This document shows, piece after piece, positions 1 through 64,000 of a DNA stretch of 64,000 nt. The notes under the pieces are model-generated. The model was not told where the DNA came from and did no database searches. It worked only from the letters and a program-made list of their open reading frames with translations. Position 1 is the first letter of the stretch. Each line of letters starts with the position of its first letter. This stretch comes from Clavaria fumosa. Lineage: Eukaryota > Basidiomycota > Agaricomycetes > Agaricales > Clavariaceae. Made by a program: the position numbers and the translations under genes. The DNA is taken from NCBI GenBank assembly GCA_951802425.1, contig OX637796.1:1426001-1490000 (forward strand), in the 5' to 3' direction.

Positions 1-1265
1 GATTCTTACCGGTTTCTCCAGCCTATCTCACTCCCGCACAACAAGCATTATTTGGCACTATACCTTCTTTCCCTTCGGACTGCGATGATGAAGATGTTGC
101 ATCCCCCCCGACATCACCGTCGCCATCGCCATCGCCATCACCGTCGCCGCCCAATTCCCAGAGTTCTCATGGTTCTAGCTCGTCGTCTTTGACATCCCTT
201 TCCTCCACTTCATCTCAACGACCGCGAGTCAACTACCTCAGGGCCCTGCAACGCGCGATCCACACTCACGATGGGCCCCTCTTTCGGAAAGCCCTTCATG
301 CTATCAATACTCTCTTTCGTTCGCTCAAATACCCACCACTGCCTTCCAACCTTGATTTATTTGAACCAAGCCCGAACAATGTTCTCATGGAAGCAGTAAA
401 ACGCTGGACGTTTGGCCCCCCACCAGCAGTTGTAATGCGCATTATCGAGGAGACGTATCAGCGGTGTGTAGGACCGAAGATACGAACGCTTGGGCGCTAC
501 GAGGCGTTCTCGTCGGCTGTCTACGGCGAACTCATGCCGTCTTTTATCTCTGACATTACGCGTGTCACTGGTCTTTCGCCATCTTCCCTCATGCTTGACC
601 TAGGTTCAGGTGTTGGTAATGTTGTCATTCAGGCGAGCCTGCAAACCGGATGCAGGAGTTTTGGCGTAGAGTTGATGCCTGCACCTGCACAAGTCGCCCG
701 AGAGCAGCTAGAAGAATTCAAGAGACGATGTAGAATGTGGGGGGTGTCCATGGGCGAAGTGGAGTTAGAAGAAGGAGACATGTTAGAAAGCAGCAGAGTG
801 TCCGAGCTTTTACGCGAAGCAGATGTTGTACTGATCAACAACAAAGTCTTCAAGGAGAAACGTACGTATTCTTTACCTGCGTCGGCTGCGTGCGCCTCAC
901 AGATATTGGCCTTTTTTTAGTGAACGAGGCTCTTCGAATCAAATTTCTGGACATGAAAGAGGGAGCGATCGTCGTGTCTCTCCAACCGTTCGTTTCTTCG
1001 CTCAATGCGCGCGTCACTGAGCGTAACGTGCGTATTACCAGTCATTGCACGTCTCTCTCATTTCTCACCTAATTCTGTTTAGATCGATGACATCAGCGCT
1101 ATTTTTGATGTGACGGAGCGGCGTTATCATTCCGGCAGCGTTTCCTGGGGCCCGCTCGGCGGTTCGTATTACTTGCATCGCATAGATCGAGCGGGATATA
1201 CTCGCGTCAGGCAACAATTTGAGAATACTAGAGCAGGCGGGAGAAGTGGCAGGGCTAGGAGGTAA
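1..1265 (+). CDS. DOT1: DOT1-type histone H3-K79 methyltransferase, 3' part (5' end outside window)
   Basis: This gene encodes the catalytic end of the nucleosomal histone H3 lysine-79 methyltransferase, a chromatin enzyme that uses S-adenosylmethionine. It is partial, because the reading frame is open to the left edge. A Ser/Pro-rich linker precedes the DOT1 fold. The fold is recognised by the loop YEAFSSAVYGEL, the SAM-binding motif LDLGSGVGN, the acidic GVEL strand and the VLINNKVF block. Two introns fit the frame, 862-920 (donor GTACGT) and 1028-1082 (donor GTGCGT). The last exon reads SWGPLGGSYYLH and stops with TAA at 1263-1265. These motifs are diagnostic, so family assignment is secure. 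The N-terminal half cannot be judged. Confidence 0.93.
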
Positions 1266-1487
1266 ATGTTTAGTACTTTTAGTACCCAGTATAATTAGAT
1301 GATTGATACTCCTGATCGTAGATACTATACCTTATTTCGTATACGATATCCTTACAGCACATTATTTCTAATCACCTACCTACCCTTTCCCTTCAAGTGC
1401 GATCTGCGGCGGCACGAAAGTTCGTAACGCCTGACTCGGAGATTCGATCACGTGAATCACCATCTTGCAACAGAAACGTAGCTAGCC

Positions 1488-4339
1488 ATGGAACCTACTC
1501 TCAACATAACGCGTCTACCCACGCTATCGCCGCCACCTTTACCCTACCAAGCACCATATGATCCTTACCGCTGTCAGCAAACGCCGCTGGTAATAGACAA
1601 CGGCTCGACGAATCTCCGCTGGGGTTTCTGCACCTCCCCAGATCCTTTCTCTAACCTCAATGTCGTTGCTAGATATAAGGAACGCAAGTACAACAAGCCC
1701 TTGCTTTTATTCGGTGATGCTATTGACGCAGAAAGCGGCGCAAAAGCTCAAGCAAAAACCCCATGGGAAGGCGACGTGCTCCTGAACGTTGACGCCTTGG
1801 TGAGCCAAATGGTGTGCGTGAAAGTATAATCTAACACCTAGTTTTGAGGCTGCAGGAGAATGCGCTGGATTACGCGTTTTTACAACTGGGTATCGATACT
1901 CCTTCTGTTGACCACCCGATCATCATGTCCGAACGGCTCTGCACTCCTCTACATTCGAGAACATGTGAGTACCTTCCTCCTCTTTGCCCCGCTCTGTCTG
2001 AATAGGAAGTTAGTAACGTCCGAGCTCATGTTTGAACTGTATTCTGTCCCGTCTTTGGCTTATTGTGTTGATTCTGTTATGTCATTCTACCACAATCAGC
2101 CTGAGTCAAAAACCCCGTTCACGTCCGACGGGCTAATCGTCTCGTTCAACACGGCATCCACGTCTGTATTGCCCATATTAAGTGGAAAGGGTATTATGAG
2201 TCATGCAAAACGGTTTGCACCTTTTCTGCTCACAATAATCTTCATTCACTTCAATCTTATGTGCACAGCATCCCTTGGGGTGCTTCTCAAGCTGCAGAAC
2301 ACTTGCTGAAGCTTATTCAACTCAAATACCCTAATTTTCCGACTCGCGTAACGGCATCACAGTCTACTGTAAGCCTTATCGAGTTCCCTTTGGTTCAATG
2401 TCCTTACAGGTTTTCCACAAGTGGATGCTGCAGAATTTCTGCGAATTCGCTCCAGATTACATGGCCCTTCTTCGCACTTTGAAGGAGCCATCGAATTTAC
2501 GTGCCGCAGAACGCATCATTCAGTTCCCATTCGCACAGCCGATCTTCGAGGAGAAAACAGAGGAAGAGTTGGCAAGGTTGGCAGAAAAGAGGAAGGAGCA
2601 AGGACGGAAGCTACAAGAGATTGCTGCCAAAGCCCGACAGGAGAAGGTATGTCTCATCGTCATGACTTCGAATCTCACTCACCCTATAGACCTGCAGCTA
2701 GCGAGGAAAGAGAATGATCTGAATTACCTACTGCAGCTGAGAGAGGGCAAGGAGGACAATAAACGAACATGGGCAGTAAGACGACCCTTCAACATATTTT
2801 ACACACATCTCTCATGCAGTCAAACCAGCACACCTTACAAGCTGAAGGTTTTGATGATGACGACACACTGGACGATGCCATAAAGAAACTTGAACTCGAT
2901 GTAAAGAAGGCGAAAAAGAAAGACACAGAAGGGGAAGATGCGACGGTTGTGAGTATGTGGTAGCCCTTCGCTTGTTGTTCTTATATTTTCTTCTAGCAGG
3001 AGGAGTCAACGTTCCCTCTCCTAGACGTGCCTGACGAAGAGGTAGGTGTTATTTTTATGAACCGGGTTTGAAGTCTAATTATGCTTGGATGCTAGCTTGA
3101 TGAGGAAGGTTTGAAAGACAAAAAGAAACAGAAGATTATGAAAGCGGGCTTCGAAGCGCGAGCAAGAGCTCGACGTGAAAAAGAGAGAGAGCGTGAAGAG
3201 AAGGAAATGGAGGAGAAAAGGGAGTTGGAAGAGAGAGAAGCGGACTTGAAAGGATGGGCCAGCCGCATGAAACGGGAACAAGAAGTATGCCCAGTATCGT
3301 CTCTTCGCTGCTTCGAGGACGATCTGACTGTCTTGCATTTGAAGGTACTCATGACTCGGATCAAGGAGAGAGCCCGGAGGAAGGCAGCCCTCAGCGATCG
3401 GAAAAGCGCGGCTGCTCAGGCACGGATGAAAAGCATCGCCAGCTTAGCCGCTGATGACCGTGTGCCGAAGAAAAAGAAGAAGGCGGGCGGAGGTAAGTTT
3501 TGCCTTTAGTAGTCTCCGAATCCTCATTTGACGGCGACAGAGGACATGTTTGGAGCGGATGATGCTGACTGGGCTATATATCGAAAGATTGTGCGTGATC
3601 ATAGCAAAGTCCCTTCGCCCATGCTTATTATGCACGGCAGAATATTGCCGCGGTCTCTTCAGACGAAGAGGAGGACTTCGTCCACCTGCAGGCCATAGAG
3701 CAGAAGTTGTTGGCTTATGATCCCCATTTCACTACTGAGCATACACACGCCTCAATCACTACTCAACGTTCTGCATTGCTGTCGGCTTTCAGACCACGAT
3801 ATGCCGAGGGTGACGTCGAGGGTCCGTTCATCTGCCGAGAGCCACATGCCGATTGGTCTAACTATCGATTCAGGAAACTCGCGTATTCACCTGAACGTGG
3901 AGCGGTGGAAGGTGTGCGAGACTTGGTTCTCGCCGACGATAGCTGGTGTTGATTCTGCCGGACTTGGGGAGGTTTTGCAACATTTGTTGGCGCGTTTTCC
4001 CGACCGAGACAAAGAGCGTTTGGTGAAGGCAAGCAAGGCAAACATCTTTAACAGAGCAGGGACTAATGTGCTGATCGTGACCAGAACGTGTTTGTAACCG
4101 GACTACCTTCGCGGCTTCCTGGCCTGACTGCTCGGCTTCATGCTGCTCTCCGTCCTATTCTTCCTCCTGAGATGACAATAAATATCGCGGAAGCGACTGA
4201 CCGTGCCTCAGACGCCTGGAGGGGTATGGCAGCGTTCGCCAAGACGGACGAATTCAAGCATGTCTCTATAACACGAGCAGAATACGAGGAATTGGGCAGC
4301 GAGCGAGTCAAGCGATGGTGGGGGGGCAATTGGCGATGA
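1488..4339 (+). CDS. ARP5: Actin-related protein 5, INO80 chromatin-remodelling subunit (14 exons, ~727 aa)
   Basis: Arp5 is a nuclear actin-fold subunit of the INO80 remodeller that couples ATPase activity to nucleosome sliding. The start ATG at 1488 opens a proline-rich leader followed by LVIDNGSTNLRWGF (actin phosphate loop 1). Later come the MSERLCTPLHSR and ELMFELYSVPSLAY blocks. A long Glu/Lys/Arg-rich coiled-coil insertion containing LLDVPDEE and SAAAQARMKSIA is the Arp5 hallmark. The C-terminus ends FVTGLPSRLPG...WWGGNWR. Introns in phase are 1800-1855, 1965-2013, 2213-2268, 2369-2409, 2647-2697, 2776-2819, 2949-2999, 3042-3095, 3285-3344, 3493-3540, 3591-3640, 3822-3873 and 4029-4084. 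The exons sum to 2184 nt. The last intron has a GC donor. The gene lies 222 bp downstream of DOT1 and converges on SEC4. Confidence 0.93.
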
Positions 4340-4521
4340 TGAGAAGGCAACTTGATTAACGAGACGCATCTGCTTCACGAGTGTTATATATACAAATGGG
4401 GAATGCCACATGTAGGTAATACATGTGAGAAAGAGAATGGAGCCTACGTTCCAATAGTAGCGATAGAAATATAAGCCACCGTCCTACGGAGCTCTTGGGG
4501 CTGGGCCTGCAGGCACGACCA

Positions 4522-5423
<902 letters not shown>

Positions 5424-5597
5424 GACAGAAAACCAAGCTCCTTGAGGCAGAAACGTAGTCCCCTCGTATTGCGGCGCATCAATCAAATGCTGCAAATCTG
5501 ACATAAGCAATATTAGATAATTGTATCATGTGACAGCAAGGACAGCCTTTCAAGTGCCTTGAGCAGTCGCAGTCTGAAGCTTGTAAAGGTAGATTCC

Positions 5598-6985
5598 ATG
5601 CTTGCCCGCTCTTCGTGCTCGTCGCTGCTGTATAAGCGCGCCTTTACCGGCGCAGCTGCCGCCGCTCACTTGGGCCGTCGATATCACCCCTTTATCACGA
5701 CAACGCCACCGGGAGTCGCTTGGCCGCATGCGAACCTAGTACCAATCGTCATCGAACAGACTGTGCGTGTTGTCCGTTTCCTGTTGTCCTTCTACACGCT
5801 CACTCGAGCGTCGCGTCTTGACGCAGGGGCGAGGTGAACGCTCGTATGACATCTACTCGCGACTTCTGCGAGAGCGTGTCATCATGCTTTGCGGACCAGT
5901 AAGCAGCGTTCAAGTCTTTCATCAAACGTGCTCGTCCATCTTAGGGGATGAATTCATAGATATGTGATGAAGGCTCTTCTCTGGTAATCGCTCAGCTGTT
6001 GTTCCTAGAGGCGGAAGACACGTCCAAGCCGATACATCTTTATATCAACTCTCCTGGAGGAAGCGTGACGGCGGGTATGGCAATCTATGACACCGTTAGC
6101 ATTAAACTACCAAATTACGCATCGCCTGAACTTGGATTTTTTCAGATGCAGGTTCCACTGTCTCTATCGTCATATATTTGCAGTCCCGCATTTGGGAGCT
6201 GACAAGGGTTCTTTCCTTTTTCCTCTTTCTTTGGCTTCGGCGTTAGTACGTGTCCTCGCCGATCCATACATACTGTGTAGGCCAAGCGTGCTCCATGGGA
6301 TCGGTCCTCCTTGCCGCAGGTGCGTCGGGAGGTCACCCATTGGGGTAATTTCTGTATTCATTCACTGATTCCAATTCTGGTATTAAAGGGGAGAAGGGGA
6401 AGCGCCATTGTCTTCCCAACGCATCCCTCATGATTCACCGTGAGCCAATCGTTCCATCGTGCCCTTGCCCATTCCTGGTTATCTTGCTACTTCTGTACAA
6501 TTTACATCCTGATTTGATTGTTTTGTCTCGGCTTTGACGTCTGATCCACTGCCTTTGAGGTACCAGAGCCATCAGGTGGAACTTCAGGGCCAGCGGCGGA
6601 CATCGCTATACATGCAAAACAGATCGTGCGTCTCAGCGAGCGTCTGACCGGGATATATCGGCGCCACTGTCGGAAGGAGGATGAGAGCGAAGAAGACGCT
6701 CTGCAGCGGTTTAGTATGTCGTCAGCAGTCTTCGAGCAACGCAGGACCGCCTGCACTCACTGCCACTTATTTTATTCTAGAGGGCGCGTTGGAGCGGGAC
6801 TGCTTCTTTACATGTAAGGGCCATTTCCAGCTCGGGCCTGTTTCTGATATAAAAACGGAAATGCAGCTCAGGAAGCCTTAGATTTTGGTCTCGTGGACTC
6901 TATCTTAGAAAAGAGTCCGAAGACAGATGCGGGGCCATCGAAGGAGATATCGCCCAACCGAGAAGAAACGGGCACTTCCAAATAA
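5598..6985 (+). CDS. CLPP: Mitochondrial ATP-dependent Clp protease proteolytic subunit (9 exons, ~266 aa)
   Basis: ClpP is the barrel-shaped serine peptidase that degrades matrix proteins fed by ClpX. The N-terminus is rich in Arg, Ser and Ala and lacks acids, fitting a mitochondrial presequence. The ClpP blocks run [46 protein letters not shown] (catalytic Ser), [14 protein letters not shown] (catalytic His) and LERD (catalytic Asp region), then [12 protein letters not shown]. Introns consistent with frame are 5763-5826, 5899-5959, 6095-6145, 6152-6246, 6320-6388, 6440-6566, 6714-6780 and 6814-6866. The fourth exon (6146-6151) is only 6 nt and supplies the invariant Met-Gln after YDT. The stop is TAA at 6983-6985. 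The exact splice at 6320 (donor GTGCGT) was chosen because it preserves family spacing. Confidence 0.9.
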
Positions 6986-7480
6986 CGAAATCACCCTCGT
7001 TGCTTTGGCAGAATCAATTGATTACGTAATTCTCTGTTGCTGCACGACTGAATTGCAAATCAACTAAATTACCCAATTTTCGATATTCTGATCCGTTCAA
7101 TTCTGATCCGTTCATATGACTGATGGCACACGCATTTGGTTAAATTGGTTGGGTGATGGGAGACGCGGCATTGTGTTACATGCTTGAATACCGTGAAGTG
7201 TTAAATACCGTCAAGTGTTGAATGCCGTTTCATTTGAACCATGGCGATGGACACTGCTATGCATTCAAGTTCAAGCTCTTCTGGCTCTGTCTGTCTGAGG
7301 AAGCAGTTGTGGAGACAACGGGTTGGGAAGGGAGAGCGCGATTGTTACGTAATTGTGATCACGTACCACCAACACTCGAAACAGAACAAGTCTAGTGTGG
7401 CAAGGACTCGCGAGAATGCGAACAAATAAATTGTTCCTTATCTCTGCCTCGTCAACTTCCCTGGGGTAGTGTATTGAGCA
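6986..7480 (+). promoter_or_regulatory. Intergenic region, 3' flank of CLPP and promoter side of the next gene
   Basis: This stretch of about 495 bp has no convincing coding content. It contains two short direct echoes, 'attctgatccgttca' repeated near 7088 and 7101 and a 'gaataccgt.aagtgtt' phrase repeated around 7186-7216. No TATA element with clear spacing was found. Confidence 0.3.
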
Positions 7481-9670
7481 ATGGCTCTCATCTCGCTGCT
7501 CAGGAGGACTTTCTTGCTCTCACTCTGTTTATCAGCATCCCTTGTTTGGGCCACAAATCCAAGGACTCTCGTCATCCCAGTCTCTTTCGACTCGAAGGGC
7601 AGGTATGTCGTCGACGTTGGCATGGTGCGTCTCGTTCCCGTGTAGTCAATTTCTTATGTGTTGATTTGCCTCGCGACCTGCACCTCTGCCCTCTTGCAGT
7701 CGTCGGCGACACTACAACGGTTCAAATTTGCTCTCTCGACGTCGACAGGCTACCTTGTTGTCGCTGGGAGTAATTGCGCCTCGTGCAAAGCCGCTGGAAC
7801 CCCTTTGTAAGTATCACTCTTTATATTTTTTCTGCCTCTTTCTAAACTTTGGTGTTACAGATACACCATGTCATCCAGTGCTCGGGCTCTCAGACCAAAC
7901 CGTCAAAACGTCAGCGTTGCGGACGCTAGCTCCATCGTTGGCAATGTCATCAAGGAAGACTGTCTCTTGGTCCAGAGAAACAGTTCGGTTTGGCGTTACA
8001 ATAACCAGACAGGTGCGTCCGTCTATCCATAAACTTTTTCCTTTGCATTTATTGTATTCTCACATTCACGTAGTCGTTGTGGCCGATACGGGAAATGATT
8101 TTTTCTCTTCCCAAACATCTGGAGTGCTTGGCCTGGGCACGAACACGCACAACGGAGAGCTTGCCGACTCTGTCATTGGTAACTTCTTCACACGGAACCC
8201 TAGAGCAGATAGTTTTGCTTTCGGTATCGCCCTGAATGCGCCAAACACTAATCCCTCCAAAGCCGGCGTACTACATTGGCTCGCCCCAGATCCATCGTCA
8301 TTCGTGGGTCAGATGGTCAACAAGACTGTCATCTCGGACTCGAGCAACAACATTGACTGGATGATTGTCATGGAGTCGTGGCACTACATAAGCCCAGGCA
8401 TCAACCAAATCCGCACTGATATACGGGTGACAATAGACCCCGCTTTTCCCAACCTGTACTTCCCATTGGAAGCGGCTACAGGCATCTGTAGGTTTTCGTC
8501 CTTCCATGACTGCTCATGCTCTGACCACCGTTGTTTAAATAGATAGTACCTTTCCTACCTCCATCTTACAGCCAGACATTGTGTCCTACCCACCGTCACG
8601 GCGCTGGAGTGTTCCTTGCGACGCGAAAATGACACTCATCTTGACTGTAGGCTCGATTTCTGTCACTTTGAAAGAAGACAAGCTCGTCATTAGGGAAGCC
8701 GATGCCTGCTTTGGTGCAATCCAAGGTTGGGCAGATGACACACGCGCCGATTATATCTTTGGTGGAATATTTGCCACTTCCATCTACGTGTGCGCCCGAC
8801 TTCTCATCGCATGTCATGACCTACCAGAAATTAACGATAACACACAGCACCTACATGTATCGGAAGAACGGACCGGACCAGATTGGAATAGGACTCCGCC
8901 CCGATCGTTCTACTCTCTCCGCTGGGGCGCTTGCAGGTATTCTCGTAGGCAGCCTCGTGTTCGTTGGCGTGCTTGCGCTCGGTGTCTTCTACTTTTTCCG
9001 GCGGCGGGCCCTCCGCGGACTGAACGTAACTTCGCCTCTGCTCTCATTCGGGTTCGGCGTGAAGTCTCCAAACAGCGCTGTGCCTCAGGACGAGAGGTTC
9101 GCTGATGTCAAGGTTGAAACCCTGGAGCCCTTCACGCCCTTCACGCCCTTCACGCCCTCATCGGCGCAATATCCGCTCATGATCGACTCGGATGCCCTCC
9201 TCCCCGTTGACCTGTCGCTGCCTTCACCGCGCTCCCCACGGATCCCCACAGCGGGAAGCCACGAGTCGTTCCCGGGCAGCGGCAGCAGGAAGGGGAATGC
9301 GATCACCACCCCCGGCTCCGACACACCTGTTACGGTGTCGTTCCAACGACAGCAGCAGAACCTCGGAAGGGATAGGGAATTCGCTTCCAGCACCCTCTCG
9401 TCCGAAGCAACGAGTGCCACGAACCCAGCAACCCCTTCGCCTGAAGAGGAAGCAATACAATTCGAACCAGTGCCGTCCCTGGCTCTCATTGAGCCTTTCG
9501 ACGTCAATGACGTTGGTCCTCGTGATAATCGTCCTGGTCCCAATGAGGTCCCCGAGACGGACCTCTTCAACGGCGTTCCCCCACCTTCCTTCACGGAAGC
9601 GACAGGGCTGCGGACATCAGCGGCATGGAAGAGGAAACCTCTAACATCTCGAACTGAGAAGTCGGCCTAA
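7481..9670 (+). CDS. Membrane-anchored peptidase A1-like protein lacking the catalytic Asp-Thr-Gly motifs (6 exons, ~628 aa)
   Basis: The protein has a signal peptide (residues 1-24, MALISLLRRTFLLSL...VWA) and a pepsin-fold ectodomain. A single membrane segment lies near residues 378-404 (ALAGILVGSLVFVGVLALG). A ~220-residue Ser/Pro-rich cytosolic tail follows the basic stop-transfer FRRRALRG. The A1 fold is recognised by LGLGTNTHNGELADSVIGNF, FAFGIALN, WSVPCDAKMTLILTVG and DYIFGGIFATSIYV. At the first active-site position the expected DTGS reads STSTG (about residue 61), and the second DTGT reads DPAF (about residue 256). I therefore infer an inactive pseudoprotease, possibly a surface sensor or adhesin. 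Introns are 7625-7699, 7807-7860, 8013-8073, 8488-8542 and 8790-8847, with exons summing to 1887 nt. It converges on the ADAM gene. Confidence 0.8.
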
Positions 9671-10431
9671 CCACTAACCAGTATCCCCTCTTTTCCAGTT
9701 GTTGTAGTTCTTGGTAAAAGACGATGTTCGGATACCCCCGTAGTGATCCTTTCGACTTTGTCCTTTGCAGGAGAGTGTCCGCTGAGGATGGTACTTTGCC
9801 TGGTCTTTCATTTAGTTTGGACCTCCGGCTTCCTCTCTCTACACCTTCTCTTGCTTGCAGTTGCAAGTAGAGAGTAGCCTGGCATGATCTGTGTAAATTT
9901 GGTTCTTGGACTGGGCTTCAGGCACCGTTAGTTACAGTTTACCTTGCAGAGGACTCGGGGATGAGTCCTCGATGAGGTGTCGTAAATGTGCCTCGACCAG
10001 AGGAATTAGCCGTAAGAATGCAACTGCAAATGATTGTTCCCCAGCCGGCTATCCATGCTACCTACAATCTAGGCGTGCAACACAATCACAGATATGTGGT
10101 ATCGTACACTTGCGATCCATAAATAATAACAAATTTCCGACGTGTCCAGTACAGCTTAACCAAAAAGATAGAGCTTTCAGTTCTAATCCAGGAAGAAAGC
10201 TTATCAACTTCATCCATTGTAGGGCGTTGTATCAACCCAGTGGTCCCTTTGCGGCGACAAGCCGTGGGGGGTTCGACGCGCTTGTTGTGGTGCATGAGGC
10301 GAATATGGGTAGGCGGCGAACGAGGAGCGTTCGCGACCAGGTACGATTGGTGGTGAGCGATTGAAGGCCGCACTGAAAGATGGGGGTTGGCGTCTCAGAA
10401 AACCTAGGGACCCAGTACAAGAATCAAAAGC
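9671..10431. other. Convergent 3' intergenic region
   Basis: About 760 bp separates the stop codons of the A1-like gene and the ADAM gene. It must hold both 3' UTRs and polyadenylation signals. Open frames here are short and lack codon-like composition. I see no gene. Confidence 0.4.
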
Positions 10432-13400
10432 TCACTTTGACCCCGGCTGCAGTGCCGCAGGAACGTCCACAGAATAGTTTGAATACGGCTCGAGGGTCGA
10501 TCCCCTTGGCGGTATGGGTGGAGGAGGTCTCGCATAAGCAGGAATCGCAGCCGCATACCCGGCATCTGCACCCCAGCTCGGTATTCGTTGTCCTGGTAAC
10601 CCTCTGAACCCCGGGTCGGGTGCACCATGACCCCGGCTGCTGCTGCCGCAGAAGCAACGTCGGAGGACTGTCCAGGTATGCTCAACTTCTGAGAGGGAAA
10701 GGCGCAGGAATAAAGGTCGCTTACGTCGATAGAATAAAGCCAGCAGAAGTAGTGCAACGATACCGGCGACAATGGTTACTGGTATCGATATTTGCAGGTT
10801 GGACGTGAACCAGGCCTTTTAAAAATTGTTCAGTGAACCTTGGAAGGGATAGTTACTGTGCCCTCACCTTGGCAGTGGAAGCGAAGTTGCCAGGCTGGCA
10901 AGTTCCTTTGCTACAAGTACCGCCCACACCTAGTGTCGGAGAAGAAGCCGTCAAGAGCACGGAAATATCCATGAATGCGCGCGGGGTCTCACCACAAGGA
11001 GAGCCATCCACGAGTGGAGTCTGGAGGAGGACGCATTGCTGAGGGTTCTGAGGATCTTGGCATGACAGTGAGCAACTCTGGTCGTTGAAGCGCGGACAGG
11101 GTTGTGAAAGACCCATAGATGCCCCAGCGGTTTGGCATTGTTCTGACGTGCACATGTCAGTGTGTGGTTCTCAAATTGGGAATACGGCAGAGCGGACGAA
11201 CTGGAGATAGAGGTGCACTGCCCACTGGCGCACGCCAAACCTCCGGAACCACAACTTTTACCTAGAAAAAACAGACGAATGGGCATTGGAGGTACATTTC
11301 ATGTGTGCATTCAATACGGGGGCTCACCATTCGGTACGAATGTGTCAGCAGGACAAGCGGACGAATTCCCGGTGCACATCTCAGGTATATCGCACGACGA
11401 GTCCCTTGAAGGCCTGCAAACTTGCGTAGCAGGCGCGAAAGCACAGCTAGCGGAGCAACACGGGCTGCTGTTGGGATCGCAAACCGCGCCTGGGTTGAAC
11501 TTGCACGTCCTTGAATCGCAGCACGGAGACGTGACGCCACTACCGGGGTCACAATCTTCTCCTTCCTCCACGATACCGTTGCCACACATTTGCAAGGAAA
11601 AGAGTTTGCGCCTAGGGTTGGGGTCAAGGAGACAAGTAGTGTTGGTGGTTTGGCCACTGCCGATGCCAGTCATCAAAGAACCTGCGATATTCACAATCGA
11701 ACTCTTAAGACACTTTAAAAGCTGGGAGAGCAACTTTACTTACACACATTGCCCATGCTACATGGAGAGAAGTTCATCTCCCCCGCGTTTGCAGTAGGAC
11801 TCATCAGAAACTTAGAGTTCGCGTCGCAAGTTGAACCACTAAGGGGGCAGCAAGACGACGTCGCATTACACGAAGCAGTGCACTGAGATAAGAAGTAAGT
11901 ATAGATTCAAACTTGAGGGAAGAGCATTGCTCGAGATGCTGCTCACATCATGCTGCGTAAAAAATGAATTCAATGATGAGCGCACACATGGCGTGAACTG
12001 GGCTACTCACGATGGCGCCGAAATTGTGGCCAATTTCGTGAGCGATGACTTGCCATTCCGTGGGCCCGGCTGTGGAGACCGCCGTGCCCGAAACGATGGA
12101 GGGTGCTTTCCCCCCTGATGTCTGTTGGCAACTGGCAAGGCAATAGATTAGCGCGATAAAGGACGTTCAGAGTGCCAGCGTACAGAGTGCCAAGCCAAGC
12201 AATGCCGACCTCTGAGCCGGTCGGGCAACCACTGCAAACGCCAAAGAATCAGGAACGCAGCTTGTTATGTGATCCCGGAGGGAAAATCATTACCTCATAA
12301 GATGCCAAAGTCCGGCCCCATCATTTCCTTTTCGTCCTCTCCAGTCGGAGAACAACGATAGCCGGTCGTTGAGTTGGACGCTGTCACAATTGACGTTCCA
12401 AGGCGTTGTAGGATCCGGAGTGGTTGGACATCTAGCAGAGAATATCAGCAAGACCAAATAGCACGACGGGTATACAGAATCTCACGTCGGGTTGGAAACT
12501 TTCAACTCGATGATTCCAAGGCTAACGTTAAAGGTCAACTAAGTAACATAAGGGTTAATCAGAAAGAGAAGAGCAAGAACAGGAAGTACACACTTTGTAG
12601 AGAGTGCTTGCGGTGTTCCAATTGGTTAAAATCCTGGATGTTGCATTCTGTACAGTTCCATAGGTGGAAGTATACACGCAATCCGCAGCCACACCCATTA
12701 GGACCTGACCAAGTGTCGATGAGATGCATATTGAGAATAGACCAAAAGAATCGTTTTACAATTTTCTGCGTTTTGGGGCAGCCATCCGTTTTGCCGATGC
12801 TGTTGACAAAGCTGCCAGCAAAAATTTGAGTCACGGTCAATGGGTCGATTCTACCACAACGCACTTCGCTCCAGAGCCAGCACCGGCGACGTCATCACGC
12901 CTCACTGGGGACCGATTGTACCACGACGTAGGATCTGACCGCTTCCGGAGGAGAGCATTGAGTGAAGGATCCGTGTTATGGGCAAATCGTTCAAGCCCGC
13001 ATGCATGTGGTTGTGGCGATATATGGCCGTCAAACCATTCACCAGTGTGACCCGTTCCAAATGCGTGAGGTTTAACAACGTCCGACTCGCGCCACATGAC
13101 AAGCGAGGACTCCGGGTCATCAATCATAGTGGCGAGATCGGGATCATAGGGGTGCTTGGAGCGCAGATAGTTCTCCTTGGTCAGGACGTGATGGACGTCG
13201 CCATTAACAGAGAAGACTCCTTCGTATAGGGGAGCGATGTCTTCGTCTACGTTGCCCTGATCATGTATCATGATCATAGCCCAGCCAAGCTCTGAGCCCT
13301 GTTGAGGTTGACGTACGATACCTGCGGCGTCTTCGCGCATGCGAGAATCGGTGAGATGAGCTGGTATAACTTCACCCCAATACGCCCTAACCGATTCACG

Positions 13401-13837
13401 TAGGAGAGGCTCGGTGTGTGTGTGGACGGAGGTGCCATCGGGTGAGGGGGTGAAGTAGCTGACACGTGCTGCGGGATGTATTAAGTGCTCGTTCGGCCGA
13501 AGGTGTAGATAAAATTCCTCGTCAAAAGCGGAAATTGCGAGGCGGAAAGAGTCAGTGTGGTGTAGAGTCGTAGAGTCGGGGAGGACTGAACGTCGGTGAT
13601 ATTCTGCATGTTCAGATTGCTGGCGGGGAAGTATTTCGAGAGCCAAAGTGGAGAGTTCAGCAAGTCTTCGAATTGGAGGAGGAAGAGTGCTGTGCGCTTT
13701 TGAGGAACAGAAGGTTTCGATCCATGAGGACGACTCGAAGGGATCAATCAACGAATATACATACCGCACACGACATGCCAGCATGAGAAAGCAAGCACAA
13801 CGGCAACTAGCCTGATGATGGAGCCTTGCTTGAACAT
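10432..13837 (-). CDS. ADAM family zinc metalloprotease with disintegrin and cysteine-rich domains, type I membrane protein (16 exons, ~848 aa)
   Basis: Fungal ADAMs are membrane-anchored adamalysin-type sheddases. The start at 13837 gives a signal peptide ([18 protein letters not shown]). An ~280-residue propeptide follows, then the catalytic domain with [13 protein letters not shown] and the zinc motif [14 protein letters not shown] Met-turn-like MSP comes next, then the disintegrin region ([15 protein letters not shown]...CCDSRTCKF...[14 protein letters not shown]) and the cysteine-rich region (QCQTAGAS...). The transmembrane helix is [19 protein letters not shown], and the tail is proline-rich ([10 protein letters not shown]). 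Introns are 13697-13764, 12812-12864, 12715-12759, 12539-12593, 12432-12485, 12232-12293, 12132-12183, 11953-12010, 11883-11946, 11682-11743, 11262-11327, 11143-11201, 10930-10992, 10816-10867 and 10689-10724. Exon 9 (11947-11952) is 6 nt and encodes the His-Asp of the zinc motif. Confidence 0.93.
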
Positions 13838-15413
13838 GGAGGGACAGAGCCAAGGAGTGGTGCTGGAGAGCGCTCTTTGTGGCCTAAAGGGGGAATCCGA
13901 ATACAGCTTCAGCGAGGCGCCCGGCCTGCAACAACTAGAACAGAAATGAGGAAAGGGAAATGGATGGAACCAGAGTGCAGAGCGTTGGAAAAGAAAAGCT
14001 CTGCACTGGCAGGTGGTGACTGAGGGAGGACAGGCGGTGCTAGCTGGAGGCTAAGCGTTAACGACAAAATGATCGCTGTGCTGGCATCGAGCTTGGGTGT
14101 AAACGGAAGTCGACGATCAAAGCTCGGCATCAGTCACACACCGCGCTCGCAGCTTTGCATTCCCACGCGCGCTTTTCTTTCCGCAGCATGGTTTCACCGT
14201 GATGAATGCCCCATGAAGGTGACATCGACGTCGCTGCTGTAAACGACGTATATACAATCACACAGTCTATACATTGCAGGCTATGACTAGGAGCGTGCTA
14301 TCTTTTACTTGATCTTTTGAATGTGACTGATAGTTGCATTTCAAATCAATGTCTGTTTGATCTAATCATGGCCATTCAAAGTAATGAAGATCGGTTTCAA
14401 GTTCAGTCTGATTGTAGTAACGCGAGGACATTCATTTTTCGCCGTCTGGCGCCAGTACAGTACAGGTAGCGCTGTATCAGCGAACCGTCAACAGCCTTGT
14501 TTTTATTTTTATTTTTCATTTTTTCACCGCTGAAGGTGACCCTAAGTATCACGTGGTACTTTTGGCCCGACTATATTACTAGGAAGCGCCGACTTCGTCG
14601 ACAGAACCCTTGCTTGATGGTCATCAGCGTACATTTACATTTTTTTATTAAAACCAAACAGGCATTCTGAGTCCTAGAAACTGTAGCAGTCTGTCTCGAT
14701 TTTTTTAACAAATGTAGTTACGCTTCTTTGGCCCTATTTGACCTCTTTCCAAATTAATTGTTTATTTACAAATATTTGATCGGTTAGACAGGCACCTGCG
14801 GACAATAAAGGGGGCGAAAGAACCCTTGACAAGCAAGGGAATTTCAGGGCTTGCTGCTTACTAAGCGATCTCAAGCGGATCGGGTCAATTAACTCTTGGT
14901 GCTCGGTGCGCGATTGAACTGGTGTAAATATATCTAAACCCACAATAATCAAAAAATTAGCATTTGTTATGTCCGACCACAGGACAGTAGAGATGACCCT
15001 CAGTAGTCGTCAGTGCCCACCTCCATGCACACAACATGACAAATTATAGTACCCGAAGCACATCTTCTGTCTTAGATAAAGCGGGTGAGTCGGATAAAAT
15101 GAAATGAAATTATCAGGCTTGTTGATCAAAATGAGCGACAATGTTCAGTATTTACGTTTGCAATACCCTTCTGGTCTATCTGTTCATACAAGAAGCTACC
15201 ATCTAAAATCAACATGAAGACCATTGCATGGAATGCGTAGTGCAGGAAAGAAGAAATACAACACAAATATCTACTACACCACCGTGATCTGCGGTGTCGC
15301 ATCAGAAAATCGAAATCACTCTACCCACGCTCGATCGATCATATGAAATGATCTGCCTATTTTCCTATTTTCGATTGGCATTTGAGCACAACGCGACTAG
15401 CATGCCAACAAAG
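13838..15413. other. Intergenic region upstream of the ADAM gene
   Basis: About 1.6 kb with no supported gene. It should include the ADAM promoter (read leftward). A leucine-rich open frame on the minus strand (13909-14130) resembles a signal sequence but has no continuation. I treat it as chance. The 14.2-15.3 kb part is AT-rich with T-tracts. Confidence 0.35.
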
Positions 15414-17018
15414 TCACTCACCACCCTTCTTGGCCTGGGCTCCGGTGTTACTCCCAGCTGCGCCTGCTTTCGCATCTGCGACTGCGCCTTGAACTGCGGG
15501 GGCCGCGGCGCCCGTTGCACCAGTAGCACCAGCAGCACCAGCACCAGCGGCACCAGCAGCACCAGTGGCACCAGCAGCAGCAGCACCAGTGTTGTTGCCA
15601 GCAGCAGCAGCAGTAGCGTTGTTGGCAGCAGCGGTATTGTTGGCAGCGGCGGTATTGTTGGCAGCAGCGGTATTGTTGGCAGCGGCGGTATTGTTGGCAG
15701 CAGCGGTGTTGTTGGCAGCAGCGGTATTGTTGGCAGCAGCAGCATTGTTGGCAGCAGCAGCGCCAGCGCCCTAGAAGATTTTATTGAGTACCGTTCGTAG
15801 AGCGAAGACAAAACTAAGACAGATATTCTTACAGCGACTTGTGCAGCAGCCGCTTGATCGGCAGCGCCGGCGGTGAAATAGACACAATCGTCGAGGCAAC
15901 CGTGCTGAGCGATAGGTACGATGACCGGTTGGTGGTTGGAAGCGGTGTTGATCGAGCAAAGACGGTAGGTACCCGCGGGTAAACCTTTGGCGACATCCGC
16001 GGTCAGGACTCCGTTCTGAGCAGCAGCGTTCAGACCCTTGAAGAAAGCAAACACGTTCGGGTCCGTGGGCTGTGTGTCTTGAATTCCGTTGACCTTCTCG
16101 ACGACGACGTGGGAGTGGCCCTTGATGGTCTGTCCATCGGTTTGCTGGGGGGCAGCGAAATAGCTTGCTTGCGCGTTGACGAAGTTGCCAGTCACCAGGT
16201 TCTTGATGTTCATCTGGATAGTGAACGCAGTGTCTGCCGCTACATTGTCCAAGTTCTTCGGGAAGACAAACTTAGATGAGGGCATGTTGGTAGTCGCAGG
16301 GATGACGCCAATAGGGGCCGGGTTGCACGATCCAGTCTTGACCTGCTTGCCATCGGTGAGGGGAAGGTTAGGAACGGTCAGGCAGAAATTGATGAAGTTG
16401 TTCGTGGATGTGAGCGATGCGACCTGCCCCGCGACAGGAGGTTGTTGCCCGTCGTTTGCGAAACCTGGAGCAACGACCTTCGGGTCGAGCGCTGCAGGTG
16501 ATAGAACACAGTTAGGAGGTGTGGATGCGCGGACAGTCAAAGGTGTACTGACTCAATGATGTCTGCGGGTCCCCAGTGTTGGCAGCGGCAGCGGCCGCAC
16601 CCGCTGCTGCACCCGCTGCTGCACCCGCTGCTGCACCCGTCGCTGCAGTGTTATTGGCAGCCCCAGCGGCTGCACCTGCTGCTGCACCTGTCGCTGCAGT
16701 GTTGTTGGCAGCTCCTGCGGCGGCATTAGCACCAGCGGCGGCATCAGCGGTAGCACCAGTAGCCGCAGTGTTGTTGGCAGCAACAGCGGCGGTGCCGTTG
16801 GCAGCGGCACCAGTGGCCGCAGCGCCGTTGGTAGCGATAGCGTTCTGGGTGCGATCCTTGCCTCTCCCCTGCGCTCGAGCGTTAGCTACAACTTTGGTAT
16901 ATTACGAGTGAATAGGGCTTACTCCTCGACGCGCCACCAGCTGGCCGGGGACCGTCAAGGCTGCGACTTGGGATGCGATGAATGGAAGAGAAATAAGAAG
17001 TGCGACTGAGATCTTCAT
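15414..17018 (-). CDS. Secreted repeat-rich protein with conserved extracellular domain (4 exons, ~475 aa)
   Basis: The protein has a signal peptide (MKISVALLISLPFIASQVAA). An Ala/Gly/Thr/Asn low-complexity region follows, then a conserved ~215-residue domain (FANDGQQPP, NFINFCLTVPNLPLTDGKQV, NLVTGNFVNAQASYF, FFKGLNAAAQNGVLTADV, CSINTASNHQPVIVP). A second low-complexity tail contains at least seven AAANNT repeats. From memory, homologues in agaricomycete databases often carry the misleading name 'ribosomal protein s17'. Nothing here looks ribosomal. Each NNT is a potential N-glycosylation sequon, so a heavily glycosylated wall or matrix protein is the inference. Introns are 16869-16922, 16492-16552 and 15771-15832. 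The exons sum to 1428 nt and end KKGGE. A TATA-like box lies upstream on the same strand. Confidence 0.85.
15570..15770 (-). repeat. Coding trinucleotide/hexapeptide repeat (AAANNT units)
   Basis: Tandem near-identical 18-nt units, read on the plus strand as gttgttggcagcagcggt and close variants, encode the AAANNT repeats of the secreted protein. The array can expand or contract in frame because the unit is a multiple of three. A second Ala/Gly-rich array of the same gene lies at 16575-16840. Confidence 0.8.
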
Positions 17019-17240
17019 ATTGAATTGAACAGATGGACCAAAGCTAGCTTCGGAATGTGAATGAACAGAATGAATAAGGGTATGTCAAGGAACTGCAGAG
17101 GTCCGTCAGCTCATGCGTGAATAAGAGGTTTCAAGACTCACTGCAAGCAAACGAAAAGAAGAACTGGCAGTCCTGCTGCGAAAAGAGTTAAGCAGGTGAG
17201 TGGGGGGCGCTGAAAGCATGGGTAAGTGTCAATAGGCCTT

Positions 17241-17247
17241 TTTTATA
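17241..17247 (-). promoter_or_regulatory. TATA-like box of the secreted repeat protein gene
   Basis: TATAAAA on the minus strand sits about 225 bp upstream of the start codon at 17018. The distance leaves room for a 5' UTR, but no transcription start can be seen. Assignment rests on position only. Confidence 0.4.
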
Positions 17248-18074
17248 ATCGAATGCAGAAGGATCAGCTTCAGCATAGAGATTGATGGCGGCTACTCGGT
17301 TGCTAGGAGTCGTTTTCCGAAAAATTTATGGAGAACTGGAGACTTGCAGTAAATCCAGCTAAGACGAATGCATGATCGTTGCCAAACGCGATTGGCTGGC
17401 CTTTTTGGCTCCGAAATCTAGATGTCTTGACCCGGTTTGGAGTGCTGCCATTCTAGCTGCTTACAATGATGATGAAGCAGTTCTGTGTCGGTGGCAATCA
17501 GAGCGAAAATGATCATGATAATCGCGCTGGTTCCGCAGCGTGCCTTCAAAATTAGAATGGCAGAATGGTCAGGCGCAAGAAATGTTTCTGCCTCATTCTC
17601 GCCCGAAAATTTGTCTCTCAACGCAGTAGCCCAGCCATTGTCGCTTACCAGCCGCCTTCGCAACTAAGCACACACCCACACCTCACACGTTGCCCAAGCA
17701 AAATAATGTCCTGGTGCTCTTCCGACCGGACGACAGCCATCATGATTTCTTAACATCCATGGCGGATTGTTATGTTGCGGTCGGCTGATGCGCGTGCAAC
17801 TTGGGAGCGATGGGTACAACGATGATATTGTTAAAGAGCAAGTTGGTTACTAGGACGATGTCTGTCAACCGTGTGCTCGAGAGCGCGAAATACATGTAGT
17901 ATTGCTGCAATTTTTATTTGATTCATCTTTCTCTCCCCTCAACCTGGCGCGCCCGCAAAGGGATCCCCGCGACGTCGCTCTGACTACAAGCAGGTATCAG
18001 AAATCCACAAATACAGCTTTCTCCCAGCGGCCGACTATTCATATCCAAACCCAAAAGAAAACATGAGAGGTCCT
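17248..18074. other. Intergenic region
   Basis: About 830 bp with only short, unsupported open frames (for example 17418-17663, -). It presumably contains upstream promoter sequence for the secreted protein gene and the 3' UTR of the next gene. No motif stands out. Confidence 0.35.
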
Positions 18075-18822
18075 TTATGCAAGCGCTTTGGCAACTTTAC
18101 AAATCGAGATGAATGTAGCCAGCGTATCCACATCTTTCACTGAGTGCTGCTGAAAGTGACGCTCAGCTATACTAGCCAAAACACTGGATACCTCCCCGAT
18201 ATCCGCCAAGATTGGAGTTCGCAGAATGCCTTCTTCTAACAGTCGCGAACTCCGTCGTCGATTTTGTTCTTTCTCGCGACGTGGCCGATTGGCAGGTGTC
18301 ACTGGCGCTGGAGGGCTGTGCGGTCGTGAATTATGGCGATATGGATTCAACAGCGACGAGGGAGTTGGTGGGTCGCTTGCCGACAGTGGCGACGGCGCCA
18401 CTGTAGGTACCAGGTCGTACTGCGATAGATAGCGGTGAATCGCAGCTATGGGTATCATCGTCATATCCATCTATCAGATGGCCGTCTTCAGTTCATCTCA
18501 TCGAGCAGTTAAGTAAGCGTTCGCCCACCGTAGGCGCCCTCGAGATACTGTCTACGACCATCTTCTCTTTCTCCGACCTCCTGGCATTCGCAGAAACACT
18601 AATGGATGCTGATGGTGGATCCGCTCGCCTTCTCTTTACTCGCGAATCACCTTCGCCTTGTGGGACCGATCGCTTGGCGCCAGCATTGACAACAGGTACG
18701 AAGTATGCCGCGTCCTCGTTTGGCTTTCTTCTTGCTTGCGGACGCGAGCGAGGAGCCGCCGACGCTGTCCCTCCTGCTGTTGGAAGGGCTTCCGGAGTAC
18801 TTGAAGTCAGAGGTGGCAGCAT
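18075..18822 (-). CDS. Unrecognised basic, proline-rich protein, probably nuclear (2 exons, ~229 aa)
   Basis: I do not recognise a named family. Exon 1 (18529-18822) encodes a disordered N-terminus with a basic stretch (VKRRRADPP) that looks like a nuclear localisation signal. An intron (18471-18528, donor GTGGGC) joins it in phase to exon 2. Exon 2 has an ordered-looking block (MIPIAAIHRYLSQYDLVP, then PPTPSSLL) and a C-terminal helical segment (ILADIGEVSSVLASIAERHF...ISICKVAKALA). The start is placed at the ATG at 18822, because the upstream frame has a stop and no earlier ATG. The gene is divergent from ARO2 with about 270 bp between start codons, which suggests a shared promoter. Function is unknown. 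Confidence 0.6.
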
Positions 18823-19091
18823 CTTTGAGAGTGGTGTCGGCGTCAACTTCCAGTGATCACGTTACCGCATTTTTTATTTATTTTTGAATGAGCATTTATA
18901 TACCACAACATGTAGCTAAGACAAAGACGCGGTCGTACATATGGTACGTGTAGGTTATGTGTAGGTTATGATGAAAGTATGTAAAGTACCGTGGTAGGAA
19001 ATGTGGCGCCGCGGATAGTGGGCGGTGGGCTCGGACGTTACCGAGCGTCTGAAGTTTTCTGTTGTCTGCTCAACTGAGCACAGTGACACCA

Positions 19092-20626
19092 ATGTCGTCG
19101 TTTGGCACTCTGTTCCGCGTTACTACCTACGGCGAGAGCCATTGCACGTCCGTAGGTGCCATCATTGATGGTTGTCCACCTGTGCGATGTTATGCTCTCA
19201 GGTTGTCCAAGGGATCGTTAACCTTCTGCTCTACGCATAGGGACTGCGATTATGCAGCCAGGATATCCAGCTGCAGCTCAGCAGACGTAGACCAGGCCAG
19301 AGCAATCTTACTACCCCTGTGTGTTGTCGTCTTAAACCTCTCAACAACGTACAAAACGTCCTTCGCATTCTAGCGGGACGAGAAGGATCTCGTTCATCTG
19401 CAGTCGGGCATCGAACATGGTGTCACCTTGGGGACGCCTATTGCGCTACTTGTCAAGAACGAGGATCAACGGCCGAAAGATTACACAGAAACCGATCTGT
19501 ACCCACGTCCAAGCCATGCCGATTACACATATCTGTTGAAATATGGTGTCAAAGCAAGCAGTGGTGGTGGGAGAAGCAGCGCTAGAGAGACCATCGGTAT
19601 TGTGCTACGAGTGTGTGCAGGCGTTTGCTCATTTACCCTCCACTTGTTTTTCCTCAGGCAGAGTGGCAGCTGGGGCCATCGCTGAGAAGTTTTTGACGAC
19701 CGTCTACGGCATCGAAATTGTGGCTTTTGTCTCTTCCGTCGGCAAGGTTCATCTCCCAGCTGGGCTTGGTACACCGTCCACTTCATATGCCAACATGGAT
19801 GAAGATCAAGATGAAGTGTTCTCTACGGATTTCGAAAATCTTCTCGCCTCTGTCTCCAGGGAAGAGGTGGACCGGCACCCCACCAGGTGCCCACATAGAG
19901 AAACTGCCGAACGAATGACAGCGGTCCGTGCTATGTAAGGATACTTAATTGGTACTAGGCCTGAAATCAAAAATACGCAGCGCATCGTCCGTGCAAAGGA
20001 AGCAAATGACTCAATAGGCGGCACTATCATATGTGTCATCCGGAACGTCCCTTCGGGTCTCGGAGAACCTGTCTTCGATAAGTTAGAGGCGAAGCTGGCT
20101 CACGCAATGCTCTCTATACCTGCTACAAAAGCTTTCGAAATTGGCTCAGGATTCAGAGGCACTGAAGTCCCTGGCAGTAAACACAACGATACATTTTATA
20201 AGGGCAACAATGGGAAGCTCCGCACCAAAACTAACTGGAGTGGAGGCGTGCAAGGAGGGATTACTAATGGCGAACACATCTACTTCAAGTAAATCTTACA
20301 TTCATTTGGGGACATGATTCTGACAAAGCTTTCCCCGCGACAGAGTGGGATTCAAATCCCCCGCGACCATCTCTCGACCCCAGGCGACTGCGAGATATGA
20401 TGGTTCTGCTGGGTTGCTAGCTGCCAAAGGTCGACATGATCCTTGTGTTGTTCCCCGTGCTGTGCCTATTGTCGAAGCAATGGCGAGTTTAGTCGTGATG
20501 GATCAACTCCTCGCCCAGAATGCACGGAGTGCAGCAGTCAACATGCTGCCACGAATTAAGGGCTTGCCCCCCGGCATGGTTCTGCCCACGGCAGGGTTAA
20601 TTCAGGATATGCAAGACAACAGTTGA
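19092..20626 (+). CDS. ARO2: Chorismate synthase (6 exons, 415 aa)
   Basis: This is the last enzyme of the shikimate pathway. It converts EPSP to chorismate with reduced flavin. The start [30 protein letters not shown] contains the first family signature (GESH). [15 protein letters not shown], the second signature [34 protein letters not shown] and [20 protein letters not shown] follow in order. Introns are 19182-19240, 19319-19373, 19597-19657, 19924-19980 and 20289-20343, with exons summing to 1248 nt. The protein ends [10 protein letters not shown], then TGA. Length is normal for a fungal enzyme. The flavin reductase domain of bifunctional forms is not expected within this length. It is convergent with the next gene, 63 bp away. 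Confidence 0.94.
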
Positions 20627-20688
20627 TGCTGGTATCGAAATATGTATCCAGATAGAGATGCAATGCATGTACAATGTTAGACTGTCAT

Positions 20689-21392
20689 TTAGTCCTCCAA
20701 ATCTGAATCCTCTCCACAAAAATGGCAGCAGATGATAGGTTCAAGACGCCAGCACCACCACTGAAATTGCATTGTGAACTGTGGCAAGGGCGGGACAGCC
20801 AAGAAAACATACGCGTGGATTCATTGTCCTCCAGGGCCATTTTCCAAAGATCTCGTCCATGTGTCCACAGGGCCGGTCATTGGAAAGATCAGCTACTACA
20901 TTTCTAGACCCGTCAATGTAGAGTGTGCGATTTGAGGACTTATTCAATGGAGTCTGCTCGTTGAAACGATGGTTTGCCTCTCCCCTTCGTCCCGTGTCAC
21001 TACAGACTCGATGTGAGGGTGATGTCAAGGACTAGCCTGTTACTCCTCCAAGCTAAGACGTGTGTTCGTTGCCCTAAGGGACCAAACGAACTCGTGGAGG
21101 GGTCTGCTTGTGATCGCAGAGGCGCGGATATCGAAGAAGAAGGAGACGCAGATGAAGAGGAGCGTCGTCGATGTCTGCGCAGGCCAGAGGTGATCCGAAC
21201 GCGCGAACGGAACCGGACACGCGGAGACTCCAGGGCGGTTGCTAATGATTCGCGCGAGGAAGACGACGCGTTGCTCGGCGGCGCGGTCTGCTCGGGCCCT
21301 CCTGAACAGTGGATCGTTGGCGGAGAGAATGTTGGCGTGGTTGTCGGTTCGCGAGGTGAGGTGTCGTTGATGTCGTTTGGTTTGTGGACCAT
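20689..21392 (-). CDS. Unrecognised small protein, Ser/Thr/Arg-rich with Trp/Cys-rich C-terminus (about 3 exons)
   Basis: I do not recognise the family. The likely start is at 21392 (MVHKPNDINDTS), with an in-frame ATG at 21419 as an alternative. The N-terminal half is disordered and rich in Ser and Arg (SSSSASPSSSISAP). A well-conserved-looking middle block reads RFNEQTPLNKSSNRTLYIDG and DRPCGHMDEIFGKWPW. A 34-nt intron (20779-20812, GTATGT...CACAG) leads to a last exon with a Trp/Cys-rich stretch and the acidic end GEDSDLED. The first splice (near 21010-21050) is ambiguous. The clean donor and acceptor of the last intron and the acidic C-terminus argue for a real gene. Function is unknown. 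Confidence 0.5.
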
Positions 21393-21451
21393 GATAAGGT
21401 CAGAAAAGAAAAGGTTCATCACCTGGCACCCAACTCAAAGTCTTTATTATA

Positions 21452-21772
21452 TTGCCGTTTTCAGCGCAGTTGGCGGAGCTTGAAATCTGCCAAATTCGGC
21501 ACTGGACAAGCCTTCAACTTGCGAGATGAATATCTCACTAACTACTGCAGATATAAGAACGAAATTGACATTTCCTGAATCCGCTTGATGAGGGCTAGGC
21601 AGCCCCACCATTTCCATAGAAATTGAGCTAGAAATGAAGGAGATGTGATTGTATGGCCAGCTTTCACATATGAGACAAATTCCGTTTCAAATATCTATTC
21701 TATCATTTGGTTTTGGGCTTCAAAATGCACCTATTGGATGTGTTGAGGCAGCCCCAGCATATTTTTATTGTG
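21452..21772 (+). repeat. Left terminal inverted repeat of element 1
   Basis: This arm matches the reverse complement of 27843-28165 at about 95% by eye, with scattered single-base differences. It ends 88 bp before the accessory gene start codon, so promoter elements probably lie in the repeat. Confidence 0.9.
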
Positions 21773-21859
21773 GAGAAAATTGTGCGCTGTACCATGCACA
21801 ATGTCTTCCTGGTGGCTGATAAGCTTGTACCACGTTTGCCACAACTGCCCCTACGACCC

Positions 21860-23530
21860 ATGGGCTCGAAGCAACATGCCTCGAAACGCATCCCTGCTTC
21901 AAAGCGTGTCACTGGCCAACGGAAAACTGCTAGAAAAGATTCCTCTCCTACCATTGGTCCTATGCCAGTTGCAAATGAACGGCCTCCAAGTCAGCCTCGG
22001 CCTCGCCCCCAACCTCAGCTTCAATCTCGCCCCCCTTATAAACCAAGAGTCAGAGACATCCCTGAAGAGGACGAACAAGCTGAGAATGATGTCAGCTTGC
22101 ATGATATTGCAGAAACATTTGCACAAGAGTCCCAAAAGGCACAAGATGCTGGAAGCCTTGCTCTTCGAAGCGATACAGAAAGTGATGATTTTGTGCTTGA
22201 TGAAGAAGTCCATGGGACAATTGCAGGTACGAGCCACCTACCATGTTGACTTAGATTTTGAATCATTCATCTGTTTTTGTGCCTTCGCAGATCATCCTGT
22301 AATCGACCTCACATTTGAAGTGCCTTTCAGAAATGCGTCACGCGATCTTATTGTCAAGTCTGACATCACCTTCGCCTCATTTCTATCACGCGTCGCAATC
22401 AAAATGGAAACCAGTTTGATTTGTCTATCACAGATTGGCTATATTCTTCCTTGGAAGACCCCGAGGTCAGGGAAACCCGTTGCGAAGCTTCTTGAAGATG
22501 AAGACTGCTTCCACAAGTTGATTGAACACATCTGGGCTTATATCGACGAGCAGAAAGCAAAGAACCGTGGCAAGGGCAAGGTAAAACCCTTTAGTGTCCA
22601 GATAATTGACACTTCAGAGGTCGAAGCAACTGGAAAGGTATGTCTTATTCATGGATAATGATTAGACGTCTGATACACTTGCAATGTTAAGGGCACAGCA
22701 AAAAAATTGAACTCGGCAAAACCAGCATCGTCGCATCAGCACATTCCTGGCCCCCCCTCAGTTCAAGACCAAGAGCATCAGCTTCTGGACGTTCTGGAGA
22801 GGAAACACATGTGCCAGGAGCACAGCGTGCCATGCTATATACAGGCGAATGGCACGCATTACCAGTACACCCTCGAGGATCTTACTATTTGGGCAGCGCT
22901 GCTGGTGAGTGGTCTTCCTTGCACGCATCCTGATTATCAACATCATTTATACAGGCAAGACGCCTTGCGACAATCGACACGCCTCCGGATAAGTTGAATC
23001 TCGCAGACAAATGCCTGCGGCAGGCCCAAGTCAAAAAACGGCAAACGTCGCAACCACCTACAAGCAATCCTGCCGAAACGATGGCCGCATCATCGTCAGA
23101 ACCCCCCGTTTGGGCTCAAATGATGATGATGATGATGGGAGGTGCCTTTGCGAGCAACAACCCGTATGCAAATCGCTCCTCGACTCGCCCTGACCTGTTA
23201 TCATCACCGACTTCACCCCCACATTGGTCATCACCCATGCCAATGAAGCGCACCTCAAGTGACATTACTGTCGACTATCCAGATCTGGAGGAGTGGCTTA
23301 ACGCAATCCAGGAGCACCCTGTCCGCAATAAGCACAAAGAGGATTTCTTGCAATACGCTGGCACTCTCGTGCATGTCCACAAGTTATTCACAATTGAAGA
23401 TATCATTCCCCTCACAGGCAGCGAGCTGGCACAAGTCAGTGGGATGGAGTTTGGGATGGCTTCACGCATCTTGCGCTTTGCAAAAGAAGACGCATCGGCC
23501 ATGGAGAAACAGAAGAAGGCTCGCACCTAG
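21860..23530 (+). CDS. Transposon accessory protein with SAM-like C-terminal region (4 exons, ~500 aa)
   Basis: This is an unnamed protein encoded beside a transposase. The start is MGSKQHASKRIPASK at 21860, just inside the left inverted repeat. The order is: a basic, disordered N-terminus; an acidic linker; a globular block (VPFRNASRDLIVKSDITF, ILPWKTPRSGKPVAKLLEDE, KVKPFSVQIIDTSE); a Cys/His patch (ERKHMCQEHSVPCYI) with IWAALLARRLATID; a disordered Met-rich linker; and a C-terminal helical block (YPDLEEWLNAI to GMASRILRFAKEDA). That last block resembles a SAM (sterile alpha motif) fold. Introns are 22227-22290, 22638-22691 and 22905-22954. The protein at 36509-38464 shares the same block order and a 213-nt exon of identical length. 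I infer a DNA- or transposase-binding partner. This is not demonstrated. Confidence 0.75.
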
Positions 23531-24651
23531 CTACATAAAATTCCGTCTTTCTCTCACACTGGGAATGCGTAATCATTTGTTCTGTCTACTATATTGTCAG
23601 GAAAATATATACCCAATGCTTTGATTCACGGAGAGTTTGAGTGAGAGCTGCTGCTAGAAAGGGCGGGGACTGGGTGACACCAATATGTATCATGTGAAAC
23701 CGGCTCGGTGCACATTGTCAAGGCTGATTTTATTGATAATGACCAGCAGTACCCAAGCCCAATGTCGTCTCTTCTGTCTGCACCATAGATAAAACAGTAA
23801 CAGGTCTGGCAGCGATATTATATCGCACCTTGTCCTCCGTCTCGCGCTTACCGCCCGCCTGTGATCTGCCATGACCCCACTGCACGATTGTTTGAAACGC
23901 GTCCTCAGCACGCTATCTTCACCCCCCGAGGTGGTGGGGACCCTTCGGCTAAGGAATGATGTGACTTATGACGTTCCCGCAGCACGTGCGCCCGCACTTC
24001 TGCCTCGCACTCCGTCGATTCTGGGTCACAGGCTCTCGAAGCTGGGTTGCGGGTCGCTGCTGAGTACCCATACAGGTGGAATATGATGACCTGTATGGGA
24101 GGATGTGGAAGACGAGCCGGTTGCGAAGGCGCCACGGGATTCATGTGGATACTCCATGTCGAAGTCGCGCTCAATATCACACTGATCCCTGTCATGTCGA
24201 GGATCGTACCTAGTCTTGCCGCATGATGTGGAGGGGTGCGTGGACAGGGCCGGGGGAGCAGAAAGTCTGCTCAACAGCTTCGAATCCCAATGGGCACGAG
24301 TGAGACACGCGTGGTGATGGCTTAGGGCTTTGCAGAGCATGGGACGCAAGGGAGCACGCACTGAAAGCATATTGCTGCGGATACTCGCTGGCCGCCTTTC
24401 CTGATCCCACTCGCAGCTCTGCTCACTGTGGGCGCCTCATCTTCCTACCTTCCCTCGGGCTCAACTGCACTGAGGCGGGCCAGTTCATGAGGGTAATGAG
24501 GAGGTCAGTGGGGTATGACACTCAACCGCCTCAGGCCAGAAGTACATCTGGTATGAAGTAGCATGGGTGTGCATGCAGCTCGGCTGCGGCAGTGGTGGGG
24601 CAGAATGCGAGGGCACCCGAAGCCGTGGATGACGGCCGTTGTGAATATCGC
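23531..24651. other. Cargo of element 1, unidentified part
   Basis: About 1.1 kb without a supported gene. On the minus strand a frame around 24026-24230 reads RYDPRHDRDQCDIERDFDMEY. It looks like a charged, disordered host protein segment and could be another captured exon. I cannot identify the donor. No transposon gene is visible. Confidence 0.35.
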
Positions 24652-25975
24652 GTACCACACATCTCTCCTGGGTTGACCAACGATTGGTTGAACCGGGCTT
24701 CAATCTCCCCAACAACGCCTCCCGGTTGAGATGAAACTCGTCAAGGATACGTCGGGCTGCGAAAGTGGCTCGAAGGTGCATCCGGAACATCAGCGCCGCG
24801 TTGTCCAGCGCTTCGCGACTCAGCGGATCATCTCCCGGGGCGACAACGAGACGTTTGCACAGCTCCTTCACTGAGTCGATTATATCGAGATCGCTAGGCT
24901 TTCTGCGGTCGATGCGGAAGACCTGCTGGGCGTTTTGGGCGATACGGCTAAGGTTGACGGGTAAGCTGTGCTGCTCTGCAGGGTCCGTGCGAGAGAAGAT
25001 GAATTCGCGCAGGACTCTGCGGTCCTCACGGTGATTATACTCCTCATCGACCTTCGCTTGAAGCTCGAGGGAGCTCAAGCCCGACTTGCAACACGCCAGG
25101 GGGAGATCCACGAGTGGGGTCAGTGACGTCAGCACGATACGCGCGCTCAAACGCTTTGTCGCTGTAGCCATACCCATCCCGTCTTCACCATACACAAATT
25201 GGATGAGGTCGCCGAGAGAATTGCGGACGGTTCCGTCGTAGCAAACCATCAGATCTTCGAGATCCTTTACCAACCAGCGCTGAATGTAGCCCGTTTCTGC
25301 CGTCTTGACAGCTGTGTCAATCGAGACCTTTGCGACCGGCTATGACATGGAAAAAGAATTCCTGAGGAGTCAGACCTCGAAGATATGAATTCTTGACGAG
25401 GCCCCGCGCCTCAGGATCGAAGTCGTCCTTCGTGAAGTGGGGCAGCGTCCTATGCTGAAATCCAAACGGGATGCGACAGCCTTCCACAATCTGCTGGCCA
25501 ACGCAAACCGACATCTGCGAGATGTTGATGAAAGTATCCTTGGATCCAGCGGTCACTATCTGCTTGACGTTATTGTCTGGCTTCAGGTTCTCCTGTGCAA
25601 ATTGACCCGACGTGCCGCGCGTCTGATTGAGTTGGACCGTCACCTGGGACTCGAACGATTCACGAATGGTCATTCCTGGCTTCGGCTGGAGCTTGCCCTG
25701 GGACGCCAGCTCGATGATGTCCGCGACCCGCTTCTTGCATTCTGTGATGGTTTCGGTGATGAACTGCATGGTGCGATTATCGGCCGATCCCTATACTGAA
25801 ACCATTATGAAAAAGCCAGAAATTTACGATCATCTGAATGCTGTTGAACAGCTGCTTGGTGATATCGGGACCTTTCTCGCGGAACGTGACGTGGATCAGG
25901 CCGCCCTGCGCAGTACCCAGTCTTTTTATCCATAATGCCAAAGATGATGGCACCGTTTTCAATCATCTTGTGTAG
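24652..25975 (-). pseudogene. RPB1: Captured, frameshifted fragment of RPB1 (RNA polymerase II largest subunit)
   Basis: Minus-strand frames spell a middle segment of Rpb1 in the correct order. The blocks are [191 protein letters not shown] and [19 protein letters not shown]. It lacks the N-terminal catalytic region and the CTD, and is interrupted by frameshifts (for example near 25320 and 24720). It ends abruptly at 24652. It is a fragment carried inside element 1, not the working gene. Confidence 0.88.
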
Positions 25976-26221
25976 ACTAGGCTGCCAGTCGACAATTATT
26001 ATAAAGACGAGACAAATGGTACTCACTCTCCATCCTTGAGACGTTGCTCGACAATCCAGCCGTACTGAAGAAACGCATCCGCCCGCTTATTGTATTGAAC
26101 ATCTATCGCTCTCCAGTATCCCTCACGACGTAGCGTGCACCGGGATACTGATTTGGCCCGTTCCGCACAAGCTCCTGCAGATAAGCGAAAGCTGTTGTAG
26201 CAGGACGGTGGAGCAAGAGGC

Positions 26222-26530
26222 TTCTAGGGCATCGCGGAACTGATTGAGCTGGAAATAAAGAATGCCGATGGAGCACCAGAAGGTTGGATTGCAACTGTCG
26301 GGACAGACGGCTTGTCGATATGCTTCGTAGGCCTTGCCATGATGTGCGACCAAGGAGGTACCAGCTTTGAGCGTCGCCATCAGCTGTAGTGATAATCACC
26401 ATGAGACATTTGACAGGGAAAGATGTGGGGACTTACTCGCTTTGAGACTCTTGGTCAAGTATGATCATGGTTCCGATCTTGCAAATCTCATACGGACTTC
26501 CAAGGTCAAACAACACTTCGACAATCTCAT
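26222..26530 (-). pseudogene. CYC8: Captured fragment of CYC8/SSN6 tetratricopeptide corepressor
   Basis: Minus-strand frames read [25 protein letters not shown] and [20 protein letters not shown]. These match the TPR repeats of the Cyc8/Ssn6 general corepressor. A further block, EVLFDLGSPYEIC, lies upstream in transcription order (about 26490-26530). In an intact Cyc8 it would follow, so the pieces seem rearranged. Frames shift between blocks and no start is present. It abuts the RPB1 fragment and, like it, lies between the two transposon genes. Confidence 0.72.
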
Positions 26531-26601
26531 TTGAGCAGTAAAGACAGGCAAACGACAATATATGGCCATGTTGGGCACATAAAAGTCAGGAGTGCACATC
26601 A

Positions 26602-27786
26602 TCAAATGTACCTACACTTGTGAAACCATCCCGCTGCATGATCTGCCGTCACTGAAAACGCAGCTTCATAGAGAAAGATCCACACATCAGTATCATCACT
26701 GCTCAAGTCAGCTCGAGCCACTCCACCATTACGACGAACGTATGCCTTGATTTTGGAAAATGCAAGCTCAATAGGGTTGAAATCTGGGGAATAGGCTGGT
26801 AGATAAAGGAGCCGACATCCCCTACATTAGGAAAGTGAAAGGGTTAGCACTCAAAGAGAGGAAGTGAACATGAAAGACCTCTCTTCAATCATCTCGAGTA
26901 TTTGTTGGTGCCGATGAATGCGAGCATTGTCCATGATCAGAACAGAATTCTTGGCTGGGAATGGATTCATCCTTGCAAGTAGACCTCGGATAAAGTCGGC
27001 AAAGAGGATTGAAGTAAACGATCCTTCGATCAACATGCTGTAGATGATGCCATCAAGTGAAAGTGCCGGGAGAAGTGAGTATCTGTTACAATAGGCATTT
27101 TAGCTCATTGAAAGTGTAGAGAATAACACATACCGCTTGCCCCGGATAAAGAACCCTTTCCTTGTGGCCGCCTTGCCTGACAATGCCCAAGCTCGCCCTC
27201 GAAGATCAGTCCGACGGTCAAACGCACTCTCGTCCACGAATACAGCCTGCTCCGCAGTGTAGTTGGTGCCAAAAAAGTGTCGGTATTCAAGTCGCAATCT
27301 CTCATTGCGCTCAAGCGCATTCTTGCTGAGCTGTAGCGAGTCAGTGGGGTTGAACCCACTCATTTCTAGTGTGTAACTGCTCACCTTCTTCATTGTGAAG
27401 CCACTCCTCCTCAATGTGCGCCATACAGTACTTAACGATGCTTCTGTGCCGAACCTTTGCCGCAGCAGTTCCTGTAACTCATCAAGATATGCATCTGGTG
27501 TGTGCCGGACTGATCCTTGAAGAAACTAGCAAGAATCAGTGTTGGGTGAGGCTTATGGATAGTCAAGACAACATACCTGCGCCTCTTGTGTTGTGAGAAG
27601 TCGTTTTGATGACTGGAGAAGGCGAGGGGGGCAATTGATAGTACCTCGTTGTCTGAAGTTGGTCAAGAGACGTTCTATGGTGCGGCGAGGAACTCCAGTG
27701 TGGTAAGAGATCTCATCGTTGCTCAGGTTTGAAGACATCTGGAGAATTATCTGGCGTGCATCGTTGGAGAGTGCCTGTCCACGCAT
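26602..27786 (-). CDS. DD34E transposase of element 1 (Tc1/mariner, IS630-like DDE_3 type; 5 exons, ~323 aa)
   Basis: The enzyme cuts and joins the element ends at TA targets. The start [14 protein letters not shown] at 27786 begins a homeodomain-like helix-turn-helix ([21 protein letters not shown]). A second HTH region ([16 protein letters not shown]) follows. The catalytic domain has FVDESAFD (first Asp), LIMDNARIH (second Asp) and [12 protein letters not shown] (Glu). Exactly 34 residues separate the second Asp and the Glu. Introns are 27526-27576, 27331-27384, 27083-27133 and 26822-26878, with exons summing to 972 nt. The stop is TGA at 26602-26604. The start codon lies about 57 bp inside the right inverted repeat. 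All catalytic residues and frames are intact, so activity is plausible. Confidence 0.9.
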
Positions 27787-27842
27787 GCTTGTGGCAACTG
27801 TCACATGCCGGTGAGGAGAACAATCCAATGTGCCCTGCCACT

Positions 27843-28165
27843 CCTGCAACAAAGAAATATTGGGGCTGTCTCAGCACACCCCATAGACACATTTTAAGGC
27901 CCAAAACCAAATGATAGAATAGATATCTGAAACAGAATTTGTCTTGTATGTGAAAGCTGGCCATACAATCACATCTCCTTCATTTCTAGCTCAATTTCTA
28001 TGAAAATGGTGGGGCTGCCTAGCCCTCATCAAGCGGATTCAGGAAATGTCAATTTCGTTCTTATATCTGCAGTAGTTAGTGAGATATTCATCTCGCAAGT
28101 TGAAGGCTTGTCCAGTGCCGATTTTGGCAGATTTCAAGCTCCGCCAACTGCACTGAAAACGGCAA
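27843..28165 (-). repeat. Right terminal inverted repeat of element 1
   Basis: Inverted partner of 21452-21772, ending CGGCAA followed by the TA target dinucleotide. Sequence just inside carries the 5' region of the transposase gene. Confidence 0.9.
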
Positions 28166-28720
28166 TAATTTAATTTCCAAATGCTGGTATTAGCATTGAT
28201 ATCTCCAAAGAACTGCAACTCAACCCACTATCCAACCCCCCCTGGAAGGACTCACTCGACAATCACCCACACATCAACACTATACTCCCCCCGGGCCCTG
28301 TGGTCCAGTGGGAGAAAGGTCCCACACGGCCACAGGTCGAGCTCGTAATTGGGGTCATGAGTTCAAACCGCTGAGGGGGCATAATAAATTCTCAGTTAAT
28401 TCAATTCCCCAGTAATCACCATCATGTGATGATGTGCTGGCAGGTATAAAGTGACTAGTTGGGAGCCTTACAGCTGTTTGCGAAATTATTGGCAGCACAT
28501 CAATTACGTAAGTTTTTTTCCGTTTGTGCAGCAGAAAACATCGCACAAATTATAGCTTGTTCAATTCTTCATTGATTTGAGTGATTTAGATGCAGAAAAA
28601 TTTTGCGCAGGGCCTGGTATAATTTTCATTTTCATGCATGTATTGTTGCACCCAAGAAAATTCAAATATTAGTTTTGATGACATCAGCCACAACTCAGAT
28701 GCATCCTGATACTCAACCAT
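28166..28720. other. Spacer between elements 1 and 2
   Basis: About 550 bp without coding evidence, holding the tRNA-like repeat described separately and AT-rich sequence on both sides. Confidence 0.4.
28293..28380 (+). repeat. tRNA-derived SINE head (pol III A and B boxes)
   Basis: TGGTCCAGTGG at 28301-28311 fits the pol III A box. GAGTTCAAACC at 28359-28369 is close to the B box, at tRNA-like spacing. The flanks cannot be folded into a perfect acceptor stem by eye, and an AT-rich tail follows. I call it a tRNA-derived short interspersed element rather than a functional tRNA. Confidence 0.5.
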
Positions 28721-28724
28721 GCGC

Positions 28725-29345
28725 TACACTGCTGCCCCGACCTTGGCTGTCTATTCTATTTCACAGTCAGATGTATTCGATGTCTGGTCAGGTGCCAGCA
28801 TCCCTTGCTCCATCATCTGCGCCCCAACAACACTTTCCGATGGACGATCACAACAGCTAGTGCCCACCCTCCTCCAGGTTATTTATTGGATAGCGAATGA
28901 CCGAAGAGTTGAGCTCTATGCACAGGACATTCTGGAGCTTCGGTTCTCTATCTACCACAATGCTCTCATGCTACAAAGTGCTTTCATGCACACTGGGACC
29001 ATGTCAGACACATTCTTATGCGACCATCTCAAGTGGCTGGGTATAGCCTCCGATTGGGCCAATTTTTCGGCGATGGTGGCTTTGGGAGTGATACACAAGG
29101 GCTTAGAAGAAGGTATGACTATCCTTGGTCCCTACCTCCCATCGTTTGCTGGCGAAAGCCAACTACAAGGTGCTGCTTATTCAGAAGGCACCCATTCCTG
29201 CAATACCAAGGCCGAGCGCCACGCTGTGCTGCATGACTTCTCCTTGCGCAGATTTTAGGCTGTCCTGTAAGTTACCCTCCGCCATCCATCCACTTCCACA
29301 TCCTGCATTGATCAGCCCGAGAGTATACAGAGCACTGGACGAAAT
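28725..29345 (+). pseudogene. RPN2: RPN2 (26S proteasome regulatory subunit) fragment in the left arm, part 1
   Basis: Rpn2 is a scaffold of the proteasome lid and base. This fragment reads YHNALMLQSAFMHTGT, MSDTFLCDHLKWLGIASDW, NFSAMVALGVIHKGLEEG and TILGPYLPSFAGE in frame, matching the PC-repeat region of Rpn2. The matching inverted arm (39366-39870, -) continues with LYTLGLINAGCGSG and GEVMQHSAALGLGIAGMGA. No catalytic function is expected and the frame is later broken. The fragment is cut at 29345 by the copia insertion and continues at 34096. Confidence 0.8.
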
Positions 29346-29590
29346 TGAAGAAAGGCGACGGCACGCCCGCCTCGGATCCGCCCACGGATCCGCCACTTCT
29401 CTCGTTGCACCGCACTCGTACGTTGTATTAGCTCCCACTCTTCCTCTTGGACTGTCCTCTTCTTTTCTTTTAACCTCTTGCACTGTGCTTCTCGCGCCCT
29501 CGCACTCCCCTTTTATACGGACACTCTACGTAGTTGGCGGGTTCACGCTTTCTCGTTCTCCCACGTGAACTCGCAGCTGCGCCGCTGTGA
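29346..29590 (+). repeat. 5' LTR of the copia element
   Basis: It begins TGAAG and ends CGCTGTGA, and is nearly identical to the 3' LTR except for a 78-bp segment missing here. It contains CT-rich sequence (29455-29480) and TTTTATA near 29511. Confidence 0.9.
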
Positions 29591-29594
29591 GATT

Positions 29595-32500
29595 ATGAGA
29601 CCCGCACGGGCTAACCTACTCGAGATGTCGTCCGGAGATGCTTTCAAGTCCCCAAAGTTGAATGGCCAGAACTATGCATCATGGTCAGTTCACATGCAGT
29701 CTGTTTTGCAGTCCAAATACCTTTGGCTGGTTGTGAAGGGCACGGAGACTTGCCCACCTGGTCCGGACACCGCACCAACCGCCGCGATTCCGGATGATGA
29801 ACGCAAGGTGCGCATTCGAGATCACCTTGACTGGGTTTCACGAGACGAGGCCGCCCAGGGCCTGATGCATGGCGCTACCGACAAAACCCAGTGGCTGCAT
29901 GTTGTCAACTGCATCACATCAAAGGAGATGTGGGATTCCTGGAAACGAGTACACCAGGAAAATCAGCAGAAGATCAATGTACACTACTACTTTGAAGAAC
30001 TATATACACAAAAGTATGCGGATGACATGCCAATGGCCAACCACATTGCCGCGATCCTCGATATACGACACCGCATTGCCCAGGCCGGCGAGCAGATTAG
30101 CGACCTCCACGTCGCGCGGGCAATGATTCTCTCCCTGCTGAAGACCCCGTCATGGGAAATCATTAAAATACAACTATTCGACGTTGAGACTCTCACCCCC
30201 GAGATTGTCAGCACTAAGCTCCAGGCTGAGGTGAACAGACGTGTCCGAGAAAAGTCCGGAGGCCAGACGGCGCTCCAGGCAACTGCGAGAAATCAGAAGG
30301 GCAACAAGGGCAGAGGGCCTCAACCAGGCGACGAGTGCCGATACTGTCACGAGAAGGGGCATTGGGCGAGTAATTGCCCAAAGCTCGAGGGAAGGGAAAG
30401 GAAGTCGAGCAGCGCACCTTCGGTGTCCTCGACTAACGCTGGGACGGCCAACATGGCCGTCGACAACCTTCAGGACCTGGGCGCGAAGGCCGTGGGGCGG
30501 GTTTACCTCGCCACCAGCCCGCGTGCCGCTACTGGGATCATCCTTGATTGCGGGGCGACAGCACACATGTTCTGCGACCGCCAGCTGTTCTGCTCCTACA
30601 CACCCTCATCAGGACAATCCATATCAGTAGGCGACGCCCACAACATACCCATTGAAGGACACGGCAGCGTATGCCTAAAGGCACGACTGCCAGGGGATAT
30701 CGGGAGGTAACACTCCACGGTGTCATGCACGTGCCAGACCTGGCTATGAACTTAGTAAGTCTCGGAGCCCTCCAGCGCGAAGGGGCCGAGTATCGAAGCC
30801 TCACCGGTGGGCTCGTTGTGACGCATGAGGGCGACGACCTCCTGCGTGCAAAGCTTGAGGGAGGGCTATACCATCTAGAGCAGGTCGATGAGAGTCCGCA
30901 GGTCGCCTACGGCGCCACGGCCGGCGCGAACATGCGACTATGGCACCGCAGATTCAGACATCTGCATCTCGAAGCCATCCGTGAGCTGGCGCGAAAAGAT
31001 ATGGTAGACGGACTCACCATCTCGAATGCCAGCGACTACGACCGCAACTGCGAGGGGTGCGCGATGGGGAAGTCCCACCGGCTCCCCTTCCCGTGAGCCA
31101 GCACTACACACCACGAGAAGATGGAGCTCGTTGTTGTAGACTTGACTGGGCCCATGTCTGTTGAGACTTGGTCAGGGATGCAGTACGCCCTCATTTTTGT
31201 TGAGGCTCACTCTAGGTACGGGGTAGGCCGACTCTTGAAGTCGAAGGACAGCGAGACCGTCTCAGACACCTTGAAGGCGACGATCAGCATGCTGGAGCGT
31301 CAGTCGGCTACGAAGGTCAAAAAACTAAGGACTGACAATGGCAGGGAGTTCATTAATAGCATCGTCGAGGAGTTCTGCAAATGCGAGGGGATACTCCATG
31401 AGACGACAGCCCCTTACACCCCAGAACAAAACGGTATCGCAGAGCGGGCGATTGCGACCTACTTCGAAATGGTGAGGTGCATGTTACATGCATCTGGGAT
31501 GGACTTACGTTACTGGGGGGAGGCCCTCATGTACGCTATCCACATTCGGAACCTCTCGCTGACATCAGCTATACCCGGGAAGGTCCCCTACGAGATCTGG
31601 ACAGGGCGAAAGCCCGACGTGTCGCACCTACGGGTATTCGGGTCAATCGCATATGCAAACATTCCGAAGAAAGTCAGAGGGGGAAAGCTCGAGGCCACCG
31701 CTGTGAAATGCTGCCTCTTGGGATGGTGGTCTGATGAAACGAAAGGTTACAGGCTTGAGGACGTCGAGACGAAGGATCTGATCACCTCGCGCAACATACA
31801 ATTTGTCACGGATGAGGGGCCAAAAGACTTGGCCACTGTAGAGGTAACGAGCTCCCATTCCGCTCACGATTCGCCGCAGGACCAAACAAGTAGAGGAGCA
31901 ACCATCAGCAAAGTTCCAGACGACGACTCGACGCCACGTACCAACGCAACCATGGAGGAACAGCTCGACGATTCGCCTCCCGTTACTGATCCCCCAGCGC
32001 CGGCAACCCCCAAAATGAAGCCCTTGCGATGGGAGAACCTGCCGCCGCAGGAACACCCAGAGCGCCGCCGAGCGGCGGCCACGCGGTATGGAGTGGAGGC
32101 GACCGAAGAAGACGTTGCAGCAGCTTTAGCAGGCCAGGAGGGTCAGCACACCACCTTCGTTGCAGTGGGAGGTGAGCCCCGCACTCACTGAGAGGCCATG
32201 CAGTCTCCGCATGCAAAGCAGTGGGAGGCAGCTTTGGCTGCCAAATTTGCTCAGCTGAAGAACTCCGGGACGTTTGAATGGGTCGAGCGAGTTCCGGAGG
32301 GCCGCAAGGCGATAGGGAGCAAAGCCGTCTATCGAGAAAAACGCGATGGCGAGGGGAGGATCGTTAAGTACAAGGTTCGAATCGTCGTGAAGGGCTACTC
32401 ACAGGTACCAGGCCAGGATTTCGACCTAACATTCTCATCAGTAGTGAAGTTCACAACGTTGCGAGTCCTATTGTCTTTGTGTGCTTGTGAGAACTGGGAG

Positions 32501-33775
32501 TTGCACCAAGTTGACGTTGTGGGAGTGTACCTGCAGGGCAATCTTGATGAAGAAATCTACATGACACCACCCGAAGGCATTGCTGTCCCCAGGAAGGCCG
32601 GCTGGTCGTGGCAATTGCGAAAAGCGCTCTACGGGCTCAAACAGGCCGGTCGCCAATGGAAGCTGAAGCTCGACCAAGCCATGGGAAAGCTGGGCTTTGT
32701 GAAGGGGCACGCCGACGACTGCTTGTACATACGATGAACACCAGGCAAGAGCATCGTCCTGGTCCTCGTATACATCGATGACATGGTGGTGGCTGCAGAG
32801 CAGAGCGCGGAGGTAGCATGGTTCAAGGCAGAGCTGGGAAAAATCTTTGAACTAACCGACTTAGGCGAGTTACGACTCATCCTTGGAATCCAGGTGAAAC
32901 GCGACCGCAAGGCATGCACCATTCAGTTGGATCAGACGGCATACATCCGAGAACTTTTAGTGCATCACGGGATGCAGGGCTGCACCCCCGTGAGTATGCC
33001 GCTCGCCTCGAAAGAACGCCTCACCACTGCCCATTCCCCCACCTCCCTGGCTGACAAAGCTCTTTACCTGGAATATGCCAAGGGGTTGAAATATCCAGAG
33101 GTACTCGGAGGCGTCCTTTATGCCACTCAGACCAGGCCGGACATCCAGCACGCCATCAGTATCTGTGCTCAGTTTAGTGCAAACCCTGGGAAACCGCACC
33201 TCGAGGCCCTGAAACGCATTCTTCATTACCTTGCGGGAACAGCCCATTTAGGGCTTAGGCTAGGAGGGTGTAACGAAACCCTTGATCTAGTGGGTTGGAC
33301 TGACTCTGATTGGGCCCAGGACCCAGACACGCATCGCTCCATCAGCAGCTTCGTCTTCGAAGTCGCGGGCGGGTTCGTCTCCTGGTCCTCAAAGAAACAA
33401 CCCACTGTTGCACTCTCGACCGTCAAGGCCGAGTACATGGCTGCCGCCAACTCCACCAAAGAAGCGGTTTGGCTTCGCACCCTCCTTCAGGACCTTGGCT
33501 TCTCCCAGAACTGTGCTACGACCATCCACGCTGACAACCAGGGATGCATTGCGCTCTCCCGCAACCCCGTCACCCATTCTCGCGCCAAACACATCGACAT
33601 ACGGCACCACTTTGTTTGTGAGTGCGTCGCTCAATCTGAAATCTCACTTCTATTCTGTCCTACTGAGAACATGATTGCCGACATCCTCACGAAAGCACTA
33701 CCTCGTGACGCATTCGAGCGATTCCGTACGGCCTTAGGCGTTGTGGAAGAGTCGGGCCGCGCCGAGTGGGAGTGA
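29595..33775 (+). pseudogene. Copia Gag-Pol polyprotein, disabled by one frameshift and three in-frame TGA codons
   Basis: Gag starts at 29595 or 29625 (MSSGDAFKSPKLNG). A CCHC knuckle (CRYCHEKGHWASNC) and a protease motif (LDCGATAHMF) follow. The frame shifts near 30690-30710. The second frame continues with the GAG-pre-integrase region (LWHRRFRHLH...CEGCAMGKSHRLPF), integrase (VVVDLTGP, TDNGREF, APYTPEQNGIAERA), reverse transcriptase (HQVDVVGVYLQGNLDEEIYM, ALYGLKQAGRQW, LVYIDDMV) and RNase H (WTDSDWAQD, ALSTVKAEYMAAA, HADNQGCIALS, HIDIRHHF). Stops are TGA at 31094-31096, 32189-32191 and 32735-32737, all in the same frame. Otherwise it is intact, so inactivation is recent. Confidence 0.92.
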
Positions 33776-34095
33776 AGAAAGGCAACGGCACGCCCGCCTC
33801 GGATCCACCCACGGATCCGCCACTTCTCTCGTTGCACCGCACTCGTACGTTGTATTAGCTCCCACTCTTCCTCTTGGACTGTCCTCTTCTTTTCTTTTAA
33901 CCTCTTGCACTGTGCTTCTCGTGCCCTCGCGCTCCCCTTTTATACGGACGCTCTATGTAGTTGGCGGGTTCACGCTTTCTCGTTCTCCCGTGTGAACTCG
34001 CAGGTATGATAACCAAACTGTTCGTATTATTCTTGTTAACTAATAAAGCATGCTTTCTCGTTCTCCCATGTGAACTCGCAGCTGCGCCGCTGTGA
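33773..34095 (+). repeat. 3' LTR of the copia element, with a 78-bp intron-like insertion
   Basis: It matches the 5' LTR but carries an extra 78 bp at about 34004-34081. The insert begins GTATGA, includes CTAATAA and ends TCGCAG. Its last ~30 bp duplicate the LTR sequence just upstream of the insert. Confidence 0.88.
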
Positions 34096-35035
34096 GAAAT
34101 AACAAAGCGTATGACGACCTCAAGCAAACCCTATTTACGGACTCGGCTCTTGCTGGCGAGGCAGCTGGATATGCCATGGGCCTCATCACATTGCACACAG
34201 GGCAATCATCACCACTTCTGGGCACACCCATCATTGTTGGGGCCGGCGCTCAGCGATGACCATGCTGCATCGTGCTGCAGGACTTCTCCTTGCACAGACT
34301 TGAGACTGTCCTGTAAGTAACCCTCCACCATCTATCTGTTTCCACATCCTGCATTGATCAGCCTGAGAGTATAGAGAGCACCGGAAGAAATAACAAAGCA
34401 TATGACGACCTCTCCACTCCAATTTCGACTATGAGCTGTGGCTCGCTAAAGAAGGGGAGTCTTAGGGGACATCCATGCCACTGCAGAACTTCGTCAAAAA
34501 GCCGCATCTTCAGTATGTCCACCTAATCACTTGTGCCCCATGATAGAGGCCTCTGACAGACAATAACTACCAGGAACCATCTACTTGTACTCCGGAGCAC
34601 GCATTGGAGGAAGCTGAGATTCTAGTTCATCACCACTGGCTCTGTGTGCACCTTGTGGGACGCCGTGGTAGCACAGAGAAAGGGATCGCATCTATCGTCT
34701 CAGTTATGTGGATGAGTCCCACTGCGTCAGCCATCAGAAGGTCTTCACTAACCCTGTGTAGCGAAAACAGGGTTGTGCAGAATGCCTAGTTAGGTACCAC
34801 TAACATAGCTTGTGACGAGGAAATACTCATGTATGCGCAGGAGACACAGCACGAGAAGATCATGTATGTAGTTTTGCAATTTGCAGTCAACTCTTTTTTG
34901 TGTGCCCATGCTTTCAACACGTGACCCTGCATCTGCTCGACATCCTACCTCGCATTGCTCATTGTCCTGCCTTGTATCTTTGACACAGCACAAGTAGCTC
35001 ATTCGAGGACTTGCCATTGTCATGTGTAGGCCAGT
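34096..35035 (+). pseudogene. RPN2: RPN2 fragment in the left arm, part 2, with internal duplication
   Basis: After the copia insertion the frame reads AYDDLKQTLFTDSALAGEAA and GYAMGLITLHTG. Further on, MYAQETQHEKIM (about 34831-34866) ends at an intron donor GTATGT, and IRGLAIVM resumes at about 34999. These are consecutive Rpn2 PC-repeat blocks. Between them lies a second copy of the segment starting at ACTGTCCTGTAAG (34302 on), duplicating about 29258-29345 plus 34096-34125. Sequence between 34430 and 34800 is not recognised. Homology to the right arm stops near 34980, so the last block is unique to this side. Confidence 0.75.
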
Positions 35036-35223
35036 CAGTGGCTAGAAGTATTGCTACTAGTAGATTTATTGCAAGCTGATGTGTGGACCAGTTTATCCAT
35101 GCTCGTGATGGCACGTGAGGTCGCTTCTCGTTCGTTCCTCAGGCCTCAACGTGCATGGGCGTATGCTCATGCCAGGCCAACCAACACAAGTTCTTCGTGC
35201 TTTACTATCCTGCTCCCCTTCAG

Positions 35224-36415
35224 ATGACTCGTGGACGCCGTGTGTCAGAGGATCTCCGCCGCATCGTCATCCATATGGCAACTGCTCTCTCTTGCAACGT
35301 CGATGCTATCAACAAGCTCACCCTCATTCCTTGTCGGACTATCGAACGCATACTATCGACACACCAGCAAGGCCAACAAGTCCCACCCAGAAGTTCTGTG
35401 CAGCTCTGTGGTCGCAGGAGGGCATTGGACTACGATGATCTTGCTGTGCGTTCTCTGCCAGTTTCCCTTTGCAGCCTAACTGATATGTATCTGGCAGTTC
35501 CTTCGACGTCTCCTGCTGCATCGCAATGACTTATACCTTTCTGAGTTGAAGGAATATCTTTCAGAGATGTCTGGTAAGACTGTGAGTGAAACGACGGTAT
35601 GGCACTCCTTGCGTCGGTCAGGATTTCAGATGAAAAAGGTATGCCTTTAGTACTCTAAGAACGCACTGAGATTACTTGAATATCCTCCCCCAGATCTCAA
35701 GGGAGGCTGCAGAACGAAGTGAAGAGCTGAGGACGGCGTACTGTACACGCATTGGCCTCAAATATGAACCGGAACAGCTGGTATTTGTCGATGAGAGCGC
35801 CTGTGACTGACGAACATATGTTAGAGGTCAGGCTTGGGCATTGGAGGGACAGCGAGCATCCAGGAAGGTTTTTTTTGTTCGAGGAAAACGGTGAGAGCAC
35901 ATTTATTCAAATTCCTGTGAACTGAAAATGATACTGGCCAGATATTCTATCCTTCCGGCACTAACGTTGGATGGGATGCTTCATTGCAAGATTGTTGAAG
36001 GGTCTTTTGATGCGCAGCTCTTCTTGTGCTTCATTTCAGAACTACTTAACTGCATGTGGGCTTTTCCGGGCAAGAAGTCTGTGATTATTATGGACAATTG
36101 CTGTATCCACAAATCCCCTGAAGTCATTGAGATGATTTATGCGCGGTAAGGTTGCAAGGATCCCCTTTCACCATTGCTGACATCTTTTGCAGTGGAATGC
36201 ATGTGGAATTCCTCCCTCCTTATTCGCCAGACTTCAACCCCATCAAACTTGCCTTTTCGGTCATCAAGAAATGGCTTCAACGTGACGAAAGGCATGTTGA
36301 AGGACTTTGGAGACAGGCAAATGATACAAACGTGTATGCTCATCTCTTCAAAACTGTATACTCTATCTCCTCTCAAGCAGCGCATGGTTTCTTCCATCAT
36401 TGTCGATATGTGTAG
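35224..36415 (+). pseudogene. Transposase of element 2, inactivated (nonsense codon and catalytic Glu to Lys)
   Basis: It is homologous to the transposase at 26602-27786, with the same exon layout. The start is MTRGRRVSEDLRRI at 35224. Introns are 35446-35497, 35639-35693, 35891-35941 and 36146-36192. The first catalytic Asp is present (FVDESACD), but the next codon is TGA (35808-35810) where the relative has Arg. The second Asp is present (IIMDNCCIH). The third catalytic residue is Lys in SPDFNPIKLAFS instead of Glu. The protein would end HHCRYV at 36415. Both lesions make it non-functional. Frames elsewhere are intact, so decay is limited. Confidence 0.88.
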
Positions 36416-36508
36416 CACGTAGCTTGAAATCACAAATTTGCTTTCATTGCATTACTATTCACAATGAACAAAGAGATACTTGAACGAATGAATGAAGGAA
36501 CTGGTCTC

Positions 36509-38464
36509 CTAGATATGCAACTTCTGGCCTTTCTTGAGCTTTTGAATGTCTTTGTGAGCAAAGTGCAGTATCCTACGTCCTGTCCCAATCTCCATTCTGG
36601 TGCAAATCTGCAGGAGATCGGCAGCCTGCAACTCTACAAAATCATCCAGCCGAAGGAGCCACTTCCCGATCAGCGCATCCACGTACTGCGCATAATTCTC
36701 ACCATCACGTCCACCGACAAAATCTCTATCACAAAATTCAAGCCAAGCCTTCGAATCAGGATAAAGCACCAGCAATTCATTACCTGCCAGATTGGCCACA
36801 AGTTGGTCATTGGAAAATGGGCAGTAACGAAAGCCGTCTGTGTCCTGAGTCTGTGGGGGGGCACTTTGGTTCAATGGCAGCAGTTGGTATCCTGGAGGAA
36901 TTTGGAAAGGCATGTAAGGAGAGGGAAAGCCGAATGCTCCCAATTGTGGCAGCATGAAGGGATTGAAGTTGAGATTGGGCATGGTCTGTTGCAAAGGGAG
37001 GGGCATGCCAGAGACGGCCATATTCGGTTGCATCGCCATGGTAGCCTGTGGTAGTCCGACTGTCTGGGGCATGGCTTGAACTGGTACGGAAGCGCCTGCC
37101 ACCTAGCAGCAGAATTAGACATTGAACAAACGGCCTAAAGGTGGAGTTTACCTGTGTCTGCATTGCGATAACAGGAGTGGGTGGAGCTGGGATCAGTGTT
37201 GGGAGGGGCGGATTTGGGGTTGCCATCACAGGTTCCGAAGACAGGCTATTTGTACGCTTGCATTTTGGCACATGGTCATACAGCTTCAGTTGCGCAGGGG
37301 GTTTCTCTATGCCCACCCCTTCAAAATTCCTAGTCTGAATGGTGTCAGCTGCGCAAATAAACAACAAGAACAAGAAAAGCTCACAATAAGCTCAGCCCAT
37401 TGTGCAATCTGAGCTATGGTGAATGGTTCGTGTGTGCCATCACTTCGTACATAATCAGCAATCTTGTGCTCGTTGCAATGGTGACGACTATTGATCTCTT
37501 GAATGATTGAGTTCAACTTTGCATCACGCACTGCAGCTGCTACCGCATCTCGATTTTCTGTGTGCACAGAAGTTGCTGGCCCAGACTTCTTTGAAGGCTA
37601 TTGGGGAGGAGTAAAATTCAAGACAAGCATGGAACAGAGACAAGAAATGAATCTGTTACCTTTGGGACACTGTCTTTATCAGAGCGAAGATCAAAAAGCT
37701 GAATAGAGATATCCTTCACCTTTTTCTTTGCTATTTGCTCGGTGCACCATATCTGAGTGTCTGCCTTCAACTTTTCAAATGCATCAGCATCATCGAGGAT
37801 TTTTGGGGTAGCCTTTTGGTTGGATTTGACTTTCCATGGTAAAACGTAGCCAAGCACAAGAGATGAGGAGTGACAATCCATAATACGAGCGACATTATCA
37901 ACAAAAAGCGACCAGGTCCAAATACTCTTGGCAGACAAGTCTCGAGAGTATTTACCACAGGGGACTTCAAACGTAATCTGATATGGGGGTGGAAGATCAG
38001 GAGGCGGTGTGATCTCCTCATCTGGTAACTCATCAGCAAGGCCGGCAGCTTCAGGAAATTCTTGTCAAGATAAATAAAGGTTCTCAGTAAAGGAGGGACC
38101 ACACATACCAGTAGAGATGTCTTGATCTTCACCATGATCCTTCTCGAGTACTCTAAGTGTGCTATGAGCAACATCGTAGAAGCTAGCCTCTGCTTCTTCA
38201 TCATCATTCTCATCGTCATCTGCCTCTTCAACCTCAAGTATAGCTGACATCTTCGCACTCGGTTTCTTGACTCGTTTGTGCTGATATGAGAAAGGGTGAT
38301 GGGTAAGACATGTAATTAGTGAGGAAATAAAAAAATACCTGTGTTGCTTCTCCAGATAGACTGTGCGGAGCATTTTTCTTCGGTCGCCCAACCGTTTTGG
38401 ATGGTTTTGTGGAAACTTGAGCAGTAGTTTTCAGATGTGATTGGCCATTTCTCTGATTGCCCAT
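36509..38464 (-). CDS. Transposon accessory protein of element 2, SAM-like C-terminal region (6 exons, ~562 aa)
   Basis: This is a relative of the protein at 21860-23530. The start is MGNQRNGQSHLKTT at 38464. A basic AT-hook-like stretch (GRPKK), an acidic linker and the shared block follow (CGKYSRDLSAKS, LVLGYVLPWKVKSNQKATPK, DISIQLFDLRSD). Next come a Cys/His patch (SRHHCNEHKIADYV), TIAQIAQWAELI, a long Met/Pro/Gln-rich linker and the C-terminal helical block (DSKAWLEFCDRD...MEIGTGRRILHFAHKD). Introns are 38281-38338, 38061-38108, 37598-37659, 37335-37384 and 37103-37151. Exon 4 is 213 nt, exactly as in element 1. The frame is open throughout, unlike its partner transposase. Retention of the same gene pair argues that it takes part in transposition or its control. 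Confidence 0.78.
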
Positions 38465-38499
38465 TGACAATCAAGGCAAAGACACAACTCAGGCCAGAT

Positions 38500-40440
38500 G
38501 AGCAAGACAACAAGCAGGACAATGAGCAACGCGAGGTAGGATGTCGAGCAGATGCAGGGTCACGTGTTGAAAGCACGGGCACACAAATCAGATGGGTTTA
38601 CTGCAAATTGCAAGACTACATACATGATCTTCTCGTGCTGTGTCTCCTGCGCATACATGAGCATTTCCTCATCACAAGCTACATTAGTGGTACCTAACTA
38701 GGCATTCTGTGCAACCCTGTTTTCTCTATGCAGGGTTGGTGAAGACCTTCTGATGGCCAACGCAGTGGGACTTGCCCGCGTAACTGAGATGATAGACGTG
38801 ATCTCTTTCTCTGTGCTACCACGGCGTCCCATGAGGTGCACACAGAGCCAGCGGTGATGAACTAGAATCTCAGCTTCCTCCAATGCGTGCTCTGGAGTAT
38901 GAGTAGATGGTTCTGGGTAGTTATTGTCTGTCAGAGGCCTCTATCATGGGGCACAAGTGATTAGGTGGACATACTGAAGATGCGGCTTTTTGACGAAGTT
39001 CTGCAGCAGCATGGATGTCCCCTTCTTTAGCGAGCCGCAGCTCATAGTCGAAATTGGAGTGGAGAGGTTGTCATATGCTTTGTTATTTCTTCCGGTGCTC
39101 TCTATACTCTCTGGCTGATCAATGCAGGATGTGGAAGCGGATGGATGGTGGAGGGTTACTTACAGGACAGTCTCAAGTCTGTGCAAGGAGAAGTCCTGCA
39201 GCACGATGCAGCATGGTCATCGCTGAGCGCCAGCCCTGACAATGATGGGTGTGCCCAGAAGTGGTGATGATCACCCTGTGTGCAACGTGATGAGGCCCAT
39301 GGCATATCCAGCTGCCTCACCAGCGAGAGCCGAGTCCATAAATAGGGTTTGCTTGAGGTCGTCATATGCTTCGTTATTTCGTCCGGTGCTCTGTATACTC
39401 TCGGGCTGATCAATGCAGGATGTGGAAGTGGATGGATGGCGGAGGGTTACTTACAGGACAGCCTAAAATCTGCGCAAGGAGAAGTCATGCAGCACAGCGC
39501 AGCGCTCGGCCTTGGTATTGCAGGAATGGGTGCCTTCTGAATAAGCAGCACCTTGTAGTCGGCTTTCGCCAGCAAACGATGGGAGGTAGGGACCGAGGAT
39601 AGTCGTACCTTCTTCTAAGCCCTTGTGTATCACTCCCAAAGCTGCCATCGCCGAAAAATTGGCCCAATCGGAGGCTATACCCAGCCACTCGAGATGGTCG
39701 CATAAGAATGTGTCTGATGTGGTCCCAGTGTGCATGAAAGCACTTCATAGCACGAGAGCATTGTGGTAGATAGAGAACCGAAGCTCCAGAATGTCCTGTG
39801 CATAGAGCTCAACTCTTCAGTCATTCACTATCCGATAAATAGTGACTCACCTTCATATGTGCATATCGATCTTGTTGTTGTGTCTGAGGAATTCGAAGCA
39901 TAATCTGATCGACTCTTATCCGGTGAGAAGTCATCAAATACCTAGAACTTGCATGTATCAGGATGAGTAACAGGAATGAGAAAACGCTGGAGACACGCAG
40001 CGTCGCCCTGAGGCAACTCGTTGCGAAGACTTTCCAAGAAATCCTGGCTACCATCTTCTGTGACATCGAAGGTGAGCTGATATGCTAGGAGTTTCTTGTG
40101 TGGTACCAGGGATTTCAGCAAAGAGACAGTGAGCGTTGGGCTACTCGAAGTCGAGGAAGGTGAGTTGGAAGGGTAGAAGGAGGCACGGTGGCGATCGCTG
40201 CGACTGTCTGAGTGTGTGTGAAGATGCGGCCAGGGCGATGGGCAAGAGAAGACTGACTTGAATGTATTTGGTATGAATTGGCGGATGTGCACATGCAGCC
40301 CGGGTATCGCAGAGGTGAGGTAGAATGTGCAGGAACCTGGAGGAGGGTGGGCGCTAGCTGTTGCGATCATCCATCGGGAAGTGTTGTTGGGGCGCAAACG
40401 GTGGAGCAATGGCCCAAGCGCCCCAACCATGGTCACAGAC
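38500..40440 (-). pseudogene. RPN2: RPN2 fragment forming the right arm of element 2
   Basis: Read leftward, it gives KLLAYQLTFDVTEDGSQDFL (about 40100-40030), ESLRNELPQGDA, HSALTF-like sequence, MHTGTTSDTFLCDHLEWLG, YTLGLINAGCGSG, GEVMQHSAALGLGIAGMGA and MYAQETQHEKI. It is the inverted counterpart of the left arm and includes an exon missing there. It stops about 36 bp upstream of the accessory gene start codon, so captured RPN2 intron sequence sits where the promoter should be. Stop codons and an internal duplication (39066-39180 against 39366-39470) show it is not a working gene. Confidence 0.78.
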
Positions 40441-40975
40441 CAATGGTGGGACTGGGGCCATTGGTAGCAGCTGGGCAGGGGATGGCAGCAACGGCAGGGC
40501 AGGAGCAGCAGGGTGGGGAGCGGGTGGCAGGCGGTGGCAGGAGGGCTGGTGGCTGGTGGCAGCAGGGCAGGGAGAAGGAGCAGCAGGGGCAGGGCATAGC
40601 AGTAGTGCGGGGAATGGCAGCGGCAGCAAGGCGGGAGCAGCGGGGTGGGGAGCGGGTGGCAGGCAGTGGCAGAAGGGCGGGCGGCGGGTGGCGGCAGAAG
40701 GGCGGGCAGTGGGTCGGCGGCAGAAGGGCGGGTGGCAGGTGGCAGCAGAAGGGCAGAGGCGGGTGGCAGGTGGCAGCAGAAGGGCAGAGGTGGGTGGCAG
40801 CAGCAGAAGGGCAGAGGCGGGTGGCAGCAGCAGGGTGGGCAGTGGGTGGCAGCAGCAGGGCGGGTGGCAGGTGGCAGCAGAAGGGCAGAGGCAGGTGACG
40901 GCAGAAGGGCGGGCAGTGGGTGGCAGCAGCAGGGCAGGCGGCAGGTGTCAGCAAGTGGGATGCATGATGGTGAGG
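40440..40975. repeat. Purine-rich minisatellite (GGCAGCAGAAGGGC-type units)
   Basis: Degenerate tandem units such as ggtggcagcagaagggc recur for more than 500 bp. Long open frames on both strands here are by-products of base composition. It directly adjoins the outer end of element 2. Confidence 0.8.
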
Positions 40976-41456
40976 GTGATGCATGAGGGTGGATGGGGTG
41001 ATGCATCTCTCCTTTCTCTGTCATGCATTATCTGTGCTGGGGTGATGCATCCCTGCCTTCATGTAATGCATTAGTTTTGGTAATGGTAGCTTGCCATCTC
41101 CCATGCATCACGCACTTATGGCAATTGCCATAAAATGTTGCATTAAATCACTTGAATCGCCTGGGGATCCTTGACCCACAAATTCCATTATAGCAGTGCC
41201 AATTGTCAGGGTATTGTTATGGAAACTGTTAACTATCATAACTCAGTCAATTCTTGTCTGTTTGGATGTATAAGGACTCATTTCAATCAGAAATGACTGC
41301 TCTACATCCTGATTACTATAAACTGTGAAAAACCCACAAGTGCACTTGTGAGATGCCTTAGATGAATACCATCAGGAAAAAGAACCCCCAGCAGTAGATA
41401 TCAGCATAGACTATGTAGACTACACAGACTGTACAGACCACTGTAGCATATGTAGT
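40976..41456. other. Unassigned AT-rich spacer
   Basis: A short run with several gatgcat phrases (40970-41110) precedes sequence I cannot identify. No coding evidence. Confidence 0.3.
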
Positions 41457-43722
41457 TGTTAGGGCCTGTCCTGTCTTGTAAATAGCACCATAAGTTGATT
41501 TGTTGGTGACTGATCCTGAGAACTCGCTAAGACCAATCAACTGTTGAGCACAATCGAGAATACTCAGTCCCAGAAGGTCGCAAAGACATCTGATGAAGTG
41601 TAAGAATGGGAAAGGACAAGTTGAGAGAAAAGAGATGTTGCTGAGAAGGTTGCAAAGTTGACTGACAAAGCGCAAAAGAGAAATAGACAAGTTGGGAGAA
41701 ACAGATACAACTGAGAAGGTCGCAAAGTCAACCAACAAAGTGTAAAGAAGGAGATAGACGAGATGGGAGAAAGAGATGTTGTTACGAAGGTCATGAGTAG
41801 TCGCGATGGCATCAGGAGATGTGTCGGTGAAGGCAATGACTGTGCCAACCAACAGGAGAACCTGTAGGGTTCAGAGAATCAGTACCAAGACAAAGTAAGG
41901 GAAATACTTAGGCACGTGAGTTGTACGAGTGCAGAGGACAAGTTTAGAAAGAAGCAGAGTAGTCTTGGTGTTATTGAGGTCACCAAGTGAGACAAGACCT
42001 ATCAATTGTGGTGGTTCCAAGCTCAAAGGGTGTAATAGCCTCAAGCTTAAACCAAAGTGTGTCAATATCAAGTCTACAGTACTGTATGTACATGCGAGAC
42101 TTATATACATGCGTACAGAAGGTATAACAGAAAAGGAAAAGTACAGAGGTTGCCAAGCAACAAGACTATAGTAGTACGGGGTATGTTTAGTCATAAAGTG
42201 ACTATGTGCATGTTCTACTAAGGTTGCAAGGGGTTAGGAATGCATAAGTAAGGTTGCAAAGATGACCTGTCATGGGTCGTGACCTAGTTAAATAAGTCTA
42301 TAACTATGGAGGGACTCTCGGATCATAAGCAACATAGTTATAGGCAACTGAGTGTCAGGACCCATTCATTTTTCCCTTGCCCAAGCTGACTCTACCAACA
42401 CCTACGAACCTCCCAATGGCCCTCTACAACCTCACGAGCCCCTTTACACACTTCTGGAACCTGCCGTCCCCTTCCAGAAGCCTCTCTGACCTTTCCCACC
42501 CTTACACGACACTCATGACCACCAGGCTGTACTCGTGACACCCTTCCCTATCGCACCTTATGCGTACCTACCACCTGAACCCACCATCTCGATGCACAAC
42601 ATGCCGTTGTGCATCTTCTTCAGCCAGCACGTGACTTGCCACTCGGCACCCTCAGCACTACCACTACCAGTGCCAATACATTATCAGCATTATGACCATT
42701 ACCCGCGTTACCAGCATTACCCACATGACCTCCTGCCCAAGGTTACCTGCATCACTACCATCACCCATGTGACCACTCTTATTACCTCATGACCTTAACA
42801 CTCAAATGCACCACCAATGGTCAGCTGTATATTCCTTTCAAATATGCTCCCCTTTCTCTCCTCAGTCGTCTATAACTACGTTACATATGATCCGAGAATC
42901 CCCCCATAGTTATAGTTATGTATATACTTATTTAACCAGGTTGCGACTCATGACAGGTCATCTTCACAACCTTACCTATGCATCCCTAACCCCTTGCAAC
43001 CTTAGTAGAGCACATGCCTAGTTACTATACAACTAAACATACCCCACACTACTATAGTTCTGTTGCCTGGCAACCTCTGTACTTTTCCTCTTTCGTTATA
43101 CTCTTCTGTACGCATGTATATAAGTCTTGCATGTACTTCTCATACTGTAGACTTGATATTGATGCACTTTGGTTAAGCTTGAGGTTATTACGCCCTTTGA
43201 GCTTGGAACCACCATGATTGATAGGTCTTGTCTCGCTTGGTGACCTCGACAACACCAAGACACACTCTGCTTCATTCTAACTCATTCTCTGTGCTCATAT
43301 AAACTTGCGCACCTGAGTATTCTCTCTTATTTGTCTTGGTACTGATTCCTTTGAACCCCACAGGTTCTTTCATTGGTTGGCAAAGTCATTGCCTTCACCG
43401 ACACATCTCTCGACACCATCGCAACTACCTGCAACTCTCTCAATATCGTCTCTTTCTCCCACTTCATCTATTTCTCTTTCTACACTTCATTGGTCGACCT
43501 CATGACCTTCTCAGCAGCATCCCTTCTATCCCAACTCGTCTTTTTCCTCTTCACACTTCGTCTACCAACTTCACAACCTTCCCAGCAACACATCCTTGCG
43601 ACCTTCCGGGACTGAGCATTCTCGACTGTGCTCAACAGTTGATTGGTCTTAGTGAGTTTCCAGGATCAGTCACCAACAAGTCGACCTTCAGTACTATTTA
43701 CAAGACAGGACAGGCCCTAACA
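41457..43722. repeat. Large inverted repeat (arms ~0.9 kb, loop ~0.5 kb) with LTR-like ends
   Basis: Sequence 41457-42352 matches the reverse complement of 42861-43722. For example, TGTTAGGGCCTGTCCTGTC opens the left arm and its complement closes the right. The central 42353-42860 is single-copy and C-rich. The ends TGTTAG/CTAACA look like LTR termini, and a Gag-like reading frame follows the right arm. It may therefore be two oppositely oriented LTRs rather than one DNA element. No target duplication is seen. Confidence 0.7.
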
Positions 43723-44180
43723 TAATATCAAGTCTCCCCTTCACCCCACCACTCAACACCCAGAACCATTTATTATGTCTACCAGTCACACTCCTCCCCA
43801 ACCTATTACTCACCACTTCCAGACATGTACCAGCAGCTGCACAATTACTCCTATGGCCTTGGAGGTAACTCGCAAGCTGCTTACTACTGTCCAAGAATGA
43901 CCAGCATCTGTCATTCAGTCACAACTTGAAGAACCCGCCCAAATCACTCTGAGCCACACTTCATCCCCACATGAAGAAGCCAAGTCCCTTGTGGAACAGC
44001 TTGGCTACCCACACTTCGACTGCCCTCGCCACCACACCTACCAAATCCTTAACAATACTCGCCGCCAGTACAAAGCGGGAACCCTTGACGAAGAACTGGT
44101 GTACCTCATAGAGACCACAAACCTTTATGAGCCTTTGGTACGATTGACGGATGGATTCCATGCTAACCCACAGAACTGAC
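43723..44180 (+). pseudogene. Gag-like remnant following the LTR-like arm
   Basis: A broken frame downstream of the right arm includes EEAKSLVEQLGYPHFDCPRH, YQILNNTRRQYKAGTLDEEL and YLIETTNLYEPLVRLTDGFH. The position just after an LTR-like sequence suggests a retroelement leader and Gag. There is no knuckle or protease motif. One internal stop occurs near 43897. Low certainty. Confidence 0.4.
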
Positions 44181-45324
44181 TATACGAGAGTCAGCGACAG
44201 TACCCAGGAACCACTGACCACAGAGTTCCGACTCCTCCTGACCTGGATACTCCCTCGCGATGTAGTAGGCTGTACTGGTGTTGGCTGCAAATGGGTGTTC
44301 ACAGCCAGGTTCTTCAGGGGGTCTTATCACATGTCAGGGACACTAGACAGATCCTCGGAGGATACAGAGGTTGAGTGTCTATGGCTCAGAAAGAGTGAAT
44401 ATATGCTGTCCGGAATATTGGGTGTCAGATCCAGTGAATTCCAAAAATCAGCTCAAGGGTGCAAAGGGCTGGCAACGACGAAGGCCAGCAGATCAATGGG
44501 TATGACGAGGGGTGAGCCTGCTAAAGATCACAGCACAATGTGGGTGTTCAAAAAGCTGGATTTCCATAGAGTCCAGTACATACTTATGTACATTTTTCTA
44601 AGTACAGCAAATCCAATCCTATGGAAATCTCCGGAAGCTACAGAAGGCAATGCCATATTGTGTACAAGGTCATATAGGGGCCATAATTCATAAATGAGTC
44701 ATGCGGTTCGGAGGAATGAAATGTCTGATGACCAGCACATGTCTGGATCACTCGTAAAATGAAGGAAAACATAGCTGGTACAGCAAAGGGGTACTAGGAA
44801 CAATGGGCAAGGTACTGCAAAGGGTTTGAAACATTTAAACTAGTGGACACTTGAAAGGGAGCACAATATGAAATTTACAGCATAGTATATGAAATAAAGG
44901 AAGGGGAATGGAACAGCAAGTATGTCGAGTGCTGACCATGCTGGAGTGATGAAATAGAAAGGTGTAGGCGGTGTGTGTGACCTGCAGGCTGTGATCATCA
45001 CAGGGGATTGGAGACTGGAGAGTCCGATATCGGATGTTTATCAGACATTCCGGACGTTATCGGATAGTCTCAGATTGTTCTCGGGTGCTGTTGCCTTGGA
45101 TGCCAAAATATTCAGATAGTTGGTATCTGTCATGTCTCCTTGTTTAAACCATATATTATCCTTACATTCTTCTCCCAGGGGCTAAAAATGCAACCGCCCT
45201 TGGTTGCAACCAAATAAGGCCAAATAACCGTTTGTTGATTGTGAAGTACACGTTGTGTGGGTGCACATAGGTCCAAACACGCGCTTGTGCTTTCCTCTGA
45301 CAGCAACGCGTCAACTATTCAGCA
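44181..45324. other. Unassigned sequence with retroelement-like scraps
   Basis: Around 44310 the phrase ttcttcagggggtc resembles the polypurine tract beside a gypsy 3' LTR (compare 49122-49150 on the other strand). From 45010 to 45080 several TCGGA-rich phrases recall those at 47150-47180 and 48990-49040. No gene is supported. Confidence 0.3.
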
Positions 45325-47062
45325 ATGGAAAATTTTGTCTCTCTTATCTTCCAAAATGCGGTTCAGGCAATGACAGAGGCATGGGCCATGGCACCAGGCG
45401 AAGATTTGCCAGACCAAGGGCAGGACGGTGAATACGCAGAATGGGTGCAGATGTACGGGGGCGATGCTGTGCGTGGTGTCTCTTTCATTCTTTTTCATAT
45501 CGCGCTGACAAGGTTTTAGAACGATTTTCTTGCTGGCTACGTTGCTGCAATTGATGATGATGTGGAAGTGGACGAGGGACTTGTCCTCGTCGCGCAAAGG
45601 CTCAAGAAGTGGCGAAGGCTCCACAGGGACGAGTGGATTGCCGAGCGGCCAAGAAAACAAGAGGAGGCCGAGGCCGAAAAGAGATGCACGAGCAAGGAGA
45701 GGGCGGCCGCAGAGAGGGCCGCAGCGGAGGCGGAGGCGGAGGAGAGGCGGATGGAGGCGGTGAGGGCTGCCGAGAAGAGGGCGCGTCGGATTGTCAGGAG
45801 CGAGGACAGCGAGGAAGAGGAAGAGGGGGGTGCAGCAGCAGCAGCAACAGCAACAGCAACAACAACAACACCAGCAACAGTTGCGCCAGCCACCGATGCA
45901 GCAGCAGTAGCCACAGCTGCAACAGATCTGATGGAGGCGGTGGAGCCAGGTGTAAATGAAGAAACGGATCCGAGGGTGGGCACCGTCAGCAAGAAAACAG
46001 GAGGAGGCCGAGGCCGAAAAGAGATGCACGAGCAAGGAGAGGGCGGCTGCAGAGAGGGCCGCAGCGGAGGCGGAGGCGGAGGAGAGGCGGACGGAGGCAG
46101 TGAGGGCTGCCGAGAAGAGGGCACGTCGGATTGTCAGGAGCGAGGATGGCGAGGAAGAGGAAGAGGGGGGTGCAGCAGCAGCAGCAACAGCAACAGCAAC
46201 AACAACAACACCAGCAACAGTTGCGCCAGCCACCGATGCAGCAGCAGTAGCCACAGCTGCAACAGATCTGACGGAGGCGGTGGAGCCAGGTGTAAATGAA
46301 GAAACGGATCCGAGGGTGGGCACCGTCAGCAAGAAAACAGGAGGAGGCTGAGGCCGAAAAGAGATGCACGAGCAAGGAGAGGGCGGCTGCAGAGAGGGCC
46401 GCAGCGGAGGTGGAGGCGGAGGAGAGGCGGACGGAGGCGGTGAGGGCTGCCGAGAAGAGGGCGCGTCGGATTGTCAGGAGCGAGGATGGCGAGGAAGAGG
46501 AAGAGGGGGGTGCAGCAACAGCAGCAACAGCAACAGCAACAACAACAACACCAGCAACAGTTGCGCCAGCCACCGATGCAGCAGCAGTAGCCACAGCTGC
46601 AACAGATCTGACGGAGGCGGTGGAGCCAGGTGTAAATGAAGAAACGGATCCGAGGGTGGGCACCGTCAGCACGACAGGGGCTGTGGAAGGCAGGCAGAGC
46701 GGGGATCGGACGGTGTTGGGAACTGACAGGGTAACGCCCGTCGGTGTTATCAAGGTGGGGGCAGTCAGTGCGGGGGCCAGGGGGTTGTCACCTAGTCAAG
46801 GCCCCCCCATTCTGGAGCATCGGGTGGGCGGGCAGATGACAGTGACACCGGTATGGGTCGAGATTGCGAGGGGGGCAGCAGAGAAACGAGGGCGAGGGAG
46901 GAGGACCGGAGCGGGAGCGGACATCAGGTCCTGGGCTGCACGACAGCCTGGGGACAAAGTGAGTGGTCCATTGGAATCTGTAAATACTTAAGTATCTGAT
47001 CTGGTGAATAGGAACACGACCTGGCCTGCGAGGTGTGCGCCAGGAAACGGCGCGCGTTGTAA
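45325..47062 (+). CDS. Unrecognised gene with Glu/Ala/Arg-rich region disrupted by a 340-bp triplication
   Basis: The start MENFVSLIFQNAVQAM at 45325 is followed by an intron (45469-45519, GTGCGT...TTTTAG), then NDFLAGYVAAIDDDVEVDEG and a charged coiled-coil-like stretch. The repeat unit encodes acidic, Ala and Thr runs and PGVNEETDPRVGTVS. A downstream exon and an intron at 46959-47011 lead to a Cys pair (CEVCARKRRAL) and a stop at 47060-47062. The 340-bp unit occurs three times and is not a multiple of three. The frame therefore changes in copy 2 and ends at 46299. A single-copy version would read through. I do not recognise a family. The basic CxxC tail hints at nucleic-acid binding. Confidence 0.5.
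45651..46670 (+). repeat. Three exact-length tandem copies of a 340-bp unit
   Basis: Units 45651-45990, 45991-46330 and 46331-46670 each begin AAGAAAACA and end CACCGTCAGC. They differ at only a few positions. High identity means recent amplification. Internal CAGCAACAG runs may have promoted it. Confidence 0.93.
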
Positions 47063-47330
47063 GGATAACATACAGCTCCAGCATGGAAACATGATGGATA
47101 CCTACCATCCGAAGAACTCAGCACACACCCGCCTTGTATCTGACGCGAACCGACCACTATCCGACACCATCCGATGCCCTCCGATGACCGTCTGTAAAGC
47201 CTGCACTATGGACCCAATAGCAGATTGTTATCACCATCTGGTCAGATGATTTATGACTTTCACCCACAATCAGCACAAAACAGGTGATGGGTGATTTCTA
47301 ATCACCATGAAAATCAAGGGATATTCACTA
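47063..47330. other. Unassigned spacer
   Basis: Short AT-rich interval downstream of the triplicated gene. Nothing is recognised apart from TCCGA-rich phrases near 47155-47185. Confidence 0.3.
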
Positions 47331-47715
47331 GATAAGATTGAGTTATATAATACACCCTCAATTTGGGTGATATTAAACTGGAGGATATTAGGTTGTGAAA
47401 AACACTCTTGAAATCAAGGGATATTCAACATGATGAGATTGAGTTATATAATACACCCCCCAAATTGGGTGATATTAAGCTGGAGGATATTGAGTGATAC
47501 AATACACCCCATTAATTTGAGTGATATTAAATTGAAGGATATTGAGTGATATAACACACATCTCAATTTGAGTGATATTGAACTGGAAAATATTGAGTGA
47601 TACAATACACCCATTTAATCTGGAGGACTTTGAGTGATACAATACACCCCTCAATCTAAGTGATATTAAACTGGAGGATATTGAGTGATACACCTCTCAA
47701 TTTGAGTGACATTTA
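47331..47715 (+). repeat. AT-rich minisatellite (gatattgagtgatacaatacaccc units)
   Basis: Degenerate units alternating 'ggatattgagtgata' and 'aatttgagtgatatt' recur at intervals of about 60 bp for nearly 400 bp. Similar words appear in diverged form to about 48380. No coding potential. Confidence 0.75.
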
Positions 47716-47740
47716 AGCCACAAAATCTTATTGTCTAGAT

Positions 47741-47830
47741 GGGAACTGTAGTGTAATGGATAACACAGCAGTTGTGGGTTGAGTCCAATTCCATGAGCAC
47801 TTGGGTTCAACTCCCATTGAGTGCATAATT
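47741..47830 (+). repeat. tRNA-derived SINE head
   Basis: TAGTGTAATGG at 47749-47759 matches an A box, and GGTTCAACTCC at 47804-47814 is a strong B box. The interval between them is that of a tRNA gene. The sequence after the B box goes into A-rich, non-tRNA sequence, so a SINE is more likely than a tRNA gene. Confidence 0.6.
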
Positions 47831-49125
47831 TACAGGCTAAAAAAATACTTGGAGATATAGTTAAAATCACTGAAAGGATGTAGAGGTCACCTAAAATATC
47901 AAATTAAAATGTGCTTGATAGCAGTGACATTCACCTGGAGAGCAGCAGGTGAATTTGGTCATATATGTGCCAAAAATAACCCAATTCATTTACCTGATTA
48001 TCAACCAATACAGTTTCAGCATATCATCAATAAATTAATTTTGTGCAATTTCTTGTGGTGAAAGATACCTAATATCATGGCTAGGATGACCCAAAAACTA
48101 ACATAAAATTCTCCTATTGGATCAGCTTAAAAGGCACCTGTGATAGAGTGAAATTCACCTATTAGAGATTAGCTTAAAAGACACTCATATTGTAGTGATA
48201 TTCACCCAAAGAACAGTGGGTGAATTCGGACATAAAAGTAGTGAAAATCACCCATTCTCTGTACCCAATAAACACTTGATTATCAACTAGTCATGGTGAT
48301 TTTCACTTAGGAAACCATTGATATTCACCACATTTCAGGGTTCTTTGTGTGGTGATTTTCACCCAACTTGGGGCCTGCAGTGCCGATACTCATCTGATAA
48401 CTATCTGATACCGGACCCTCGTCAAATTAAATTCCTCGCCACTGCCACATTACACAGGTGATCCATGGTGCCCATATACTCCAATTTCATTACTTTACTC
48501 TGCTTAGTGCTCCTTGTGACCGATGTTTCATGTACTCTCCCCTGTTTCATCCTTAAATGCTGTAAATTTCATATCATGTGTTCCTCTGAATTTGTAAACG
48601 TTTCTACACTCAAAAGTGTTTTATCTACGCTGATCCGTGTATGTACTATACTCGATTATGCCTTCTCTTCTTTCCTACCAGCGTTCCCGATGACCGATTA
48701 ATTCGGACTCTTCATTTCTACGTACTATGCCGTTTCTTCTATGACCTATGACCTCCACATGATCTTACCTATGACCTTCCCTCATTCCCCATGACCTCCG
48801 GATCATCCGGTACAATCCGGAGCATTTGTAATTACAAAATGTACTTAAGAACGTATCAGACTCTACAAAAAGCAGCTTATTCTCATCACCCACATCTTGT
48901 GTGACCTCCGTTAGGCTCATCCTTCGTCGTACACACTGTTCCATTGGCCTTCGTCATTGCCAGCCCTTCATATCTTCGACTACTCTCTTGCTCAACATCG
49001 GATCCGATATCAGACTCATATCGGAGTCTATCGGACACTTTGGACATCAGGTACTCTCGTCTTATCAACTCATTTAACTCATCCTCCACACCCTCCAAGG
49101 TTGCACTCACTGTTTTAGGCATTGG
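47831..49125. other. Unassigned AT-rich sequence, possibly including a gypsy LTR
   Basis: From about 48400 to 49120 the sequence lies just beyond a candidate polypurine tract of the minus-strand gypsy remnant. It could be its 3' LTR, but without a second copy the LTR limits cannot be set. TCCGGA-rich words recur. No gene is supported. Confidence 0.35.
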
Positions 49126-51180
49126 GTCAGACCCCCCCTGAAGAACTTGACTGTAATCAAGCAGTTGCAGCCAATACACGTAATACCTACTACAGCATGT
49201 TATGGAGTGGAAGGAGTGGCGTGCTGGTGGTGCCGGACCTATAAGGTATCGTGCAGTCTCTCGGCTGTGCGAGGTAAGTAGTATTCTTTTGTTTTTGTGA
49301 TGAAACAACCGATAGGTATGTTTCAGGAGTGAGGGCAGAGAAGGCGGTGGTGTCTGGCACCAGAGGTAAGTCAAAAAGTACCAGATCTGTGTTGGCTAAC
49401 ATAGCAGAGCAGGTCCGAAGGCGACAGAGGTGGCTGGGAGCAAGAGGCCGAGGTGAGGTGCGATGTGGGCACCAGTCCATGAAGACACGACCCTGGAGGA
49501 GGAGGAGGAGGAGGATGAGATCGAGAATGACGATAGCGTGGAGATGGTGGAGGATTTATTTGGGGCTGGTGAATCATCGGATGGTACTGTCGAATTGAGT
49601 AGCATCAATCCTGTGTGAAGTTGGAAGCCAGTATGAGCGATACCAGGGGGGGGCACCTCAGATGGGTAGTAAGATTCCAGTGCTCGATTCATGTGTTCCA
49701 TGGCGAACATGTAGCTCTGATCAATCCACTCTTCATGATCTTTGGACTCGGTGTCTTCTTCACCATCTGCAGCATGTCAGCATGATAATCCGTCAGCTCT
49801 GGTGTGTTTATTTGTGGGAATATGAACAAGGTTGAAATTGAAAAGCAGTATACCAGCAATCCATCGATTCATGGCAGTGTTTGGTTGAATGTCCGGATTG
49901 TTTAGCTAGCATACCTTTAATGAATTTCACGTCCATTTCAACAGTGAATTTTGGAAGACCGATAAGGTAAATCTGGTATGACTGAAGAGCACGGAATAGT
50001 CCATATAACTCGATTTTTGCTTGAGAATATTGGGCCTCGTGTTCGTTCCAGGTAATCGAACCAAACCTGGATGGGTACTGGATTCCATCTTCTCCGATTT
50101 GAAATAGCACAAAGCCGACAGCGATGTTGGACGAGTCAATGGCCATAATCACGGGCCGTCCAGAGCAGTAATTGATCAGTCAAATGAAGGATGAGTTGAC
50201 TATTGCATCTTTAAGTGGGTCCATCGAATTTTGCTCTTCTTCTTCAAACCTGAATGGAATGTCCTTGCAAGTCAGATTGACAAGTGGTCGGGCAAGTACT
50301 GCATAGTTTTTAATGAATATCTGGAGCAGTCCGCAAATGCCTAAAAATGATCTGATGTCTGTGAGTGTCTCGCACGGAGGCCAGTCTCGGATGCGTTGAA
50401 CATTGGAAGCATCCGGAACTCGCCCTTCATATGTGCATGTGTGTCTGGTAACGATTGTTTCAGGGGTGCAGATTGTCGTTTTCTTGCCATTAAAGGTTCC
50501 TCTGACTTTTTTGATTTGTTGGAGCACTTGGTTGATGTTATTCAAATGTTCCCAAATGAACCACCTTATTTGTGGATTCTCCGGAATCGTCTCATAAGTG
50601 CCATCCGGAAGCTTGTATCGAGTTTCCGGGCCCTTGATCCCTACATCATCTACACATGGGATGGTTACATGTGGAATTTCATCTTGCAGGATATGCATAA
50701 CATCTCTGTGCATAATTTGCGTCATGTTGGTGTATCCCATTGGGACGCAAGTGAGCCATTTGGCTCTGAGTGGAGTTTGAAACATGGTAAGGTCTGGGCT
50801 TCGCTCATCGAGAGACTGCTGATTGAAGGAAATGAATGAATCAAGTGATCCATAGCATCCACATCTGGCGAATGATTCCGCAAAAACCTCCATTATCGGG
50901 GGAACCGCAGAGTTGCCGATAGTGACTTTGTTTAATGGCTGGAGGTTATGTATGAGTCAGAGGGACTTTCCATCTTTCTTTAACACACAAAACCACTGGG
51001 ACCAATAAGAAGAGTTGGATTCTTCATAGACTCCAGCTGCTATCTTTTCTTGGATAACCTTCAGTACTTCATTGTAGATGCCGGGAGGTATTGGTATATT
51101 TTTGAAGATCCAAGGAACATGTTTGACTATCGGGATGATAATCGGATTGAAGTATTATTCTATGAAACTATTGCTAGTGT
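49126..51180 (-). pseudogene. Ty3/gypsy retrotransposon remnant (reverse transcriptase, RNase H)
   Basis: On the minus strand, 50180-50893 reads a gypsy reverse transcriptase (PDLTMFQTPL, MHILQDEIPHVTIPCVDDVG, GTFNGKKTTIC, RSFLGICGLLQIFIKNYAVL). Sequence at 49808-50152 is the RNase H region (AIDSSNIAVGFVLFQI, WNEHEAQYSQAKIELYGLFRAL). A further scrap (EEWIDQSYMFAMEHMN, about 49700) precedes the integrase, which is missing. A G-rich tract near 49130 may be the polypurine tract. Upstream sequence to about 51180 has broken frames of the same polyprotein. It is decayed. Confidence 0.82.
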
Positions 51181-51890
51181 GGGGCCCAAATGGTGTCCCA
51201 GGTGGTCGCTCCACAACTCTTAATGAGTTGCCCATGCGCCCTTCTGACAATGATCACAGAGCAAGGGCCCTGTCCACTGGACCAGGAAACTACAGAAAGA
51301 CTATGTAGAGGGCCTTTCCTTGCCCTGTACACTACACAATTCACTGGGAGGGGTATGGTGGCTGTAAAATAAAGTTCTGGGCCTTGGGCACTTAGTATCA
51401 CTTGGGGAGGGTCACAGTAGACTTCCTCCAGGTCTGGTCACATGTATCTACACACAGTAAAAATTTCGTGTGGTTCTGTTACACACCATGGGCAGGGTAA
51501 AGAAGAAGAGGATGATAGGGGCTGAGCTGTGACAATGTGTCACAGTTTGAGATTAAGGGTCCAGGCTAGCCAGGTTAGGACACGGGGCTAGGGCAGACAG
51601 GTGGATCTTAGTATTATATCAGACTGGGTCTCACACAACTTAGGGGTAAGGTCATGACAACAATACTAAGATAAGGGGAAAAGAGTACAAAAAGGATAAA
51701 GCAAAGGTACTTATAGCAAGAACCCTGGGACTTGCCGGTGTTCCCACACTCGGACCCTCGGATCACATGACATGCCCAAGCCTAAGTCATGTGATCTCTC
51801 GATTACATAATCCTCCACCACAGGTCATGTGACCTTCCAACTATCTTCTCTAGTTTCTCCACAACTCCTGTTTTTTGGGATGGCTTAGGT
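51181..51890. other. Unassigned sequence
   Basis: About 700 bp of repeat-like sequence without recognisable coding frames. It may include 5' parts of the adjoining gypsy remnant or its LTR. Confidence 0.3.
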
Positions 51891-51894
51891 AAGC

Positions 51895-52285
51895 AATCCT
51901 AACATGATGTCACATGCTCTTTGATGTGAGTTGCACAACACATACAACACACATTCACTTTGTAATAACACAAGCTACATAAGGAATGCAGCACTTTTCT
52001 GTTGTTGTCTTCCTCATAGCCCTAATTCCAGTTTCTGTTATCATGAAGAATATAGAAAGATATGTCTGACAGGACAGTTTAATGCAGGCAGTGATCTGTA
52101 CTGAATGTTTAGCTACCTGACAGGACAGTTTAACTATGAGTGTCCATGTCAGTGAAATGTTTGAATGGCATAAAAAATATTTAGACTTACTGCTCAGCCA
52201 GTGATCAGTACTGAGCAGTATCACACAATGCACATGGCTGTGAAAATGTAATTTACATTCATGCTCCACTTGAAAACTCCAACAC
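51895..52285 (-). repeat. Probable 3' LTR of a copia remnant
   Basis: On the minus strand a purine tract (AGGGGGAG) directly precedes TGTTGGAGTTTTCAAGTGG, a typical polypurine tract and LTR start following the RNase H frame at 52292-52597. The far boundary is approximate because no second copy is present. Confidence 0.55.
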
Positions 52286-52291
52286 TCCCCC

Positions 52292-52597
52292 TCAAGCAGC
52301 ATGCAGCCCAACTGCCCTCTTTGCAGCCTCAAACTTCATGCATGGCAGGGCCTTCATGAGCATGTCAGCAAGGTTGTCATCTGTGGGCATGTAAGTGATT
52401 TTGATCTTGCCCACTTGCACCAGATGTCTAATGAAGTGATAGCACACATCTATGTGCTTTGTCCTTGCATGAAATTTAGGATCCTTTGCTATCACAATTG
52501 CTGACTGATTGTCTGTGCAGAGCCTTGTAGGGCCATCATGTTGAGTTATGTGATGAGGAACTCTGTTTGTCCCTCTGTAGTGATGCTGGACTTTCAT
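52292..52597 (-). pseudogene. Ty1/copia RNase H fragment
   Basis: The minus-strand frame contains LCTDNQSAIVIAKDPKFHA, RTKHIDVCYHFIRHLVQVG and MPTDDNLADMLMKALP, the C-terminal RNase H region of copia Pol. It stops just before the presumed LTR. The rest of the polyprotein is absent upstream, so it is a truncated copy. Confidence 0.88.
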
Positions 52598-52599
52598 TT

Positions 52600-54605
52600 G
52601 TATCTATTTGGCCAAAAAGCGGCTGAAGAACTGTGGCAGGGACTTCCAGTGACTTTAGTCTTTACTGGAAGTCTCCTGCCCAGGTATGTGTTGTTCTGTA
52701 CATGAATATAGTCTTTACTGGAAGTCTCCTGCCCAGGTAATCCCTGGCAGACAGTTGGTGGCCTTTATATAGCCCCAATTTTGCTTTTTGGACTTCCTGG
52801 GCTCATCAGTAGGAAGGTAGACAGCTTTGAAGACTAACCAAAACTGACATCTCATGGGAATACTTGTCAAGATAATCTGGAAAAATGAAAACTACTAGTC
52901 AGTGCATTCAGGCAATGTGCTCAGCCACAACACATACCATCATCAAATTTAATTCCTTTTTGGTGATGATCAGCCAGCACTTCTCCTATGCAAGCTGTAG
53001 CTTTGTGAAGGTGGGTCCCACAGTTGGGGAAGCCACAAACTGTGGAGAGGTACAAGCAAAATTTCTGTTTTGCAAGTTCTAGAAGGTCAACCCATTGGCC
53101 CTTGTAGAATTGCAGTTGAGTTGGTTTGCTGTGAGCTCCACAGGGCATTTACAAGAAACAGGCTGTTCATTTCTGACATGGTTCATCCACATTGGAATGG
53201 GATTCATGGGATTCATCTGAAGCAGAGTCAATGTCAGCTGGATTAGCAATGTTGTGCAACTGGGCTATCAATTTCTTGAGTTTCTCTGGATCTGGAGCCT
53301 GCATGTGACCATTTTTGCACTGGTGAGCTTCCAGAACATTGTTGCGGGTCCCAAACATGTCCTTGATATCTATTAGAACCTGTATGGGCCCGAAAAAGGC
53401 CTACCCACATTGTATTGATCAGCATAAGCTTTGCTATGGCTGCCATGGGTGATGCTTGTGCCTGTGCACTAAAGTGATGAGGATTATTTTTGATTAGAGA
53501 GTGAAAATGTACCCTTCTGCATTCTTCTTGTGGCAGGGCTATCACCAAGGTTCTTGTGAGCATTGTATTCATCCTCATCCAGTGACATCTCATCAATTCC
53601 TTGGTGGGCCATTAATATTATCTACACCATGAGTGCAGAGGCATACCATAATCATTGGTGTGATGAACATAGGGGCTGACAGAGTCATGGTCATGATGTG
53701 TTTGGGGAGGGTGCTGGTCCAGGTTTGTGTCTTTGGGATCTGGCACAATGTCTCCTTCATCAGACTCCTCTTCAGATCCAGCACAACTAGACTCCTTGTT
53801 ATCCAAGTCTTCACTGCTCTCTGCATCCTTGCCATTCATTGGACCAGATCTTGCAAGAGTCGAGTGTGATGGATAAGCTGGTTGGGAAATTGCTAGAAGA
53901 GTAGGGTCTATCATGTCTAGAGAAATAGCTGAGGAACATGCATTGGGGTCATACCATCAGTATTTGTTCTTTGATGTTTTTGAAGACTCTGCCCAGGAGT
54001 GAATGAGCCCTCCTTGCTAAACCCAAATTGAGACAAACCATGAGTAATGTGGAAGGCTGGGTCATGAAGAGAAGGCTCTGTTCCAGGTGGAACTAGAGAT
54101 ACCATCATAACAGAATTGTCAGGCACACTGGGTTGTTGGTTTATGGTGCTTTTTGGCTTCTGTCATAGGATATATCAACAGAATAGAACAGCTATAGAAA
54201 AAATCATGTACATTGGTTGACTTTAACTTCTTTGGAGGTGCCATTGGATTCACAGGCACTGTGTCAGCCAGGTTGAACATCCTTTTGGCTGCCTTGTGTG
54301 GCTGGAAAAGGTCAGGTCAGATCTTGTTGACTGCTTCCTCCAGCCTTGCAACTTGTCCTCCTTGCCCTCAAGTCTGACAGACTGGTTGCTCTGACCAGGA
54401 ATTCTCTGCCACAGGATCAACTTTTGTAAATAAGATATGATAAGCAGTCCATTCACCTTTTCATCTTTACGATTTCTGCACACATGCAGTTGAGAAGGAG
54501 CAACTTTCTTTGACTTCACCATGCATTTGAGAGAGAAGCAAGATCCAGGGCTTGAACAAGAAAAGGAGTGCACCTTGTTTTGCTGTAACATGACATTCAA
54601 CAATC
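52600..54605 (-). pseudogene. Decayed hypothetical protein gene of transposon-associated type
   Basis: A series of minus-strand frames may be exons of one damaged gene: a basic start at 54603 (FSLKCMVKSKKVAPSQLHVC); a middle part (VPPGTEPSLHDPAFHITHGL, SEEESDEGDIVPDPKDTNLD); then near 53140-52925 WVDLLELAKQKFCLYLSTVC and GEVLADHHQKGIKFDDGM. The last block recalls DUF6532-like proteins that are common in agaricomycete repeats. This is a resemblance from memory only. Direct repeats of 'ctttactggaagtctcctgcccaggta' occur at 52659 and 52711. Confidence 0.35.
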
Positions 54606-54850
54606 AAATCCAACACAATTGAATTCTGTGGCTGTGGCATTCAATGATCAGATTCCACAATGTTCAAGTTCAGGAACCAATCTTGTTATGAAACCAGTAT
54701 CACTTCCTTAATAAGAATATTAACAGATGAGGAAATCCTAAGCAGAATTCCAAATATTATTATAAGGGAGGCCAAATGTCCCAATTTGGCCCTGGTCACA
54801 CACCTTCCTATAAATAGATACTAGTATAACCTAATACTATTTACAGGGTA

Positions 54851-55158
54851 TGTTGAGTTAGGTAATCATTATCCATTGATTAGATTGTCATGTCATGGAC
54901 TTTAGTCATTGGTCTGGGCCCCTTAGTAATACAGTCACATGATTATTTAGAGGTACTAACACCATTGGTAGTTATTATTAGCTATCACATGATTGCAGTA
55001 GTATATAAGCAGAGTACCAGCTGGTTATCCAAGTTGTTGCCCTGGTTCACCACTACTGCTACTGAAATGACTTTGCCTTTGCTCATTGTTGTCCCTTGAT
55101 AGGATCCTAACCAATCAGCACCCTTTAACTAGTCCAGCCAGACTTAATAAGTCTAACA
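54851..55158. repeat. Solo LTR (308 bp) with GGGTA target duplication
   Basis: It starts TGTTGAGTTAGG and ends GTCTAACA. GGGTA lies directly on both sides (54846-54850 and 55159-55163). It shares long stretches with 60153-60471, including CATTGGTAGTTATTATTAGC and TATATAAGCAG (TATA region), so both come from one family. Recombination between LTRs has removed the interior. Confidence 0.88.
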
Positions 55159-57120
55159 GGGTAATGCTGAAGTGGGCAGAAAATCAAAATATACTAATAC
55201 TAACTCAGATATAAATATCTCAGATTAGGGAATCAACATAAAGGATACTCCTATTTGCCTAGAGTATTCTATTCTCCAACATCTCTTCTTAACTCCTAAT
55301 GAACACTGAGATACTCAACATCTAAGTTTGTCCATATGAATATCACACTCATGGTAATATTCATATCTCCTGAAATAGAAGTCCAACTGCTTCAGGGTAA
55401 AGTCCCATCTACTCTTCTCATCTATTACTTCATCTTGCTTCCCTAAAGCTTCTCTTTAATCTCAATACTCCATGAGATATAGCTTGAACAATGTATAGTA
55501 CCAACTATAACTATACTATACTTATCTGATCTTCAGTTTCTGATCTTCAGTTTCAGTAAAGTACCTATGGATGAAAATATTCATTAATCATTCAGTTAGT
55601 AAGCACCCAGTGGGAGCTTATAGTCATTTGATAGCCTGATGTCCAGGCTATCAATCAGTCACCTTGTTACTTTGGCAGCCACTGGCATTGCCAAGATAAT
55701 AGTGGACTAGTCACAGAACCTCATTCTAGACTAATTAGCTAATAGCTCTCAAGGAGCAGTGCTAGCTTCTAAGCCTCAGCTGTAACACTAGTCACACAGT
55801 ATATTGGGTCAAGGGGGCATGCTGAGCATGTCCTTCAGCTGCCTATTTATATTGTTTCAAAGGTAACTACTATTTACAGTAATTCTTAGATGGGTCATGA
55901 ATTAATGCATAAATGGAAGGAAATATATATTCATTCTATAGAATCAAGTAATAGCTACTCCCTGATGTGTACTTTATATTTATATAGTTAATAGTATCCC
56001 ATATAATAAATGATTCACTCATTTATGACATAATAGCAACATGATGAGTCTCTGTGAGTCATCCATGCTGCAGGACCATCAGCATATATGGGGACAATGC
56101 CCACAACATTCCTCTAACCATTTTTGGCACCCCAAACTGCCTCTTTGGCTCAATTGCTTCCCCAGAGCAATTTATTTATTCATTTAATTGTAGATCAAAT
56201 ATTAAAGATAAGGTTTCATGAAGGCATCGATTCTAGACCTAGTTGGGTCTAGCATAATGATATTTATTTATTATAATACCTTCTGGTTCAGATAATTTCA
56301 TACATCTTTAATATTTGGAAGTGGACTAGGGGCAGCAGAGGGCCAGAGAGACCCAAAAGTGGTATACAGGATCTCTAAGCAGTCTGGGAGTGCCCCAGAG
56401 TGTTTCAGGTGTCTGGGATCATGGTCAGGGGCCTCCAGATTGCCATTTCTATCCATTTCAAATGATGGTAGAGGTGCCCCTCTCTCAAGGAGGGCTGAAC
56501 TGATGAATTCAACACATCTCAGCCATTCCTCCACCAATCCGTTTGATACTTTGCACACAGGTAGCCCTATATTTTATCTATAGAATGATATAAACTACAT
56601 AACAGGATAATCAATACTTCCTAAGTTATTTACATTCTAATGCCTCTTCCAAAAGACACACAAAAGTCGAACTGGAATAACTCAGGAAATAATGACAAGA
56701 CAATTCTGATATTTCATAGAGATATACACAAGAAAAGGGGCTATCGATTGATACCACACATAGAATATTCAAATGGTTTACATGTCTAGTAATACACAAA
56801 TCTTAGGAAAACTTCATCATACCTAACAAATCTCATTTCATGCATCTTTTACAAATGTACAGAGAGTAAACCATTAGCAAGCTCTATGGAATGAACATCT
56901 ACCCCACAGATCAGTAAGACTCAGAGATCAAAATTTGGGAAAACCAACACCTTTATAAATCTTCACTTTGCCACTATGTAGAGACCAAGAAGTAGTCTGG
57001 ATAGCCTGAGAATGGCTGCTAGGTTGGCCTCATGAAGGTGACACTCCACTTTGTCAAGCTCAACCTGGCAGCAAGTGAGTTGACTTATCAAGTGTTGCAA
57101 TTTTGAAAGCACAAGATTTA
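55159..57120. other. AT-rich region without a recognised gene
   Basis: About 2 kb. One minus-strand frame (56298-56558, containing LLERGAPLPSFEMDRNGN and HLKHSGALPDCLEILYTTFG) has protein-like composition and could be an exon of a transposon-borne protein. It has no partner exon that I can find. Otherwise nothing is supported. Confidence 0.3.
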
Positions 57121-58121
57121 GTGTTTGAAAGTCCAGTCCACTGGACTGGAAAAAAGACCAAAACTGGACTGAACCTAATCGAGTTGAACTTGCCTGCCAG
57201 TTGCAGTTCAAGTGGTTCACAGCTGGTCTTGGTTCAGTTTTCAATGGATTTGGACACACCCATGGACCAATCAAAACCAGTTCAAGACTGGTTCAAGACT
57301 GGTCTGCAACTGGGACCAGCAGTTAGCCTTTAATCTAATTATTAAGTGGAGTTTACATAGACTTGAACACATTTAGGTATTTTCTTTGAACCATCAAAAC
57401 AAGTGCCATGTCACAACAATGGCCACCATATGTGTTACTCACCTTCCACACTTGTATGCCTGTTTGGCTGACAGGTACTCCATTCTTCCCTCATTATAAA
57501 TTTATTAATGACATGTAGTCATGCAGTTGCCCTCTATATGACACACCACATTTGATTCAAGATAATGCCACTGATATTGCTACATTTTCAGACAGTACTA
57601 CAAAACAACAGGTATGTCATGTGCATCATCACCACTGCACAACTAGTAACCATGGTTTTTTAGGTCCAACCTCCACCCAACAGAGACATTGGGATGGGAA
57701 GAAGGTGATACAATGCTCCTTAGTGATAATGATGAGCTGCCAGAGCTTATTGAGCTGGAAGAGTAATCATCACATTGGCAACATTCCTTAAGCCTAAACA
57801 CTTGTTACCTCACACACTCATTACCTCAGTTCCACACACACTACTTTACCGATTGTCTGTATGTTGTGCATAGTGCTTTTTGGCCTGGTTTTATTAGAAA
57901 GACTGGTCCAGCCTTGGGATGCAACCAGTTAGAACCAGTTGAGGACCAGTCTCGGTTCAAAACCAGTTTCAACTGGTTGATGGACCACAGAAGACTGATT
58001 GGGACTGGTCTTTAAGGGTCCAGTCTGGTTTTGGAAGCAACCCTGATGAGAAAGACTGGTCTTGGTCTTGGTCCAACCCCTGGGGGTCTGAAAGACCAGA
58101 CTGGACTGGACTTTCGAACAC
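57121..58121. mobile_element. MITE-like element with TA target duplication (~1.0 kb)
   Basis: The ends are inverted: GTGTTTGAAAGTCCAGTCCA at the left, and TGGACTGGACTTTCGAACAC at the right. TA flanks both (57119-57120 and 58122-58123). The subterminal parts are filled with short motifs such as accagtt and gactggt in both orientations. There is no transposase. This is the structure of a stowaway-type Tc1/mariner non-autonomous element. Confidence 0.82.
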
Positions 58122-58123
58122 TA

Positions 58124-58569
58124 ACAAGATTCCTTGCATCATGACAGGCTTCTTGCTCAGCATGGACAAGTTTCAGCATCGCATATGATTCATGAAGGCT
58201 TGTGGGCAGATGATGGAGCCCTGTGAAATCCTTGTCAAAGGTTGCTTATCAGTCAGTCAGCCATGCAAGGATTGTAACAAGCAGACCTCTTGGGGAGACA
58301 GGTCAGCTTCAGACAGCAGTGGCAGGGAGTCATTCAGAGTGGACTGCATTGGTGCAGGAGCATCAACATTATCTATGAAGTCTAGGGAAGTTGAGTAGGA
58401 CAAGAAATTTTCTGAATGGACAAAAGTCATTCACATGAGATTGTAGTCATAAAAAGTGTTGGATCAGTCATTGTTGAGGGTGAACATGCTCTTGTGACTG
58501 GTAGCAGTCACATGTAGTTGGATTGTGTGACTGCTGCCATGCACCACACACAGGTGTCCCATTTGTGGC
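58124..58569. other. Spacer between MITE and Plavaka pseudogene
   Basis: A short unsupported frame (58192-58398) only. It may include the 5' region of the Plavaka element. Confidence 0.3.
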
Positions 58570-59805
58570 ATGCATTGCCCAAACTGCAATAAACAATTCA
58601 AGACTGAAACACAACTACTTCAGCACATGAATCATCCACTATCCAAATGCTTTAATTCTCCTGCTGAGCTCTCTGATTTTTGCCTTCACTCTCTACTGAA
58701 ACCCAACCCCCTGGCCACTGAAGTGTCTGTCCAGGATAACAAGGATCCAGGGAACATTGGGAGAATCAGGAATGATGAGATGGACCCCTCCACCTGGGCC
58801 AATGGATGTGATCCAGAGGACTTACTTACCATGCATGACATGTGCAGTCAATAACCTTGCATCGATGAATATCCCAGAGCCACAAAATCATATGGATATG
58901 GAGAAAAATTCGTGGATCAGTTCCATGGTGATGAGCATGCTGAAAAGAGGGACAAGAACTTGTATTATCCATTCACATCAAAAAACAAATGGCAACTAGC
59001 TTCCTTCTTGATGTACTCCAGTCTCAACATGTCAATCATTGATGAGCTTTTATCACTCAATCTTGTGAGTGCCTCCATTTGTGTTATTCTAAATCTTGGT
59101 CTAATATTCTCACCTTAGATCAGAAGTCTTAACCTTACTTTTTGCAATGCCAAAGCACTGTGTGTGAGAGTCAAGATGCTCCCTTCTGGGCTGAATTGGA
59201 ACTACACAACCTGCACGATTGCTTATCTGACCAAAAAGCCAACTTATCTGTTTTACTGTGACCCATTTCACTGTATTCAGTCATTATTACACAATCTGCT
59301 TTTGAATAGTCATATCAACTTTGTTCCATTATGTATTTTCAAAATGGCTGAAAGGCTTATATGAGTTTATAAAGAGTGGCTGACAGGTGACTCTCCATGG
59401 GAAATGCAGGTAAGACTCTGCCTGACCCAAATGCAGGCCTGTGTGCTGAGGAGAACTTTACACTCACCCACCCATTCCTCAGGAGTCCTCAGTACTCCAG
59501 AGGAGTGAGTGAGGAGTGAGTGAGGAGTGAGTGAGGAGTACTGAGGAGTAGTGAGGAGCAGGTGAGGAGTAGTGAGGACTCCTGAGGAGTGAGTTGGGAC
59601 TCCTGAGGAGTGAGTTGGGACTCCTGAGGAGCCAGTCAGGACTCCTCTCCCAGCCAAATTGCTGTGAGGACTCCTCACTATTCCTCAGGAGTCCCAACTC
59701 AGTCAGGAGTCCTCAGTGCTCCATGAGGAGGCCTCTGTGCAGAGGGCTCCTGAGGAGTAGTGAGGAGTAGTAAGGAGTCCTGAGGAGCAGTCAGGAGTCA
59801 TAAAT

Positions 59806-59882
59806 GTTTTGGCAACTCTCAGGATTGAACTCAGGCCTCCAGACAAACCAAGCCATGTACATTACCACTAAGCTAAATGGTC
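59806..59882 (-). repeat. tRNA-derived SINE head within the minisatellite
   Basis: On the minus strand TAGCTTAGTGG (59865-59875) is a good A box and GAGTTCAATCC (59822-59832) a good B box, correctly spaced. The sequence begins ACCATTTAGCTTAGTGGTAA and looks clearly tRNA-like. It may be a tRNA relic or SINE. The insertion splits two minisatellite blocks. Confidence 0.62.
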
Positions 59883-60152
59883 ATTCTCATAATAGATTGT
59901 ATTTGTGACCAAATGCAAAACATGGGGCACATACTAAAGGCAATCAATTGCATTCAGATGCCATTCTATGCTTTGTCATTTATATACTAAGTCCTTGGAA
60001 CCATGAGGAATGACAAGGAGGACCAAGGACTATTCAGGAGTCCTGAGGAATAGTAAGGAGTCCTGAGGAGTAGTAAGGAGTAGTAAGGAGCCCTGAGGAG
60101 TAGTAAGGAGTCATGAGGAGTAGTGAGGAGTAGTGAGGAGTAGTGAGGAGTA

Positions 60153-60471
60153 TATTGGAATTGGGTTGTCGCACCCATCGATCAGATAAGCGCATTATTA
60201 ATTTCTCTTTAGTCATCGGACCAGGCCCCTTAGTAAAAATGTCATGTGATTATGTAGAGGCACTAATGCCATTGGTAGTTATTATTAGCTATCACATGAC
60301 TGCAGTAGTATATAAGCAGCTCACCAGATGTAGTAGATAGCCATCTGGTTATCCAGTTTTGTGCCCTGGTCTACCACTACCACTACCGACTCAACTTCGC
60401 TCGTCGTCACTGTTGTTGTCCCTCGATAGGATCCTTACCGATCAGCACACCGATAACCAGTTTCCCTAACA
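60153..60471. repeat. Solo LTR (319 bp) with GAGTA target duplication
   Basis: It is inserted in the minisatellite. GAGTA occurs at 60148-60152 and 60472-60476. The left end reads TATTGGAATTGG (the expected TG has become TA), and the right end is CCCTAACA. Homologous to 54851-55158. Confidence 0.88.
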
Positions 60472-61794
60472 GAGTAGTGGTAAGGAGTAGTAAGGAGTCC
60501 CTGGTACTCCTCACTGCTCCTCAGGATTCCTTACTGCTCCTCAGGAGACCCTAGGAGTGGCAAGGAGTCCTGAGGAGTGAATGAGGAGTCCTGAGGAGTG
60601 GGTGAGGAGTCCTGAGGAGTGGGTGAGGACCCTGGGGGGACTCCTGAGGAGTACTGAGGAGCACTGAGGAGTTCTGAGGACTCCTGAGGAATGGGTGGGA
60701 GAGTGTAAAGTTCTGCCTTTTACCCATCCCTAAATTTCTGCATCCAGTCAAAAAATTGCATGGTGTGCTGGAAAGTCATCTCATCCACCAGTGCATTGAC
60801 TTCATCATCCAGCCACTGAAGAAGGCTGCTGAAATTGGAATTATGATGTCCGATCCCCTTGGATATTGCCAATATTGTTTCACTGCCCTTGCTAGCTGTG
60901 TTGTTGATACTCCAGAGTCTGCCCTTTATGCCTGCATAGCTGGCAAGACTTTGTCAGTCACAACCACTGACTTTACTCAATTTTGTGATTCTTTTTGCCA
61001 TGAACCTTGCACTGGCTCAAGGACACTATCACAACTGCAAATTCTTGAGGAGGAATTCAACCCATGGGATCTAGTCACATACATTGGCACTGCAAAGAAG
61101 ATCTGTCTCAATGGTGTTCACTGACCATTTTGGAGGGATTGGCTACTCTCTGAGCCATCATTGTTTCTCACACCTGAAGTTTTACACTATTTTCACAAGA
61201 TGTTTTGGGACCATGATGCACAATGGTGCATTAATACTGTTGGACCTGCTGAGATAGATTTCTGATTCTCAATTCTCCACCCTCATGTTGGCTTTTGTCA
61301 TTTCAAGGAGGGCATTTCACAACTGAAGCAAGTCCACAGGCCATGAACACCACAATATCCAGTGACACATAATTGGCATAATTGCTGGAGCTGTACCAAA
61401 AGATTTTCTTGTTGCACTTCATGCATTGGCAGACTTCTGCTACCTCTGTCAGGCACCCAATATTGATGAGGATGCTTGCAACCAGATCCTTGCAGTGCTG
61501 GCAGAATTTCATCACCGTAAAACAGCCATACTTGCTGCAGGTGCCTGATGGGGAAAAGGGAACAAAGCTATTAATAATTGGCATATACCAAAACTCGAGT
61601 TCATGCCAAGCATTTGGGCAAATGGCATGATTGCTCAGTGGTCAGCAGATGTGACTGAACATTTGCATATCACTGAAATCAAGGTCCCAGCCCACTCAGG
61701 CAACAATCAGCACTATGAAGAGCAGATTTTCCAATACCTTGATTGCATGGACAAGTGCTGATATTTAGATCTTGCTGTGTCATTCATCAACCCT

Positions 61795-62149
61795 CAAGCA
61801 GATGGTTCAATGTCACAAATGATAGCTGACTCTTGGATATCTGAGGGAGTGCAGACTTGGCCAGAAGAGAGCAGGCAGTCGTATTGGAAGAAAGGTAACA
61901 ACCTGAGGAAGTACCTACGAAGAGAGTCTGTACTTATATACTACAGAGTACAGAGTGTGAGTCATATGGGGCTGGGGGCAGTGTGCAGGAACGAGGGGTA
62001 CATGTGGGACTGGCGAGGCAGCGCTGCATGGAGATGTGAAAAGGAAGAAGGGGAGAGCATGTGGAAGGGGGCAGGGGTGGTGGTGATGGTGTGGGAGCAA
62101 CATGGGAGTGCGGATCACATGGTTAGGGGGGTGCACATGATTTCTTACA
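61795..62149 (-). repeat. Probable 3' LTR of a chromodomain gypsy element
   Basis: On the minus strand the purine tract AGGAGGGGGA (about 62150-62162) precedes TGTAAGAAATCATGTGC. A TATATAAG motif lies about 215 bp further in. The distal boundary is approximate. Confidence 0.5.
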
Positions 62150-62186
62150 TGTCCCCCTCCTGTAGTCCAACATCCCGATGGACCAT

Positions 62187-63338
62187 TCAAGCTTCCAGAC
62201 TTTCCTTGTGCTCACGCTGGGTTCGTGGTTCAGCTGGTGGCGGTTCGATTTCCATTGGGGGATCAACACTCGTGTCACGCATGTTGGGGATGAGGGGGTG
62301 TTCGTAGGCATTGGTGGGGACGATCCACGGAGATATTACGTCAGTGGTGACTGGTATAACCCAGGGGGGGCCTCCTTGTCGGTGGTGCATGGCCCATTCT
62401 TCTCAGAGGACTGGCTCGGGCGGTAGGGGAATTTCGAATCGTAGTTGTGAATTTCGACAGTTTAGCCAAAGTTCGACGAGGGCGGGGGAGGCGCATAGGA
62501 TATGCCACTGTTGCTCGAACTCGAGTCCTCAAAGTTCACACCACATAGCTCAGCTGAAACTTGAGCTAAGTCGTTCGGCCATGCAGCGCAGCCACACGTC
62601 GTCTTCGGGTTCGAGCAGCTCTCGGTTGCATCGGAACTGGGGCATGTGTGCCAGAGGGTTGTCCGACATGAGCGGAGGGGGGTCCAATCCCAGGCTTCGG
62701 TGTGCTAGGGGGATCCAGACTGTGTCCAGGATGTGGTGCATACAAGCGGTGGTACTCGGTGATGAGGGTGGACCCTCAAGTGTAGTCAGTGCGGGCTGCA
62801 GGCATGTAGTTTCGGTGGGAGGTGGGTGCGGTAGGTTCTGCAGCCATCCGCCAGATCAGCGAGCGAAGTACGGTGGCCCCGGGCTTCTGCAGTGTGGAGT
62901 CTGAGGTGTCCGGTCGGGAGGCATTGTGGGGAGGTTAGAGAGGGGTGGCGATTGCTTAAGTGGCGTGATTCGGGGTTATATACTTTTTGCTCTTGCAGGG
63001 TCAAAGGAGTGTGTGAATCTTCATGCAAACGTAACAGTGAGGGCCCAGGCTGCTTGCGGGTGTTTGCAGTGGAAGTCTGCGATTGCGTCCGCGGCATCCT
63101 TCAGGTTCGCTTTCAGTTCCCACGTATTGTCCTCATGCAGGTAGTCAGCCCACTTTACTAGGTATTGTATTTTGTGTCCACGCTTCCGGCTCTTCAAGAC
63201 TTCTTCTACATCGTATTGCAGGTGCTCATCGATGAGTTCGGGTGGTGGGCATTTGTCCAGTCCCTGGTTTGGGAACTTTCCTTCTATATATGGCATGAGT
63301 AAGACCTCATTGAACACTGGGTGGATCTTCCACATCAC
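62187..63338 (-). pseudogene. Ty3/gypsy (chromovirus) integrase C-terminus with chromodomain
   Basis: Minus-strand frame 63021-63338 reads IHPVFNEVLLMPY, then a chromodomain (YDVEEVLKSRKRGHKIQYLV, KWADYLHEDNTWE, AADAIADFHCKHP). This is the histone-binding module at the end of chromovirus Pol. Downstream proline-rich frames (for example IVPTNAYEHPLIPNMRDT near 62300) look like its C-terminal extension, with stops and shifts in between. The upstream integrase core is missing, so the copy is truncated at about 63340. Confidence 0.85.
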
Positions 63339-64000
63339 AGCCCGGCCTCTGAGCGCAAAAATCGACTATATCTCGAGAACTACTGCTCTGATTGCCTCGC
63401 CGTTTCGACCAACGGATTCTACGCCTTCCATTACCCTGGAATACGGAGTTTTACGTCGTTAGCTGCTCGGACTGGCTCGCAGTGCGCCTGTCTCCATCTG
63501 AGACATTGTTCTCCTATTTCTCCAACATCTCATATCTTGGGATCCTGATTACGGATTCACTCCAAACTCTGTCAGACGCCTTGCGCCTACTGCATCCATC
63601 GTCGTACCAAGTTTCACACCGATCCGACCATCCGTTCCCGAGATCTGGCACTGTGCCCATTTCGCCTCCCAGACCATATCCCAGAGTTGCGAATATCTCA
63701 GTAACCACTGCTAGGATTCCCTTGATTCTTTGTGGACCCGGCCTACCATATTGTTTCTACCAGCACGCGGGGTTTCGCACGATTCGCATCAGTCGTTCGT
63801 CCACAATCGTCGTTTCCCATTTTGCCTCACAGACGCCCTCCTGTGACAAAATTCATCGTATCTCAACAACATCTTATCGTACCCATTTGCCATTTCGGGT
63901 GCCCATACTACACATCGACGCCCATCAGCTCCCCAAGTTCGCAGTAAATCGCATCCGTCGTTCCCTCGCAATCACCAATTTCATCATTGCCATTCAACTC
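63339..64000. other. Unassigned repeat-like sequence to the window edge
   Basis: Phrases such as 'tatctcgagaactactgctctgattgcctcgccgttt' and 'atatctcagtaaccactgctaggattcccttg' suggest degenerate ~100-bp internal repeats. No gene is supported. Confidence 0.3.

What the first reader, a model, noticed from the sequence alone, without database searches (positions are those of the whole stretch)
21452..38464. A Tc1/mariner-like transposon family with a conserved second gene, present twice
Both element 1 and element 2 pair a DD34E transposase gene (26602-27786; 35224-36415) with an unrelated second gene (21860-23530; 36509-38464). The two genes are convergent and each reads inward from an inverted repeat. 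The accessory proteins share block order, a Cys/His patch, a SAM-like C-terminal helical region and a 213-nt exon of identical length, although their linkers are unrelated. Typical Tc1/mariner elements carry only a transposase. Co-retention of both genes in two diverged copies implies the second protein is part of the mobility system, for example a target- or end-binding partner. I do not recognise this gene pair as described.
Basis: partly seen in the sequence, partly recalled or inferred. Interest (0 to 1): 0.88.

Follow-up and report, generated by a model that had tools for sequence, protein, structure and literature searches.

The report
Two-gene, gene-snatching mushroom jumping genes
This fungal genome, likely a mushroom's, carries several families of cut-and-paste jumping genes in which the predicted DNA-cutting enzyme travels with a conserved second gene whose protein is predicted to self-assemble and likely binds DNA, and at least three of these families also carry pieces that look like copies of ordinary genes.

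Summary
Confirmed and extended. Element 1 (21450-28167) and element 2 (from 28469; right end missing) each pair an IS630/Tc1/mariner DD34E transposase with a second gene between inverted repeats. Element 1 has three copies, 99.4-99.99% identical over 6.7 kb, at three sites: a recent move as a two-gene unit. The pair is not special to these two: 18 of 25 accessory loci found in this genome lie within 7 kb of one of 35 transposase loci (random placement: mean 0.26, maximum 4 in 5000), in tandem, convergent or divergent order. A terminal motif occurs 12 times, as six inverted pairs, each enclosing both genes. The second protein has a predicted PB1 fold, a Cys/His block and a SAM/HhH-like domain; three groups add a Zn2Cys6 pattern. 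In the one usable comparison dN/dS is 0.29 (transposase) and 0.32 (part of the accessory). The window's element 2 looks dead. What the second protein does is inferred.

The parts
21450..28167 (.). Element 1, whole unit with TA at 21450-21451 and 28166-28167; TIR begins TTGCCGTTTTCAG
   Evidence: Copies on C5 (99.985% over 6721 nt) and C6 (99.436% over 6739), alignment stops at these ends; TA read at both ends of all three copies, flanks differ
21452..21770 (+). Element 1 left terminal inverted repeat, with box TTGGCGGAG at nt 19-27 from the end
21860..23530 (+). Element 1 accessory gene, 500 aa, exons 21860-22226, 22291-22637, 22692-22904, 22955-23530
   Evidence: Splice model by GT-AG and homology; homologues in Hypsizygus, Lentinula, Russula, Mycena
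22291..22637 (+). Exon coding the predicted PB1 domain
22692..22904 (+). 213-nt exon coding the Cys/His block (H-x-C-x2-H-x4-C)
   Evidence: no fold match when predicted alone
22955..23530 (+). Exon with low-complexity linker and SAM/HhH-like C-terminal domain
24024..24649 (-). Host fragment: CYC8/SSN6-like gene piece (74% DNA identity to the C3:1626686 locus; gene name recalled)
24650..25967 (-). Host fragment: RPB1 (RNA polymerase II largest subunit) piece, 90% DNA identity to the C9 locus; abuts the CYC8 piece; reading frame broken
   Evidence: Pfam Rpb1_4/5/6
26002..26105 (-). Second, non-adjacent RPB1 piece (93%)
26215..26465 (-). Second CYC8 piece (78.5%)
26602..27786 (-). Element 1 transposase gene, 323 aa, DD34E, HTH domains
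   Evidence: Pfam DDE_3 102 bits, NCBIfam IS630 178.9 bits; reading checked
27847..28165 (-). Element 1 right terminal inverted repeat
28469..29345 (+). Element 2 left end: TA at 28469-28470, TIR begins CAGCTGTTTGCG, box TTGGCAG here (TTGGCGG in the C10 copy) at nt 19; outer part of left arm with CYC8 and RPN2 fragments
29346..34003 (+). copia-type LTR retrotransposon nested in element 2's left arm (not part of the element)
   Evidence: direct repeats 29346-29576 / 33773-34003, 97%; gag-pol ORFs recognised by eye
34096..34980 (+). Element 2 left arm, inner part, with further RPN2 pieces, some inverted
35224..36415 (+). Element 2 transposase gene; window copy has an in-frame stop and a substitution at the catalytic Glu; the C10 copy has neither
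36509..38464 (-). Element 2 accessory gene, 562 aa, exons 38464-38339, 38280-38109, 38060-37660, 37597-37385, 37334-37152, 37102-36509
38504..40412 (-). Element 2 right arm with RPN2 and CYC8 fragments; outer about 340 nt, present in the C10 copy, missing here

Best explanation
These are two-gene IS630/Tc1/mariner DNA transposons of a likely mushroom-type fungus, in which a DD34E transposase gene is carried together with a second gene whose PB1-Cys/His-SAM protein is predicted to self-assemble and likely binds DNA, so that it would load the transposase onto the inverted ends. Shown here: the pair recurs in diverged families of one genome, in different gene orders; in the elements read in full both genes lie between the same inverted repeats; whole two-gene units have moved recently; both genes show purifying selection in the one pair that could be tested; elements 1 and 2 carry host-gene fragments. 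Predicted: PB1 fold, SAM/HhH-like fold and, in three groups, a Zn2Cys6 cluster. Inferred, untested: the accessory binds the element ends (or promoter), oligomerises through PB1 and SAM, and helps pair the ends and recruit the transposase, as TnpA or the Harbinger Myb-like protein are recalled to do in other superfamilies. Also inferred: the host fragments came in when repair of an excision gap switched template to unrelated chromosomal DNA.
Confidence: 0.5

Rival explanations
1. The accessory is an anti-silencing factor or transcriptional activator: it would bind motifs in its own element, keep the chromatin open and the transposase expressed, and play no direct part in the DNA cutting step (as VANC does for Arabidopsis VANDAL elements, or as proposed for TET/JBP enzymes carried by fungal transposons).
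For: Zn2Cys6 clusters are the DNA-binding domain of many fungal transcription regulators (recalled); Pfam and six-Cys pattern in three groups. Methylation-type decay is visible: 65 of 85 transitions are in CpG between window element 2 and its C10 sister (3.6-kb stretch). Other fungal DNA transposons carry TET/JBP dioxygenases (PMC12730594: abstract and passages); VANC induces methylation loss in its TEs (PMC5735166: abstract).
Against: No catalytic domain was recognised; PB1 and SAM are interaction modules and fit a scaffold at least as well. Tandem motif arrays like VANC targets were not searched for.
Confidence: 0.27
2. The second gene is a passenger: an ordinary regulatory gene captured once by an ancestral element and kept only because it lies inside the repeats.
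For: These elements do pick up host DNA: RPB1, CYC8 and RPN2 fragments, and fungalysin fragments whose donor was not sought.
Against: Accessories stay largely open in families that share only 22-29% identity and show dN/dS 0.32 in one comparison, whereas the RPB1 fragment's frame is broken; gene order has changed without loss of the gene.
Confidence: 0.08
3. The accessory is a separate module that any element of this type can borrow: accessory-only units exist and are mobilised in trans.
For: Four accessory-like copies with identical scores (C2:4711417, C3:225873, C4:4024156, C7:219577) have no DD34E hit within 90 kb; gene order differs between families.
Against: The 2.3 kb upstream of one copy reads as retrotransposon-like sequence without a transposase match, so these may be fragments amplified by a retroelement; 18 other loci are paired.
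Confidence: 0.1

Closest known systems
Tc1/mariner (ITm) DD34E elements in general
   Same: DD34E transposase with HTH domains, TA at the ends, terminal inverted repeats
   Different: Tc1 elements are described with a single ORF, mean about 1.3 kb and mostly ~30-bp TIRs (passages of PMC7325037); here 4-12 kb, TIRs 216 nt to about 2 kb, two genes, host fragments
Tec and TBE elements of ciliates
   Same: DD34E transposase plus extra ORFs; Tec has ~700-bp TIRs (passages of PMC7325037)
   Different: Their extra ORFs are a site-specific recombinase (Tec) or a zinc-finger protein and a small ORF (TBE); no recombinase domain was found in accessory 1 or homologues. Different hosts
TET/JBP-carrying DNA transposons of fungi (KDZ, Plavaka, IS3EU and others)
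   Same: Fungal cut-and-paste transposons that keep a second, mostly undisrupted gene (PMC12730594, abstract and passages)
   Different: Their accessory is a dioxygenase, and the main text does not mention mariner (0 occurrences); ours is a PB1-SAM protein
VANDAL/VANC, Harbinger (transposase plus Myb-like protein), En/Spm TnpA
   Same: Multi-gene DNA transposons in which a second protein binds element DNA (VANC: abstract of PMC5735166; Harbinger and TnpA recalled)
   Different: Other superfamilies and accessory families; binding not shown here
Pack-TYPE transposons of plants, including Pack-Mariner in rice
   Same: Host coding fragments between the TIRs (passages of PMC8903248)
   Different: Pack-TYPE elements are defined as non-autonomous; elements 1 and 2 keep their own two genes beside the captured pieces
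MUGB (MUSTANG-B) proteins
   Same: PB1 domain linked to a transposase lineage (passage of PMC8616336)
   Different: There a PB1 exon was acquired by a plant TE-derived protein; here PB1 is in a separate transposon-borne protein

Membership tests
IS630-Tc1-mariner superfamily | DDE/D catalytic triad with DD34E spacing | tested here: met
   34 residues between second D and E in E1, E2 (C10) and E3; Pfam DDE_3 and NCBIfam IS630 for E1
IS630-Tc1-mariner superfamily | TA target-site duplication at inverted repeat ends | tested here: met
   TA on both sides of three E1 copies, of E2 in C10 and of E3 in C4. No empty site was compared
IS630-Tc1-mariner superfamily | single-ORF element of about 1.3 kb (typical Tc1) | tested here: not met
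   E1 6.7 kb, E3 3976 bp, two genes each
Tec elements | site-specific recombinase ORF | tested here: not met
   No such Pfam hit in accessory 1 or homologues P0001-P0008; confident folds are PB1 and SAM/HhH-like
TBE elements | three ORFs, one a zinc-finger protein | tested here: inconclusive
   Two element genes found; the Cys/His block and Zn2Cys6 cluster were not compared with the TBE protein
PB1 domain | ubiquitin-like PB1 fold | tested here: met
PB1 domain | Pfam PB1 profile match | tested here: inconclusive
   No Pfam match for acc1 or homologues; OPCA-like acidic run LLEDDES read by eye
SAM domain | five-helix SAM fold | tested here: inconclusive
Fungal Zn2Cys6 cluster | six-Cys pattern and Pfam Zn_clus | tested here: met
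   Element-3 accessory: 22.7 bits in C2 copy (cut-off 21), 20.0 in C4 copy; pattern also in L043 and L048, but 11.1 and 14.0 bits. Not found in accessory 1 nor by reading in accessory 2
Pack-TYPE transposons | captured host coding DNA between TIRs | tested here: met
   E1 and E2 with donor loci; E4 fungalysin pieces, donor not sought
Pack-TYPE transposons | no transposase of their own | tested here: not met
   E1 carries an open transposase gene
VANC-like anti-silencing proteins | binding to own element and loss of methylation | not testable with these tools
   -
Harbinger two-component system | Myb/SANT-like accessory that binds TIRs and transposase | tested here: inconclusive
   No Myb profile in accessory 1 or homologues; binding itself not testable

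The most novel reading that the evidence does not exclude
An undescribed lineage of Tc1/mariner transposons in mushrooms works as a two-component machine: a DD34E transposase plus a dedicated PB1-Cys/His-SAM (often Zn2Cys6) protein that polymerises on the ends, and the same machine copies and shuffles pieces of essential host genes into its body and ends, making autonomous 'Pack' elements.
Probability: 0.4. Interest if true: 0.85.

Novelty: new variant of a known kind. Interest (0 to 1): 0.72.

Why it matters
Tc1/mariner elements are the textbook one-gene transposons and gene-transfer tools. A fungal lineage that keeps a second, conserved protein across diverged families suggests that some members need or profit from a partner, and gives a clean system to ask what it does: element 1 has three almost identical copies, and element 3 is only 4 kb with both genes. 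The captured RPB1, CYC8 and RPN2 pieces show a mariner-type element that still has its own transposase carrying shuffled host-gene fragments. In the records seen, the accessory homologues are named only 'hypothetical', 'uncharacterized' or 'SAM domain-containing' protein.

Tried and rejected
Pfam on accessory exons and proteins: nothing above cut-off except Zn_clus in an element-3 copy. PDB sequence search of P0001: best E 1.6, discarded. Predicting the 213-nt exon alone (mean pLDDT 72) and Foldseek: no match better than E 1; this does not show a new fold. dN/dS on element 2 vs C10: set aside because of CpG transitions; for its transposase the script stopped with a division by zero because there was no synonymous change (14 differences over 1192 nt with introns). 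The first genome search with the element-1 accessory exon found only five places, and the +-1.5 kb scans of transposase loci with the element-1/2 and homologue queries made the pair look rare; the element-3 accessory as query reversed that. Considered that elements 1 and 2 share one CYC8 capture: the two pieces match only over 64 columns at 75%, undecided. Element 3 was not searched for host fragments. Three diverged TIR pieces (C11, C8, C6:236028) were not followed beyond. Papers: ten searches; among the titles and abstract starts listed (not every hit was listed) none describes a mariner element with a PB1-SAM partner; subscription papers and Repbase reports are not covered.
Full report
What is there. 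The window lies in a 48.8-Mb genome (17 contigs, no name). Element 1 runs from TA at 21450 to TA at 28167 with 321-nt inverted repeats, 93% alike, beginning TTGCCGTTTTCAG. It holds an accessory gene of four exons (500 aa) and a transposase (323 aa; Pfam DDE_3, NCBIfam IS630 178.9 bits; reading checked). Two more copies, on C5 (99.985% over 6721 nt) and C6 (99.436% over 6739 columns), stop at the same ends and have different flanks: recent transposition of the whole unit. Element 2 begins at TA 28469-28470 with CAGCTGTTTGCG; a sister on C10 (97% over the gene region) has both ends, each beside TA, spanning C10:1964387-1976384 with an insert of about 4.5 kb. The window copy of element 2 lacks its right outer end, and its transposase has an in-frame stop and a substitution at the catalytic Glu, neither seen in the C10 copy.

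The pair is general in this genome. Fetching three other transposase loci showed element 3 (C4, 3976 bp, 216-nt TIRs 98.6% alike, TA; transposase then accessory on the same strand) and element 4 (C2; TIRs of at least 1.28 kb; genes divergent); the third locus, C2:4556297, gave no accessory in 8 kb. Relatives of element 3 are on C12 (99.4% over 1872 nt), C6 (PB1 exon 97%) and C2 (92%). With the element-3 accessory as query, 16 PB1-exon places were found, 11 of them 1.5-6.5 kb from a transposase hit on the same strand; the Cys/His and SAM exons and a second transposase query added one more pair (C10:1316187/1320066). Compiled by hand: 18 of 25 accessory loci lie within 7 kb of one of 35 transposase loci; 5000 random placements gave a mean of 0.26 and at most 4. 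Two of the accessory loci were found only because their neighbourhood had been fetched (17 of 23 without them). Copies within a family are not independent, but the pairs fall into about nine groups by my grouping. Unpaired accessories: four copies with identical scores, one of them next to retrotransposon-like sequence, C3:1856739, C12:2193194, and a TIR-plus-first-exon relic on C11. Unpaired transposases (17 of 35) include seven pieces of the element-1 transposase (residues 7-175) 20-224 kb from contig ends, and four near-identical copies in which the first 67 residues were not matched.

Shared ends. Elements 1, 2 (C10) and 3 have TTGGCGG starting at nucleotide 19 from the end. The pattern TTTTCAGNNNAGTTGGCGGAG, with up to one mismatch allowed, occurs 12 times in the genome, six forward and six reverse, forming six inverted pairs on C2, C3, C4, C5, C6 and C12, each enclosing a transposase and an accessory; the reversed control pattern occurs 0 times (places compared). 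The motif was taken from elements 1 and 3, so it tests only those two families. The element-3 relative on C6 and three diverged TIR pieces do not carry it.

Selection. Between element-3 copies on C4 and C2, dN/dS is 0.29 for the transposase (322 codons) and 0.32 for accessory residues 1-267 (251 codons), one-sided Fisher p 3.6e-6 and 4.9e-5 (the script then stopped on a later comparison). Codons with gaps were dropped; the C2 accessory has a 14-nt gap here and a stop further on, so it is itself decaying. Element 2 vs C10 gave 0.40 for the accessory and no synonymous change in the transposase; 85 of 93 substitutions in the 3.6-kb stretch are transitions, 65 in CpG, so this pair shows decay, not selection.

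Host fragments. In element 1, between the two genes: CYC8 piece 24024-24649 (74%), directly abutted by RPB1 24650-25967 (90%), a second RPB1 piece 26002-26105 (93%) and a second CYC8 piece 26215-26465 (78.5%) (host genes on C3 and C9). The older CYC8 stretch thus seems interrupted by younger RPB1 DNA. In element 2 the long repeats hold RPN2 (26S proteasome) pieces, some inverted, 83-92% alike, plus CYC8 pieces (69-74%); a stretch that reads as a host intron is still recognisable (by eye), so capture was likely from DNA. Element 4 holds fungalysin M36 pieces (192.6 bits); its donor gene was not sought. Element 3 was not searched for such pieces. The name CYC8/SSN6 is recalled from the protein sequence. 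Template switching during gap repair is my inference.

Mechanism. Committed reading: the accessory is a partner that assembles on the element (PB1 and SAM are interaction modules) and helps the transposase at the ends, confidence 0.5. Main rival: anti-silencing or activator role (0.27), with fungal TET/JBP-carrying transposons (PMC12730594, abstract and passages) and VANC (PMC5735166, abstract) as precedents. That Zn2Cys6 proteins read CGG triplets, and that the shared box holds one, is recalled knowledge and only a lead.

Known or new. Extra genes in DD34E elements are known from ciliate Tec and TBE (PMC7325037, passages). Ten paper searches listed nothing on this pair. I rate it a new variant of a known kind.

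Noticed in passing
29346-34003: A copia-type LTR retrotransposon (231-nt direct repeats, 97% alike) sits inside element 2's left arm; its frames are interrupted.
   Followed up: partly
G000 C1:118323, C2:19907, C4:76662, C4:4476864, C5:66944, C11:2677217, C12:69697: A fragment of the element-1 transposase (about 93% DNA identity over 591 nt in the copies compared) with 35 nt of TIR is repeated 20-224 kb from contig ends, perhaps part of a shared subtelomeric block.
   Followed up: partly
34096-37709 versus L009: Substitutions between element-2 copies are mostly CpG transitions (65 of 93), as if by methylation-driven or RIP-like mutation.
   Followed up: partly
G000 C2:4711417, C3:225873, C4:4024156, C7:219577: Four accessory-like genes with identical scores and no DD34E transposase hit within 90 kb; retrotransposon-like ORFs lie upstream of the C3 one (L078).
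   Followed up: partly
L075 (C2:4552500-4560500), also C4, C5, C7: Four stretches, 98-99.9% identical over about 3 kb or more, carry a transposase whose first 67 residues are unmatched; a gag-like ORF follows in L075.
   Followed up: partly
40467-40946: Degenerate GGCAGGTGGCAGCAG-type direct repeats directly beyond the broken right end of element 2.
   Followed up: no
L076 3291-1175 (C4:3927000-3935000): Accessory of element 3 carries a stop before its last helix in the C4 copy; C12 and C6 copies have longer open frames.
   Followed up: partly
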